NCBI GenBank assembly: GCA_003731685.1
Contig: RCNO01000002.1
Location: forward strand, 54,368 to 113,930
DNA: 59,563 bases
Source of the DNA: Bacteroidetes/Chlorobi group bacterium MS-B_bin-24
GTDB taxonomy: Bacteria; Bacteroidota; Ignavibacteria; Kapaibacteriales; UBA2268
Direction: 5' to 3'
Shown piece by piece: positions 1 through 59,563 of the stretch. The number at the start of each line of letters is the position of its first letter. Positions within the stretch are counted from its first letter, which is position 1. The notes beneath the pieces were generated by a model. The model saw only the letters and a list, made by a program, of their open reading frames with translations, made no database searches and was not told where the DNA came from. The position numbers were made by a program, and so were the translations under genes.

Positions 1-32
1 CTAATTCATAAATAAAGCACACATTTATTATT

Positions 33-54
33 CAAAAGTATTCTAATACTTTTG
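33..54. terminator. Perfect 10-bp inverted repeat before the first gene
   Basis: The arms CAAAAGTATT (33-42) and AATACTTTTG (45-54) are perfect reverse complements around a 2-base centre, followed by a T-rich stretch (55-75). It may be a weak intrinsic terminator for a gene left of the window, or an operator for the aminotransferase-dapB pair. The stem is AT-rich and the centre is too short for a normal hairpin loop, so at least one base pair would have to open. No gene is visible in 1-104. Confidence 0.35.
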
Positions 55-104
55 TTTCTTCTATTTTTTTTAATTTTAAGTTTTTATTTTTAGGAAAGTA
101 AAAT

Positions 105-1310
105 ATGAGATGGTCAAAAATCGAGCCAGCGAAACGAACCACTGGCATTACTTATGCTATAAGGGACATTGTGGTTCTTGCTGAACAGATTGCAAAAACA
201 GGTCGCAAAATGCTATATTTAAACATTGGCGACCCAAATGCTTACGACCACAAAACACCAAAACAAATAATCGAAGCAGTCTACAAAGCAATGCTCGAAA
301 ACAAAAATGGATACTCTCCATCTTCGGGAATTAAAATTGCTCTCGAAGCAATCGAAGAAGATGCTCGCCGAAAAGGCATCAAGAACATTCAGGATATCTT
401 CATTACAACTGGCGCCAGCGAAGCGATAGAAATTTGTCTCACCGCCTTGTTAAATCCCGGGGAAAATGTGTTAATTCCCGAGCCAGGCTATCCTCTTTAC
501 TCTGCAATCCAAAGCAAACTTGAACTTGTTGCAAACCCATATTACTTGGACGAATCCAACGGATGGCAACCCGATATTGATGACATCAAGAAAAAAATCA
601 ACCAAAAGACAAGGGCAATTGTTTTAATCAACCCCAACAACCCAACAGGTGCAGTTTTTTCGAAAGAAAACCTCGAAGAGATTGTCAAATTGGCACTCGA
701 ACACAATCTGGTTGTTTTTGCCGACGAAATTTACGACAAGCTTCTTTTTGATAATGCAAAACATACTTCGATTGCAGGGCTTTCCGAAGAGCTACCCTGC
801 ATAACATTTTCGGGCTTATCGAAAAACTACATTGCACCTGGTTTTCGTATTGGTTGGGGCATTGTTTCGGGTCCAAGAAATTTGCTGGAAGACTACATCG
901 ATGCAATTAACAAAATCCTACGGGCAAGGCTTTGCGCAAACCACCCCATACAATATGCTATACCCGTTGCCCTTTTAGGCGACCAAAGCCACATTACCCA
1001 AATGAACTCGACATTGGAAAGGCGGAGGAACATTGTATTGGAAAAAATTGCCAAGATACCGGGGATTAGTCTTGTTGAGCCACACGGAGCATTTTACGCC
1101 TTCCCATCGATTGATGTAAAAGACGACAATCACTTTGCTATCGAACTGATGAAAGAGACAGGGGTTGTAATCGTTCCCGGGAAAGGATTTGGCCAAAAAC
1201 CGGGCACGAGTCATTTTCGAATAGTTATCCTTCCGCCAGAAGAAATACTTAAGGAAGCTTTTGACCTGATTGGTGATTTTTACAAAATGTATAAAGAAAA
1301 ATACGAATGA
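105..1310 (+). CDS. Class I/II PLP-dependent aminotransferase (AlaA-like)
   Basis: A 401-residue fold-type I aminotransferase, cytosolic, transferring an amino group between an amino acid and a 2-oxoacid via pyridoxal phosphate. Family landmarks are all present: NPNNPTG at 176-182, ADEIYDKL at 206-213, the Schiff-base lysine in SGLSK (K240), GFRIGW at 246-251, and FRIVILPP near the C-terminus, which carries the carboxylate-binding arginine. The sequence follows the E. coli AlaA (glutamate-pyruvate aminotransferase) pattern closely, including LNIGDP near the N-terminus, so alanine synthesis is the best guess. The stop overlaps the dapB start by 4 bases (ATGA), so the two are translationally coupled. 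A role in the diaminopimelate pathway is therefore possible, but the sequence does not resemble LL-DAP aminotransferase. AGGAAAG precedes the ATG. Confidence 0.9.
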   Translation: MRWSKIEPAKRTTGITYAIRDIVVLAEQIAKTGRKMLYLNIGDPNAYDHKTPKQIIEAVYKAMLENKNGYSPSSGIKIALEAIEEDARRKGIKNIQDIFITTGASEAIEICLTALLNPGENVLIPEPGYPLYSAIQSKLELVANPYYLDESNGWQPDIDDIKKKINQKTRAIVLINPNNPTGAVFSKENLEEIVKLALEHNLVVFADEIYDKLLFDNAKHTSIAGLSEELPCITFSGLSKNYIAPGFRIGWGIVSGPRNLLEDYIDAINKILRARLCANHPIQYAIPVALLGDQSHITQMNSTLERRRNIVLEKIAKIPGISLVEPHGAFYAFPSIDVKDDNHFAIELMKETGVVIVPGKGFGQKPGTSHFRIVILPPEEILKEAFDLIGDFYKMYKEKYE

Positions 1311-2059
1311 AGCAAAACAAACCCAAATTAGCAATAGTTGGATATGGGAAAATGGGCAAGGAGATTGAACTCCTTGCCCACGAAAAAGGATTCGCCGTAA
1401 CAAACATTTTCGACATTGATAATCCGTTATCGAGCGAGCATGAATATGATTTTGACGTTGCAATTGAATTTACCACCCCTGATTCTGTGCTCGAAAATGT
1501 TAAAACACTTGCTCGTTTAAAAAAGAACATTGTTATTGGCACAACAGGATGGTACGATAAAATTTCAGAAGTTAAAAGCATAGTCGAAAAAGAAGGCATT
1601 GGAGCAATTTACAGCCCAAATTTCTCTGTTGGAGTGAATATACTATTTTCGGTAATTAACGAAGTCTCGAAAATCATTAACAATTTCGAAGAATACGACA
1701 TTCTCGTCGAAGAAATTCACCACCGGCACAAAAAGGATTACCCAAGCGGCACAGCACTAAAAATTGCAGAGGAAATACTACGAAATGTAAGCAGAAAAAA
1801 AAGGATAACAACCGAACTATCACCAAACGATGGCGATGCTCTGAGAATTGCTTCACTTCGTGTTGGCGAAACTTTTGGAATCCATAAAATCATTCTCGAC
1901 TCTTCGTTCGATACAATCGAAATTACTCATACAGCAAAAAATCGCAAAGGGTTTGCACTTGGGGCTTTAATCGCTGCTCAAATTATTCACAACAAAAAAG
2001 GATTTTTTGAGTTCAGTTTGAAAAACATTGAAAATGGAATTTATCCCAACAGCGAGTAG
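1307..2059 (+). CDS. dapB: 4-hydroxy-tetrahydrodipicolinate reductase
   Basis: Reduces 4-hydroxy-tetrahydrodipicolinate with NAD(P)H in the lysine/meso-diaminopimelate pathway, supplying lysine and the peptidoglycan cross-link residue. At 250 residues it is close to family length. The N-terminal Rossmann motif is VGYGKMG (11-17). The catalytic segment is EEIHHRHKKDYPSGTA (135-150), with the general acid/base His pair and the DAP-type lysine; it differs slightly from the usual DAPSGTA (Tyr for Ala). The ATG overlaps the stop of the upstream aminotransferase, so the two form an operon. No other dap gene is in the window. Confidence 0.95.
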   Translation: MKQNKPKLAIVGYGKMGKEIELLAHEKGFAVTNIFDIDNPLSSEHEYDFDVAIEFTTPDSVLENVKTLARLKKNIVIGTTGWYDKISEVKSIVEKEGIGAIYSPNFSVGVNILFSVINEVSKIINNFEEYDILVEEIHHRHKKDYPSGTALKIAEEILRNVSRKKRITTELSPNDGDALRIASLRVGETFGIHKIILDSSFDTIEITHTAKNRKGFALGALIAAQIIHNKKGFFEFSLKNIENGIYPNSE

Positions 2060-2064
2060 CTTTG

Positions 2065-2137
2065 CTGCCCCGCCAGGGTTCGAACCTGGACTCTTCTGAT
2101 CCAGAGTCAGACGTGTTGCCAGTTACACCACGGGGCA
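2065..2137 (-). tRNA. tRNA-Gln (CTG anticodon)
   Basis: Read on the minus strand, a complete cloverleaf. The acceptor stem TGCCCCG/CGGGGCA has a G discriminator. The anticodon stem TCTGA/TCAGA closes the loop CTCTGGA, giving anticodon CTG (codon CAG), and the T-arm contains GGTTCGAACC. CCA is not encoded. It is a single tRNA placed antisense to the surrounding plus-strand genes. Confidence 0.95.
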
Positions 2138-2243
2138 AACTTACAAATACAAAATTACAAAAAAAATTCAAATCAAAATAATTTTACACCTTAGGTATTT
2201 TTTATAAATTTGAAATTGCGTTTTGAAATATTTGCATTTCGAT

Positions 2244-2840
2244 ATGAACAAAGATGAAATAATAAATTGGTTCAAAACAGAACGGGATAAAAAGGTTCCT
2301 ATCAAGATACCCGAGGATATATTCGCTCAGATAACAAGCGAAATTGCCGAAGAAATTGTCAAACTTTTTGCCCAAGATACTTTGTTCTACCTTCCCGAAA
2401 AAGAAGTCAAATTTTTTGAATGGCTCAAAAAAAATGACTACGAAATCTGGAACGACTTGTGGGGCGATGTCGAAGAAGAACCCTATGTTGTTTCAATTTC
2501 TTTCCTTCCGCTAATGCTTAAAAAGTTCGGCGGATTCCCAATCTGCGATTTAACAAATAACGTAAACTATTATTTCACAAATGAAATGATTGTTCAAAAG
2601 ACCTCTCATCTGCTTTTGGAGACACTACGCGAGAAATACCTTCGCCAAGAACCATTATCAATTGCCCATGCACTTCTGCTCGAAATTTCAGTCTCGCCCG
2701 TTGACATTTGGCATTTTGCTTACTACCATAACATCACTATCCAAGAGGCTAAGGCGGCGGTTAACGAACTTGTTGAAGATAATCTGCTTATACATCTCAA
2801 AAAGGCAGAAGAAATAGCCGATTTTGTCCAATTTGAATGA
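2244..2840 (+). CDS. Conserved-looking hypothetical protein upstream of pyk
   Basis: A 198-residue soluble protein that I do not recognise. I chose the ATG at 2244 over an in-frame TTG at 2223; neither has a clear Shine-Dalgarno. It is rich in acidic and aromatic residues and has no signal peptide or membrane segment. The C-terminal third (SPVDIWHFAYYHNITIQEA, then a helix-rich segment) looks like a helical or winged-helix module, but no DNA-binding motif is convincing. It ends 6 bases before the pyruvate kinase start, so the two are probably cotranscribed. Confidence 0.7.
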   Translation: MNKDEIINWFKTERDKKVPIKIPEDIFAQITSEIAEEIVKLFAQDTLFYLPEKEVKFFEWLKKNDYEIWNDLWGDVEEEPYVVSISFLPLMLKKFGGFPICDLTNNVNYYFTNEMIVQKTSHLLLETLREKYLRQEPLSIAHALLLEISVSPVDIWHFAYYHNITIQEAKAAVNELVEDNLLIHLKKAEEIADFVQFE

Positions 2841-2846
2841 TAAATA

Positions 2847-4274
2847 ATGCCATCTTCCGAAACCAGAACAAAAATTGTTGCAACGATTGGTCCCGCAAGT
2901 TCAAATATCGATATCCTTTGTAGAATGATTGAAAAAGGGCTCGACGTTGCCCGTTTTAATTTCTCACATAGTTCACACGAAACCCATTTGAATAATATCA
3001 ATCTTATACGAACTGCCGAAGAAAAGACAAGGAAGAAAGTTGGTATTTTGCAGGACTTGCAAGGTCCCAAAATGCGTATCGGAAAAGTTGAAAACGATTC
3101 GATTACTTTACTCGATGGACAGGAATTTGCTATCACTACCGAAAATATTCTTATTGGAAACGAAAAAATCGTTTCGACAAACCACAAAGAGATTATCAGT
3201 CAAGCAAGTCCGGGCGGAATAATTCTCCTCGACGATGGTTACATAATACTTGAAATTATTAAAGTCGAAGGCAACAAAGTAATCACCAAAGTAATAAAAG
3301 GAGGACAATTATCAAGCAACAAGGGGATTATAATACCTCGTACTAAATCCACAATACCAGCAATTACAGAAAAGGATATCGAGGATTTGAAATTTGGACT
3401 TGCAAATGGAGTGGATATTGTTGCTCTTTCATTCGTCAGGTCGGAAAAGGACATCATCGAACTTCGAACAATGATGAAATTGTTTGGCAAAGTTCTTCCC
3501 ATTGTGGCAAAAATCGAACGACAGGAAAGTTTGGAACATTTGGAATCCATTATCGCAGAAGCCGATGGGATTATGGTTGCTCGTGGCGATTTAGGATTAG
3601 AAATCGAAGCCGAAAAAGTACCTTTGCTCCAAAAGGAAATCATCCGAAAGTGTAGATATTTTGGCAAACCTGTTATTATTGCAACACAAATGCTTGAGTC
3701 TATGATTAACAATCCCCGACCAACCCGAGCCGAAGCAAGTGATGTCGCCAACGCAGTTCTCGATGGTGCCGATGCTCTTATGCTAAGTGCCGAAACCAGT
3801 GTAGGAAAATATCCAGTCGAGGCTGTTGATTATATGAATCGAATAATTTTCGAGGCTGAAAAGGATATTTCTTTCAAAATCAAATCGAAACAAGATTCAA
3901 TTTCTATGACAAACGAAATCTACGATGCAATTGCCAACGCTGCCACCGTTTTGGCTGAACAAATCAAAGCCAGAGGAGTAATTGCTCTGACAAAAAATGG
4001 CTTCACTGCACTGAATCTTGCAAAATATAGGCCTAATGTGCCAATTTATGCTTTTACCGAGAACCTCGATATTGTCCGAAGATTATCTTTTGTATGGGGT
4101 GTAAAAAGTTTCTGCTATCCACATAAGGAATCGGAATATTCCGTTGCCGACTTAAGCGAATTCATTAAAAAGAACAAAATCGGAAAGAGCAAAGACGTTT
4201 TCGTTGTAGCTTCCTGTTCCTCACCAACTTCATTGAATAGTCTCAATCAAATAAAAATTCTAACAGTTCAGTAA
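2847..4274 (+). CDS. pyk: Pyruvate kinase
   Basis: Converts phosphoenolpyruvate and ADP to pyruvate and ATP, the last step of glycolysis. The 475-residue protein has the normal bacterial architecture: TKIVATIGPAS at the N-terminus, the inserted B domain, the active-site block with MVARGDLGLEIE, and PTRAEASDVANAVLDGADALMLSAET with the SGD/ET substrate loop. The C-terminal allosteric domain follows and there is no extra phosphohistidine domain. It sits 6 bases after an unknown gene. A weak 7-bp inverted repeat (about 4276-4298) follows, too poor to call a terminator. Confidence 0.96.
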   Translation: MPSSETRTKIVATIGPASSNIDILCRMIEKGLDVARFNFSHSSHETHLNNINLIRTAEEKTRKKVGILQDLQGPKMRIGKVENDSITLLDGQEFAITTENILIGNEKIVSTNHKEIISQASPGGIILLDDGYIILEIIKVEGNKVITKVIKGGQLSSNKGIIIPRTKSTIPAITEKDIEDLKFGLANGVDIVALSFVRSEKDIIELRTMMKLFGKVLPIVAKIERQESLEHLESIIAEADGIMVARGDLGLEIEAEKVPLLQKEIIRKCRYFGKPVIIATQMLESMINNPRPTRAEASDVANAVLDGADALMLSAETSVGKYPVEAVDYMNRIIFEAEKDISFKIKSKQDSISMTNEIYDAIANAATVLAEQIKARGVIALTKNGFTALNLAKYRPNVPIYAFTENLDIVRRLSFVWGVKSFCYPHKESEYSVADLSEFIKKNKIGKSKDVFVVASCSSPTSLNSLNQIKILTVQ

Positions 4275-4366
4275 TAAACTTTAAACTGAACAAAGTTTTA
4301 TAGTAAAATTGAGATTTTTTAAACTTTTTTATTAATTTGCTAATAATTGATATTGGAAAAAAGAAT

Positions 4367-5545
4367 ATGAAAATTGGTGTATTATTTATTGAGAATGAGC
4401 AATCAATTATTAAGGAACTAATTCAAAACGTTATCCCTTTGCAGGAGGAATGGGATGTATTTTTTGCCGAAACTGGGGATAGAGCCTTACAAATTTTAGC
4501 CGATAACCAAATTGACTTTGTCTTTTCCAGCCCTTCAATTACTTGTTCAAACGGAGCTAATGTTCTTTCCGAAGTAAAAAAAATATTCCCCGAAACTATC
4601 CGATTTGCCCTTGTGCCAAATCTTGAACACAACACAATAGCCCAAGTCAGCCAATTTGTCCACCAATTTGCTACTCCACCCTACACCACCGAAAGTTTGA
4701 AGCAACGGGTCGAACGCGCAAGCAATCTACAAAAAAACTTAAAGAATCCTGCTCTAATTGATTTAGTGAAAAATACAACCTCTTTGCCTTCGCTTCCAGA
4801 AATATATATTCAAATTGAACAAGAAGCAATAAAACCCGACTTTTCGTTGCAAAAAATTGCTGCTCTAATCGCTAAGGACCCAAACCTTACCTCGAAGATT
4901 CTCCAAATTGTCAACTCTGCTTTCTTTGGGCTTCAACGGGAAATCTCCAACATTTCTTTTGCTCTTTCATACCTCGGTATTAATGTTGTAAAATCTCTGA
5001 TTTTCTACATACATTTGTTTTCGAATTTTAAAGTTACCCCAGAAAATAGAAAATATCTTGAACAAATCTGGAAACACAGTTTAGTTGTTGCATCGAACTC
5101 ATTCCATCTTGCACAGAAATATCTCACAAATAAATACGAAATCGATAGTGCTTATACTGCAGGTGTACTCCACGATGTTGGGAAATTTGTTCTTTTGAAT
5201 ACACATAACTACCCCCAAAACATAATTTTACTAACAGAAGAAAAAATGATAGATAACTACGAAGCAGAGATGGAACTCTACTCTTGCACTCATTCCGATA
5301 TTGGAGCCTACTTGCTCGGACTTTGGGGATTCCCTCTTACAATCATCGAGGCTGTATCCTATCATCATAACCCTTCTCTGCTTGGTAAAGAGCAACTTAC
5401 ACTTGCCACTATCGTCCATATTGCCGATTTCCTTTATTACATACCCCGTTTAGATGTTGAACATATTCTTAATTTAAATTTCGAAAAACAATTACTGCTC
5501 TCTATCGATTATTTTAAGACTTTAAGACAAATGAAGTTTAAATAA
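4367..5545 (+). CDS. HDOD-domain protein with a degenerate receiver-like N-terminus
   Basis: A 392-residue signalling protein; HDOD proteins usually act in regulation of motility, stress or nucleotide signalling. I chose the ATG at 4367 (MKIGVLF) over an in-frame TTG at 4337. Residues 1 to about 115 have the alternating pattern of a CheY-like receiver, but where the phosphoacceptor Asp should be the sequence reads DFVFSSPS, so phosphorylation looks impossible. The HDOD domain starts at LPSLPEIY and includes DPNLTSKILQIVNSAFFG. The C-terminal half keeps HD-type histidines (HDVGK, CTHSDIGA, SYHHNPS), so a residual metal-dependent activity cannot be excluded. A PilM-like gene follows 14 bases downstream. 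Confidence 0.85.
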   Translation: MKIGVLFIENEQSIIKELIQNVIPLQEEWDVFFAETGDRALQILADNQIDFVFSSPSITCSNGANVLSEVKKIFPETIRFALVPNLEHNTIAQVSQFVHQFATPPYTTESLKQRVERASNLQKNLKNPALIDLVKNTTSLPSLPEIYIQIEQEAIKPDFSLQKIAALIAKDPNLTSKILQIVNSAFFGLQREISNISFALSYLGINVVKSLIFYIHLFSNFKVTPENRKYLEQIWKHSLVVASNSFHLAQKYLTNKYEIDSAYTAGVLHDVGKFVLLNTHNYPQNIILLTEEKMIDNYEAEMELYSCTHSDIGAYLLGLWGFPLTIIEAVSYHHNPSLLGKEQLTLATIVHIADFLYYIPRLDVEHILNLNFEKQLLLSIDYFKTLRQMKFK

Positions 5546-5559
5546 ATCGAATTAAAATT

Positions 5560-6486
5560 ATGGATAAAGCATTGTGTGCGTTTTGTTCGCCCGAACGAAC
5601 CTATTTGGCAATTGTTGAACCAAAAGCAAAAGGCTTGGAACTCGATTTCATTGCTACTACTTCGGTGCCAATTGACCTCGAAAACCTTGAAACTTCGACT
5701 TCTGAACAGGGGCTGAACGAATTTTATGAAATAGCAAATAAAATCAATTCAGAGTACGACTTAATTAACTTCTCAATTCCAATTGAAAACACGATAGTTT
5801 CTGAATTCCCCGCACGCCCAAACATTACAAATGACGAAATAATGTCTATAATCAACATCGAAATTCGACAAAACTATCCACAATTTAATCCCCAAGAATT
5901 CCCGACCTATCTTTTTGAACTATCGCCTCGCAAAAATCTACCATTTTTTTTGTCCATCATTATTCCAAAACTTGTTTTCATAAATCTTAAAGCAATTGCC
6001 AACAAATTAAACAAACCAGTCCAAAAAATTGAAATCAGTCAGATAAATGCTCATAACGCCTTCCTTTACAACTATCCAGAAGAACGAGATAAAACTTCTG
6101 CACTCTTCAATATTGCAGACAAATTCATTGATTTCAGTCTATTAAAAGGCACTGATTTTATTTGGTATTCATTGATAAAATATAATTTCCCCGATGAAAT
6201 ACCCCAACTCATCAACGACAGACTCAATGAATTATCGAAGGAAATAAATTTTCAAATCGATTCGATGTTCTTCTTTGGTTCGGGGCTGAACAAAATCTTA
6301 TTCAACAAAATTTCAAATACATTTTCAAGGAAAAATTATGTTGTAAAGCGGCTAAATGCCTTCAGAATGTTCACAACCAGAGTTGATGAAACAACCAAGG
6401 CAATTTGTGCTCGGTTAGCACATCATTTTCCTGCCTGTATCGGTTCTGCTATACCCGACTTTCATAAAAGAATCAAAATATACTGA
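5560..6486 (+). CDS. PilM-like ASKHA-fold protein (tentative)
   Basis: A 308-residue cytosolic protein with no signal peptide. The layout is reminiscent of PilM/type IV pilus assembly ATPase-fold proteins: an N-terminal strand-rich segment, then SEFPARPNITNDEIMSI, matching the pattern 'FP..p..Ei..ai..E', then a linker of the 'NKPVQKIEISQINAHNAF' kind, and a C-terminal FFGSGLNKI followed by GSAI near the end. The phosphate-binding loops are poorly conserved, so ATP binding is doubtful. No pilN, pilO or pilQ follows; the next gene, rsmD, overlaps its stop (TGATG). Together with the upstream HDOD gene it may form a small signalling/surface module. Homology is inferred from pattern only. Confidence 0.5.
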   Translation: MDKALCAFCSPERTYLAIVEPKAKGLELDFIATTSVPIDLENLETSTSEQGLNEFYEIANKINSEYDLINFSIPIENTIVSEFPARPNITNDEIMSIINIEIRQNYPQFNPQEFPTYLFELSPRKNLPFFLSIIIPKLVFINLKAIANKLNKPVQKIEISQINAHNAFLYNYPEERDKTSALFNIADKFIDFSLLKGTDFIWYSLIKYNFPDEIPQLINDRLNELSKEINFQIDSMFFFGSGLNKILFNKISNTFSRKNYVVKRLNAFRMFTTRVDETTKAICARLAHHFPACIGSAIPDFHKRIKIY

Positions 6487-7040
6487 TGAGAATTGTTGGA
6501 GGCAATTTTAAAGGCAAGAAGTTACGAAAACGAATTAGCAAAAACATTCGCCCAACATCAGAATTTGTTCGGGAAGCAATTTTTGACATTTTGGAAAACT
6601 ATTTGGATTTTGCAAACAAAAATGTTTTGGATTTATTTGCTGGAACAGGGCTTTTAGGCATCGAAGCGCTAAGTCGAGGTGCAGACTTTTGCCAATTTGT
6701 CGACAAAAGTAAATCCTCAATAGAAATCCTCAAATCCTTTTTAGAAGAATTATCAGTTGAGAAGAGCAAATACAAGATAACCCACTCCGATGTTTTCTCT
6801 TTTTTAAGCACATACCAGAACGAAAGAAAATTCAAAGTAATATTTGCAGACCCACCCTACGAAACCAATTTATTCAAAAAACTTATTGAAAACCCAAATT
6901 TGGAAAAAGTTGCAAAAAAAGGCACAATTTTTGTAGTCGAAACTCATTCTAAATTTGTTTTCGAAAATGTGGATTGGTTGGAGCTAATGCAGAAAAAAAT
7001 CTATGGGGACACGGCAATTTTTTTCTTCGAGTATAAATAA
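6486..7040 (+). CDS. rsmD: 16S rRNA (guanine-966-N2)-methyltransferase
   Basis: Methylates N2 of G966 in 16S rRNA of the 30S subunit using S-adenosylmethionine. The 184-residue length fits the family. It starts MRIVGGNFKGKKL, has RPTSEFVREAIFDIL (22-36), the SAM-binding DLFAGTGLLG (49-58), and the catalytic N6/N2-methyltransferase motif DPPY (122-125). Its ATG overlaps the stop of the PilM-like gene. The usual partner coaD does not follow; ppk2 does. Confidence 0.94.
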   Translation: MRIVGGNFKGKKLRKRISKNIRPTSEFVREAIFDILENYLDFANKNVLDLFAGTGLLGIEALSRGADFCQFVDKSKSSIEILKSFLEELSVEKSKYKITHSDVFSFLSTYQNERKFKVIFADPPYETNLFKKLIENPNLEKVAKKGTIFVVETHSKFVFENVDWLELMQKKIYGDTAIFFFEYK

Positions 7041-7056
7041 TTTTTTGAGGTGAATT

Positions 7057-7896
<840 letters not shown>

Positions 7897-7902
7897 TTGC
7901 CA

Positions 7903-8700
7903 ATGACTGTTTTCGAAAAACTACTTGAACTTCAAAAAAGCAAAAATACACGGCTTTGCGTTGGACTTGACCCCCGAGTGGAACAACTTCCAAAGCCATT
8001 TAAGAAAAATTTAAAGGATTTACAAAAATTTTTAGAAACTGTAATAGAAATAACCCATCCATTTGCCTGCGCATACAAAATCAACTTCGCTTTTTTCGAG
8101 CAGTTTGGCTACAAAGGGATGAGAATTATCGAAAACATAAAAAAAATAATCCCAAAAGAAATTGTTACTATTTCAGATGCCAAGCGTTCGGACATCGGTT
8201 CAACTGCACAAGCCTACGCCAAAAGTGTTTATTCATATTTCGATTTCGACTCGATAACTCTAAATCCATATCTTGGAATAGACTCCCTTCTCCCTTTTTT
8301 TGAATACGAAGGGCGATTGAATTTTGTTTTGATTTGCACTTCCAATCCCGGTTCAGCAGATTTCCAAAAGATTAAATTGGGCAAAAAATTTTTCTTCGAA
8401 ATTGTTCTGGAAAAACTAACTTCTTCTTTTCCCAGCGAAACTCTTGGGCTTGTTGTTGGAGCCACTAACCCAAGCGAATTCAGAATTGTTCGCCAAAAAT
8501 GTCCACAAAATTTTATCCTTACCCCCGGTATTGGAGCCCAAGGTGGAAATTTGGATGAAATACTTAGAATAAACCAAAACCTACCTCTTGTGGTTAATGT
8601 TTCGAGAGACATAATTTTTGCAAGTTCAGGAGAAGATTTCGAAAAACAAATCTATAACAAAGCCAAATATTATTCGGAACAATTAAGAATAACTAAATGA
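7903..8700 (+). CDS. pyrF: Orotidine 5'-phosphate decarboxylase
   Basis: Decarboxylates OMP to UMP, the last step of pyrimidine synthesis. It is the longer subfamily 2 type (265 residues from the ATG at 7903; a TTG two codons earlier is less likely). Motifs are TRLCVGLDPRVEQLP, AYKINFAFFE, the catalytic DxKxxDI in SDAKRSDIG (K94, D97), NPYLG, and LTPGIGAQGG with the phosphate-binding loop. It follows ppk2 by 6 bases, and the next gene overlaps its stop by 4 bases. Confidence 0.93.
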   Translation: MTVFEKLLELQKSKNTRLCVGLDPRVEQLPKPFKKNLKDLQKFLETVIEITHPFACAYKINFAFFEQFGYKGMRIIENIKKIIPKEIVTISDAKRSDIGSTAQAYAKSVYSYFDFDSITLNPYLGIDSLLPFFEYEGRLNFVLICTSNPGSADFQKIKLGKKFFFEIVLEKLTSSFPSETLGLVVGATNPSEFRIVRQKCPQNFILTPGIGAQGGNLDEILRINQNLPLVVNVSRDIIFASSGEDFEKQIYNKAKYYSEQLRITK

Positions 8701-9707
8701 AAGAATTCCCGAAAGAAACTATTTGGCAAAAGAAAATACATCAGTTCATTTCGGACCCCTCGAAAGTGTTCAAAACAACGAAAGGAAACAGATTGCAATT
8801 TCTTTCGCCCGGAAAGTTAAACAGGAATCCCGGACCCGATTTTTTAGATGTCGCAATTCTAATTAACAGCAATGTTGTGATTTGCGATTGCGAATTTCAC
8901 ATCAAAGCATCCGATTGGATTAACCACAAACACTCTTCCGACCCTATGTATGCAAATGTAGGATTGCATATTATTTTCGAAAATGATACAGAACTTTACG
9001 AGAAGTTCGAAACATTGGTAATCGACCCCGAAAGCCTTCCAGAACCAAAAGAAGAAGAACCACTCACAGACAATGAGTTCATCGATACGATTGATGAATT
9101 GCAAAACTACGCACTTTTAAGGCTTTTAAGGAAAACTGCGGATGCAAGAATACTTGCCAACTCGATGCCACTCAAAGATGCATTGAATATTTCCATAAAA
9201 AACTATCTTTACAAATATTTTGCCAAACGACATCGACCAGTTTACAAGAATTTTGATTTCGACGAATTTGCCAATGCTTTAACAAATTCCGAACTTTTCA
9301 AATTTCTAATCGATATTCAAAACAATGAACAATTCAACATTACAGAGCGTTTTTATACAATGATGAAGACCCGAATTCACAACGAAGGTAATCATCTTCG
9401 GCGAGAAATCCTTTTGAATTGCGTGCTTCCACTGGCTCTTGCTATTGCCAACGAAGAACAAAGGATTGGGCTTTTTGTTTGGTTCTGGTCAACTCCAGCA
9501 TTGAACTCTTATGGTATACTGACAACGAAGTTCAAGAACATTCCACAAAACTTTATCTGGCAACAGCAAGGAATGTTGGAAATTTTATACAACTTTGGAA
9601 AGAAAAGCAAAATATCGCCACAAAATTTCCTTAAAATTGGCGAAGTTCTAAACTTCTTCCAAGTTGGGAATCCTCCCTTCCCAAGTTCTTATAATTTAAG
9701 TGATTAA
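8697..9707 (+). CDS. DUF2851 family protein
   Basis: A 336-residue protein of the DUF2851 family, widespread in Bacteroidota-related genomes and without a known function. The conserved N-terminal block is present: SPGKLNRNPGPDFLDVAI, then a strand followed by CDCEFHIKASDWINHKHSSDPMY, then VGLHIIFEN. The spacing PD...(strand)...E.H resembles the PD-(D/E)xK nuclease core, which is my inference. The C-terminal half is helical and includes ILLNCVLPLALA. Its ATG overlaps the pyrF stop (ATGA). There is no signal peptide. Confidence 0.85.
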   Translation: MKEFPKETIWQKKIHQFISDPSKVFKTTKGNRLQFLSPGKLNRNPGPDFLDVAILINSNVVICDCEFHIKASDWINHKHSSDPMYANVGLHIIFENDTELYEKFETLVIDPESLPEPKEEEPLTDNEFIDTIDELQNYALLRLLRKTADARILANSMPLKDALNISIKNYLYKYFAKRHRPVYKNFDFDEFANALTNSELFKFLIDIQNNEQFNITERFYTMMKTRIHNEGNHLRREILLNCVLPLALAIANEEQRIGLFVWFWSTPALNSYGILTTKFKNIPQNFIWQQQGMLEILYNFGKKSKISPQNFLKIGEVLNFFQVGNPPFPSSYNLSD

Positions 9708-9998
9708 GAATTTTGATTGAAAATATTGGATGGGATTTTTGAAAAACCAGTAAGTTTTTTGTTAACAAATAATTAAAATCGATGGATTATTTAACTATAA
9801 ATATTTTGACAAAATGTTTTTATAAGTCTTTGAAAAAACGCTTTAAAAAAGAAACAAGTCTTTTTTTGCCAAAATTTGAAAATTTTTATTTGAATGTTTC
9901 AAAAAAATAATAGAAATTAGTTTCACAAGGTAAGTCAAAATTTTCAATTTTGATTTACCTTGTCTCTTTTTGTCAAATTTTTGGAGGGAATGAAGGGA
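9708..9998. other. dnaA upstream region
   Basis: A 291-base, very AT-rich gap before dnaA. It contains the 12-bp palindrome TTTGTTAACAAA (9758-9769), homopolymeric A and T tracts, and the long dyad at 9925-9963. I looked for DnaA boxes (TTATNCACA or its complement) and found no close match, so I do not call oriC here. Promoter elements could lie in it, but none is clear. Confidence 0.6.
9925..9963. promoter_or_regulatory. 18-bp inverted repeat directly upstream of dnaA
   Basis: Arms 9925-9942 (ACAAGGTAAGTCAAAATT) and 9946-9963 (AATTTTGATTTACCTTGT) are complementary at 17 of 18 positions around a 3-base centre. The single exception forms G.U in RNA. The stretch just after it has only a short T run (9967-9971), and dnaA starts 36 bases later. 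In the transcript it would be a strong hairpin shortly before the ribosome site; in DNA it could be a dimeric protein's operator. An intrinsic terminator is less likely with so little U-tract. Confidence 0.7.
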
Positions 9999-11426
9999 AT
10001 GAATTATACTGATTTGTTCAAAGAAATTACTACTGATGAAAATGATAGTTGCCAAAAAAGTAAAACTGAATTAGAAAATCGATGGAAAAAACTTTTGCGT
10101 TTCATCAAAAACAATGTTTCGACCCATATCTTTCGAACTTGGTTCATTCCCTTACGACCGATAAAATACGAAAACGACGAAATTCTGGTCGAAGTCCCTT
10201 CCCAATTCTACTGCGAGTGGATTGACCAGCACTATTACTCTCTGATTCGTGCAGGTTTGGAAAGATTTTTCTCTGCCGACACGAAATTGAACTACCAAGT
10301 GGTTGTCGATACTACAAACCCCGAAGAATCTAAAATCAAACCCCCAAGCAGTAACGAACAAAACCAAGAAGGCTTACGCACAAAAATTATCCAAAATCTG
10401 GATTACAACCCAAATCTGGCAAAGCATTTTACATTCGACAATTTTGTCGTGGGCGACAGCAATCAATTTGCATACTCTTCTTGTTTGGCTGTGGCAAAAA
10501 ATCCCTTCGACACAAAATACAATCCTCTCATCATTTACGGAAATACTGGTTTGGGCAAAACCCATTTGATTCAAGCAATTGGAAATCATATATTAATTAA
10601 CTATCCTACAATTCGAGTGCTATATTCCACAAGCGAAAACTTTGCAAACAACTTCATCGACTCCCTTAAAAACAATAGTATGAACGAATTTGTTCAGTTT
10701 TATCGCAATGTGGATGTCCTTCTTATTGACGATATTCAATTTTTCCAAAATAAAGGCAAAATTCAGGAACACTTCTTCCATACCTTCAACACATTGCATC
10801 AAGCAGGGAAACAAATTGTTCTAACAAGCGATAAACAACCCAAAGACCTAAAAGATTTGGACGAACAATTAATAAGCCGTTTCCAATGGGGATTGCTCGT
10901 CGATATTCAACCGCCAGAATTGGAAACTCGAATCGCAATTACAAAAATGAAAAGCGAAAAGGAAGGACTTGAACTGCCCCAAGATGTGGTTGAATTTATT
11001 GCACAAAATGTAACATCGAACGTCCGTGAAATCGAGGGCGTAATCGTTAGTTTAATTGCCCAAGTGGCTTTTGGCAATAAAAAGCCTTCTATTGATTTAG
11101 TTCGTGAAATTCTTCGAATGAAACACATAAAAACAGCAAAAATCATTACAATCGATAAAATCAAAAGTGCTGTTGCCCATTTCTTCAATCTAAATCCCAG
11201 CGACTTGGAGTCGAAATCACGAAAAAAAGAAATTGTTGTTCCAAGGCAACTGGCTATGTATATTGCCAAAGAACTTACCAATTCTACCCTTGAAGCAATC
11301 GGGAGACACTTTGGCAACCGAGACCACACAACTGTTCTTCATTCTATAAATATTGCAGAACGAAATATCTTAATCGACGAGAGAATGAAATCGGCTTACG
11401 AATTTATAACCCGCAAACTTATTTGA
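9999..11426 (+). CDS. dnaA: Chromosomal replication initiator DnaA
   Basis: Binds DnaA boxes at the origin and opens DNA in an ATP-dependent oligomer. From the ATG at 9999 it is 475 residues. The upstream GGAGGG (9983-9988) is 11 bases from this ATG but only 2-3 from the ATG at 9990, which is why 9999 is preferred; a TTG at 9960 lies inside the inverted repeat. Domains are an N-terminal helical domain I, a short linker, an AAA+ domain with Walker A GNTGLGKTH (about 181-189) and Walker B VLLIDDIQF (about 240-248), and C-terminal domain IV with GNRDHTTVLHSI, the DnaA signature. dnaN, recF and gyrB do not follow; a membrane-protein gene starts 3 bases after the stop. Confidence 0.96.
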   Translation: MNYTDLFKEITTDENDSCQKSKTELENRWKKLLRFIKNNVSTHIFRTWFIPLRPIKYENDEILVEVPSQFYCEWIDQHYYSLIRAGLERFFSADTKLNYQVVVDTTNPEESKIKPPSSNEQNQEGLRTKIIQNLDYNPNLAKHFTFDNFVVGDSNQFAYSSCLAVAKNPFDTKYNPLIIYGNTGLGKTHLIQAIGNHILINYPTIRVLYSTSENFANNFIDSLKNNSMNEFVQFYRNVDVLLIDDIQFFQNKGKIQEHFFHTFNTLHQAGKQIVLTSDKQPKDLKDLDEQLISRFQWGLLVDIQPPELETRIAITKMKSEKEGLELPQDVVEFIAQNVTSNVREIEGVIVSLIAQVAFGNKKPSIDLVREILRMKHIKTAKIITIDKIKSAVAHFFNLNPSDLESKSRKKEIVVPRQLAMYIAKELTNSTLEAIGRHFGNRDHTTVLHSINIAERNILIDERMKSAYEFITRKLI

Positions 11427-11429
11427 TTT

Positions 11430-12311
11430 ATGGCTTCTTATTCATTTAATACTATAAAGAAAAACATTTTAAAATTTGGTTCATTAATTTTAGGTGTTCT
11501 TTCTGCCACTTTTGGTCTAAAATCATTTCTATTGCCCAATAAATTTATCGACGGCGGAATTACAGGAATCTCGATGTTGAGTTCTGTCCTCTCCGGGCTT
11601 CCATTGCCCATTTTCATAATTATTCTAAACTTGCCATTCATAATTTTAGCCTATTCAAACATTTCCCGAGAACTTTCGGTAAAAGCAATAATTGGCATAA
11701 GTTGTTTATCATTATCTTTGATTATTATTCCATTTCCAGTTTTAACATACGATAAACTTTTGGTAGCAGTATTTGGTGGTTTTTTTCTTGGGGCTGGCAT
11801 AGCCTTTGCAATTCGTGGTGGTGGCGTTATCGACGGCACCGAAATCCTTGCAATCTATTTAAGCAGGAAACTCCACACAACTGTCGGCGACATTATACTC
11901 TTTATCAATATCATCATATTTTCGGTTGTTGCAATTACTCTTGGGGTCGAAATCGCTTTCTATTCCATTTTAACATATCTTTCGGCTTCCAAAACAACAG
12001 ATTTCATTATCGAAGGAATCGAAGAGTATATCGCAGTCATAATCGTCTCGGAGAAATCAAAAGAACTACGCGAGGCAATACTTTTCAACTTGAACCGTGG
12101 TGCAACAATCTTCTTGGGCAAAAGAGGTCTTGGCAATAATGATTCGGAACCTTCTTACACCGAAGTAATCTATACTGTTCTAACAAGGCTCGAATTACCA
12201 AAGCTTACAGCCGAAATAAATAGAATCGACCCATCTGCTTTTGTTGTTATGCATAAAGTGAAAGATACAATCGGCGGGTATATTAAAAAACGCCCTCAAA
12301 ACGTCATATAA
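11430..12311 (+). CDS. YitT family membrane protein
   Basis: A 293-residue integral membrane protein. The N-terminal YitT/DUF161 part has about five to six hydrophobic segments, including FGLKSFLLPNKFIDGGITGIS and GGFFLGAGIAFAIRGGGVIDGTEI, both family hallmarks. A C-terminal cytosolic DUF2179 domain (about 205-290) follows, with AILFNLNRGATIFLGKRG and ending near DPSAFVVMHKVKDTIGG. The transported substrate of this family is unknown. It starts 3 bases after dnaA and is probably cotranscribed. Confidence 0.9.
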   Translation: MASYSFNTIKKNILKFGSLILGVLSATFGLKSFLLPNKFIDGGITGISMLSSVLSGLPLPIFIIILNLPFIILAYSNISRELSVKAIIGISCLSLSLIIIPFPVLTYDKLLVAVFGGFFLGAGIAFAIRGGGVIDGTEILAIYLSRKLHTTVGDIILFINIIIFSVVAITLGVEIAFYSILTYLSASKTTDFIIEGIEEYIAVIIVSEKSKELREAILFNLNRGATIFLGKRGLGNNDSEPSYTEVIYTVLTRLELPKLTAEINRIDPSAFVVMHKVKDTIGGYIKKRPQNVI

Positions 12312-12338
12312 ATTTTTAATTTACTCATTATTGAGATA

Positions 12339-13709
12339 ATGAACGAACAAAGCCGAAAGCGTGCAGTTTTAACAGTATCAGTAATTACATCGTTTCTTAC
12401 AGCATTCCTTGGCAGTTCGGTCAATGTGGCTCTCCCTTCGATTGAAAAAGAATTCCACATCACCGCCGTTTCTCTCGCTTGGATTTCTTCTTCATATTTG
12501 CTTGCTACTGCCGCGTTTCTTCTACCTCTCGGTCGTCTTTCGGACTTAATTGGCAGGAAAAAAACTTTTCAAATCGGACTGATTATTTTTTCTTTTTTCT
12601 CATTCTTTTGCGGTTTTGCTCCTAATGTCCAAATACTTATTATCCTACGCATACTGCAAGGTCTGGGAGCTGCAATGATTTTCTCTACCAGCAATGCAAT
12701 TATTACCTCTGTATTCCCCCAAGGTGAACGCGGTCGGGCAATGGGATTGGCTGTTACAGGGGTATATCTTGGCTTGACTCTTGGGCCACTCCTTGGTGGA
12801 ATTATCACGCACAATGCCGGATGGCGAACCATTTTCTTTTTGAACTTGCCAGTTGGTATCTTTCTTTCATACCTAACTTATACAAAGCTTCCGGGCGAAT
12901 GGGCAGAGACAAAAGGCGAAAAATTCGACCTCTTAGGCTCTTTGCTATACGCTATTGGCTTGGTTCTCTTAATGGTGGGCTTCTCCAAAATTCAAACTCA
13001 CTATGGTAAAATTTTTTCCATTATTTCAATTATTCTACTTGTTGTCTTTGTTTTTGTCGAAAACAAAATTGACCATCCAGTTCTAAATATTAATCTTTTT
13101 GCAAAAAATTTAACCTTTGCATTCTCTAATCTCGCCGCTTTAATAAACTACAGTGCAACTTTTGCTGTAAGCTTTCTGCTTAGCCTTTATTTGCAATACA
13201 TAAAAGGCTTATCTGCCCAATCTGCTGGGTTTATTCTGGCAATTCAACCCGTAGTTCAAGCCACATTTTCATCTTTTGCTGGCAAACTTTCCGATAGAAT
13301 TGAACCTCGCTTCGTTGCGTCTTTCGGGATGTTGCTTACAGCTCTTGGCTTGTTTGCCCTATCGTTTATTTCTTTCAATACCAACTTTATTTACATCTAT
13401 TTTTCTCAAATCCTGCTTGGTTTGGGATTCGCCTTCTTTTCCTCTCCGAACACCAATGCAATTATGAGTTCAGTTGATAAGCGATTTTTGGGCGTCGCCT
13501 CGGCAACCGTTGGGACGATGAGACTTATTGGGCAAACCATAAGCATAGGAATCGTCACCCTATTCTTTTCGCTTCATCTTGGAGGAACAAAAATTACCAG
13601 TGCACTTTACCCAAATTTTTTGAGCATTACCCACATACTCTTCGCTGGCTTTTCTATTGTTTGTGGATTGGGAATAATTGCCTCGTTGGCAAGAGGGAAT
13701 ATAAACTAA
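12339..13709 (+). CDS. MFS drug exporter of the DHA2 (EmrB/QacA) type
   Basis: A 456-residue major facilitator with about 14 predicted membrane segments, probably an inner-membrane proton antiporter for drugs or metabolites. Motif A is GRLSDLIGRKK near residues 66-76. The FSTSNAIITSVFPQGERGRAMGL block and the antiporter motif C-like GVYLGLTLGPLLGG follow, as in QacA/EmrB proteins. No membrane-fusion partner (EmrA) is next to it. The stop lies 2 bases before the convergent tRNA-Leu gene. Substrate cannot be inferred. Confidence 0.9.
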   Translation: MNEQSRKRAVLTVSVITSFLTAFLGSSVNVALPSIEKEFHITAVSLAWISSSYLLATAAFLLPLGRLSDLIGRKKTFQIGLIIFSFFSFFCGFAPNVQILIILRILQGLGAAMIFSTSNAIITSVFPQGERGRAMGLAVTGVYLGLTLGPLLGGIITHNAGWRTIFFLNLPVGIFLSYLTYTKLPGEWAETKGEKFDLLGSLLYAIGLVLLMVGFSKIQTHYGKIFSIISIILLVVFVFVENKIDHPVLNINLFAKNLTFAFSNLAALINYSATFAVSFLLSLYLQYIKGLSAQSAGFILAIQPVVQATFSSFAGKLSDRIEPRFVASFGMLLTALGLFALSFISFNTNFIYIYFSQILLGLGFAFFSSPNTNAIMSSVDKRFLGVASATVGTMRLIGQTISIGIVTLFFSLHLGGTKITSALYPNFLSITHILFAGFSIVCGLGIIASLARGNIN

Positions 13710-13711
13710 AG

Positions 13712-13795
13712 TGCCCGGAACAGGAATCGAACCTGCACGGCTTTGCAGCCACTGCGCCCTGAACGCAGCGCGTCTACCAGTTCCGCCATCCGGGC
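13712..13795 (-). tRNA. tRNA-Leu (CAG anticodon)
   Basis: On the minus strand the acceptor stem is GCCCGGA/TCCGGGC with an A discriminator. The anticodon stem CTGCG/CGCAG closes the loop TTCAGGG (anticodon CAG). A long variable arm and GGTTCGATTCC in the T-arm complete it, making an 84-base class II tRNA. No CCA is encoded. It lies 5 bases downstream of tRNA-Ser on the same strand. Confidence 0.95.
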
Positions 13796-13800
13796 AATCG

Positions 13801-13887
13801 CGGAGAGTGAGGGATTCGAACCCCCGGAAGGATTACTCCTTCAACGGTTTTCGAGACCGCCCCGTTCGACCACTCCGGCAACTCTCC
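13801..13887 (-). tRNA. tRNA-Ser (CGA anticodon)
   Basis: On the minus strand the acceptor stem is GGAGAGT/ACTCTCC with a G discriminator. The anticodon stem GCGGT/ACCGT closes the loop CTCGAAA (anticodon CGA). A long variable arm and GGTTCGAATCC in the T-arm make it an 87-base class II tRNA. No CCA is encoded. It is likely cotranscribed with tRNA-Leu. Confidence 0.95.
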
Positions 13888-13929
13888 TCGACTGCAAAAT
13901 TAACAAATTTATAGGATTTATCGACGCTC

Positions 13930-16900
13930 TTACCTCAAAACCACCAACCTTCGTGCAACTCTATGATTACCAACAACAACCTCTACAATGTATGTTCCAT
14001 TTAATATATTCGATATATCCACAGATTTCTTGTAAACTGGCACATTAAAGTCGAGTCGCATTACTTCGCTTCCTGTCAGGTCTCGTATCAAAATTTCCGA
14101 AATCCCGTTCTCACCAGTGGTAACAAATTCCACAAAATTGCTCGCAGGATTAGGATAAATTCTAATGCTTTCGGTTTCATCCTCTACCCCACTGACAAAG
14201 TAAAATGGCTCGGACAACTCGCTTTCGCAACCCGGAGCAGTGGTAACTCTCACTGTGTAGTAGCCAGTCCGCAAAGGCACAATTGTCCTGTTAGTATCGC
14301 CGGGAAGTATTTTGCCATTGAAATACCATTGATTGCCATAAGGAGCACTCGAATAAAGATAACCGCCGCTATCTGCAATAACAGGCTTTTCGGGAAACTT
14401 TGCAATTTTAACTCTTTGGACAATGGAATCCTTGAAGAAAGTATTCGGGAACCATTGAACAAGTTTAACTGAACCAGTTCCAGCCGAACCCCACTTAATC
14501 CAAACTCTTCGATTCGTGGGATTCGAAGTTAATGTTCCACCCTGAACAGACCAACTGTTGTTTGCTCCGAGATTCGACACCGCCTCGAAATATGTCTCGT
14601 TATTCTCGCAAACCAAAGTATCGCCATCAACTTTAAGATATTCAAAAATACGAACAACCATTTCACTTGAATCGTAACAACCAGCAGGAGTTCTTTGCAA
14701 AAGCTTAACTTTTCCAAAGCCAGCCTTGTTCCATCCAACAACAACAGTATCGCCATCATCTCGCCCAACAATTAATCCATTCGTTACGCTCCATTTATTA
14801 CTTACAGTCATATCCGTTCGAGTAGTCACATATTTTTCAATACTTTCGAACATAACCTCTTTTTTACCCGAAATAGTAGCTTCGGGCGTGTGGAAAATAT
14901 CCACTCTCAGTTTGACAGAATCAACACAACCAAATTGGTTAATCCTCTTCAAAATCACATAACCGGGAGTTGTATTCCCCCATTTAATTATAACCACATT
15001 GTCGGCAAGTTTCTTTTCCAATGTTCCATTTTGAACCGACCAAATGTTTTTAATCTGGGAAGAATCAGTAGTAGAGTATATAAAAGACTGCCCAGAACAA
15101 ACACGAGTTTGACCATTGATAATCCTACCCGGTGGTTGCGAAACATTAATCATAACAAATGTGGAATCTTGGCAACCCAACTCATTAATTGCAGTTAAAA
15201 TTACCTTGCCAGAAGTTACTGTATCGAAGCGGACAAAAACAGTATCATCTGTTGGAAGCGATAGCAAAGTTCCGCCCTCGACTCGCCAGAAAAAGTCATT
15301 CCGCAAATCCCACATTCCTTCTCTTTTTGGAAAAGCCCAAAGCTTCACAACATTTCCCGAACAAACAACTGTGTCGCCAATGATTTTTGGATGCGGGACT
15401 TCGATAATTCCAAGATGGTCTTTATATTCCTCAAAATCTGCCACCAAAGGTGGATTTGTCGAAACAATTCTCAATTGATAAGTATAGCCGGGAGAAATAT
15501 TTCGTGGTGCAAGGCAAAGTATTGGCTCTGCAACACGACCTTGTTTCCTTCCAACAACATAAGCACTATCGAAAGAACCCAATGAGTCGCTCAACAAAAC
15601 AATGAAAGTATTCCCCGGTTCAAAAAGATAGAATGTGTAAAAATCAACCAAGAAGGGATTGCCCATACACACACTTTTGTCAAATGGTTTAAATTTTAGC
15701 TCAGGTTTTATAGTATCTTCATTGAACACATAAAGCCCAAAAGCAGTGGATATCCATTTATTATTCGATAAATCAGTAAATACATTATTGAAATTGTTTG
15801 TATAAAATGGAGAATTGTCCTCCGTTAAAATAAATCTGGTTGTATCTTTCCAAACTGCAATGCCACCATTAAACGATGTCATCCAAGCAGTGTTTTTCTT
15901 ATCAATTTCAATGTCAACAACGTTGAAATCAGGGAAGTCCCCAGTTGCAGGATTGTGAACAGTCCAAACACTATCGTAAGTAAACAAACCTTGTTCGCTA
16001 GTCCCAACAAACAATTTGCCATTTTTATCCTCGGCTACATCTGTAATGTACATATTCACAAGCGGAGAGTTCCCTTCGTCAATAAACCAAACAGAATCTC
16101 GGTAGAAAACAGCAATCCCCCGCTCAGCTAAACCTGCATAAACTTTATCTATCCAATCACCATTTTCCTCTAAAACTTTTACTTTGCTTAGCGATGAAAT
16201 CATCCCCTTAAATTTATCACCATACATTGTATCCAACCGAATCCATCTGGAATAGCTTTTTACCACCAATCCCGAATCTGTCCCAACATAAACACCACTC
16301 TCAGCGGGTAAAACACGCAAAATTCTATTGCTTGGCAAATTGATTGTATCGTAGTAATATTCTGTCCAGTCATTCCCATTTTTAACGAACAAACCAGAAT
16401 CAGTAGCAACCCACAGTTTGTTTTCATTGTCTATATTTATATCATTTATGTTAGATTTAATCGGCGAATTGGAACTATCAAAAACTTGCCAGTTGTTGCT
16501 ATCGAACGAAACTAAAGCCGAAGGGGTCGCAATCCACTTAACCAAATCTTTCCCTTCTACAACCTTAACAACATAATTCGTAGGAAGTTTGGAATTTGTA
16601 AAATCAATAACTATGAAATTGGTGTCGTCCAAAACAGAAACTTTGTTTCGAGTGCCAAAGAACTTACGATTTCTACCATCGATAAAGATTGTATTAATGA
16701 AATCATCGGAAATCCGCGAATTGCTGGTGTTAAAAATCCTCCAACCAATCTGCGAGACGAACGCTACGCCCTTGTTGGTTCCAATCCAACGATTACGTGA
16801 TGTATCGAATGCGAAACAAGTAACCATATTGCTCGGCAAAGGTGAATTAGTTGTATCGAAGACATTGAAATTGTCGCCAATCCAATGGACAAGCCCGCCG

Positions 16901-17577
16901 TGAAGGGTTCCAATCCATTTAGAATTATTAAAATTGTCGAACTCTATAAAACTTATGTAATTATCGGGAAGTCCAGAATTTTCGGTATTCCAAACATACC
17001 ATTCGTTCCTATCGAACATACCAATACCATTTGGAGTTCCAACCCAAATGTTGCCAAGCGGGTCAATTTTAACAGTAATCAAATAATCATCAGGAATTCC
17101 TGAGTTCGATGTATTGTAAATTGTCCAAGTTGTGTCGTATTTGTATGCCAAACCATTCCCAGTCGCAATCCACAGACCACCAAGTACATCCCTATAAATG
17201 TCATTGACAATATTCGAAGGAAGAGGCGAGTTGTTCGTGTTGTAAATCAAAATCTGGTTGCTACGATAACGAACAAGTCCCCTATCGGTACAAATCCATA
17301 TCGTATCGTTCGAAAATTTCTTAATATTTCTAATGTTATGGCTTGGGAACTGAAGATAAAGTTTTTGCACAATTCCAACATATTTCATCGAATCGAGATT
17401 GAAAGCCCCAATGCCCGATTCCCGTGAACCGAACAGGAAGATAGAATTGCCATAAACAGGAACAATAGATGTTATGTCATTTCCGTTAAAATAAAACTTG
17501 TAATAAGGATTTTGCTGAGCAAAGAGAAAAACATTTAACCCAGCAAATAAAAGTATTACAATTAATGATTTTTTCAT
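13930..17577 (-). CDS. Secreted propeller/Ig-repeat protein with T9SS sorting tail
   Basis: A 1215-residue exported protein. It has a signal peptide (MKKSLIVILLFAGLNVFLFAQQ). Residues from about 50 to 620 hold some twelve repeats of roughly 44 residues with the pattern 'WIGT..GL...D...W..(Y/F)(N/D)T(S/T)NS.LP.N.I', the regulator-propeller (Reg_prop) repeat. Residues about 725 to 1060 hold four Ig/PKD-like repeats (VCSG...W.V..GTL...I.WG...G.V.L...N..GC.DS). A type A sorting tail with IYPNPASNFVEF and LNGTYIVEV ends the protein. No kinase or DNA-binding domain follows the propeller, so it is an extracellular structural or binding protein, not a sensor kinase. A strong GGAGG lies before the ATG. 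actE ends 15 bases upstream. Confidence 0.88.
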   Translation of the reverse strand: MKKSLIVILLFAGLNVFLFAQQNPYYKFYFNGNDITSIVPVYGNSIFLFGSRESGIGAFNLDSMKYVGIVQKLYLQFPSHNIRNIKKFSNDTIWICTDRGLVRYRSNQILIYNTNNSPLPSNIVNDIYRDVLGGLWIATGNGLAYKYDTTWTIYNTSNSGIPDDYLITVKIDPLGNIWVGTPNGIGMFDRNEWYVWNTENSGLPDNYISFIEFDNFNNSKWIGTLHGGLVHWIGDNFNVFDTTNSPLPSNMVTCFAFDTSRNRWIGTNKGVAFVSQIGWRIFNTSNSRISDDFINTIFIDGRNRKFFGTRNKVSVLDDTNFIVIDFTNSKLPTNYVVKVVEGKDLVKWIATPSALVSFDSNNWQVFDSSNSPIKSNINDINIDNENKLWVATDSGLFVKNGNDWTEYYYDTINLPSNRILRVLPAESGVYVGTDSGLVVKSYSRWIRLDTMYGDKFKGMISSLSKVKVLEENGDWIDKVYAGLAERGIAVFYRDSVWFIDEGNSPLVNMYITDVAEDKNGKLFVGTSEQGLFTYDSVWTVHNPATGDFPDFNVVDIEIDKKNTAWMTSFNGGIAVWKDTTRFILTEDNSPFYTNNFNNVFTDLSNNKWISTAFGLYVFNEDTIKPELKFKPFDKSVCMGNPFLVDFYTFYLFEPGNTFIVLLSDSLGSFDSAYVVGRKQGRVAEPILCLAPRNISPGYTYQLRIVSTNPPLVADFEEYKDHLGIIEVPHPKIIGDTVVCSGNVVKLWAFPKREGMWDLRNDFFWRVEGGTLLSLPTDDTVFVRFDTVTSGKVILTAINELGCQDSTFVMINVSQPPGRIINGQTRVCSGQSFIYSTTDSSQIKNIWSVQNGTLEKKLADNVVIIKWGNTTPGYVILKRINQFGCVDSVKLRVDIFHTPEATISGKKEVMFESIEKYVTTRTDMTVSNKWSVTNGLIVGRDDGDTVVVGWNKAGFGKVKLLQRTPAGCYDSSEMVVRIFEYLKVDGDTLVCENNETYFEAVSNLGANNSWSVQGGTLTSNPTNRRVWIKWGSAGTGSVKLVQWFPNTFFKDSIVQRVKIAKFPEKPVIADSGGYLYSSAPYGNQWYFNGKILPGDTNRTIVPLRTGYYTVRVTTAPGCESELSEPFYFVSGVEDETESIRIYPNPASNFVEFVTTGENGISEILIRDLTGSEVMRLDFNVPVYKKSVDISNILNGTYIVEVVVGNHRVARRLVVLR

Positions 17578-17592
17578 ATAACCTCCAAATGT

Positions 17593-18192
17593 TTATTTAT
17601 TACCTTGTAATTTTCTAATATAATGAATCACACACCACTTGTCAAAATCCGAAAGTTTATCGTGATACGAAAACATCAAATTTTGTCCAGCCGATAGAAT
17701 ATGAAACAGACGTCCATCGGAAAGATTCTTTGCCCTTTCGCTTGTTAAATCCGCAGGCTTTGGAAAGCCTTCTTCGTCTGGTTGCAAAGGTACTTCGGTT
17801 ACAACTGGACCATCCCCCTTCCCAGTGGAATTATGACAAGGAACACAAAAACGATAGAACAATGATTTGCCACGTTCAAGTAAAATTTCGTTATATGGTA
17901 AAGGATTTTTGAAATTCGTCTCCGGTATTGAATATTCTTGCGGTTCAAATGGATAAAAAATTGCCGAGACCGGAAAATTGTTTTTTAAAGGCAATGCATC
18001 GCTACCATACTCTTTCGATAAAGAATAAAGCTTATCCTTCGATATTTTATTCTGTTGGTCCATATCTGCAATTAACTGCATCACTGGTTTTTCTTTATAA
18101 ATCTTTATATATCCTATGTTTAATAGCAACAAAAAAATTAGTATCAAAAATAAAAACGAAAGTATAAAATAAATAGTGAATATTCTTTTCAT
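17593..18192 (-). CDS. Monoheme cytochrome c, ActE-like subunit of alternative complex III
   Basis: A 199-residue membrane-anchored cytochrome c facing the periplasm. The N-terminal hydrophobic helix (about 5-28) could be an anchor. Heme is bound by CVPCH (116-120). The surrounding RGKSLFYRFCVPCHNSTGKGDGPVV matches ActE of the quinol:electron acceptor oxidoreductase (ACIII). The likely axial Met is in LMFSY (M173), where most relatives have MP, and the C-terminus KWCVIHYIRKLQ corresponds to the family's 'DRW..V.YVR.LQ'. It follows actD by 17 bases. The other ACIII genes (actA, B, C, F) are not in the window. Confidence 0.8.
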   Translation of the reverse strand: MKRIFTIYFILSFLFLILIFLLLLNIGYIKIYKEKPVMQLIADMDQQNKISKDKLYSLSKEYGSDALPLKNNFPVSAIFYPFEPQEYSIPETNFKNPLPYNEILLERGKSLFYRFCVPCHNSTGKGDGPVVTEVPLQPDEEGFPKPADLTSERAKNLSDGRLFHILSAGQNLMFSYHDKLSDFDKWCVIHYIRKLQGNK

Positions 18193-18209
18193 ATTTTAAG
18201 TATTTTCTC

Positions 18210-18674
18210 TCATGGAATCAATCTTTTTTCGAAAGTTTGTGGAAAATCATTTACATTGTCATAAAATAATAACAATACTTGCTCATCCTCCAAAGTCGAA
18301 ATTAATTCTTTAATTTCGTCTGGTAAGTGTGTATTGTTAAACTTATTGACAACAAGAAAACGTGCAAAGATAATTAATCCAATTACAATAAGGGTAAGCT
18401 CAAAAGCAAAAATAAAACCTGTTGATAAATGGAAAAATGGCTTGGAACTTAAAATTTGCGGATTATCAATCGAATTTGCCCAATATTGAAAAGTGATGGC
18501 AAAAGCAAATACAATTATTCCAATATAGAACAACGGAAATGAAAACTGCTTGTTGATTTTTCGGGGAACAAAATAGCCTTTTGATGAAAAAACTTCAAAC
18601 CTTCCCCAATTCGATAAAGAAAAGGATTCCAAAAAATTTGAAAGCTCCGATTCCGAAAGAACAATATATTTCAT
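18210..18674 (-). CDS. DUF3341 membrane protein, ActD-like subunit of alternative complex III
   Basis: A 154-residue protein from the ATG at 18674 (a TTG at 18680 is less likely). It has a soluble N-terminal part and two membrane segments, one at about 50-72 leading into FQYWANSIDNP, and one at about 85-115 with FIFAFELTLIVIGLIIF. The 'QWW.N..D.P......P..S.P.F...FELT' pattern is the DUF3341/ActD signature. ActD anchors the c-type cytochromes and lies next to the quinol site. Together with actE downstream this is a two-gene unit. It starts 6 bases after the ricT stop, which suggests cotranscription. Confidence 0.8.
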   Translation of the reverse strand: MKYIVLSESELSNFLESFSLSNWGRFEVFSSKGYFVPRKINKQFSFPLFYIGIIVFAFAITFQYWANSIDNPQILSSKPFFHLSTGFIFAFELTLIVIGLIIFARFLVVNKFNNTHLPDEIKELISTLEDEQVLLLFYDNVNDFPQTFEKRLIP

Positions 18675-18680
18675 AAACAA

Positions 18681-19814
18681 TTAAAAGATGTCGTCTTCGA
18701 GAATCGAAAGGTCTTCGGGACCAAGATTGTATTCCTCGTTGTAAATCTTTTCTTCCTCGGTTTTATCGGGTGGTCGGACTTTCCCAAGCGAGACGAGCCT
18801 ATCAATCTCTTGTTTGGGAAGAACCAAAAGGCTTCCATTGTTTTCCATCAAAATATGAACTTTATGGTTAAAAATGTCAATTTTATGGATACGACCAACC
18901 CCATTGTTTAATTCAACAACGGAAAACATCGGAGGATAATTTTTATACTCTTCGAGATAAACATCGTGTTCATACAAAATGCAACATTTCAAGCGACCGC
19001 AATACCCACTCAACTTCGATACATTGTTTGCCAGCCTTTGAACACGAGCATGCTCTAATGTAACGTGACAATTTTGACAAGCAAAAGTAGAACAACACAA
19101 AGGAAGCCCGCAGGGACCCATTCCCCCAATTCGCCTTGCTTCCTCGCGTGTGCTTGTCTGTCGCAATTCAATTCGTGTTTTATAAATCTTTGCTAGGTCT
19201 TTTACCAGTTCACGGAAATCGACTCTTTGAGGAGCACTAAAATAAATTGTCAGCCTCTGTCGGTCCAATTGCCACTCTGCATCGGTAATTTTTATGTCTA
19301 AATTGTGTTTCTTGCTCAATTCTCGGGTAGTTTCAACAACAAGGGGCTCTTCGTTCCTATTCTTTTCGAAGATTTCCATATCCTTGTCGGTCGCAAATCG
19401 CACGACCGAATATTGAAGTTCTTCCTTCTTGTAATTCTTCTCCCATTTCTCTTTTGCTTCGTTGCCAATAGAAATAACCGTTGCTATATCGAAGCCATTA
19501 TCAACTTCGACAATTACATATTCATAATTATAAAAACTCAAATTGTTGGGATTTTTATATATTTTTTTCCGTTTTACTTTAAAAATAACTTCAACGACTT
19601 CGGAGACCACACTCCGATTTTCGCCATCATATTTTACCTCGCCAACATCGAAAAGCCCAACAAAATCTGTATTGTAATATCGGGTTTCGACACCGCGATT
19701 CGTTTGATTATTTTGACGAAGTATTTGGTAATAATAGGGATTACGCTTCTTTACATTCTGAGAATTCTTTTCCTCGTTCCCAGAACTTTCGGAAATCTGA
19801 TGTATTTGTTCCAT
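18681..19814 (-). CDS. PSP1/RicT-family iron-sulfur-type regulatory protein
   Basis: A 377-residue cytosolic protein whose C-terminal half is the PSP1 domain of RicT (YaaT). In Bacillus, RicT acts with RicA and RicF in an iron-sulfur complex that controls RNase Y. The cysteines are conspicuous: GPCGLPLCC (C235, C240, C241), CQNC (C246, C249) and YCGRLKCC (C272, C277, C278), fitting an Fe-S or metal site. The N-terminal 60 residues are polar and low-complexity. The stop overlaps the actD region (6 bases between stop and actD ATG). No RicA or RicF homologue is nearby. Role in this organism is unknown. Confidence 0.85.
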   Translation of the reverse strand: MEQIHQISESSGNEEKNSQNVKKRNPYYYQILRQNNQTNRGVETRYYNTDFVGLFDVGEVKYDGENRSVVSEVVEVIFKVKRKKIYKNPNNLSFYNYEYVIVEVDNGFDIATVISIGNEAKEKWEKNYKKEELQYSVVRFATDKDMEIFEKNRNEEPLVVETTRELSKKHNLDIKITDAEWQLDRQRLTIYFSAPQRVDFRELVKDLAKIYKTRIELRQTSTREEARRIGGMGPCGLPLCCSTFACQNCHVTLEHARVQRLANNVSKLSGYCGRLKCCILYEHDVYLEEYKNYPPMFSVVELNNGVGRIHKIDIFNHKVHILMENNGSLLVLPKQEIDRLVSLGKVRPPDKTEEEKIYNEEYNLGPEDLSILEDDIF

Positions 19815-19933
19815 TTATTTTCCACGATTTTGCCAAAATATTAAAAGTAAAATTAAATAAAAAAAAGAAGCAAAACAATTTTTTTAGAATTTTCGTAGAA
19901 CTTTGTTGCCGATAGTGTTGCCAAAAGAAGAAG

Positions 19934-20006
19934 TGGCTAGGGACGGAATCGAACCGCCGACACGTGGATTTTCAGTCCACTGCTCTACCAACTGAGCTAC
20001 CTAGCC
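19934..20006 (-). tRNA. tRNA-Phe (GAA anticodon)
   Basis: On the minus strand the acceptor stem is GGCTAGG/CCTAGCC with an A discriminator. The anticodon stem GTGGA/TCCAC closes the loop CTGAAAA (anticodon GAA), and the T-arm contains GGTTCGATTCC. It is 73 bases with no encoded CCA. Confidence 0.96.
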
Positions 20007-20062
20007 ACTACAAAATACAAAATTACAAAATTTTTAATTAATAAACAAAAATTATAAAAAAA

Positions 20063-20087
20063 GGCGGGCTTCGAAAAGAAGCCCGCC
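20063..20087 (-). terminator. Strong rho-independent terminator of the 1560-aa cargo gene
   Basis: The arms GGCGGGCTTC and GAAGCCCGCC form a perfect 10-bp GC-rich stem with a 5-base loop. On the minus strand it is followed by a run of seven Ts (from 20062 down). It lies 20 bases after the stop of the minus-strand gene at 20107-24789. Confidence 0.92.
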
Positions 20088-20106
20088 CAAATCGAAAGAG
20101 CACAGA

Positions 20107-23100
20107 TTATCGCACGAGTGTCATTATCCCTGTCAGGGTCTTACCATTTGCGGTCAAGCGATAGATATAATTTCCGCTGGGTGCCAAGTTGCCAGAAGCA
20201 TCGGTGCCATCCCAGAGAATCGTGTTATATTCGCCTGCTGGCAAGACATCGTCGACAAGGGTCTTAACAACATTACCATACACGTCGAGAACTTCCAATT
20301 TAACTTTGCTTTCGTACGGCAAAACGAAAGGAATTGTTGTGCTCAAGCTGAATGGGTTCGGAGCATTTTGATAAAGCTCGAATTCGCCAAAGCCTTCGTA
20401 TTTAATTGTAATTATTTGAGAGTAGGTTACATTTCCATTCGAGCCGTCGTTATCCACTTGACGCAAGCGATACTGGTATACCGTATTGGGAACAACATCT
20501 TTATCGAAGAACGAGTAACGATTGGTTGTGGTCGAATAACCAGCACCTTTAACGAAGCCAATATCTTTAAATGGAGTATTGTTGTCGGTACCAACTCGGC
20601 GTTCAATGTAGAAGCCGTAGTTGTTTAACTCGGAAGAAGTCTCCCAGAACAGGTCGATACCAGCATCTCGGGCACGACCATCGAAGGTAAGCAGTTCAAC
20701 TGGGTCAACTTCGCCAGGTTGAGTTAAGTACCAACGATTTCCAAAGTAAGGTCGAATTAAAGGCACCCAAGTACCACGAGAAAGCGTAGCTGTGTAACCA
20801 TCCGATGGTGAGATACCAAAGTGATGGAGGTGTCCATAACCCGGGTTGCCAATTGTTGGCATAAATTGGACCCAGTTACCACTTCCACGAGTATTTTCGT
20901 ATGCAAAGACGTTGTCGTTAACGAGGTTCAATGTAGGACTAAACTTACGGAATGCTTTTTCAATCATCAGATGATAACCAGAACCACCAACAGGACCACC
21001 ATAGGTAATTGGAGGTGGAATGTAAATCGATGTGATTCTCATACCCATACGATACTTAGATGCACCAAGTTCAAATCCTGTTTCGCCCAATTGAGCAACG
21101 GTCATCCAATAAGTACCAGACTGCAAGATAATTGGCTTATTTAAAACATAAGTCAAGTACTTGCCAACAGCGACAGAGTCACCATTGAAGTCCCAAGCGC
21201 GCAATGTAAAAATTGTGGAACCTGCAACGACCGATGTTGGTTGTTCATTGCCAGTATAAATCGAGAAGGCAATGTAGTCTGGGCTTTGGTTTTGCTCAGC
21301 AAAGAACGCCTGATAACCATACACAGTATCTTGTTGATATAATGTAAAACGCATAGCAATTTGCCCAGAACCATTACCGCCTTCGTAACCAACACCATAT
21401 TGATAGTTATAAGCAGAGGTAGGACCGTAAACATTCCCAGTGCCTCCATAAGCAAAACCGAATAAAGTCAAGCCTCTTCCAGGCCATCCGGTGAATTGCT
21501 GGTCTGGCACGTCGTTTCGTGTATTGGTAGGTTGGTCATAAGCAAAGTAAGGACCAAATCGAATATCAACGTCTGTATAGTTTGTATCGTTCAAAGGCTC
21601 AAGGTCGCCGCCGGGAACTGTCAAGAATGCCAAGAGTCGGTATTGACCCGGTCCATAAAGTCGAGCGTTGAAAGTTGGCATAGAAATCTCACCAGCGTAG
21701 GAAGGAAGCCAACCGGGGATTTGTTCTGTTCTTTTGTAAACTGCCAATTGTTCACCGGGACGGTAAATCATTACAGTTACAAGGAATGTTGGTGCAACAA
21801 GAGTCGTATTATTGCTAATTTTTACACGAATAGGTATCTTAATGGCCTGGGATGCTGGAGCAACAGTGTAAGGCCAAATAATCTTAACGGAGGTCAACTC
21901 GACATCAGTAATTTCGCTCGGGAACAGAAGCTTAACGTTGTCGACATAGCAAACATCATCATCGTCGGGTATACAAGTTATACATTTCTTATTGTTTCGA
22001 GCATACATTTTAACTCTGAATCGGAAATATTTCGCTCCTTCGTTTTTGTAATTGATTACAGTGTCGGGGATTGGAACAAATGCCTTTACATAATCGAAAT
22101 CGATACCATCATCGAATAGATTGGGCCTTAGACCATTCAAATTTGGAGCCGAAGGCCTAGACAAGGCAGAGTCTTTATCGGATTCAAGATATCCAACCAG
22201 GTAACCGCCAGCGCCATACAACGAATAGGCAGGCATGTCGGTTACTGGCTTTTCGCCACCACGTCGTGGGTGTATACGCCATCGTTTCTCATCAATATTA
22301 CAAATATTTGTAATACCATCGTCACTGGGGAGTGCCCATTCAATTGCAATTTCATCCGGCGGGTTTGCTGCGGAACCACCATATTGCGTCCAAACGCTAA
22401 ATACATCACCGTTTATCACTGTTCGTGGCTCCATTCCAATCAATTGGTTATCGCTCCATCCACGGTCCCAGCTATCTTGTTTAGTTGCTCTTTGGAAGCC
22501 AACGGAAATAGTAGCACCTTTTCGACCAAGCAAGTTAATTGGGAAGGAGCGAAGCTCATCGCCACCCGGAGAAGTTGCAGGCTCTTGCCGCTCAAGAGTC
22601 AATCGATTCATCCTTATCACAGGGGAACGAAGTTTAAAACTGGTGTAATCGGGGTTCTTGAAGTTAAAGTCTTTATTATTTGTAGCTGGATATTCCCCTC
22701 GTGGTGGTAACGGATAATAAGAAACTTCGTCACCACTGGCAACTTCGGCATCGATGTTAACCCATTTCAAAGTGCTTGGCATCGGCGTTCGTTCGGCAAT
22801 ATGATATGATGTAACATCATCATTGAAATCATCCAACTGCTGCATAACGAAAATGCGCACAGTTCCTGTATCATCGAATCCCCAAGTATCCCCATAACCT
22901 TCTTGTGTCTTAGGATTCCGCGGGTCGGCAATAACAAAGGCTTTCAATCGCCCAATAGCATTTACTGTAAATGGGTTGGGCTCGAATGGTGGGAAATATA
23001 CCTGCACAAAGCCATAAGGCGGAATTCCATTATATCGATTTGGTCCAGGGAATTGGAGTTTTGTTGTAGTTAAAACGTTGTTTTGTACTGAAACGCTAAC

Positions 23101-24789
23101 ATATTGAACTTTTACACTTGGGTCACCAACACAGTTTTCCAACAAAGTATCGAGCCAGCCATAAGCCAAGCAAGCACTATCGACCGGGACCATTGCATTG
23201 TAAACTTTTCGGTCGCTTGCAAGATTAATAATCATAAATCGTGCAAAGAAGTTAAATTGTTGTGGTTGGAAATTAACCCCTTGCGGTCCTTGGATATTAT
23301 TCGACAAATTCTGGATAATAGCAACTGGTTGAAGTGCTCCAAGTTGTTCGTGTCCTGCAAGCAATTCATAGTTATTAACTTTATTAGCTGGGATTTTCTC
23401 GGTGAAATCAATTGCTTCCTTTTGTTGTTTTCGAACACGATATTCAATAGCAACAACTCTAAGAGTATTTTTCCATTGTTTGAACTTAATTGCCAAACCA
23501 TTCTTCGGGTAGGAAACATTCGGGTCGGTCATATTCATAAAGTAGTGTGTATATTGCTGATATTCACCAGCCCACGGATAAGTTGGACCACCAGGCTGCC
23601 CATAATTCACGTGTCGGGCAAAACCAGTAACACCAACGGTCGTGTTGTATCGGAATACAACATGAGATGGAACGGCTCTGCCACCCACCACTGCGACGCC
23701 ATCGAATCGCTCATAGACAATCGTAATACTGCTGTCCCTCTTGTCTAAAATTACCTGAGCATTTGCCGCAATATAGTTCGACTCACCGAACCTTCCATCT
23801 GTTGGAGCAGTAAATTGTCCAAAAGGCGTGTTCATTGGTCCTTTGGGAGCAGCATTAACAAAGTAAATAATCAGCTTATCGGCAGTTGCAGTTCGTTTGA
23901 AATACACTTTACCATAATCCTCGGGCATTATGGTAACTTTATTGAACTGGGACAGATGCAAATCACCCCAGAACGGAGCAATCAAATGAGCACGATACCC
24001 TGCAATAAAACCGGGTGCAGATGGTCCACCCAAAGCACCACCACGGGCGCGTATTCCCCCTTGTGGGTTTGCTCTATCATTCCCAAGCACGACATATTGA
24101 TAACCCCAGTTGTCAGGAGTTGGGTCGGTCAAACCATCACCACTACGGCCACGGAGGAACCAGTCGCCACTCATTGGGTCGTAACAAGTAGTTGCGCCAG
24201 TTGGAATAGTTCTATTGCCTGCATTGTCGTAGAAATATCGTCGATTAGTTAAAGCAATAACACCATTTGTCGAAACATAGAAGCTATCGAAACGCAAGCC
24301 ATTAAAGTAGAAATTAAACCCAATAGGAATTGGTCCGGCAATAGCATCATCTGTTGAATCAGTAGGTCCGTTGAAATAATTTCCATCGCTCGGGTACGCA
24401 GGGTTGCGGAAAAATCGCAAACCTTCGTCGGGATTCTGTGTCCAGAAGCTTGGGTCGAGAATCCTTGCTCCGGAAACAATTCTTCGCCACAACCCGGGCT
24501 CATCGTTGGTATCATATACAAACACGCTCGGACGCCAATAGTCGGGGGCATCGTCGTCGCTGTCGACAAAGTAATACCCCGTCGAAATTGCAGGTTGATT
24601 AACAGGGTTACTCAATGGGGTAAAAGGCATCGGGTAACTTGTGTTTTGGTAAAATGGATTAGGCTCGTAAATCTGGCTTCGCCTCAGCGGGTCGTCGCCA
24701 GTATTTTTGTCGTCGCTTGCCAAAGCAGTAAAACTACTGCTTAGCAAAAGACCGAGCATCACGGCAAGATAAAGAAAACGCTGCTTCAT
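20107..24789 (-). CDS. Very large secreted protein with T9SS (FlgD-type) C-terminal tail
   Basis: A 1560-residue exported protein. I chose the ATG at 24789 because GAGG lies 8 bases upstream and a signal peptide follows (MKQRFLYLAVMLGLLLSSSF, cleavage after ALA); an in-frame ATG at 24873 would add 28 residues without a signal character and overlap the upstream gene. The N-terminal part has IPIGFNFYFNGLRFDSFYVSTNGVIAL, a pattern seen in surface proteins with bacterial or nidogen-like domains. The middle is beta-rich with no clear enzyme motif. The end is a fibronectin-like WETSSELNNYGFYIERR segment, then FELYQNAPNPFSLSTTIPF and APSGNYIYRLTANGKTLTG, a FlgD-like T9SS tail. A clear terminator follows. 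Function unknown. Confidence 0.85.
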   Translation of the reverse strand: MKQRFLYLAVMLGLLLSSSFTALASDDKNTGDDPLRRSQIYEPNPFYQNTSYPMPFTPLSNPVNQPAISTGYYFVDSDDDAPDYWRPSVFVYDTNDEPGLWRRIVSGARILDPSFWTQNPDEGLRFFRNPAYPSDGNYFNGPTDSTDDAIAGPIPIGFNFYFNGLRFDSFYVSTNGVIALTNRRYFYDNAGNRTIPTGATTCYDPMSGDWFLRGRSGDGLTDPTPDNWGYQYVVLGNDRANPQGGIRARGGALGGPSAPGFIAGYRAHLIAPFWGDLHLSQFNKVTIMPEDYGKVYFKRTATADKLIIYFVNAAPKGPMNTPFGQFTAPTDGRFGESNYIAANAQVILDKRDSSITIVYERFDGVAVVGGRAVPSHVVFRYNTTVGVTGFARHVNYGQPGGPTYPWAGEYQQYTHYFMNMTDPNVSYPKNGLAIKFKQWKNTLRVVAIEYRVRKQQKEAIDFTEKIPANKVNNYELLAGHEQLGALQPVAIIQNLSNNIQGPQGVNFQPQQFNFFARFMIINLASDRKVYNAMVPVDSACLAYGWLDTLLENCVGDPSVKVQYVSVSVQNNVLTTTKLQFPGPNRYNGIPPYGFVQVYFPPFEPNPFTVNAIGRLKAFVIADPRNPKTQEGYGDTWGFDDTGTVRIFVMQQLDDFNDDVTSYHIAERTPMPSTLKWVNIDAEVASGDEVSYYPLPPRGEYPATNNKDFNFKNPDYTSFKLRSPVIRMNRLTLERQEPATSPGGDELRSFPINLLGRKGATISVGFQRATKQDSWDRGWSDNQLIGMEPRTVINGDVFSVWTQYGGSAANPPDEIAIEWALPSDDGITNICNIDEKRWRIHPRRGGEKPVTDMPAYSLYGAGGYLVGYLESDKDSALSRPSAPNLNGLRPNLFDDGIDFDYVKAFVPIPDTVINYKNEGAKYFRFRVKMYARNNKKCITCIPDDDDVCYVDNVKLLFPSEITDVELTSVKIIWPYTVAPASQAIKIPIRVKISNNTTLVAPTFLVTVMIYRPGEQLAVYKRTEQIPGWLPSYAGEISMPTFNARLYGPGQYRLLAFLTVPGGDLEPLNDTNYTDVDIRFGPYFAYDQPTNTRNDVPDQQFTGWPGRGLTLFGFAYGGTGNVYGPTSAYNYQYGVGYEGGNGSGQIAMRFTLYQQDTVYGYQAFFAEQNQSPDYIAFSIYTGNEQPTSVVAGSTIFTLRAWDFNGDSVAVGKYLTYVLNKPIILQSGTYWMTVAQLGETGFELGASKYRMGMRITSIYIPPPITYGGPVGGSGYHLMIEKAFRKFSPTLNLVNDNVFAYENTRGSGNWVQFMPTIGNPGYGHLHHFGISPSDGYTATLSRGTWVPLIRPYFGNRWYLTQPGEVDPVELLTFDGRARDAGIDLFWETSSELNNYGFYIERRVGTDNNTPFKDIGFVKGAGYSTTTNRYSFFDKDVVPNTVYQYRLRQVDNDGSNGNVTYSQIITIKYEGFGEFELYQNAPNPFSLSTTIPFVLPYESKVKLEVLDVYGNVVKTLVDDVLPAGEYNTILWDGTDASGNLAPSGNYIYRLTANGKTLTGIMTLVR

Positions 24790-24854
24790 TTGTAGTACCT
24801 CATTTGTTTGTTGAACATAATACATATTAAATAAATTATTGAATTTAGAAATAA

Positions 24855-26546
24855 TTATCTTTTGAATCTCCATCCTTTGTCCTCATTCTCAAATATCCAA
24901 GCAATTAATTTACCTTCTTCTATTGTATCGAAATTATTCCAAAAATCGGAGTTGTAATTAAACTGGCTGCTGGTATCATCTTTCGGTTGCGTTTCAATTT
25001 GCTCCATAATTTTTTTAATTCTTTCTTGCCATTTCAAAAAGTTTGATTCTCTTAAATCCACCCACCCTTCGGCACACCACCTTTCAAGATTCTCGGGTGT
25101 AAAATCAAGTTCACCGGAATCATTCGCCAAAGGTATCTTCACCTCTTTGCCTCGCAAATATGTTTTACCATCGGGCAACAAAATCACCAATCCAATCGAT
25201 AACATTTGAGTACGCAAATTAATATTATTTTTTATAATTTCCAAAGATTTATCGGATAATTCACGTGGCGAATATTTCAAAACTTCCTTAGCACTACCAG
25301 CAATCAGTTTTAGCAAATGGGCTTCGAAAAGAAGTTTCGATAACCTTGGAGGTCCAAGCAATTCGAAAGCAATACTCTCGGTTTGATGCTCTTTTTCCAA
25401 CTCTTTCAACTTGTTCAAGGCATAATTTCGCAGAAATCCGCCACGATAGGTAGGTCCAAGCGTAAACGCATCTAAACCTTGAATAACATCTTTGCCAGTA
25501 TTTCCGCCGATTATTTCGTGAACAGCATAAGTAGCAATTTCTTCGGGTGTTACAATCTCCATTTGCCCAAGCGAACTTATTGCTTCAAATTCTGCGCGGG
25601 AAAAAATTCCATTCTCGCCAGTATCGATGAATACAGAACGGAAATAATCATTTGTTTCAACAATTCCATCGTTATCGGCAAGTTTGAATTTCCCATCGAT
25701 TTTTTTGGCATTTTCCAAAGGCATATCCACAAGTTGAATTGGTTTACCGCGTCGAACAACTTTGTCGAAAGCAATCTTTTTCCAAGCAATAGCAGCTGTT
25801 GGCTTAATTTCCTTTACCAATGGTCCGTTTGGTGTTCGAGCCATCAGATAAAGCAAAAGTGTTTGGGCACCAGCCACTGCCGATTTTGCAAGCAAAACCC
25901 GCGATGGACGCTCCTCGCTGTGGGTGTATGGAATATTCAAACCCATACCGCCAGTTCCACTCGTTCCAATTTTCAAATATACTTTAACATTAGCATCGCA
26001 CAAGCCTCGATAGAGAATCTGAATATGCCGAATTAACTGCGGGATATAAACACTCGCCATCAACTTTTCGACATCGGCAACCTTCAAAGTGTTGTTCTGA
26101 ATTTCGGCTCGAACAGAATTTACCGCTTTGTAAATATCTTGATATGCTATTGCAGTGGCAGTGTTAATGCAATCAATAACAACATCGGGCTGGCTTTCTT
26201 GAATTAACGAATAAAAGTAAGATTCGTTTAAAATTTCATCCGTAAGTTCGTTATAAATGTCATTAATAATTTCCCAGCGCCATTGTGGATTCGAAACTAC
26301 ATCAACCCAATCCATATCTTTCCAGGCTACCCGAGCAAAGATATTTCCCCAACGAGCAACGAACATATTCGGGTCAGCAGTTGGAAACTCTTTTCGAAGT
26401 TGAGCCACTGCGTCTTCGGCTTCGGTTTTCCGCAAAGACGAAACAATAATCCTTGCAGGATTGTGCTTCATCAATTCCCGGCAGATTGCTGAACCTACAA
26501 GGCCCCATCCGCCCAAAACTAAAACCTTCTTACCACTTAATTCCAT
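24855..26546 (-). CDS. Rossmann-fold NAD(P)-dependent protein of unknown specificity
   Basis: A 563-residue soluble protein. It begins with a dinucleotide-binding motif VLVLGGWGLVGSAICREL (9-26), as in short-chain epimerase/dehydrogenase or saccharopine-type proteins. Further blocks look epimerase-like: DVVIDCINTATA near 125-136, KIGTSGTGGMGLNIPYTHSEE near 192-212, and a segment resembling an active-site lid (LAKSAVAGAQTL). The canonical Tyr-x-x-x-Lys pair is not visible. The large C-terminal half is helical without known motifs. The gene starts before a 185-base gap and is followed by the giant cargo gene. I do not recognise the product. Confidence 0.6.
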   Translation of the reverse strand: MELSGKKVLVLGGWGLVGSAICRELMKHNPARIIVSSLRKTEAEDAVAQLRKEFPTADPNMFVARWGNIFARVAWKDMDWVDVVSNPQWRWEIINDIYNELTDEILNESYFYSLIQESQPDVVIDCINTATAIAYQDIYKAVNSVRAEIQNNTLKVADVEKLMASVYIPQLIRHIQILYRGLCDANVKVYLKIGTSGTGGMGLNIPYTHSEERPSRVLLAKSAVAGAQTLLLYLMARTPNGPLVKEIKPTAAIAWKKIAFDKVVRRGKPIQLVDMPLENAKKIDGKFKLADNDGIVETNDYFRSVFIDTGENGIFSRAEFEAISSLGQMEIVTPEEIATYAVHEIIGGNTGKDVIQGLDAFTLGPTYRGGFLRNYALNKLKELEKEHQTESIAFELLGPPRLSKLLFEAHLLKLIAGSAKEVLKYSPRELSDKSLEIIKNNINLRTQMLSIGLVILLPDGKTYLRGKEVKIPLANDSGELDFTPENLERWCAEGWVDLRESNFLKWQERIKKIMEQIETQPKDDTSSQFNYNSDFWNNFDTIEEGKLIAWIFENEDKGWRFKR

Positions 26547-26731
26547 CTTTTTTCAACTTTGTTTATAAAATTTAATTTTCAAAGATAACAAAATAATTAA
26601 TTTTTTTTAAATACCAAAACCTTTTTCGACGACCGCCCCCGATTTTCAAAGAACTTTTTTGTTTTGTTCCATTTCCATCTGTTATAAACACATAAATTTC
26701 AAAAAAGTCTCAAAATTTTTTAAAAAAATTT

Positions 26732-28039
26732 TTAAAAATTTATAACCCCTTTAATTTCAATAAGATAGCGATGGAACTTCTTTGCAATTAAATAAATTCC
26801 GCTCGGCAGTTTTTTGATTTTCTCATCGGTTTGTTCACCAAACTTTTCACGAAAAACTAAGTTCCCGAGCAAATCGTAAACTTCAATCTCATCAAAAACC
26901 GCAGTCTCTGGTTTTATTTCAATAACCCCAAGTATTTGCTGAGTGTTCAACATCGAAATGAATCCATCTCTGCCGTAGCCATAAAATCTTAACTCACGAA
27001 GCAAATAAGTCGAATCACTTTTCGACTGACAAAATATATTTCCACCAGTTAATTGCTTAGCTGATGCGAAGTCATCACGTCTCCAACTCGCACCAAAATC
27101 GCTACTCAAAAGCAGATTCCCATTGTCCATCGACACAACAACATTTTTCCCACTTTCGAACGAGTAAATACTTATCGGTTGGTCGAAAGTTTGGCTTTCA
27201 AACACTTTTTCGAAAGTGCGAAGCTGACTATTTGCTCGCCAAACGATTAAAGTATCGAAAACAAAGCCAACGGCATAGCCCGAAGGAAATCCATCGGGGC
27301 TAATTTCGTAAAAATGGTAGTCGTAAACTTCGACACCCTCGGAAATTGCTTTAAAGTCATAAAGCAATTTCCATTCATCAAAATTATCCTTTGATAAATA
27401 TATGCGTTCGGGAATTTGAAAAGATTTACCACCAAGAAGGCATAAAATTGAACTTTGCACAGTATCATTTCGAACATTAAATTTTTTCAATTTTGTACCA
27501 ACTATGTTGGAATCTATGAATATTTGTTTCCAACTTCGATTAATCTTATCGAAACGGAAAATTGAGCCACCATATCCAACAGCATAGTAAAAATTTTTAT
27601 CTTCTAAACAGTCGAAAAAGTTTTTAACTAAATTTAAATCTTCCCCATCGAATCGAAATATTTCGAGTTGATTCCCAAAAGTATCAAAAATTTTCACTTC
27701 TGCATTATCGAAAATGAAGTTGTATCCAGCAGCGAGAATTTTATTATCGGAAGAAAAAAATCCCGAAAATGGGAAAAATGTATAATCAGTCCAAAATGTC
27801 CAATTCCCTCCTTCATCGAAAGAAAGGAAGTATGCACCATTGGAACTGCTCCATCCCACAGCCAAAATTGTGTCCAGTTCAAAATAGGGGTTGTTACAAT
27901 CTGCATCAAAATTTCTGGATTTAACATTAATCGAATATATTTTTTCTTTTCTGCTTAATGGGGAAATATCTTTCCATTGGGAGAAAAGAAATTCGCCACC
28001 AAATAGCGTCATAATAACAACAATCGAAACAATTCTCAT
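26732..28039 (-). CDS. Secreted beta-propeller-like protein with a T9SS-style C-terminus
   Basis: A 435-residue exported protein of unknown function. The ATG at 28039 gives a signal peptide (MRIVSIVVIMTLFGGEFLFSQ); an in-frame TTG at 28051 is alternative. The body has repeats resembling the YCF48/BNR propeller, for example LSFDEGGNWTFW and LSSDFGASWRRDD. The C-terminus (IEVYDLLGNLVFREKFG ... LPSGIYLIA) has the shape of a type A sorting tail, but the usual YPNP is absent. It lies 8 bases after purE on the same strand. Confidence 0.75.
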   Translation of the reverse strand: MRIVSIVVIMTLFGGEFLFSQWKDISPLSRKEKIYSINVKSRNFDADCNNPYFELDTILAVGWSSSNGAYFLSFDEGGNWTFWTDYTFFPFSGFFSSDNKILAAGYNFIFDNAEVKIFDTFGNQLEIFRFDGEDLNLVKNFFDCLEDKNFYYAVGYGGSIFRFDKINRSWKQIFIDSNIVGTKLKKFNVRNDTVQSSILCLLGGKSFQIPERIYLSKDNFDEWKLLYDFKAISEGVEVYDYHFYEISPDGFPSGYAVGFVFDTLIVWRANSQLRTFEKVFESQTFDQPISIYSFESGKNVVVSMDNGNLLLSSDFGASWRRDDFASAKQLTGGNIFCQSKSDSTYLLRELRFYGYGRDGFISMLNTQQILGVIEIKPETAVFDEIEVYDLLGNLVFREKFGEQTDEKIKKLPSGIYLIAKKFHRYLIEIKGVINF

Positions 28040-28047
28040 AATCAGCT

Positions 28048-28545
28048 TCAATCAAATGTTTTTTTAAACTTTGGGTCACGATTTTTCACGCGGGAATCTT
28101 CTGCAAGCTTTGTTTTGTAATCTTCGAGCCTTCGTGCAAGATTATCATCGGAAATAGACAAAATTTGAAGGGCCAAAAGCCCCGCATTTTTTGCACCATT
28201 AATCGCTACAGTTGCAACAGGTACACCCGAAGGCATTTGAACAATCGACAGAAGAGAATCCAGCCCACCAAGCGATTTCGTCTGAATTGGCACCCCAATC
28301 ACTGGCAATGTTGTAAAAGCGGCACAAACTCCAGGCAAATGGGCAGCCCCGCCAGCTCCGGCAATTATTACCTTTACACCATTGCCACGAGCCTTAGATA
28401 CATAACTAAACACATCGTTCGGGGTTCGATGGGCAGACGCCACAAAAATATCGTATTCGACACCAAATTCTTTTAAAAATTCCCCTGCTTGCGACATTAC
28501 ATCGAAATCAGAATCACTTCCCATTATAATTGCAACATTAGGCAT
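28048..28545 (-). CDS. purE: N5-carboxyaminoimidazole ribonucleotide mutase
   Basis: Converts N5-CAIR to CAIR in purine synthesis (class I PurE). The ATG at 28545 has AGAGG 8 bases upstream and gives 165 residues, the usual length; an alternative start at 28569 is not supported by a Shine-Dalgarno. Motifs are [11 protein letters not shown] (6-16), ASAHRTP (36-42), and [13 protein letters not shown], the substrate-binding loop. purK is not adjacent. The next gene on the strand starts 8 bases after the stop. Confidence 0.94.
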
Positions 28546-28786
28546 AAAATTCCTCTGATTGTTTAACAAACTACAAAATTATTAAAAATCAACAAAAGAA
28601 AAATTAAAATCATAAGAAGATGACCGGCCTTACGGTAGCTTTTCATTTGCTAAAAATTGATAAAAGTGAATTTTTAAATTAATGTAATTTATGTTTTAAT
28701 TTATTACAGCAACCGAATAATGCTTATTCCTTTTTTAAGTCAAATAATTTAGGATAATGTGGAGATGGAAAGGATTAAAATAAAAC

Positions 28787-28816
28787 AAAAAAGGGATGGA
28801 AAATCCACCCCTTTTT
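28787..28816 (-). terminator. Rho-independent terminator downstream of groES
   Basis: Read on the minus strand, AAAAAGGGGTGGA and TCCATCCCTTTTTT form a stem (one G.U pair) around a 3-base loop, ending in Ts. It starts 20 bases after the groES stop, so the upstream nad-met-groES operon probably ends here and purE is expressed separately. The rest of the gap (28546-28786) holds no gene that I can see. Confidence 0.85.
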
Positions 28817-28835
28817 CGGCACTTAATGAAACGAA

Positions 28836-29108
28836 TTAGCTTTCTACAATAGCAAGGACATCGGAACGCTGGATGATTCGATATTCTTTACCATCAATGG
28901 TTATTTCTTCGCCACCATATTTGGCAAAGATAACCTTGTCGCCAACTTTGATTAGGTTTTGCAAATCTTCATCGGTGCCAACAGCAACGACTTCCCCCAT
29001 AATTGGCTTTTCCTTTGCTGTGTCGGGGATGATAATCCCTCCCGATGTCTTGCTTTCGGGCTCAAGTGGTTTGATTAACAAACGGTCATCCAATGGTTTG
29101 ACTTTCAT
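28836..29108 (-). CDS. groES: Co-chaperonin GroES
   Basis: A 90-residue GroES, the lid of the GroEL chaperonin. The mobile-loop and roof regions are typical: KPLDDRLLIKPLEPESKTSGGIIIPDTAKEKP, then GEVVAVG and VIFAKYGGEEI. AGGAGG lies 4 bases before the ATG. groEL is not adjacent, which is unusual since the two usually form an operon; here the upstream gene is a glutaredoxin 8 bases away and the terminator follows. Confidence 0.95.
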   Translation of the reverse strand: MKVKPLDDRLLIKPLEPESKTSGGIIIPDTAKEKPIMGEVVAVGTDEDLQNLIKVGDKVIFAKYGGEEITIDGKEYRIIQRSDVLAIVES

Positions 29109-29116
29109 AAAACCTC

Positions 29117-29365
29117 CTACTTAATGTTTAACAATTTGTCAATTTGTTGTTTATCGAACCCAATAATGGGTCTGTTGTTAATTAAAATTACGGGAACTCC
29201 CGTGTTGCCACCAGTTCTTCTTTGCATATCGCGGAATGCAGCCATATCGCGCGAAACATCTACTTCCTTGAATGGGACTTTCTTTTCCCTCAGATGTCTT
29301 TTCGCTGCATTGCAAAAGGAACAAGTTGGAGTTGTAAAAATAACAACTTTTGGCGTCGCTTTCAT
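29117..29365 (-). CDS. Glutaredoxin/NrdH-like thiol protein
   Basis: An 82-residue thioredoxin-fold protein that reduces disulfides. The ATG at 29365 has GAGGG 6 bases upstream; a TTG at 29371 is less likely. The redox motif CSFC follows a strand (VVIFTTPTCSFC), and TGVPVILINNRPIIGF is the cis-Pro (GVPV) and C-terminal segment. Ser-Phe in the active site differs from CPYC of classical glutaredoxin. It is in a row with metH upstream and groES 8 bases downstream. Confidence 0.9.
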   Translation of the reverse strand: MKATPKVVIFTTPTCSFCNAAKRHLREKKVPFKEVDVSRDMAAFRDMQRRTGGNTGVPVILINNRPIIGFDKQQIDKLLNIK

Positions 29366-29417
29366 ACCCAACCCTCAATTTTTGAAATATGAATAACGAG
29401 TTATATTGTTTGATATT

Positions 29418-32400
29418 TTATTTGTAAATAAGTATTGGGGCAAGCCATTTTTCAACCTCTTCGAGGCTCATTCCTTTTCTTTGTTTGTAATCCAAAACTT
29501 GGTCGCGATCGATTTTCCCAACGGGGAAATAACGGGCTTCGGGATGGGCAAAATATAATCCACAAACAGACGCCAGTGGTTTCATAAGATAATTTTCCGT
29601 TAAAGATACGCCAAGACTATTTGTTCCATCGAGAAGTTCAAATATAATTTGCTTTTCTGTGTGGTCAGGATAAGCAGGATAACCCGGAGCTGGTCTAATT
29701 CCGCGATATTTTTCTTTAAGAAGCTCATCAGTAGATAAATTCTTGGATTCATAGCACCAGAACTCGTTGCGAACTCGCTCGTGAAGTCGTTCGGCAAAAG
29801 CTTCGGCAAGTCTATCGGCAAGGATTTTGACAAGTATTGCACGAAAATCATCATTTTCATTTTTAAAGCCTTGCGACAATTCTTCGGCTCCTATCCCAGC
29901 AGTAACAATAAAGGCGCCAATAAAGTCCACATACCCACTCCCCTTTGGTGCAACAAAATCGGCTAACGAATAGTTCGGCTTATTTCCATCCTTGCGAGTT
30001 TGTTGGCGCAGAAAATGAAGCGTTGCCTTTAAAGATTTTAAGCTCTGGTCATAAATTTCTATATCTTCGCCTAAGGAATTTGCAGGGAACAGGCAAAAGG
30101 CACCATTCGCCTTCAACCATCTATTCATAATGATTTCATCAAGCAAAGTGTTTGCTTCGGCAAATAGTTTCTTTGCTTCCTCACCAAATTTTGGATGCTC
30201 AAAAATTTGCGGATAGCGAGCCTTCATTTCCCAAGCAAGGAAAAACTCTGTCCAATTAATATATCTGCGTATCTCCTCGAGGTCGTAATCAATCAAATGT
30301 TTTACCCCAATAAACTTTGGCTCAACTATTTGAGCCTCTTGAATGGAAAATTTGTATCTGTTCTCTTTGGCGCGCTCGAATGGAATAATATTGAACTCTT
30401 TCTTCTTTTCGAAGTTTCGGCGAATTTCTTCATATTCTTGGATGATTTTTTTGACAAAATCATTCTTCTGTTGCGGATTCACAAGGCTATTGGCAACAGG
30501 CACACTTTGAGAAGCATCTTGAACATAAATAACCGGACTGGAATAACAAGGCGATATTTTTACTGCTGTGTGGACTCTGGAAGTGGTCGCTCCGCCAATC
30601 AAAAGAGGAACATTCATTTTCGCCCGTTCGAGCTCTCGAGCAACATTGACCATCTCGTCCAACGACGGGGTTATCAAGCCACTCAATCCAATAATATTTA
30701 CATTGTTTTTCTTTGCCTCTTCGATAATTTTTTCGGCAGGAACCATTACCCCAAGGTCAATTACTTCGAAATTATTGCAAGAAAGCACTACGCCAACAAT
30801 ATTCTTTCCAATATCGTGAACATCTCCTTTGACAGTAGCCAGCAGAATTGTACCATTCTTTTTAGGTTCCGCAAATTCCTTTTTCAAAGATTTTTGTATG
30901 TGTGGTTCAAGATAGGCAACTGCTTGCTTCATCACCCTTGCAGTCTTAACCACTTGCGGCAGGAACATCTTCCCGGAACCAAACAAATTGCCAACTTCGT
31001 TCATTCCGTCCATCAACGGTCCTTCGATAATTTCCAAAGGATTAGAATACTTTGCCAAAGCCTCGTCCAAATCTACTTCAAGAAATGAATTGATTCCATT
31101 GATAAGAGCATATTTCAATCTTTGTTCAACTGGAAGTTCCCGCCAGGCAACAGTTTTAACTTTCTTATCAATTTTTGATTCTTTTAGAGCATTTGCATAC
31201 TCAATAAGCCTTTCGGTGGCATCGGGCTTTCGATTCAAAATCAAATCCTCGACCAACTCGCGCAGCCGTAGTTCAATTTCTTCGTAAACATCCAACTGCC
31301 CGGGATTAACAATGCCCATATCCATCCCAGCCTTGATTGAATGGTAAAGGAATACGGAGTGCATCGCACGTCGAACAATTTCGTTCCCACGAAATGAAAA
31401 AGACAAGTTGCTAACTCCCCCACTAACTTTTGCAAATGGCAAATTTGCTTTAATCCACTTTGTGGCTTCGATATAAGCCACAGCATAATTGTTATGTTCT
31501 TCGATTCCCGTGCCGATTGTAAGTATATTCGGGTCGAAGATAATATCTTGCGGAGGGAAACCAACTTTATTCACAAGTATATCGTAAGCTCTACGGCAAA
31601 CATTTATTTTGTGCTCAAAAGTTACCGCCTGTCCTTGTTCATCGAAAGCCATTACAATCACAGCAGCACCATATCGCAATACTTTCTTTGACCTTCGGAT
31701 AAATTCCTCTTCACCATCTTTCAAGGAAATTGAATTTACAATGCCTTTCCCCTGTAAACATTTTAAACCAGACTCTATCACGTTCCACTTCGAGGAATCA
31801 ATAATAATCGGAATTCGGGCAATTTCGGGCTCACTGGCGATTAAATTCAAAAAGGTCGTCATTGCCTTTTCGCTATCGAGCATCCCCTCGTCCATATTGA
31901 TATCGATAATCTGGGCTCCATTTTCTACTTGTTCTCGAGCAATTTCCAATGCCTTTTGGAAATCTCCCGAAAGTATGTAGTTTGCAAATTTTCGAGACCC
32001 GGCAACATTGGTTCTTTCCCCGACATTCACAAAATTGGTCTCGGGAGTGATTACCAAAGGTTCAAGCCCCGACAATCTCAAATAGCGCACGGACTCGGGC
32101 AACTTTCGTGGTTTATAATTTTGAATAACTTTTGCGAATTTTTCAATATGATTGGGAGTTGTTCCGCAACATCCGCCGACAATGTTTACCAGCTCATCTT
32201 GGGCGAATTTCTCGACGACCTCCGCCATCGATTCAGGGGAATCATCGTATTCACCAAATTCATTTGGTAGCCCAGCATTTGGATAAACCGAAACGAAAAC
32301 TTCGGCAATCCGAGACAAAACTTTCAAGTGGGGATAAATCTGCTTGGCACCGAGAGCACAATTCAAACCAACTGCAAGCAGATTCTTACAATGTGAAATT

Positions 32401-33104
32401 GAAATATAAAAAGCCTCAACAGTTTGACCCGAAAGTGTTCGCCCGCTCTGGTCAACTATGGTGCCAGAAATTATCACCGGCAAAGGCTCTCTCCCAGAGT
32501 TCTCAAAATATTCTTCGATTGCGAAAATTGCAGCCTTTGCATTCAAAGTATCGAAAACGGTTTCGACCAGTAAGATATCGACACCGCCCTCAACTCCGCC
32601 CTTGATTTGTTCATAATAAGCATCGACAAGTTCATCGAAAGTTACTGCCCGATATGCGGGATTTGTTACATCGGGCGAAATCGAAAGTGTTTTGTTTGTT
32701 GGACCAATGGAAAGAGCAACAAAGCGGGGCTTTTCGGGCGTTTGCTTTGTTTTTTCATCAGCCACCTTGCGGGCAAGCAAGGCAGCTTGATAATTCATCT
32801 CATAAACCAGATGTTCGGTGGAATAATCCTTCTGCGAGATTTTATTTGCGTTAAAAGTGTTGGTTTCGATTATGTCCGCACCTGGATCAAGATATTTCCT
32901 ATGTATTTCTTCAATGATTTGGGGTTGGGTTAGAACCAAAATGTCATTATTCCCTTTTAAATTTTTGGGATGGTCTTTAAATCTTTCGCCACGGAAATCA
33001 ATTTCACTGAGACGGTACTTCTGAATCATTGTGCCCATCGCACCGTCGAGCAGAAGAATCCGCTCTTCAAGCAATTGCCTTAAAATTTTGTACTTTTCTC
33101 CCAT
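29418..33104 (-). CDS. metH: Cobalamin-dependent methionine synthase
   Basis: Transfers a methyl group from 5-methyltetrahydrofolate to homocysteine via B12. The 1228 residues equal the full-length family size with four modules: homocysteine-binding (GAMGTMIQ near the N-terminus), pterin-binding ([14 protein letters not shown]), the cobalamin domain ([25 protein letters not shown], with the cobalt-ligating His), and the C-terminal S-adenosylmethionine reactivation domain ([18 protein letters not shown]). No module is missing. It starts 1 base after the nadC stop, so no B12 riboswitch can sit in front of it. Confidence 0.97.
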
Positions 33105-33105
33105 C

Positions 33106-33978
33106 TTACTTGCAAAATTCCATATGAAGCTTTACAGAAGGAGCACTATGGGTTAGAGCCCCAATCGAAATAGCATCAACCCCGGTTTTAGCATAACTTT
33201 CCACATTGGCAAGAGTAATTCCACCGGAGGCTTCCAAAAATATCGCAGGGTTCTTTTGCCGGGCAAAATCTACGAGCCCTTTTAATGTTTCAGGTTCAAA
33301 ATTGTCTAAAAGAATTCCATCCACATTCATTAGAATTGCTTCGAGAAGCTGACTTTCGTTTTCTACTTCAACCTCAATAAACTTCAAAGGATGTTCCAAC
33401 CGCATCATCTCTACTGCACGGGTGATAGACCCCGCAGCAACAATGTGATTGTCCTTTATTAGAATACCCTCGGAAAGGTTCAGTCGATGATTCCAACCGC
33501 CACCACAGCGAACAGCATATTTCTCGAAAAGCCTTAGCCCCGGAGTAGTCTTGCGTGTATCAAGTATTTTCACGCCATAGGGGCTGACAATGTCAACATA
33601 TTTCCTTGTGTTCGTAGCAATTCCGCAAAGTCGCTGCAATAAATTTAAAAGCGTTCTTTCGACTTTTAGAAGAAACTTTGTTGGTCCTTCAATCTCTGCA
33701 AGCTTGGAATATCGCGGGATACGCTCTCCATCGTTAAAATTTACCTTAATAGAAACTGTTTCTTCAATCAGACTTGGCACTTGCTCGATAATTTGCCGAC
33801 CTGCGAAAATCATCTCCTCTTCGTTTTCAATATAAGCTTTCGACACCAAAGACTTGTCGAAAAAAATATCCGAGGTAATATCCCCATCGGGAACATCTTC
33901 GGAAATGAAATAAAGCAGTTCCTCAACTATAAAGTCTGGGTCGAGCGTTTCGATTTGGGGATATGGTAAAAATGGCAT
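33106..33978 (-). CDS. nadC: Quinolinate phosphoribosyltransferase
   Basis: Makes nicotinate mononucleotide from quinolinate and PRPP in de novo NAD synthesis. The 290-residue protein has family motifs: [57 protein letters not shown], and EASGGI. It follows nadA by 4 bases and precedes metH by 1, so the three are one operon. nadB, which would make iminoaspartate, is not in the window. Confidence 0.96.
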
Positions 33979-33982
33979 AAAT

Positions 33983-34906
33983 CTATCTACTTAATTCCAA
34001 CATTCTTTCGAGAGGCTTCAAAGCCCGCAAGCGTAAGTCTTCGGAAATGTAAATCTGTGGCTCTAAATTCAAAAGAGCATTATACACTTTATCCAGAGTA
34101 TGCACACGCATATGAGGACATTGGTTGCAGGCACATCCATTCAAACTTGCCAATGGATAAAAGATTTTATCTGGATTCTTCTTCTTCAACTGGTGAATAA
34201 TCCCTTCTTCGGTTGCAATAATAAATTCTTTGCTCGAACTTTCAGTTGCAAATTTAATTATACCACTGGTTGAACCAATATAATCGGCATAATGCAAAAT
34301 ATTTTCGGGGCACTCTGGGTGAGCCAAAACAAGTGCTTCGGGGTGTTTCCTTTGCAAAGAAATTAATTCCTGTTCCGAAAAGGTTTCGTGCACTTGGCAG
34401 GTGCCATTCCAAAGCACCATATTCCTGCCTGTCTTCTTAATCAAATATGACCCGAGATAACGGTCGGGAGCAAAACAGATCGGTTTAGTTTCGGGAACGG
34501 AGCGGATAATTTTCTCCGCGTTGCTCGAAGTGCAAATAATATCACTCATAGCCTTAACTTCGGCTGAACAATTGATGTAGGATATAACGACGTGACCCGG
34601 ATGCTCTTCGACCCATTTCTTGAACTTATCGGCGGGAGCACTATCGGCAAGCGAGCATCCAGCGTTGAGGTCGGGCATAACTACAATCTTTTCGGGATTT
34701 AAAATCTTGGCAGTTTCAGCCATAAAGTGCACTCCACAAAAGACTATTACGTCGGCATTGGTTTTTTGTGGCTGCTGTGCAAGAGCAAGCGAGTCGCCAA
34801 GGAAATCGGCTATGTCTTGTATCGAAGGGTCTTGATAGTAATGTGCAAGAATGATTGCGTTTCGTTCCTTTTTTAGCCTATTTATCTCATTAACAATATT
34901 TTCCAT
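33983..34906 (-). CDS. nadA: Quinolinate synthase
   Basis: Condenses iminoaspartate with dihydroxyacetone phosphate to quinolinate using a [4Fe-4S] cluster. The 307-residue form has the three conserved cysteines: C57 in VIVFCGVHFMAET, C170 in WNGTCQVHE, and one in the CACNQCP segment (258-264). Other landmarks are LAHYYQDPSIQDIADFLGDS and SLADSAP. It is the first gene of the nadA-nadC-metH operon. The gap upstream to the next gene (about 125 bases) is AT-rich with no evident NadR-type operator. Confidence 0.96.
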   Translation of the reverse strand: MENIVNEINRLKKERNAIILAHYYQDPSIQDIADFLGDSLALAQQPQKTNADVIVFCGVHFMAETAKILNPEKIVVMPDLNAGCSLADSAPADKFKKWVEEHPGHVVISYINCSAEVKAMSDIICTSSNAEKIIRSVPETKPICFAPDRYLGSYLIKKTGRNMVLWNGTCQVHETFSEQELISLQRKHPEALVLAHPECPENILHYADYIGSTSGIIKFATESSSKEFIIATEEGIIHQLKKKNPDKIFYPLASLNGCACNQCPHMRVHTLDKVYNALLNLEPQIYISEDLRLRALKPLERMLELSR

Positions 34907-35030
34907 TTTAGCACCAAGATTTTTTGAATAACCTAAGACGATTTTTAGTGTTAATTGTTTTTATTTATAAAGCATTATGTCAATTTTCAGTTAAGAAAGA
35001 AATTTTGAAAAACGGGAAATTGAATTTTAA

Positions 35031-36248
35031 CTACCAAGGAAGTAGTTTTATAATTGGGTTTTCATCTATTCTAACAAGATGGTTCGAGACAGCGGAAACA
35101 AAAATCAAACTGCAATCGGTAAGAAATGCGGGTATATTTAATAGAGTAGGAAATTTCGTTAAGTCAAAAGTTTTCCAAAGGTTCAACTCGCTATCCAAAA
35201 ATATTAAAGAAGGATTGCCACGAGTGTAACCAACAGCACACAGAATTTGCTGACTAATGAACAACGGGCTATAAAAACTTGCACTAATGTGCTGTTGCGA
35301 AAGAATATTCCCGTGATTGTCCAATTTATAAATTGTCGAAATTGTTTCGCCTAATCCTGAATTGTAAAGACAAAGGAAAAGTGTGCCATCAACGGTAATG
35401 GATAAATAACGTGGAACGATGTCGAATTCTTTTTTCCACTGAATCGTTCCTGCACTATCAATGCAGAACAAATAGCCTACTTGCGATGAATTTTCGATAC
35501 CATAACCAAAAGCAAAGATTTTGTCTTTCCAAACAACGGGAGAGCGAAGTAGCCTAACATTTTCCAAAGGTCTGCTCCAAAGGATTTTCCCTTTTGAACT
35601 TATCAAGAGAATTGTATCTGTACGATTAACTTCATTAAATGTCAAATTCATTACAAGTTTCTCGTTAGAAAATTCAGCAAAAGTCATCGTTGTTTCCAAA
35701 GAAAGTGGCAAACTCCAAAGCAACTTGCCTTGATAATTATATTTGTATAAATATTTTGGCGATGCAAAATACACTGCTTCTTTTGTAGCAAGCAAAGTTG
35801 AATATACAGATGAAGTATCACTTAAATTTGCTTTCCAATTCAAAGTTCCCGAATTTGAAATGGAATAAAAAAAATTTTTGTTCGAAATAAACAAAATATC
35901 CTCCTTTGGAGACGCAACAAGGTTGGAAACCAAAAACTCTCCCGTGCCAAGTTTAAACTCCCATTGCAGTCGAGTATGCTGAAAAAGAACTACCAAGCCA
36001 TTGTTTGTGGCTGTAACAAATTTGTTTTCGGAAAGAGCCAGCGGAAATGTAGCAAATCCGCTCGAATCTGAACACCCAGCATCTTCGAGCGAGGAAATTC
36101 CCGTCCAGAACCTGCCTAAATTCTCATAAGAAGAAGTTCTATGCGAGTTTCCGTATAGATTGTATGGTTCTTTTTCTTTTGGGTTCCCACAAGAGTAAAA
36201 AATAAAAATTATCGAAAAAAATATGCTTTTAATCAACAAATATTTCAT
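35031..36248 (-). CDS. Predicted lipoprotein with PQQ-type beta-propeller
   Basis: A 405-residue exported lipoprotein. From the ATG at 36248 (TTG at 36254 is an alternative) the signal ends in FYSC with Cys20 as the likely lipid-attachment residue. The body has repeats of the form '.LLWSLPL', 'GKILWSRPL', 'GTIQWKKEF' and 'GTLNWKANL', each with the Trp and Gly spacing of PQQ-like/BamB propellers. No enzyme motif is visible. It overlaps the upstream gene by 20 bases, suggesting that the two proteins function together. Confidence 0.75.
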   Translation of the reverse strand: MKYLLIKSIFFSIIFIFYSCGNPKEKEPYNLYGNSHRTSSYENLGRFWTGISSLEDAGCSDSSGFATFPLALSENKFVTATNNGLVVLFQHTRLQWEFKLGTGEFLVSNLVASPKEDILFISNKNFFYSISNSGTLNWKANLSDTSSVYSTLLATKEAVYFASPKYLYKYNYQGKLLWSLPLSLETTMTFAEFSNEKLVMNLTFNEVNRTDTILLISSKGKILWSRPLENVRLLRSPVVWKDKIFAFGYGIENSSQVGYLFCIDSAGTIQWKKEFDIVPRYLSITVDGTLFLCLYNSGLGETISTIYKLDNHGNILSQQHISASFYSPLFISQQILCAVGYTRGNPSLIFLDSELNLWKTFDLTKFPTLLNIPAFLTDCSLIFVSAVSNHLVRIDENPIIKLLPW

Positions 36249-37134
36249 TATCAATTTTCAATATTTTGTAGAAAGTAAATTTACCTGTTTTTTGCAAAGA
36301 AAGAAGATACAAACCATCGGGAAAATCGAAAAAGTTAAGTGTAAATTGTCCTATTTGGGAATTAAAAAACACAACTTGTCCTTGTGAATTATATAGTACA
36401 AAGGAGTATAGTTCGTGAAAATTTAAATTCATTCTACCGTGGGTAATTTTCAACTCAACTTTGGCATCGTGGCTATCTGCCGAAGAGAAATTTGGCAGAA
36501 GATGAATTCCCACAACACAATCCAAATCGAAACCCGAAAGCAGTGGCGAATAAAATGGATGCTTTTCATCCTTTAGTATCGAATCGCAAATATCTTTGAT
36601 TTTAATGTACTTAATCTTCTTCAATCCAATAGTTGAAAGGTCGAAGGAATTCCCTCCGCTTTCATTAGGGTCGAAAGGATTAGCCTTGCCATTTGTCGGC
36701 TTTGTGCCAGCACAACCCTCGAGAGTATTATAATCCCACGGGAATTCCACAAAGTTAATTCCATCGGCAGAAACAGATACCACTGCTGGCTCGGCAAACA
36801 CCTTTTGCGTTACAGGGTTTATAAAAGCATTCTCGAAAATTGTAAAGTCTGGACCATCGCCGTCAACAACTTCGAAGTTTTTAAACCCAACGCAAATTTC
36901 ACCGCCAAGTCCAATCGAGCAAATATCCGTCGGACTTGACGATGGCACCTGCTCGGAAGCATTTGTATCAGGCAATTTGAAGATATTCTGGGGGAAATAT
37001 TCACTACCCTGACCAAGATTTTGTCCTTTCCCCGGATAAAACCAAAAAACTGTATCTATCGCCGATTGATAATATTCACCATATAAAAGCTTGGAATAAA
37101 AGAACAATACACAAAGCAGTCCAAAAAATCTCAT
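36229..37134 (-). CDS. Secreted surface protein with T9SS-like tail
   Basis: A 301-residue exported protein with a signal peptide (MRFFGLLCVLFFYSKLLYG). The central part has SIGLGGEICVGFKNFEVVDGDGPDFTIFENAF and EPAVVSVSADGINFVEFP, the pattern of a lectin-like family seen in outer-surface proteins where a GPDF.VFENAF block recurs. The C-terminus (SFVLYNSQGQVVFFNSQ ... FPDGLYLLSLQKTG) resembles the type A sorting tail but lacks YPNP. It overlaps the downstream lipoprotein by 20 bases. Function unknown. Confidence 0.75.
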   Translation of the reverse strand: MRFFGLLCVLFFYSKLLYGEYYQSAIDTVFWFYPGKGQNLGQGSEYFPQNIFKLPDTNASEQVPSSSPTDICSIGLGGEICVGFKNFEVVDGDGPDFTIFENAFINPVTQKVFAEPAVVSVSADGINFVEFPWDYNTLEGCAGTKPTNGKANPFDPNESGGNSFDLSTIGLKKIKYIKIKDICDSILKDEKHPFYSPLLSGFDLDCVVGIHLLPNFSSADSHDAKVELKITHGRMNLNFHELYSFVLYNSQGQVVFFNSQIGQFTLNFFDFPDGLYLLSLQKTGKFTFYKILKIDNEIFVD

Positions 37135-37519
37135 AGTCTAAATCTTTTAAAAAAGCAAAATTAAAACATTTCAAAATGTTGATTGGGTAAAAACTAATGA
37201 GAATATACAGAAACTGCTTGATTACTTTATATATGTAGTTGAAGAACTTCGTATGTTTGCAATGCATCCTTTGTTTTTCAAATTGGGCAATAGTCGCTCA
37301 CAAAGATATTTACTATTCACGAGAAGCTAATAGACATCGGATGTTTTCAAAATATCCGATTTCTTGACATTAGGTTTGTATCGCATCGTAAAACCCAAAG
37401 ACATATCTGTTCATTTGCTCACAAAAGGTTAGAAATAAACTTTAAATGATTTCCTTTCAATTATCGTCATTTTGCTTTTTAATATTATTTTGTTGAAAAT
37501 ATAGGTTTTCGAAAACGCA
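37135..37519. other. Divergent intergenic region, 385 bases, no gene
   Basis: This gap separates the minus-strand surface protein from the plus-strand LipM/LplA-like gene, so promoters for both directions should be here. I see no open frame that looks coding. It contains a short AACATT/AATGTT dyad near 37170 and the dispersed palindromic repeat at 37336-37360. The stretch just before 37520 is very AT-rich, as expected for a promoter, but no consensus is clear. Confidence 0.7.
37336..37360. repeat. Dispersed palindromic repeat, copy 1
   Basis: Arms ATCGGATGTTTT (37336-37347) and AAAATATCCGAT (37349-37360) pair with one mismatch around a single base. The left arm, preceded by AGAC, matches the perfect copy at 50747-50779. 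The core CGGATGTTT is shared by both. Confidence 0.7.
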
Positions 37520-38299
37520 ATGACTTCAGTGGGTAAAAAATCGGTTTCAAAACACATAATTGATGGAAGAAAAATTAGCCTTTTGTTCGATTTCGATGTT
37601 GAATTAATCTTCGACGGCTTAAATACGGGCGAATATAATATGCATTTCGATGAAACAAGGGCTTACGAGGTTGAACAAGGTAAATCGCTACCGATGCTCC
37701 GTTTCTATGGATGGAACCCTTGGACAGTTTCGTTGGGAGCAAACCAAAAGGAAAGTGATTTCGACCCCGAAAAACTGCAAATGTATGGTTTTGGCTTGGT
37801 TCGAAGACCTACCGGCGGACGAGCAGTTCTCCACGCCAATGAATCGACTTATTCATTCGTTTGCAAGCTCGATTCACAACTGAAACCGCTCGATGTTTAC
37901 AAGGAAATCCACATTTTCCTTGTCGAAGGACTTAAGCAGCTTGGTGCCGAAGGCTTATCGTTCGAAAAGTCCCAGCCCAACTTCAATGAATTCTACAAAA
38001 GAGAGACTGCTTCGCTATCCTGCTTTGCCGGTTCGGCTCGATACGAAATTGAGTGGCAAGGCAAAAAACTTGTTGGGAGTGCCCAAAGAGTCTTGGGAAA
38101 TACACTTCTTCAACACGGCTCAATTCTTTTAGGACCGGGATATGAACTGCTTGCCGAGGTTGCAAATCTCCCAGACGAAAAATCGCGGGACTATCTCCGA
38201 AACTACATCAAATCCCATAGCATTTCCGTCGAGGAAATTACTGGTAAAGAAACTAATTTCTTCCAAGCTATTGAAACATTTTCAAAGCTTTTGCTATGA
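37520..38299 (+). CDS. Octanoyl/lipoyl transferase (LipM/LplA family)
   Basis: A 259-residue member of the biotin/lipoate ligase fold that attaches octanoate or lipoate to carrier domains. The motifs RRPTGGRAVLH (95-105) and KLVGSAQRVLGNTLLQHGSILLG near 183-205 are conserved. A cysteine in SLSCFAGSARYEI (C168) sits where LipM octanoyltransferases have their catalytic Cys, which favours LipM over ATP-dependent LplA. There are about 35 residues before the usual family start (FDGLNTGEYNMHFDETRA); the ATG at 37520 is the only supported start. A tiny membrane protein overlaps its stop by 4 bases. Confidence 0.85.
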   Translation: MTSVGKKSVSKHIIDGRKISLLFDFDVELIFDGLNTGEYNMHFDETRAYEVEQGKSLPMLRFYGWNPWTVSLGANQKESDFDPEKLQMYGFGLVRRPTGGRAVLHANESTYSFVCKLDSQLKPLDVYKEIHIFLVEGLKQLGAEGLSFEKSQPNFNEFYKRETASLSCFAGSARYEIEWQGKKLVGSAQRVLGNTLLQHGSILLGPGYELLAEVANLPDEKSRDYLRNYIKSHSISVEEITGKETNFFQAIETFSKLLL

Positions 38300-38505
38300 T
38301 TCGATACATTGTCTTAATTCTTTTAATTATTCTTGGGATACTCTTTTTAATGAACATTATCCTTAATAAAGTAATCAAAATCTTTTTGAGGTCAAATTCT
38401 TCTGTAAAACCCAAATCCAAGAAGCCCGACGAAGTTATCTTTAACAAAGAAGACATTATCGTTTTGAAGGGCGAAGCAAAGCAAAGTGATAACAATGAAA
38501 AATGA
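38296..38505 (+). CDS. Small single-pass membrane protein
   Basis: A 69-residue protein with one hydrophobic helix at about 3-30, followed by a charged C-terminal tail rich in Lys, Asp and Glu. It resembles DUF4834-type small proteins by layout only. The ATG overlaps the stop of the preceding gene and its own stop is 3 bases before the Ppx/GppA start, so translation is coupled on both sides, which supports it being real. Function unknown. Confidence 0.65.
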   Translation: MIRYIVLILLIILGILFLMNIILNKVIKIFLRSNSSVKPKSKKPDEVIFNKEDIIVLKGEAKQSDNNEK

Positions 38506-38508
38506 ACT

Positions 38509-40071
38509 ATGAATATAGAAACGAAAGCCCCGATAATTGGTGCAATCGATGTTGGAACTAATTCATTCCATCTTATAGTTGCAACCGTCGACTCACGCGG
38601 AATGCTCCATACTATACTTCGCGAGAAAGAAGTTGTTCGGCTTGGAGCCAGTGGTGGAGACATAAAATTTTTAACACCAGATGCGATTAAACGAGGTGTC
38701 GAAACACTTAAAAGATTTGTGGACATTGCTCGTTCGAAAAATGCAGAAATTCGTGCCGTTGCAACAAGCGCCGTACGCGAAGCAACCAACCGACAAGAAT
38801 TTATTGACTTGGTGAAAAAAGAAACTGGAATTGATATCGAAGTTATCTCTGGAATTGAAGAGGGGCGTCTAATTTACCTTGGAGCTTTGCATTCTCTCCC
38901 AATCATAAATCTAAAAGCATTAATAACAGACATTGGCGGGGGTAGCACCGAGACGATAATAGGCTATAAAGGCGATATCCTTTATGTTCATAGCGAAAAG
39001 CTTGGTGCAATTCGATTGACTGTTCGTTTCGGTTTAGATGATGAGGTTAACGAAAGTAAAATCAATGAATGCAGACAATACATCCGTGGTGTTTGGGCTC
39101 CAATATTCTACAAAATTAACCAGATTGGCTACGATGTTTTAGTTGGCACTGCGGGTACTATCCTTAATATTGGAGTTATGACCCTATTGCAGAACGAAAA
39201 ACCAGTTCCCGATGTGCTTAATGGAACAATTTTGGCACGAAAAGATGTTCTGAAAACAATCAAGAGAATTTTAAACGCAAAAACATTGAAGGAAAGGAAA
39301 CTTCTTCAAGGACTTGACCCACAAAGAGCGGATATAATCGTTGGTGGTACATTAATTTTCGAATTCATTTTAGAAAACATAAATATCGATAAACTATATA
39401 TTTCCACATACGGGCTAAGAGAAGGAATTGTTTACGATACTTTAGAAAAAAAGAAAGAAATCGAAACGCTTCAACATTTAAACAGGTTACGTGAGTCTAC
39501 CATTTATTCAATTGCAAATCAATATGGCGTTAACTTAAAGCACAGCCTACACGTCCGGGATATTGCTTTAAAAATTTTCGATGCAACATCGAACATACAC
39601 AAACTTGGGACACGAGAACGGGAATGGCTCGAAGCAGCTGCTATTCTCCACGACGTTGGTTACCATATTTCAGTTGACCAACACCACAAGCATAGCTACT
39701 ACATAATTAGCCATTGCATTATGCCGGGTTTCACAACCGACGAAGCAGAAATAATTGCAAACATCGCCCGATACCATAGGAAAAGCCACCCTAAAAACAA
39801 ACACGAAAATTTCCAGCGACTTTCTGAAGAAAAACAGGAAATTGTTAAAAAATTAGCAGGTATACTTCGTATCGCCGAAGGAATTGACCGACGCCAAATC
39901 CAAGCTGTCCGAGATGTCGAAGTAGTTCAAAAAAATTCCAACGTTATTATTCGCTTGATTCCAGCTGAAAACACTTCCTACCCTGATGTCGAATTGTGGG
40001 GCGCCGAAAGAAGAAAACTTCTGTTCGAAGAAGTTACTGGCACAAAGGTAACATTCACTATTGGTATGTAA
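38509..40071 (+). CDS. Ppx/GppA family phosphatase with C-terminal HD domain
   Basis: A 520-residue enzyme that probably hydrolyses polyphosphate or pppGpp. The ASKHA-fold catalytic part has IGAIDVGTNSFHLIVATV (12-29) and TDIGGGSTETIIG (about 140-153), followed by GTAGTILNIG. The C-terminal HD-type domain carries HVRDIA, the AAAILHDVGYHIS motif and ARYHRKSHP, as in full-length Ppx. Polyphosphate versus pppGpp specificity cannot be settled by sequence. It could counterbalance PPK2 at 7057. Confidence 0.9.
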   Translation: MNIETKAPIIGAIDVGTNSFHLIVATVDSRGMLHTILREKEVVRLGASGGDIKFLTPDAIKRGVETLKRFVDIARSKNAEIRAVATSAVREATNRQEFIDLVKKETGIDIEVISGIEEGRLIYLGALHSLPIINLKALITDIGGGSTETIIGYKGDILYVHSEKLGAIRLTVRFGLDDEVNESKINECRQYIRGVWAPIFYKINQIGYDVLVGTAGTILNIGVMTLLQNEKPVPDVLNGTILARKDVLKTIKRILNAKTLKERKLLQGLDPQRADIIVGGTLIFEFILENINIDKLYISTYGLREGIVYDTLEKKKEIETLQHLNRLRESTIYSIANQYGVNLKHSLHVRDIALKIFDATSNIHKLGTREREWLEAAAILHDVGYHISVDQHHKHSYYIISHCIMPGFTTDEAEIIANIARYHRKSHPKNKHENFQRLSEEKQEIVKKLAGILRIAEGIDRRQIQAVRDVEVVQKNSNVIIRLIPAENTSYPDVELWGAERRKLLFEEVTGTKVTFTIGM

Positions 40072-40117
40072 CTTTTAAGCTTATGATTTAGTCTATATCA
40101 TTTTTTGAAAAGAAAAT

Positions 40118-43100
40118 ATGAAAAAAATAAAAGCAATTTTGGTTCTTTGGTTTCTTTGCGTTTTCGTTGCGCTGTCGAATATTCAAATCGAGATTGACGA
40201 AAACCTTGACATATCAAAATATCCAGAAATATCCCTCAGAATTCGTGCTTACAAAAATGGTCAAATACAAAAATTATCCTCCGAACAAATAATTATTCTG
40301 GATGGGAACCTCCCATTCAAACCCGAAAAAGTATCCGAACCTTCGTTCGACGGGTTTCAATTGGTCCAATGGAGAGCAAAGGGATGGGGCCCTTCTTTAG
40401 CTCCAACTTCAACAAATTCAGTTTATGCTCTTATTAATTTGTATGTAACAATAAGAGAAGAAACAGCACATTTTCAAAAAGCAATAGAAACTAAGCATCC
40501 TCTCTACGACAATCCCGTTGCAGAAATTAAACCCCTTGACAACGACCGAAACATTTTGAGAGAAATCCGCTTTGGCAATGTTCCCGTTGGTGATTACACT
40601 AATAAAAGAATTAACCTCGTCTCGGTCAACGAAAAAACACGAGGAAACACCAAATTCCAGACCAGAATAGATTGGGTTGGAACAACTTCGAACGATTTTA
40701 AATACCTTTGGCTCGGCTCAAATACAAATACCGACCCTCCCCCAGTTTTTATCATTTCTCCTTTTCTCTACGCAATAGAAGTTTTGTTTATCCCACAAGA
40801 GAACAAATATTACAGGGAATACCTAATTGTTAGTTACGAAAATGGCAAAGAATTGCCAATTTCACTCGTAGGCAATTCCTTTCCCATTGCAAAAAAGAAC
40901 CAAATGAATTTGCTTCAACCCAAGAAGGACGACATTCTTTTTACCTGCCAAAGTTACTATATCAGATGGAAAGGGAATAAACCCAACACACCCGTTTCAA
41001 TCTATTATTCCACAAATAGAGGTTCCGATTGGATTCCCATTGATAAAGTTCTGGGCAATGAATATCTGTGGGTTGTGCCAAATGTTCCTTCCGACTCTGT
41101 TCAAATCAAAATCAGCCAAGAATACTCACACACACCCGAAAGTTCCTTGAAAACAGACGCCAACAAGCCACAGAAAATTGCTTTTAATCCCGACGGAACA
41201 AAGTTGCTTTCTGCTTCGATGGATGGAAAAATTTCTGAATTCGACCTCCTTTCGAAAACTCAACTTAAAACTTATAGTTTTAGCAATTTAAATTTCCCGC
41301 TGGAAAAAGCAAATATCACAAATCTTGCTTATTGCAATAACGATTCAAATGTTGTCATTTCTTATCGAGCAATGGATTTTCACGATGTAGTAGGAAACGA
41401 CACAATCCTCGTGGTAAATCTTTCCGATGGTTCAATTTTGGGCAAAATTGCTTTGCCCGAAGGTGAAAGAATCGGCCAATTTTCCGTCGACAACAAGAGA
41501 AATTATCTAATACTTTTCAAATCTCCAAGCAATGTTATTGAAATTTACCAATTGCCTCAATTAAGTTTCGTACAAAACCTTACATTCACTGCACCAATAC
41601 AAAATATAACATTAAAAAACAACCTTCTCGCAGTTGCTCTGCTTTCGAATACAATTGTGCTTTACGATTTAACAACTTTATCAAAAATCAAGCAGATTGA
41701 ACTAAAATACTTACCTTATATAACAAACATCGCTCTTTCGAACGATAGCAAACTTTTAGCGTTCACAACAAAGAAATTTACCATCCCAGATATTTATCAG
41801 AATTTATCCGACGCTTATGTGCTGGACATCAATAGCGGGGTCATCGTCCGCTCCCTATACAAAAACTGGTCTGATGCCATTTCTGTCGATTTCTCGCCAA
41901 CAGATAACTTTGTTGTTCTTGGATTCCAAAACCAACCTTCGATCATCCTTTGGGATATTGTCAACGACATCAAAACCGATGAGATAAATGGTGCAGGCTA
42001 TTCAATTTCCGACTGCAAATTATCTCCAACTGGCTTCGTTGTTGCAACAACTGAACCCGAACGAAATGTCATTGTTACCCGTGAGTTCGACTTTCAGGAA
42101 ATTGTGGTCTCCGAACCATTCAAAATTCACAGAGCCAAAATTACGACCAAAGAGGCAAAATTTCCACCCCAGAAAATTTATTCACCAATTACCATTCCAA
42201 TCGACGACCATTTCTGCAATATCGGAGACGTCCCTCTGATAATCGATTATTGCTACTTCACGAAGGGACGCAACTTCTCCTTATCTCGAAATCCAACTGG
42301 CGATACTCTTTACCCACAGAGTTGCGGGAACTTTTCCATCATCTACAATCCCAAAGACACTGGAACTTTTTACGATACACTCGTCGTCATTGCTTGCTAC
42401 CAAGAATACCGAATCCCACTTATGGGAAAAGGTATAAATCGTGATTTTTCATTTACATTGGCACAAATCGACTTTGGAGAAGTTTGTGTCAATCAATCCC
42501 GTGAGTTTGAATTTGAAATCGGCATTAACAATGATACTTTGGAGCTACCAATCGATTTTATAAGAATCGACCCGAGTTCAAACAGATATTTTTCAATAAT
42601 TTCTTCACACGATAATCAAATTTTGGGCAAATCCGAAAAGCTTAAGGTCATTATTAAGTTTCAACCCCGAGAAATCGGTTCATTTTCTTCTTATTTAGAG
42701 ATTTTCTATCTTGGGCAAAAAGATTACATATTCCGCATTCCAATAGTTGGGAAAGGAATTGGAATTGAGCTTTCGGTTGCACCATCGGACATAAGATTCA
42801 TTCCCGAAATTCCACAGCAGTCCTTTTTAATCAAAAACAATTCAGAAACAGATGTAGTTGTCGACAGCGTCGTATTCTCACCAGCAAATTCATATTCACT
42901 CGATATTCAAACGCCATTTGTCATTGCATCGAAATCGGCAAAGATGTTGAATATTACAATGCAGAACAGCAGTCCGATTGAAGCACAAATGACAATTTAC
43001 AGTTCCCCTTGTGGTGTTAATCAAATAATTACGTTAGGTCCTTATCTTGGTAGTTCGGAAATTTACTTCCAAGAAATTAAAACAATTCCAAAGGGTGAAA

Positions 43101-43735
43101 TAGAAATTCCAATACTCTTCAAGAACATCGAAAACAAACCATATAATGGAAGAAGATTTTTCGAGGCTGAAGTTTCATTCAACCCACGAATGTTCCTTCC
43201 TTTCGATGTAAAATCCGAGTGGGGAGAAACCCAAGTTCTTCGCAACGAGATAATTAACGACCGCCGAGTGTTGACTTTTAGAATTCAGGGCAATTTCCCG
43301 CTCGAAGGAACAATCGGTAAAATCATTGGTAACGTCGGTCTTGGTGAAAGCGACACTTCCGCAATCGACTGGAATCCCCAAAGTGCTTTCTGGGGCAAAA
43401 ATGTGCAAGTTTCGGCAAAACCCGGACTTATTCAGCTTACTGGTCTTTGCGGAACTCGAAGAATCCTACTTCCAGCGGATTCGCTTAACTTAATTCAAAT
43501 CAATCCCCAGCCAGCTTCAACTTCGATGGATTTGATTCTATATTCAAACTATGATGACCTAATGAAAATTCAAATTGTCGACATTGTTGGCAATGTTATT
43601 CAAACAAGCCAAGTCCTTCTCAACGAAGGAACAAATAAAATTTCACTGGATGTTGGAACTCTCTCGCCGGGAGTTTATCGGATAATACTCCAATCCAAAA
43701 ACATATTAATCAACAAAAGTTTCTTGAAAATTTAA
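40118..43735 (+). CDS. Giant secreted propeller/Hydin-like protein with T9SS tail
   Basis: A 1205-residue exported protein. The signal peptide is MKKIKAILVLWFLCVFVAL. Residues about 345 to 650 hold WD40-like repeats (IAFNPDGTKLLSASMDGKISEFD, VDFSPTDNFVVLGFQNQPSIILWD). From about 680 come Ig-like modules of the ASPM/SPD-2/Hydin 'choice-of-anchor D' type (CGNFSIIYNPKDTGTFYDTLVV, LKVIIKFQPREIGSFSSYLEI). The C-terminus (INPQPASTSMDLILYSN ... LSPGVYRIILQS) is a type A sorting tail. The barrel/OmpA gene follows 8 bases later, so the two are probably cotranscribed and may form a surface complex. Confidence 0.85.
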   Translation: MKKIKAILVLWFLCVFVALSNIQIEIDENLDISKYPEISLRIRAYKNGQIQKLSSEQIIILDGNLPFKPEKVSEPSFDGFQLVQWRAKGWGPSLAPTSTNSVYALINLYVTIREETAHFQKAIETKHPLYDNPVAEIKPLDNDRNILREIRFGNVPVGDYTNKRINLVSVNEKTRGNTKFQTRIDWVGTTSNDFKYLWLGSNTNTDPPPVFIISPFLYAIEVLFIPQENKYYREYLIVSYENGKELPISLVGNSFPIAKKNQMNLLQPKKDDILFTCQSYYIRWKGNKPNTPVSIYYSTNRGSDWIPIDKVLGNEYLWVVPNVPSDSVQIKISQEYSHTPESSLKTDANKPQKIAFNPDGTKLLSASMDGKISEFDLLSKTQLKTYSFSNLNFPLEKANITNLAYCNNDSNVVISYRAMDFHDVVGNDTILVVNLSDGSILGKIALPEGERIGQFSVDNKRNYLILFKSPSNVIEIYQLPQLSFVQNLTFTAPIQNITLKNNLLAVALLSNTIVLYDLTTLSKIKQIELKYLPYITNIALSNDSKLLAFTTKKFTIPDIYQNLSDAYVLDINSGVIVRSLYKNWSDAISVDFSPTDNFVVLGFQNQPSIILWDIVNDIKTDEINGAGYSISDCKLSPTGFVVATTEPERNVIVTREFDFQEIVVSEPFKIHRAKITTKEAKFPPQKIYSPITIPIDDHFCNIGDVPLIIDYCYFTKGRNFSLSRNPTGDTLYPQSCGNFSIIYNPKDTGTFYDTLVVIACYQEYRIPLMGKGINRDFSFTLAQIDFGEVCVNQSREFEFEIGINNDTLELPIDFIRIDPSSNRYFSIISSHDNQILGKSEKLKVIIKFQPREIGSFSSYLEIFYLGQKDYIFRIPIVGKGIGIELSVAPSDIRFIPEIPQQSFLIKNNSETDVVVDSVVFSPANSYSLDIQTPFVIASKSAKMLNITMQNSSPIEAQMTIYSSPCGVNQIITLGPYLGSSEIYFQEIKTIPKGEIEIPILFKNIENKPYNGRRFFEAEVSFNPRMFLPFDVKSEWGETQVLRNEIINDRRVLTFRIQGNFPLEGTIGKIIGNVGLGESDTSAIDWNPQSAFWGKNVQVSAKPGLIQLTGLCGTRRILLPADSLNLIQINPQPASTSMDLILYSNYDDLMKIQIVDIVGNVIQTSQVLLNEGTNKISLDVGTLSPGVYRIILQSKNILINKSFLKI

Positions 43736-43743
43736 GTTCAGCG

Positions 43744-45684
43744 ATGGTCAACCGAGTTTATTCTAAATCAAGTTTAATAATCATCATCTTTGCAATACTT
43801 ATAAACAATTTGAATTGCAAGCCAAAAATCAATTTCGAAACAACAGGCTTAATCAATATAAATTATCACACTGGAAACTTCAAGGGATTTCCGGGTTACG
43901 ATTGTTGCGGAAATTTTACCGATGCCGTTGGAATGGGATTTTCTGTTTCCGTTGGTGGATTACAAAACAATTTGTTCACAATTGGCAACACCAATTTTGG
44001 GCTTTTTGTCGAATTGGCTTACACAGGAGCATACGGGAAATTCAGCAATGATGAATATTTTGCCGATGTAATTATTGGGAATAACGTAGCCAAAGGTATT
44101 AGCAAACATACACTCGAAACTTCTATCCAATCGTTTGAACTTATTCCCGGTTTAAGGATTAGCAACCCATTTGGAATAAAACCACTATTCATTAAACTTT
44201 CGCCGAGTTTTCTTCTGCCATTAAGTTCAAACTTTCGGCAACGAGAAGAATTGATTTCGCCAAAAGAAGCAACATTCGAAAATGGCTCTCGAATTCGAAA
44301 TTCCTATTCTGGTTCAATCCCGCAGTTAATCTCCCCCATAATCATTGCCAATTTGCAAGTAGGCTATGAATTAATTTCTTTTAATACTTTCACAATCTCG
44401 CCAATTCTATCGTTTAATTATGCACTAAATAAAAATGTCAAAAATTTAGACTGGCAAACCCATTCTTTTGGTCTCGGTATTAATATACGATATGCACTTC
44501 CAAAGTCTAAACCCGCTGTTCCTACTCCTCCGCCACCAACAGATTTGCCAAAACCAATTGAACCAAAGCCACGACTTCCCATTCAGGCTAAATTGCTCAT
44601 CGAATCTGCCGACGAAAAAAAGGCAATTCAAAATTTCGACACAATCAAAATCGTTAAATCAATTCTCAATACTATCGAAATCAAGCCAATCCCAGCAATT
44701 ATTTTCTATCGAAGGAACGATTTCCTTTTTGGCTACGACACAATCCCCACAACCAATGAGTTCGAGCAAATTTATTCAGAAAACAGAAAAGTCATCGAAG
44801 CGTTGCTTTCGCTTTTAAAACGGAACAAAGACATCACTTTAACGATACTTTGCTCTCAAACCGAAGACGAACAACCCAACATCTGCGATTTAAGAGTAAC
44901 AAGAGTTGTGGAATTTCTGCGTTCAAACGGCTTTGGCGATAGAATCAAAGAAGTCAAAAAAATTAGCACGAAACCCAAAAAGCAGATTCCAGAACTAATT
45001 GATGAACTGCGCTTTGTTCAGTTTATTCTGAACGACAACGAATTCATAATCCCAATGGAAAACGCTATCAAAAGCGATACGCTACTTTCAGCACCACGAT
45101 TGAATATTCAAATCTTAACCGATGAAAAAACAGAATACAAAGTTAAAGGTAGTATTCAATTTAACGGGAGTGAGATTCCACTTAACTCTGGAAATTACTC
45201 TTTTGACCTTAAGGAACAACTTCCGGACTTCAACAATAAGATTATTCCTTTAAATGTTCAAGTAGAAATTGAAACTTTGGAGGATTTGCCACGAAAAGAA
45301 AACATTCAATCAACTATTTATATCGCACAAACTTCCAACGATACTTCTTTCTTTACATATTTCAATCCCTTTAAAAGTCAGAATGCAATCCTTGTTGCTC
45401 TGTTCAACTTCGATGAGTCGGAATTTTACTGGAAAAATCCAAAAATCCAAGAAATTATTGTTAAGTTGCAAAAGCAAGGCAAAAAAGTTTCGATTGTTGG
45501 TTCAGTCGATAACATTGGCTCGGAAGAGCACAACCAAAGATTGGCACTTGCCCGAGCCCAAAGAGTGAAAAACCTTGTTGGTATCGCTCTTCCAGTAAAA
45601 GCGATAGAATCAGCAAGCCAAAACGGAAACAACACACCGCTGGAAAGAATCCTTAATCGCTCCGCTTGGCTTATTGTCGAATGA
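43744..45684 (+). CDS. Outer-membrane beta-barrel fused to OmpA-like domains
   Basis: A 646-residue envelope protein. After a hydrophobic N-terminus (about 10-25) comes an antiparallel, barrel-like region (about 30-255). A proline-rich linker (VPTPPPPTDLPKPIEPKPR) leads to two OmpA-like segments, one at about 325-400 (LTILCSQTEDEQPN, then RVTRVVEFLRSNGF), the other at about 560-646. The second keeps the OmpA peptidoglycan-binding signature (GSVDNIGSEEHNQRLALARAQRVKNLV) and the typical TPLERILNRSAWL end; the first has diverged. It follows the giant surface protein by 8 bases. Confidence 0.8.
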   Translation: MVNRVYSKSSLIIIIFAILINNLNCKPKINFETTGLININYHTGNFKGFPGYDCCGNFTDAVGMGFSVSVGGLQNNLFTIGNTNFGLFVELAYTGAYGKFSNDEYFADVIIGNNVAKGISKHTLETSIQSFELIPGLRISNPFGIKPLFIKLSPSFLLPLSSNFRQREELISPKEATFENGSRIRNSYSGSIPQLISPIIIANLQVGYELISFNTFTISPILSFNYALNKNVKNLDWQTHSFGLGINIRYALPKSKPAVPTPPPPTDLPKPIEPKPRLPIQAKLLIESADEKKAIQNFDTIKIVKSILNTIEIKPIPAIIFYRRNDFLFGYDTIPTTNEFEQIYSENRKVIEALLSLLKRNKDITLTILCSQTEDEQPNICDLRVTRVVEFLRSNGFGDRIKEVKKISTKPKKQIPELIDELRFVQFILNDNEFIIPMENAIKSDTLLSAPRLNIQILTDEKTEYKVKGSIQFNGSEIPLNSGNYSFDLKEQLPDFNNKIIPLNVQVEIETLEDLPRKENIQSTIYIAQTSNDTSFFTYFNPFKSQNAILVALFNFDESEFYWKNPKIQEIIVKLQKQGKKVSIVGSVDNIGSEEHNQRLALARAQRVKNLVGIALPVKAIESASQNGNNTPLERILNRSAWLIVE

Positions 45685-46246
45685 TAGGTGCCACAAAATC
45701 CCAAAGATTCAATTTCAAACTCCCTATGTGTTTTGCAAAGGATATTCTTTATTTTTCCATTAATTCGTTCTGAATTAATTGACTTCTTAATGAATTGACA
45801 AAGATACTTGACTCCCTGTTCGTAAAAGTTAGTTGTAAATTAAATTCGGGAAGATTAATAGCTCCAAAATTTGGCTTTCCAAACGAAGGACATTTCGAGC
45901 AATGGGCTGATACCGATAGCAAAAATATCGGGTGTTTGATAAACAATCGATGTCGGAAAGCCTCTCTTTGATTTCACAAGATGGTTCGTCCACTTGCAAA
46001 TTGGCTTAAAGCAATTAGCTGTGAAAACGGGGCTTTTTCGCTTGCGGAAAGAAAACTCAACAAGTTGTTTCAAACTTTTCGTTCAAAAAGTTCTTTCGAA
46101 AAAGATTGAAGGTAAAATTCAACTGGATTCTTATGAAATCCAAAATTAATACATAAATTTCCTGTTATTTCGTTTTAATTACTTTCAAAATTTTTGAAAC
46201 CTTAAATTCTCTTTTTCGTCTTTAATGTTTCGTTTTAATATAGAAT
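45685..46246. other. Intergenic region, 562 bases, no gene
   Basis: No convincing coding frame. Minus-strand frames at about 45750-46070 lack any recognisable domain. The region includes a TTAATTC/GAATTAA dyad (about 45758-45776) and a degenerate copy of the dispersed palindrome at 45925-45953. The last 100 bases are T-rich and probably contain the TonB-receptor promoter. Confidence 0.65.
45925..45953. repeat. Dispersed palindromic repeat, degenerate copy 2
   Basis: ATATCGGGTGTTTGATAAAC followed by AATCGATGT matches the 50747 copy (ACATCGGATGTTTGCTAAAC, then ATCCGATGT) at 24 of 29 positions. The arms are no longer perfectly complementary, as in a decayed copy. Confidence 0.55.
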
Positions 46247-48538
46247 ATGATGAAATTATTAGATAAACTTGGAATTGTATTGCTATGTATTATAATACAC
46301 TATGTCCCGATGTATGCAATCGAAACTACAAACATCGGGGAAAATTGCACCATCAGTGGATTTGTCTACAATTCTGAATCGAAAGAAATTCTGGTTGGCG
46401 TTACTGTTTACCTCGAAGGAACTAAAATTGGTACCATTACGAACAAAACGGGATTTTTCGCATTGAACAACATACCTCCTGGAAAGTACAGATTGGTTCT
46501 CTCGTTCATCGGATACCAAAAATTAGTCGATACCATAAGCTTAAAACCCAAAGAAGTTTTGCGGAAAAAATATTATCTTAAACCAACCGATATCGAAACA
46601 CAAGAAGTTAGCATCGAAGCTGAAAAAGAAATCGAGAAACGGGAAATAACCATTAGCAAAATCAATATCCCTGTCCAACAGATATCAAAAATTCGTATAG
46701 GTGGGGAATCCGATTTGTTCCGCTCTTTGCAATACCTTCCGGGAATTTTAACTTCATCGCAGATTTCTTCGGGTCTTTTCGTTCGCGGGGGTTCCCCCGA
46801 CCAAAACCTTGTCCTGCTCGATAATATGACAGTATACAATCCATCTCATCTTTTGGGATTTATTTCGACATTCAATACCGAGGCAATAAAAGATGTCGAA
46901 TTAATCAAAGGTGGATTCCCTGCTGAATTTGGTGGCAGAATTTCTTCGGTGCTGAATGTTACCCAAAAGGAAGGAAATCGTGAACATATTTCTGGGGGAG
47001 CTGGTATCGGTGTCATTTCTTCGAAAGCAATGCTCGAAGGTCCGCTATTCAATGGCTCTTGGTTCATTGCAGCTCGAAGAACTTATATCGACTTAATCAA
47101 GAATTTCATAAAAGAGGACCCAACCACACCCCTGCCCGATTTTTGGTTCTACGATATAAATGCAAAATTGACACAAGAACTAAGCCGAAACGACAGAATC
47201 TCCCTCGGCGGGTTCCAAAGCCAAGACCTACTGGGTTATAGCGGTTTTGGAATTGATTTCGAGGTAACAATTATGAATCGGGCAGCCTATCTTCGTTGGA
47301 TACATATTCTGTTCGATAACATTTTTGTCTCGAACTCTTTGAGCTATAACTTTTACAAGAATTCATTCACTGGGAAAGCTGGCGATTCTAAATTCACAAT
47401 TCAGAATTCAATCAAGGATTTAAACTTTAAATCGAACTTCGATTGGTTCTTCTCCGATAGGCTGACTTTCAAGTTTGGCTATGAACTCTCGAAATTCCGT
47501 TTCTCGTACATTCAAAATCTTGCTGGAACAGAATCAGACACAGCAAGTGGTGTAACTCCGGCTGGCATTCTCAACATTACAGTCGACGATTGGAACCACA
47601 GCCTTTACACACAAACAAACCTTAATTTTACCGATTTACTTTCCCTTCAACTTGGTTTTCGTGTTAATTACTGGACACTTAGCAAAGCATTAACATTCGA
47701 CCCAAGAGTTGCGGTTAAGTATAGGTTTTCCGAGAAAATATCGGCAAAATTTGCTTGGGGGATTTATCACCAGAACATAAGATTAGCATCTCAGCCCGAT
47801 TTTTCTTTCTTCGATACTTGGTTGCCAACAGACACCACCATACCCCCAATTTCTTCCCAACACATTATATTTTCACTCGAAACAGAACCTATTAAAGACA
47901 TCGACTTGAACTTCGATATTTACTACAAATCCCTGATTAATATCACAGAACTCAACCTAAATGTTCTCACAGCCCGGACTTCATCGGATGTCTTCTATGT
48001 TGGCAATGGTCGCTCTTATGGTGCGGAAATATTTATTCAGAAAAAATTCGGAAAATTCGTTGGTTGGATGGGTTATGCATTAGGATATATCTACGCTCGT
48101 TTCGATTCAATCAATTATGGAAAGGAATTCCGTCCCAAATACGACCGAAGACACGACTTTAAAATCGTGCTACAATATATCCTGAGCGAGCATTGGGATT
48201 TCGGAGCCACATTTACCTTCCAATCTGGACAGTCCTACACTGGCGCAACTTCGGTTCTACTTTCCCGCCTTCCCGAACAAACAGCCGGCAGAGGCAAAAT
48301 CATTACATCGCAAAGATATGGTCTAAGGTTACCTCCTTCGCACCAACTCAACTTATCGGCAACTTATTCTTTCAAAACTTTCGGCTTGCAATCAAAACTT
48401 GTTCTCGACATTTTCAATGTTTACAACCGCCGAGATATTTGGTTCCGTTACTATAACACAAACGAAGCACTCCCAAAAATCGAAGATGTTAAACTTTTAC
48501 CAATTACTCCGACTTTGTCCTATGAAATCAAATTCTAA
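46247..48538 (+). CDS. TonB-dependent receptor with carboxypeptidase-like regulatory domain
   Basis: A 763-residue outer-membrane transporter for a substrate unknown here. After a signal segment there is an N-terminal CarboxypepD_reg-like domain (CTISGFVYNSESKEILVGVTVYLEGTKIGTITNKTG, about 35-110). The plug domain follows with FRSLQYLPGILTSSQISSGLFVRGGSPDQNLVLLDNMTVYNPSHLLGF, then the barrel ending in aromatic residues (SYEIKF). A DUF4249 lipoprotein gene follows 7 bases later, a common two-gene unit in Bacteroidota. Confidence 0.92.
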   Translation: MMKLLDKLGIVLLCIIIHYVPMYAIETTNIGENCTISGFVYNSESKEILVGVTVYLEGTKIGTITNKTGFFALNNIPPGKYRLVLSFIGYQKLVDTISLKPKEVLRKKYYLKPTDIETQEVSIEAEKEIEKREITISKINIPVQQISKIRIGGESDLFRSLQYLPGILTSSQISSGLFVRGGSPDQNLVLLDNMTVYNPSHLLGFISTFNTEAIKDVELIKGGFPAEFGGRISSVLNVTQKEGNREHISGGAGIGVISSKAMLEGPLFNGSWFIAARRTYIDLIKNFIKEDPTTPLPDFWFYDINAKLTQELSRNDRISLGGFQSQDLLGYSGFGIDFEVTIMNRAAYLRWIHILFDNIFVSNSLSYNFYKNSFTGKAGDSKFTIQNSIKDLNFKSNFDWFFSDRLTFKFGYELSKFRFSYIQNLAGTESDTASGVTPAGILNITVDDWNHSLYTQTNLNFTDLLSLQLGFRVNYWTLSKALTFDPRVAVKYRFSEKISAKFAWGIYHQNIRLASQPDFSFFDTWLPTDTTIPPISSQHIIFSLETEPIKDIDLNFDIYYKSLINITELNLNVLTARTSSDVFYVGNGRSYGAEIFIQKKFGKFVGWMGYALGYIYARFDSINYGKEFRPKYDRRHDFKIVLQYILSEHWDFGATFTFQSGQSYTGATSVLLSRLPEQTAGRGKIITSQRYGLRLPPSHQLNLSATYSFKTFGLQSKLVLDIFNVYNRRDIWFRYYNTNEALPKIEDVKLLPITPTLSYEIKF

Positions 48539-48545
48539 ATTAACT

Positions 48546-49442
48546 ATGAAAAAGAATAAGAATATTCTAAATCTTTTGATTTTTCTTTTCATTTTCATTA
48601 TTATGCTAATCTCTTCCTGTGAAGACACACCCCCAACAGATTATGTTCCACAATATTATGTCGAAGCATTCCTAATTGTTGACCAGCCTATCGATATGAT
48701 TAAATTGCTGAGAACTCAGCCTTTGCAAGATTCCTTTCGTTTATCGAAAGCATTGGTCAAAGATGCTACGGTGAAAATCCGCTTCAATAATCAAGAAATC
48801 ACCTTGGCTTTTCGCGATACTGGAAATTTGGACAACTGGGCTTATTTCTATCCTGATACTTCTTTGAAAGTACTTCCAAACACACAATATGAACTTGAAA
48901 TAACCACTCCCGACAATGTTAAAATCACTGGGACAACAATTACTCCTGAACGATTTGAATGGGTCATCCCACCGCCAGATTCATTGTTCTATCCAAAAGA
49001 TACAACAAAATTCAGCGACAGAAAACCTGCTAAAATCAAATGGTCTCCAGTAAAAAATATGCTTTACTATCTGCTGGTAACTAAATGTCTTGATTCTCTT
49101 GAATATGGGAAATACCTTGTACCCCCAAGTAATGAAAAAAATCGTCGAGTGTTTAACCCTTTCGACAACGAAAGAAGAAGAACCAGAGATTATTATGATT
49201 TATCGCTTTGGGATGCAATACCAAATGTTGAGTATGAAATTTATTGGTTGCTCTTCAAATGGTTTGGGAAACACAAAATTATTGTTTTTGCCCCCGATTA
49301 CAACTTTTTGCGTTGGGTGTTACAACAATTTCGTGCAAATCAAATAAATCCGCTCCTGTCCAGCGTCAATGGAGCCATTGGGGTTTTTGGTTCCGCAAGT
49401 AAAATTGAAAAAGAAATATTTCTATTTAAGAACCAACCCTGA
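48546..49442 (+). CDS. DUF4249-family lipoprotein
   Basis: A 298-residue protein. From the ATG at 48546 (the frame is open further upstream, inside the receptor gene) the signal ends in ISSC, a lipobox. DUF4249 signs are YYVEAFLIVDQPIDMIKLLRTQPL and DATVKIRFNNQEITL, with YELEITTPDNVKITGTTITP. Members of this family are typically encoded beside TonB-dependent receptors. It is coupled to the preceding receptor. Confidence 0.82.
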   Translation: MKKNKNILNLLIFLFIFIIMLISSCEDTPPTDYVPQYYVEAFLIVDQPIDMIKLLRTQPLQDSFRLSKALVKDATVKIRFNNQEITLAFRDTGNLDNWAYFYPDTSLKVLPNTQYELEITTPDNVKITGTTITPERFEWVIPPPDSLFYPKDTTKFSDRKPAKIKWSPVKNMLYYLLVTKCLDSLEYGKYLVPPSNEKNRRVFNPFDNERRRTRDYYDLSLWDAIPNVEYEIYWLLFKWFGKHKIIVFAPDYNFLRWVLQQFRANQINPLLSSVNGAIGVFGSASKIEKEIFLFKNQP

Positions 49443-49472
49443 GAGTAAAAAATTAACTTTTGAAAAGGGAAA

Positions 49473-50564
49473 TCAATTCTTTTCGGCAACTGCCAAGCCT
49501 TGATTTAGCAATTGCGTTCTCTCGAGAATTCGAAGATTTTCGATAATCGGCAGAAGGTTGCCTTCCAAGACCTCGGAAAGCGGATAATTTTTCTGCTCGC
49601 CCTCGAGCCTGTGGTCTGTCACTCTATTCTGTGGCCAGTTATAGGTTCTGATTTTTTCGGAACGGTCGCCCGAACGCACCATCTCCCTGCGCGCCGAACT
49701 TATCTCGGCTTTCTGCTTTTGGCGTTCAAGCTCATACAATCGGGAGCGAAGCACCTTCATTGCCTTTTCACGATTCTTCAACTGCGACCTTTCGTCCTGA
49801 CAAGATACAACAATTCCCGTTGGAATATGAGTGATACGCACAGCAGTTTCAACCTTATTCACATTTTGACCGCCTTTGCCACCCGAGCGGAAAATATCGA
49901 TTCGTAAATCCTCATCCTTGATTTCAATATCGATTTCATCGGCTTCGGGAAGCACAGCCACAGTTGCCGCCGATGTATGGATTCTGCCATTTGCTTCGGT
50001 TTCGGGAACTCTTTGCACTCGATGAACCCCGCTTTCGAACTTCATTAAGCCATAAACATCGTCGCCACTCATAGAGAAAATAATCTCCTTGAAGCCACCG
50101 CGTTCTCCTTCGTTGAAATCGATAACTTCAATCTTGAAACCTTGCCGCTCTGCAAATTTTTGGTACATTCGAAATAAGTCGCCAACAAACAAACCAGCCT
50201 CGTCTCCACCAGTACCAGCACGAATTTCAACAATACAGTTCTTCATATCATTCATATCTTTCGGGATTAAAAGCAACTTTAATTGCTCTTCGAGTTCCTC
50301 TTTCTTTCTCTCCAAATTTTCATTGTCTTCGTAAGCAAGTTCACGAAGTTCGGGCTCCACATTACTTCGAATCAGTTCCAAATTCGATTCAATATTCTCC
50401 AAAATTTTGATATATTCTCTCGAAAGTTCCACAATTGGAGTCAAATATTTGGCTTCTCTCGACAATTCTGTGAATTTCTTCACATTTTTGACGATTTCGG
50501 GGTTATTCAACTCCTCTTGAATGAAATTATACCTTTCAATTATACTTTCGAGTTTCTCTCTCAT
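49473..50564 (-). CDS. prfA: Peptide chain release factor 1
   Basis: Recognises UAA and UAG stop codons and triggers release of the nascent protein. From the ATG at 50564 it is 363 residues; a TTG two codons upstream is not needed. The tripeptide P-E-T in VQRVPETEANGRIHTSAATVAV (187-189) is the RF1-type (PxT) anticodon element, not SPF of RF2. The GGQ motif is in SGGKGGQNVNKVETAVRITH (231-233). It is the only minus-strand gene between two plus-strand blocks. hemK/prmC is not adjacent. Confidence 0.96.
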   Translation of the reverse strand: MREKLESIIERYNFIQEELNNPEIVKNVKKFTELSREAKYLTPIVELSREYIKILENIESNLELIRSNVEPELRELAYEDNENLERKKEELEEQLKLLLIPKDMNDMKNCIVEIRAGTGGDEAGLFVGDLFRMYQKFAERQGFKIEVIDFNEGERGGFKEIIFSMSGDDVYGLMKFESGVHRVQRVPETEANGRIHTSAATVAVLPEADEIDIEIKDEDLRIDIFRSGGKGGQNVNKVETAVRITHIPTGIVVSCQDERSQLKNREKAMKVLRSRLYELERQKQKAEISSARREMVRSGDRSEKIRTYNWPQNRVTDHRLEGEQKNYPLSEVLEGNLLPIIENLRILERTQLLNQGLAVAEKN

Positions 50565-50648
50565 ATCCAAAAATTGAATTTTAGAAAGTAGAAGACGAAA
50601 AGGTTCCTAAAAAATTTAGCAACTCCGTGGGAAATTCAGTGTTTTTGT

Positions 50649-50678
50649 TGTAGGGCCGAATAATTATTCGCCCCTACA
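50649..50678. repeat. Palindrome of the TGTAGGGGCGAATAA type
   Basis: The 30-base dyad has arms TGTAGGGCCGAATAA (50649-50663) and TTATTCGCCCCTACA (50664-50678), complementary at 14 of 15 positions with no loop. It resembles small palindromic elements that recur in many bacterial genomes; that comparison is from memory. Confidence 0.7.
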
Positions 50679-50746
50679 AGATATTAAATTATTTGTGTTT
50701 TAATCGAATACGCTGTCTCCTGACCTAAACAAGATACATTCCAAAA

Positions 50747-50779
50747 AGACATCGGATGTTTGCTAAACATCCGATGTCT
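50747..50779. repeat. Dispersed palindromic repeat, perfect copy 3
   Basis: Arms AGACATCGGATGTTT (50747-50761) and AAACATCCGATGTCT (50765-50779) are perfect reverse complements of 15 bases around GCT. Related copies are at 37336 and 45925. Confidence 0.85.
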
Positions 50780-50800
50780 GAAAAACTTACAAGGTCTTGA

Positions 50801-50827
50801 AGGGGCGAACCAGTGTGTTCAACCCCT
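50801..50827. repeat. Imperfect palindrome AGGGGCGAAC
   Basis: The left arm AGGGGCGAAC (50801-50810) pairs with GTTCAACCCCT (50817-50827) allowing a one-base bulge and a mismatch, around CAGTGT. It shares GGGCGAA with the palindrome at 50649. Confidence 0.6.
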
Positions 50828-51132
50828 ATTCCTATGTGTTTGTCACTAATTGTACATCTTATAATGATATGTTTTGTTGTATGCTTTTTATAGGCTATTC
50901 ATAAATTGCCCCAACAATAGAACAAATTTTTATAAATTTTTCAAATATTGTGGATTGTATTAAGTAATTTTCTAAATAAATTAGAACAAACAGAATTTAA
51001 AAATCAAAATCCATCTTAATTCCCGCTATTTCAATTCTTACAATTCCCAGAACAGGGAAGTTTAATTTAACGATAATTGCAGGAATATTTTTTTTGAATA
51101 ATTTTGTAGTTTTAAGTTTTATAAATTAAATA

Positions 51133-51939
51133 ATGTATTTAAGGGTTTTAGCCTTTTCGTTTGCATTTTTGTTCATTTCGGTTTATAATTCATTTGCCGA
51201 AGCCACAATTACTTTACCTAAAAAGATTCTCACCAGAGGGACAATCGATACTCTTTCGATATACTTTTCCAACGACCAAGCAAACATTAATTCACTCAAA
51301 TTAACATTGCAATTCAATGCCTATATTTTGGACATAAAAAAAGTCCTTGGTTCGGACGCATTTATTATAACAGAGCCTTTGCCCAAATTTAGCTTAAATT
51401 TGGACACACTCGAAAAAGCTAAGCTTACAATTGAAAGCTCAAATCTAAACATTGGCAATTCCCGAGCCATTCTTTGCCAGCTTCTCGTCGAAGGCTTGGT
51501 CTACCGTGACTCTGTCGATACGATTCGCATTGTCAATTTAGAAGTCGATGGTTCACCAGCACAATTTGTTTCCAACGGTGGGGAAATAATTGCTCAAGGA
51601 CCATCGGTCATTCCAATTAAGTCGACTTACATTTCGATTGCTTCTCCATTACCAACAAGCAATTCCCTGTGGTTCTACTTCGGTTTGTCGAAAACGAGCT
51701 ACCTTGAATTTACTATATTTAATTTTATTGGCGAAAAAGTATACAGTTCAAGCCGAACTCCCGACCTGTTTAAAGTTTTGGGGAACAATTCACAATATCC
51801 TGTTGATGGTAAATTTGAGGATGGCGATTATAAACTCACCATCGAATTGCCGCCCGATTTTCCTTCGGGTGCATATTTTCTGCAATTAAATGCATTTTCT
51901 ATTGGGACTTTTTCATCAAAATTTTTAGTTGTAAAATAA
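51133..51939 (+). CDS. Secreted cohesin-like protein with T9SS-type tail
   Basis: A 268-residue exported protein. The signal peptide is MYLRVLAFSFAFLFISVYNSFA. Residues about 25-165 have a beta-sandwich pattern similar to cohesin domains (LKLTLQFNAYILDIKKVLG). The C-terminus (SPLPTSNSLWFYFGLSKTSYLEFTIFNFIGEKVYSS ... FPSGAYFLQLNAF) is a type A-like sorting tail. The next gene follows after 1 base, so the two are translated together. Confidence 0.75.
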   Translation: MYLRVLAFSFAFLFISVYNSFAEATITLPKKILTRGTIDTLSIYFSNDQANINSLKLTLQFNAYILDIKKVLGSDAFIITEPLPKFSLNLDTLEKAKLTIESSNLNIGNSRAILCQLLVEGLVYRDSVDTIRIVNLEVDGSPAQFVSNGGEIIAQGPSVIPIKSTYISIASPLPTSNSLWFYFGLSKTSYLEFTIFNFIGEKVYSSSRTPDLFKVLGNNSQYPVDGKFEDGDYKLTIELPPDFPSGAYFLQLNAFSIGTFSSKFLVVK

Positions 51940-51940
51940 A

Positions 51941-54343
51941 ATGAAATTAAAATTTTCTATATTTGCTTTGGCATTGTTTTTCACTTTCCAATTCTGTTCC
52001 TTTTCCCAAATTCCAAAGGATTCCTTGCAGAACAAAGAAATCATTCCCGATTCAATTGCATTTACAAAATACCACAAGATTAAAATCCCTGTTGGGACTG
52101 ACTTCTGGATTTGCTTTATGAAGAACTACACCGAAGATAATCCCAAACAGCCGCCATCTGAACTTTTCTTGGAGTTATTTCTCACAAGTGAAGAAGACAC
52201 AAGAGTAACAATCGAAGTTGCGGGAATAAATTACAGAACCCAAGTATTTGTTAAAGCAAAAACAGTCCAAAATGTTCGTATACCTTCGATGGCGGAAGTT
52301 AAAAGCAATCAAACTATCGAGAAACTTGCCGTCCATATTGTTTCGGAGAAACCAATCTTTGTTTACGGCTTAAATAGACGATTCCAAACGACCGACACAT
52401 TTCTTTCCTTCCCCGTCGAGGTTCTTGGAACTGAATACAGAGTTATGTGCTACACAGTTTCAATGGAATTAGTTCCCATATTTGCAGTCGTTGCAACCGA
52501 AGATGGCACCGAGGTTACAATAACTCCAACATACGAAACTGCTGGTTCGAATTCCCCAAATATTCCTTTTACAATTAAATTGAACAAAGGGGAAGTATAT
52601 CAAGTTCTTGCAAAGTTTCGACCCGAACCAAAATGCGACCTAACAGGAACTTACATCAAAGCAAACAAAAAGATTGCTGTGTTTGCAGGCCATCAATGTG
52701 CTTACGTCCCGCCACAAATAATTGCTTGCAACCATCTGGTTGAACAAATTCCCCCAATCCCTTCTTGGGGAAAACATTTTTACGTTGGTATGTTGAAATC
52801 GCGAAGAAGATATTCGCTACGAGTTCTTGCAAATGAACCCGCAACCCGCGTTTTCTTCGACGGGAAATTGGTCAAAACATTAAATGGCGGCGAATTTTTA
52901 GACAGCATTCTCAGCAAGCCCGTCCAAGTTACTGCCAACAAACCAATTCTCGTTGCACAATTTTCTCATGGCTTTCGCGATGGCGACTCTATCGGCGACC
53001 CAATGATGCTTCTCATTAGCCCAACTCAGCAATTTCTTAAAAGCTACCGCTTTGCAACCCCGGTCAATGGTCAATGGCGCCACTGGATTAACGTTGTTAT
53101 TCCGACAATTGCAATTAAAAGCCTTCGATTGGACGGATTTCCGGTGGATTCCTCGCTTTTTACACAAATGGGTATTAGCCGTTACTCGATTGGATACATT
53201 CAAGTTCCGTTTGGTACTCATTCTATCTCCGCCGACTTGCCTTTCGGAATGTATTCCTATGGATTTGGCTATGGTAGCGACTCTTTCGATGCCTATGGAA
53301 CTATGGCTGGGCAATCGTTCATCGATTACGAACCAGCCAAGGATACTCTTCCCCCAACAGCCGACGGAAAACCTTCGACCGATGGCTACAACTTATTCGT
53401 TCGCGATGACCGTGAAGATGATACCGGGCTCCGGGGCATTTCTATCATCGAAAATGTAGGCTTCGATGTTAAAATTCCCAAAATCGAAGAAGGAACGCCG
53501 CAGATTTTGATTAAGGCAAATCCAATAGACCCAAATCTTTCCTCAAGGTTAAAATTTATTGCCTCGGACGCCGCAATGAATGTCTCGGAATGGACTTTGT
53601 GCTACACATTCGACGCAGCACGCGGAAAATCATACTACGAGCTTCAAACTGGATTGGATAAAGGATGCAAAATCAATCCAGGCTATCAATTTGGAATTTA
53701 CGGTCTCGTCTCTTTGGTATTTAATTCACCTTCGCTCTCTTCTACTGGAAATCTTAAATCCTATGGTAAATACCAGAATTCCTCTGGCTTAGCAGGTTTT
53801 TTTGGTCTGAGCTTCACAAAATTTTTTACCGAAAACCTTGGTCTTACAGCCCGTTTGACTTTAGAAAACTTTATGGGAGAAATAGAAGCCCCCGATACCA
53901 TATCCTCTCGTATTCGATTGGATGATGGCACCTTGGCAAACTTTTCGGAAGGGCGTAAAATTTCCCTTCTTGGTTCCTTCCTCGGACTGTCCATTCTCGG
54001 TGAATTTCACCTGCCTTATAGATTTTTCATTCACGGGGGGGTGGAATTCGATTTAACGCTTTCGCGAGCAGTAGAATTTTCTCGATATATCATCTCTCCA
54101 CCAAATTACACCTATTCAAATAACCAAAAAACTCTTGTGGAACCAAACATCAATACTATTGAATCACTTTCCACGCTTCGTTCAAACTTGAATTTTGGGA
54201 TTGGATATCAATACTTCTTCCATCCTCGATTTGCCATTTCGGGAGTTTTAGAATATAAATATCCCCTATCAAGTTTAATAACCGATGGCGACTGGTATTA
54301 CCATCGTCTCTCTTTGATTTTTGGCATTAGATACAGATTTTAA
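51941..54343 (+). CDS. IgGFc-binding-like domain fused to an outer-membrane barrel
   Basis: An 800-residue envelope protein. A signal peptide (MKLKFSIFALALFFTFQFCSFSQ) comes first. Residues about 45-440 match the IgGFc-binding N-terminal domain pattern (GTDFWICFMKNY, VVATEDGTEVTITPT, NKKIAVFAGHQCAYVPP, CNHLVEQIPPIPSWGKHFYV, ANKPILVAQFSHG). The last 200 residues look like an outer-membrane barrel (FGIYGLVSLVF ... SGVLEYKYPLSSLI ... RLSLIFGIRYRF). This places the domain on the cell surface. It is cotranscribed with the cohesin-like gene, and the LhgO-like gene starts 1 base after the stop. Confidence 0.78.
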   Translation: MKLKFSIFALALFFTFQFCSFSQIPKDSLQNKEIIPDSIAFTKYHKIKIPVGTDFWICFMKNYTEDNPKQPPSELFLELFLTSEEDTRVTIEVAGINYRTQVFVKAKTVQNVRIPSMAEVKSNQTIEKLAVHIVSEKPIFVYGLNRRFQTTDTFLSFPVEVLGTEYRVMCYTVSMELVPIFAVVATEDGTEVTITPTYETAGSNSPNIPFTIKLNKGEVYQVLAKFRPEPKCDLTGTYIKANKKIAVFAGHQCAYVPPQIIACNHLVEQIPPIPSWGKHFYVGMLKSRRRYSLRVLANEPATRVFFDGKLVKTLNGGEFLDSILSKPVQVTANKPILVAQFSHGFRDGDSIGDPMMLLISPTQQFLKSYRFATPVNGQWRHWINVVIPTIAIKSLRLDGFPVDSSLFTQMGISRYSIGYIQVPFGTHSISADLPFGMYSYGFGYGSDSFDAYGTMAGQSFIDYEPAKDTLPPTADGKPSTDGYNLFVRDDREDDTGLRGISIIENVGFDVKIPKIEEGTPQILIKANPIDPNLSSRLKFIASDAAMNVSEWTLCYTFDAARGKSYYELQTGLDKGCKINPGYQFGIYGLVSLVFNSPSLSSTGNLKSYGKYQNSSGLAGFFGLSFTKFFTENLGLTARLTLENFMGEIEAPDTISSRIRLDDGTLANFSEGRKISLLGSFLGLSILGEFHLPYRFFIHGGVEFDLTLSRAVEFSRYIISPPNYTYSNNQKTLVEPNINTIESLSTLRSNLNFGIGYQYFFHPRFAISGVLEYKYPLSSLITDGDWYYHRLSLIFGIRYRF

Positions 54344-54344
54344 A

Positions 54345-55466
54345 ATGGATTTCGATGTTATTGTTATTGGAAGCGGAGTTGTTGGCCTGGCTTGTGCCGC
54401 TTTTCTTTCGGAAACATTTTCTACCTTGGTTATTGAAAGAAACAAATCTTTTGGACAAGAAACTTCTTCCCGAAATAGCGAAGTAATTCATTCGGGCATC
54501 TATTACCCACCGGAAACCCTGAAATCAAAGCTCTGCGTCGAAGGCAATCGTTCCCTTTATCAATGGTGTCAAAGTCATAACATACCTCACAAAAAGATAG
54601 GGAAATATATCGTTGCCACCGACGAAAATGAAATTCCATACCTCGAAAATCTTTATAAAAATGCTAAATCGAACAATGTTGACGAAATTTATTTTGTGTC
54701 CGCAGATGAAATCAGAAGAGATGAGCCAAATGTTAAAGCACTGGTTGGGCTTTGGTCGCCCCGAACAGGTATTGTCGATAGCCACAAACTAATGGAATCG
54801 CTTTACATCGAGGCGACAAGCAAAAATTGTATGTTCGCATTTCGACACAACGTTGTTGGGATTGAATTTTCCGGGGGATTGTACAAAATATTTGCCCAAA
54901 CGGAAAGTGGAGAAGTTTTTTCGACCACAAGCAAATTCATTATCAACTCTGCAGGATTGGAAAGCGACACAATTGCCCAGCTTGTTGGTTTGAATATTGA
55001 AGAACTTGGTTACACATTGCAATGGGCAAAGGGGCATTATTTCCGCATTAAGCCTTCCAAAAGCCATTTAGCCAAACATTTGATTTATCCCGTGCCGCCC
55101 AAAGATTCCTCGTTCCTCGGTGTTCATTTGACCGTTGAACTCGATGGAAACTTGAAGCTTGGTCCCGATTTGGAATACCTTTCTGAACGAAAACAAGATT
55201 ATTCTGTTCCTGAACAAAAAGCAAAAGTTTTTTACAAATCTGCATCAAAGTATCTTTCGGGGCTCGAACTCGAAGACCTTTTACCCGACCAAGCTGGAAT
55301 TAGACCAAAACTTCGAACATTTTCCAATTACCCTGATTTTATCATAAAAGAAGAAACCCAAAACGGGTTTCCCGGTTTTATCAATTTAATTGGCATAGAG
55401 TCTCCCGGCTTAACCTGTTGCCTTGAAATCGGAAAGTTAGTTAAATATCTTCTTCTCGAAAAGTAA
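54345..55466 (+). CDS. FAD-dependent oxidoreductase, L-2-hydroxyglutarate oxidase-like
   Basis: A 373-residue flavoprotein of the DAO/LhgO family that oxidises 2-hydroxy acids such as L-2-hydroxyglutarate. The ATG at 54345 follows the previous stop directly; an in-frame upstream start overlaps it. FAD is bound by VIVIGSGVVGLACAAFLSE (about 4-22) and VIERNKSFGQETSSRNSEVIHSGIYYPP follows as in LhgO. Near the end are LPDQAGIRPKL and LIGIESPGLTCCLEIGKLV. The electron acceptor is probably the quinone pool in this family. The link to the preceding surface genes is unclear. Confidence 0.88.
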   Translation: MDFDVIVIGSGVVGLACAAFLSETFSTLVIERNKSFGQETSSRNSEVIHSGIYYPPETLKSKLCVEGNRSLYQWCQSHNIPHKKIGKYIVATDENEIPYLENLYKNAKSNNVDEIYFVSADEIRRDEPNVKALVGLWSPRTGIVDSHKLMESLYIEATSKNCMFAFRHNVVGIEFSGGLYKIFAQTESGEVFSTTSKFIINSAGLESDTIAQLVGLNIEELGYTLQWAKGHYFRIKPSKSHLAKHLIYPVPPKDSSFLGVHLTVELDGNLKLGPDLEYLSERKQDYSVPEQKAKVFYKSASKYLSGLELEDLLPDQAGIRPKLRTFSNYPDFIIKEETQNGFPGFINLIGIESPGLTCCLEIGKLVKYLLLEK

Positions 55467-55544
55467 TTCAAAACATTACACAAAGGTAAAATCCTTCATT
55501 TTATTTGTTAAAAATGTGTTAAGTTGCATTTTTATTTCCGAAAA

Positions 55545-56858
55545 ATGGGCAAAAATCCGAACAAAAGAAAAAAGCTTATTTCACGATTGATTATTTTGTT
55601 CGTTCTTTTTTTTGTTGTATTTGCTTCGATTGGATTATTTGTTTACTTTTCATTTTTTAATACATCGGGACAAACGCAACCGCAAATTGAAAACCAATTG
55701 ACAACAGAAACCGAAAACGCCAAAAACCAACTCAAAGACACGAATTTCTTAAAAGCTGTACTTCCCGACTCAACCGATGACCAAATAACATACAGCGATT
55801 ACAACGACTTTGCTTTTAACCACAATTTTGAGTTCGACAACAACGCCGGAGCCGACACCCAATCCCGTTACACCGGTCGCCGAATAAACATTGCTGTTGT
55901 AGGCTTAGACTCAAGATTAGGTACAAAAAGTAACCATGCAGATGCAAATCATATCCTTTCAATCCTGATTGACAGCGGAAAAATCGAAATTATTTCTGTG
56001 CCTCGCGACACTCCTGCCGATGCTGGCTTCGACGACTCAACGGGGCAAAATAAATTAACTGTTGTTCGCGCCGTTAAAGGTCGAGAATTTTACTTAAAAG
56101 AGCTGACAAAAATCGCACACATCGACAAGATTCACTACTACATCGAAGTTGGTTTTTCCCAAGTAATTGGCATTCTCGAGTTCCTTGGATACAAGGACGC
56201 CAAGTCCATCTTACAACTGCTTCGTTCTCGTAAAGGGCTTGGCGGAGACGACTATCAAAGATGTTACAATCAAGCACAGTTCATCAGGCAAACTATTCTT
56301 AGGCATTATTCACTTATTAACAATGGAATTTCTGGCAATTTGATTCTTCGAGCAGGATTAGCACTTGTCAATACCAACCTCAATATTAACATTGTACAAC
56401 AAATCATCGACAAGTTAAATCTTGCTGGCTTCCCTCATTCACCAAACGATATTACGATTAAAATCCGACCACCATTCCCAATAAAATACAAAATTTATGA
56501 TTTCACAAATCAGGATGTTGTAAATAGTTTGATTAAAAAAATTGAACATTTCAACCAAATACATAACGAGAAAGATACCATTAAAATCAATGTCTTTGCT
56601 CAACTTGAAAGCGTTGTTTCGTCTGCAGAAAGGGACACGCTTAAAAGGCCAAAAGCGGTGATTTCTAAGCTTCTAACATATTACGAACAAAAAGCTTGGC
56701 TTCAAATTGAAGATGAAAACCGACGGGAGTTGATTCGCAGGCGAATTGAGAATTGTTTGGTCTCTGCATACACTAAGCTTTCACAACCATCGAAAGCCAG
56801 TGAAGTCAAGAATTCTATGGCTTTGGAAAGAGAATTTTTTAAAATCAAAAAGAAGTAA
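55545..56858 (+). CDS. LytR-CpsA-Psr (LCP) family protein
   Basis: A 437-residue inner-membrane protein with one N-terminal membrane helix (about 12-35) and a periplasmic body. I chose the ATG at 55545; an in-frame TTG at 55524 is alternative. The LCP domain is visible as INIAVVGLDSRLG, ADANHILSILIDSGKIEIISVPRDTPAD and IDKIHYYIEVGFSQVIGILEFLGY, though R/D residues of the pyrophosphate site have partly changed. LCP enzymes ligate glycopolymers to peptidoglycan in Gram-positives; their Gram-negative role is poorly known. About 130 C-terminal residues have no counterpart that I recognise. The phosphatase gene follows after 5 bases. Confidence 0.8.
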   Translation: MGKNPNKRKKLISRLIILFVLFFVVFASIGLFVYFSFFNTSGQTQPQIENQLTTETENAKNQLKDTNFLKAVLPDSTDDQITYSDYNDFAFNHNFEFDNNAGADTQSRYTGRRINIAVVGLDSRLGTKSNHADANHILSILIDSGKIEIISVPRDTPADAGFDDSTGQNKLTVVRAVKGREFYLKELTKIAHIDKIHYYIEVGFSQVIGILEFLGYKDAKSILQLLRSRKGLGGDDYQRCYNQAQFIRQTILRHYSLINNGISGNLILRAGLALVNTNLNINIVQQIIDKLNLAGFPHSPNDITIKIRPPFPIKYKIYDFTNQDVVNSLIKKIEHFNQIHNEKDTIKINVFAQLESVVSSAERDTLKRPKAVISKLLTYYEQKAWLQIEDENRRELIRRRIENCLVSAYTKLSQPSKASEVKNSMALEREFFKIKKK

Positions 56859-56863
56859 TAACT

Positions 56864-57370
56864 ATGAAAACACTTGTACTTATTAGACATTCTAAATCGG
56901 ATTGGTCAGACCCAACCCTGACCGATATCGAAAGACCTTTGAACAAGCGAGGCAAACGAGACGCACCTTTTATGGCTAAAATTCTCAAAGAGAAAGGTGT
57001 TTATCCCGATTTGATTATTACAAGCCCCGCAACACGAGCTTTGCAAACATTGGAGTACTTCCTCGATGAATTCAAATACAACAAAAACAAAGTGATGGTA
57101 AGGGACGAAATCTACTCGATGGGAGCCACTGCAATCAGGAAATTGCTTTCAAATATCGATGACAACCACAACACAGTGTTTTTAATCGGACACAATCCCG
57201 ATATAACTTCTCTTGGGAACCAACTTTCGGATATGTTTATCGATAACATCCCAACAACTGGTATTCTTTGTATCGATTTTGAATTCGATTCGTGGAGAAA
57301 CATTTTAACTCAATCTGGAAAGCTTCGCTTTTTCGAATACCCCAAAAAATATCTTAAGAAGAAAGAATAA
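56864..57370 (+). CDS. Histidine phosphatase, SixA-like
   Basis: A 168-residue phosphatase of the histidine (phosphoglycerate mutase) superfamily. The catalytic RHSK motif is in LVLIRHSKSDW (4-14), with SPATRALQT following and the second His in LIGHNPDIT. This resembles SixA, which dephosphorylates His on phosphocarrier or phosphotransfer proteins; the substrate here is unknown. It follows the LCP gene by 5 bases and is the last plus-strand gene. Confidence 0.9.
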   Translation: MKTLVLIRHSKSDWSDPTLTDIERPLNKRGKRDAPFMAKILKEKGVYPDLIITSPATRALQTLEYFLDEFKYNKNKVMVRDEIYSMGATAIRKLLSNIDDNHNTVFLIGHNPDITSLGNQLSDMFIDNIPTTGILCIDFEFDSWRNILTQSGKLRFFEYPKKYLKKKE

Positions 57371-57472
57371 AATCCCTTGTGTTATTTCAACTATTCAAAA
57401 CCCTTTCTTTCTTTAAAATGAAAAAATTTTCCCCCATTACAAAGGAAATCAAAAAATATGCATTAGATTAGT

Positions 57473-58174
57473 TCACAATGGAAGTTTTTCCTTTTCAGGG
57501 GAAAGTAGGGTATTACCTTCGCTTCTTTGCATAATAAACCGAAATAATCTTTCGAATTTTTGTCTATTAATCCCAGTTTGGTCAATTATATTGTTAATAT
57601 TCTTTGCATTCTTTAATGTTTCTCTTATCTTATAGATACTATTTTGTGTTAGACCCAGGCCTTTTGAAAGTTCTTGTTTACCAATAGATTCAAACTTGCT
57701 TTTAAAAATAGGCAATAAGTCATCGGGATAATCCTTATCAAAAATGTATATTTCGATTTTTAAATCTAAATTCTGTAAATACATTTTCATAACATTAAGA
57801 GCAGCTTGTAATGGTATCTTACCATTTTCGGAGCCCAAAACCGGGAAAGCAATAGAAGCAATTCCTTCTTGTTTATAAATTTCAACGAAGTTTTTCAAAC
57901 CTTTCTCCAAATATTCAATCTTTGAAGGGTATTTCCAATGATATTTAGTTGGAAAATTAACTATTACTTTTCCGTCTTTTGCTTTGTAAATCCACAACTT
58001 TCCAATTTGAATTTGATTTTTTTCACATTGTTTTTTGTATTCTTGATATAAATCTGGATAACGAAGACGAAATTCATAGGCAAGGCCCTTGCCCATAACC
58101 CCCATACAATTTACAGGGTTAACTAATGCTTCACAAGTGGTTTGAAATATATTTCCTTTCTTAATTTCTAACAT
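57473..58174 (-). CDS. darG: DarG-like macrodomain antitoxin
   Basis: A 233-residue protein whose N-terminal 150 residues form a macrodomain that removes ADP-ribose from DNA. NPVNCMGVMGKGLAYEFR (19-36) binds the ribose/diphosphate, NFPTK (K77) carries the catalytic lysine of DarG-type enzymes and LGSENGKIP (113-121) is the second loop. The C-terminal 75 residues (KQELSKGLGLTQNSIYKI and onward) look like a helical DNA- or toxin-binding part, shorter than in some DarG proteins. It starts 15 bases after the darT stop, as in a toxin-antitoxin operon. Confidence 0.88.
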   Translation of the reverse strand: MLEIKKGNIFQTTCEALVNPVNCMGVMGKGLAYEFRLRYPDLYQEYKKQCEKNQIQIGKLWIYKAKDGKVIVNFPTKYHWKYPSKIEYLEKGLKNFVEIYKQEGIASIAFPVLGSENGKIPLQAALNVMKMYLQNLDLKIEIYIFDKDYPDDLLPIFKSKFESIGKQELSKGLGLTQNSIYKIRETLKNAKNINNIIDQTGINRQKFERLFRFIMQRSEGNTLLSPEKEKLPL

Positions 58175-58189
58175 ATTATATCCCTAAAA

Positions 58190-58834
58190 TTAGTAGAAAA
58201 ACATACCCTCCGAAACTTCAATTTCCACCTTACCTTTTACCAAACTTTTAATATCTTCCACCGATTCTAATGAATTGCATATTAATTTCTTTAAATACTT
58301 TCTTGGTATTCTTTCCTTTACTAAAACCTCAGCCATCATCTTCTGTTTTATTTCACGAAAGGTTATGCCTCCTAAACTCCAATCTTTGCTTTGGATAATC
58401 TTCCAATCAAACTTTTCAAGCTCAGATTTTCTATAATAAAAATTTGCAACCTCTGATGCCGCATTAGCATCAGTAAAAATTGTTCCAGAAATTAAAATCA
58501 TCATTAAATCATAAGCAAGAACAACTAAATTACTAGCATTAAACCTTTTACAAACTTTATACATCATGGCATTTCTTGGATTGAAGTATAATGGTACATA
58601 ATCATTTAATCTCAAACCGCTATATGGTAACATTGTCATTCCTCTTCTCTCCTTAATTTCCGTGTCCCCAATTTCTTCAACTGCTAATCCCTTTTCTATA
58701 CATAAATTGCGGGATAACAAACCGAATCTCAATATTGATTTGAGATTTTTCTTATGGGTTATGCGATAAAGATAATCGATTCCATTCTCCTTCAAAATTT
58801 GAATTGGAGCTTTTCTTAAAATTGGAGAATCCAT
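58190..58834 (-). CDS. darT: DarT-like DNA ADP-ribosyltransferase toxin
   Basis: A 214-residue toxin that attaches ADP-ribose to thymidine or guanosine in single-stranded DNA, blocking replication. Family features are YLYRITHKKNLKSILRFGLL (21-40), NDYVPLYFNPRNAMMYKV (77-94), FTDANAAS (120-127) and the catalytic glutamate in AEVLVKERIP (E169). The module is a stress- or phage-triggered defence system elsewhere. darG follows on the same strand after 15 bases. Confidence 0.9.
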   Translation of the reverse strand: MDSPILRKAPIQILKENGIDYLYRITHKKNLKSILRFGLLSRNLCIEKGLAVEEIGDTEIKERRGMTMLPYSGLRLNDYVPLYFNPRNAMMYKVCKRFNASNLVVLAYDLMMILISGTIFTDANAASEVANFYYRKSELEKFDWKIIQSKDWSLGGITFREIKQKMMAEVLVKERIPRKYLKKLICNSLESVEDIKSLVKGKVEIEVSEGMFFY

Positions 58835-58880
58835 TTTTATACTTTACTAACCATTCAAAATTAATAATTTTTTCAAAAAA

Positions 58881-59563
58881 TTATTTCTTTGTATTTAATT
58901 CACTTAAAATTATTTCAAATGCTTCATCGGGAGTATCTGCGAAGTTGAAAATTTTTGTGTCGTTTTTGCCAATCATTCCCATTTCAACAAGATAATCAAA
59001 ATTAATTACTTTTTTCCAATAGTCGCTGGAATAGAGTACTATCAGGCGGGGCTTTTTCATCTTTCCCGTCTGACGAAGTGTTAAGATTTCCATCATCTCG
59101 TCAATCGTTCCATAGCCACCGGGAAAAACTATCAAGGCTTGGGCGGGATATACAAGCCAAAACTTCCGCATAAAGAAATAATGAAATTCAAAATTTAATT
59201 CCCGCGAAATATAAGGATTTGGCTCCTGTTCAAAGGGCAAACTGATGTTGAGCCCTATGGTCTTCATCCCAGCGTCGTGTGCTCCGCGATTCGCAGCCTC
59301 CATAATTCCGGGTCCTCCGCCCGTGCAAATGTAAAAGCGATTTTTTGGCTGTAAACTTTGGCTCCACTGGGCAATTTTCTTCGACAATTCATAGGCTTGG
59401 TCATAATAAGGAGAAACCCTCTCCTTCAACCTTTCCAATTCCTTTATTTTATTCCTTATTCGTGTTTTGTCGCGCTCGGATACCTCGGTCAATTTCGCTT
59501 TTAGTTCCTCGATTTCCTTTTCATACTCCTCGCTTGGACGAACACGAGCCGAACCGAAAAAAA
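58881..59563 (-). CDS. LOG-family nucleotide-hydrolysing protein, 5' end cut by window edge
   Basis: A Rossmann-like protein of the TIGR00730/LOG family, which releases free cytokinin-type bases or acts on nucleoside monophosphates. The frame stays open to the right edge, where it reads FFGSAR, the family N-terminal motif, so an apparent TTG start at 59492 is not the true one. Then come GGGPGIMEAANRGA, and PGGYGTIDEMMEI with the catalytic Glu. Between FGSAR and YYDQAYELSKKIA there is an insertion of about 45 charged residues. The gene is followed 46 bases later by darT. Confidence 0.88.
   Translation of the reverse strand, partial: FFGSARVRPSEEYEKEIEELKAKLTEVSERDKTRIRNKIKELERLKERVSPYYDQAYELSKKIAQWSQSLQPKNRFYICTGGGPGIMEAANRGAHDAGMKTIGLNISLPFEQEPNPYISRELNFEFHYFFMRKFWLVYPAQALIVFPGGYGTIDEMMEILTLRQTGKMKKPRLIVLYSSDYWKKVINFDYLVEMGMIGKNDTKIFNFADTPDEAFEIILSELNTKK

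Follow-up and report, generated by a model that had tools for sequence, protein, structure and literature searches.

Two genes of alternative complex III (ACIII), actD and actE, lie as a pair in the window, the stretch of 59,563 nucleotides analysed here, and the question is to which complex they belong and where its other subunits are encoded. The source genome is one of the Kapabacteria and falls in the genus of "Ca. Thermonerobacter". An earlier note on this DNA described the pair as a DUF3341 protein (ActD) and an ActE-like monoheme cytochrome, separated by 17 bases and set between unrelated neighbours, and proposed either a split operon or a smaller complex. Our analysis makes it very probable that the pair encodes ActD and ActE of a second ACIII (ACIII-2), whose actA-B-C genes sit on contig C4 of the same chromosome, a five-subunit complex with a split operon and no ActF of its own. 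As far as sequences tell, ACIII-2 is best read as a second quinol:cytochrome c oxidoreductase, an ActF-less variant of ACIII.

The open reading frames confirm the pair as it was described (Table 1). ActD2 matches PF11821 with 47.4 bits (E 2e-12, cut-off 25.7) and carries the motif QYWANSIDNP. It has two transmembrane (TM) helices and retains QYW as well as the Glu of FELT, at the position of Glu122 in R. marinus, which is retained across the genus in our alignment. The AlphaFold model of ActD2 is of modest confidence (mean pLDDT 66), and its four top PDB matches are the solved ActD chains of 6lod, 8k9e, 6f0k and 6btm. ActE2 consists of a cytochrome c domain (PF13442, PF00034) with a single CVPCH, and three solved ActE chains rank among its top sequence hits in the PDB. 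No lipobox Cys is present, and the alignment suggests a TM helix as the likely anchor. It also reveals an insert of the EDEEGFP.P.DLT type that is specific to the clade. The CxxCH motif and the conserved Met of GQNLM are both found and are the predicted His/Met ligands. Previously the axial Met in LMF was taken as unusual. In this ActE clade the Met as a rule stands in NLMF or NLMM, and in the F. johnsoniae ActE in NAMG; LMF thus characterises the clade and does not mean that a ligand was lost. HILSAGQNLMF itself is a trait of nearly the whole ActE2 clade in the alignment.

Table 1. Features around the actD2-actE2 pair (positions in the window)
Feature	Position	Strand	Description
T9SS cargo gene	13930..17577	-	Reg_prop repeats and Por_Secre_tail (Pfam)
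actE2	17593..18192	-	199 aa, membrane-anchored monoheme cytochrome c; CVPCH; axial Met in HILSAGQNLMF
actD2	18210..18674	-	ActD, very probably of ACIII-2; 154 aa from ATG 18674; alternative start TTG 18680 gives 156 aa
ricT (PSP1 domain)	18681..19814	-	PF04468, 106 bits; likely first gene of the transcription unit
Intrinsic-terminator-like site, strong	20062..20088	-	Upstream of ricT; 11-bp stem, 8 GC, T tail; consensus match only

Both neighbours are indeed unrelated to ACIII, as their Pfam domains show, the T9SS sorting domain of the cargo protein included. Spacing is tight, with 6 nt between ricT and actD2, 17 nt between actD2 and actE2 and 15 nt between actE2 and the cargo gene. No terminator is predicted between actD2 and actE2. 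From these short gaps, together with the terminator-like site before ricT, the four genes look like a single transcription unit.

It had been suggested to search the same genome for actA, actB, actC and actF and for a second actDE copy, and both searches were fruitful. With PF11821 a second ActD is found on contig C15, inside an ActD-ActE fusion of 384 aa. This fusion belongs to a complete operon (ACIII-1) of actA (190 aa, five CxxCH), actB (1031 aa), actC (454 aa), actDE and actF (418 aa), which continues with a 302-aa cytochrome, a SCO-type protein and the cytochrome oxidase (cox) genes. A search for NrfD-family proteins reveals a further ActC-like protein on contig C4. Here actA (229 aa), actB (915 aa) and actC (409 aa) stand together, flanked by an HNH gene and htpG-queA, and no gene for D, E or F is found beside them. 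Their family assignments are as expected, and ActC2 scores 262-293 bits against the solved ActC chains, with 293 bits to the F. johnsoniae ActC. The genome has actABC without actDEF at one locus and actDE without actABCF at another.

A complete act operon of which the window pair would be a recent duplicate was the scenario by which the earlier note expected its view to fall. Such an operon exists, yet the window ActE shares only about 32% identity with the ActE portion of the C15 fusion and the two fall in separate clades; the pair is thus no recent copy from ACIII-1. All second-type sequences group in a single clade in both the ActA and the ActE tree (support 100/99), and the ActC tree has the same two-type split, with the window species grouping with its own genus in each tree. 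Homologous A, B, C, D and E subunits are shared by the two complexes, while ACIII-1 has a fused DE, an ActF, an extra cytochrome, linked oxidase genes and slow change, none of which applies to ACIII-2.

In three other genera of the same family (G022, G018 and G009) genes of the ACIII-2 clade form a contiguous actA-B-C-D-E cluster, and no actF follows actE. Locus L113, apparently G060, repeats this order starting with actB, its actA lying past the edge of the contig. Since the second complex is contiguous in these three genera, the window pair is assigned as its D and E. One could also imagine that the pair provides alternative D and E subunits for ACIII-1, swapped with the fused ActDE under some condition, as both sets occur in one genome and are homologous. 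However, the same D/E type clusters with a divergent actA-B-C in the three genera, and ActDE is intact in every ACIII-1 operon examined; such a swap is extremely unlikely. In G018 the actD and actE genes of ACIII-2 are joined in an independent fusion of 376 aa (L081:9026-10156), shortly before the contig end and in addition to the fused pair of ACIII-1. An actD-actE fusion was reported for Melioribacter roseus (PMC3534657).

The assignment of the pair to ACIII-2 is mirrored across the genus. In all five species actA2B2C2 is flanked by the HNH gene and htpG-queA, while actD2E2 has ricT on one side and the T9SS cargo gene on the other. ACIII-2 genes gathered in one act cluster, a criterion for ACIII, are found in the three other genera and in none of these five species. 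G002 (Ca. Kapaibacterium Ch6) consists of one contig, CP058732.1, described as closed and circular, on which the two halves are 0.86 Mb apart; the split is therefore not an assembly artefact. Among the 54 genomes of the family, 12 have an ActE of the second type, and each of the 12 also carries actA, actB or both in the second-type form, at least as a fragment (in pieces in G013 and G026). G013 may hold a second split, with actA2-actB2 (L095:4881-7300, ActB of 589 aa) lacking a following actC and actE2 on another contig (L084:3219-3623), or these may be assembly breaks. The earlier idea of a split operon is right in that actA-B-C are found on C4, but what is split is a second paralogue, in a genome that also has the complete ACIII-1. 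The idea of a smaller complex holds in so far as the contiguous ACIII-2 beside ACIII-1 has five subunits and no ActF, but a complex made of the pair alone finds no support.

In G022 and L113, with their contiguous complex, actE2 is likewise followed by a T9SS cargo gene of similar architecture. When the G022 cargo gene is compared with the window genome, the window cargo gene is its longest and best-scoring match, although over parts of its length other paralogues reach higher identity; the two are probable orthologues. From the like cargo in G022 and L113, the operon probably broke between actC and actD while the cargo gene was kept beside actE. An actA-B-C-D-E cluster would have broken at this point in the ancestor of the genus, and actD-E would have ended up between ricT and the cargo gene.

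The cofactor and quinol residues of ACIII-2 are well conserved. ActA2 has five CxxCH in all five species of the genus. All five Cys motifs of ActB2, with the 15 Cys of four Fe-S clusters, are present in the window genome, G001-G004, G022, G018 and G009. Of ActC2, the quinol-site residues His139, Ser164, Asp169 and Asp253 (here and below in R. marinus numbering; PMC8076601, PMC5928083) are unchanged in nine sequences. Arg196 and Asp197 of the cytoplasmic half-channel are gone in the genus, and Glu338 is replaced by Ile in the window genome. The ACIII-2 proteins look functional, and the altered ActC2 residues hint that their activity might differ from that of an ordinary ACIII. We infer that the five subunits assemble into a complex, in which menaquinol would most likely be oxidised at the ActC site. 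Electrons would then pass from the [3Fe-4S] cluster of ActB via the five hemes of ActA and the ActE heme and reduce a periplasmic acceptor. In the N-domain, which holds no cofactor in the R. marinus structure, the ActB of ACIII-1 (L003:11373-14468, on C15) has a CxxC-type Cys motif and matches Molybdop_Fe4S4 with 46 bits. The motif is absent from ActB2 and from the ActB of G058, a genome of the same order.

ACIII-2 evolves much faster than ACIII-1. Within the genus the identity to the window copy is 52-60% for ActC2 vs 82-94% for ActC1. Compared with R. marinus, the ActC2 proteins of the genus have 43-49% identity in the first half and 28-32% in the second, while the two halves of ActC from ACIII-1 are about equal. 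The N-domain of ActB is also strongly diverged in ACIII-2. Such rates would fit a complex in decay, with little function or none left in the genus, as would an ActD2 of only 97 aa in G001 and an ActB2 shortened by about 330 aa in G013. All frames are open in the five species, however, every cofactor ligand is kept and the split is fixed in the genus. The G022/L113 pair, the only one for which dN/dS was measured (dS is saturated inside the window genus), gives 0.13 for ActB, 0.09 for ActC, 0.20 for ActD and 0.04 for ActE, and ACIII-2 is thus under strong purifying selection in this pair. We regard decay as very improbable.

The lack of an own ActF is the second unusual feature of ACIII-2. ActF is reported to be conserved across species (PMC5928083). 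It belongs to a homologous pair of membrane subunits in which proton paths have been proposed, and has itself no quinone site (PMC8076601). A profile of ten ActF sequences finds exactly one ActF in each genome with both complexes, located in the ACIII-1 operon, and its other clear matches are ActC or ActC-like proteins. No second ActF is found in these genomes, nor does one adjoin the contiguous ACIII-2. With a single actF per two-complex genome, ACIII-2 works without ActF or borrows that of ACIII-1. If borrowed, ActF would give ACIII-2 the usual six subunits in the cell. Consistent with this, every genome among the 54 that has an ActF-less ACIII-2 also carries ACIII-1 with its ActF, and the ActC2 of the genus keeps Ser245, the ActC residue that adjoins Tyr284 of ActF in the structure (PMC5928083). 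However, Ser245 is changed to Ala in G018 and G009. The ActC-ActF interface is formed by helices 2, 5, 6 and 7 (PMC5928083), and ActC2, unlike ActC1, is strongly diverged, above all in the half that contains TMH 6 and 7. Borrowing is therefore rather unlikely. We considered whether a relaxed second half of ActC could mark the loss of ActF and rejected it, since G022, which has no ActF, shows no such relaxation (ratio 1.03), whereas L114 has an ActF and is relaxed (0.72).

Two genomes of another genus, g23 (G026, and G061, which appears to be L114), have only a related complex of the second type, which includes a divergent ActF (L114:5531-11747, with ActB reduced to 653 aa, and L082:6184-11345 in G026). 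Loss of ActF is thus not a trait of the whole clade. Neither ACIII-1 nor COX1 is found in G026 and G061, whose assemblies are incomplete. The g23 complex suggests that an ActF was originally present in the ACIII-2 clade and that complexes related to ACIII-2 can function in the absence of a heme-copper oxidase. Proton pumping by ACIII, through ActC, ActF or both, is a case that rests mainly on structures (PMC5928083, PMC6303296). Having no ActF of its own, ACIII-2 would probably be left with a single proton pathway of the two proposed, that of ActC. With slightly less than even odds, ACIII-2 works as a five-subunit ACIII without any ActF and with an acceptor other than the caa3-type oxidase. 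If so, the subunit with the second proton pathway would be dispensable and an ACIII could serve anaerobic respiration.

As to the acceptor, an own heme-copper oxidase for ACIII-2 is not found, as the sole COX1 of the genus and of G009 adjoins ACIII-1. Neither nitrous oxide reductase nor NrfA follows the distribution of ACIII-2. NosZ occurs in 8 of the 12 genomes with ACIII-2 and in 18 of the 42 without it, being absent from G001, G004, G026 and G061; strong NrfA matches are found in 8 of the same 12 and in about half of the rest.

The electron flow might also be reversed, from periplasmic cytochromes to menaquinone, as in the Qrc complex of sulfate reducers. The genus is a predicted sulfate reducer, and its close relatives Ch6 and Ca. 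T. thiotrophicus possess the complete pathway (PMC7509429, PMC6338057). The menaquinone reductase Qrc consists of QrcABCD (PMC6303296) and is similar to ACIII-2 in having one NrfD-like membrane subunit, a multiheme cytochrome, a cofactor-less domain like that of Mo enzymes and an Fe-S subunit. In its iron-sulfur part ActB2 reaches 165 bits against the QrcC model, which falls far short of the cut-off of 400. However, ActC2 gives no match to the QrcD model NF041784 at E 1e-5 and is an ActC by its score to the F. johnsoniae protein, so ACIII-2 cannot be counted as a Qrc. ActD and a His/Met-type ActE are also present, neither of which is part of the published Qrc, an enzyme of the opposite reaction direction. 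A reversed ACIII-2 is improbable, and menaquinol oxidation remains the preferred reading.

The known ACIII structures of R. marinus (6F0K) and F. johnsoniae (6BTM) likewise have a pentaheme ActA, an ActB with four clusters, a quinol site in ActC, a two-helix ActD and a monoheme ActE. ACIII-2 differs from them in having no own ActF, two loci, a diverged ActB N-domain and a diverged second half of ActC, and in an ActE that has no lipobox Cys and apparently a TM-helix anchor. A second ACIII cluster is also known in Chloroflexus aurantiacus (Cr), which lacks actC, actD and actF and is linked to cox (PMC3150298). It resembles ACIII-2 as a second set without actF, but ACIII-2 keeps C and D. No actABCDE set that lacks actF turned up in the open-access literature. 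The ACIII kind itself is known, and what is new is the split operon and the lack of an own ActF. Five ACIII genes were reported for Ca. Thermonerobacter thiotrophicus (PMC6338057), which is described as probably one species with Ch6 (PMC7509429), and the second set thus seems to have been missed. The genomes of these predicted sulfate reducers were thus read as having a single ACIII, whereas they hold two. Being split and fast evolving, ACIII-2 is hard to see for operon-based annotation. A natural ActABCDE without its own ActF, beside an ordinary six-subunit complex in one cell, offers a ready comparison for the role of ActF.

Two other NrfD-family loci of the genome were noted. A DsrP gene (L013:5793-6944, on C43; NF045798, 465 bits, cut-off 350) has no dsrMKJO neighbours, and a dsrP apart from dsrMKJO is also seen in PMC6338057. 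With this orphan gene, the genus has two complexes with detached membrane subunits. On C61 (L014:368-8224) a PsrABC-like molybdoenzyme set encodes a 734-aa catalytic subunit, a 179-aa ferredoxin-like protein and a 321-aa NrfD, followed by YeeE/YedE-like and rhodanese-like genes; except for NrfD, these assignments were made by eye.
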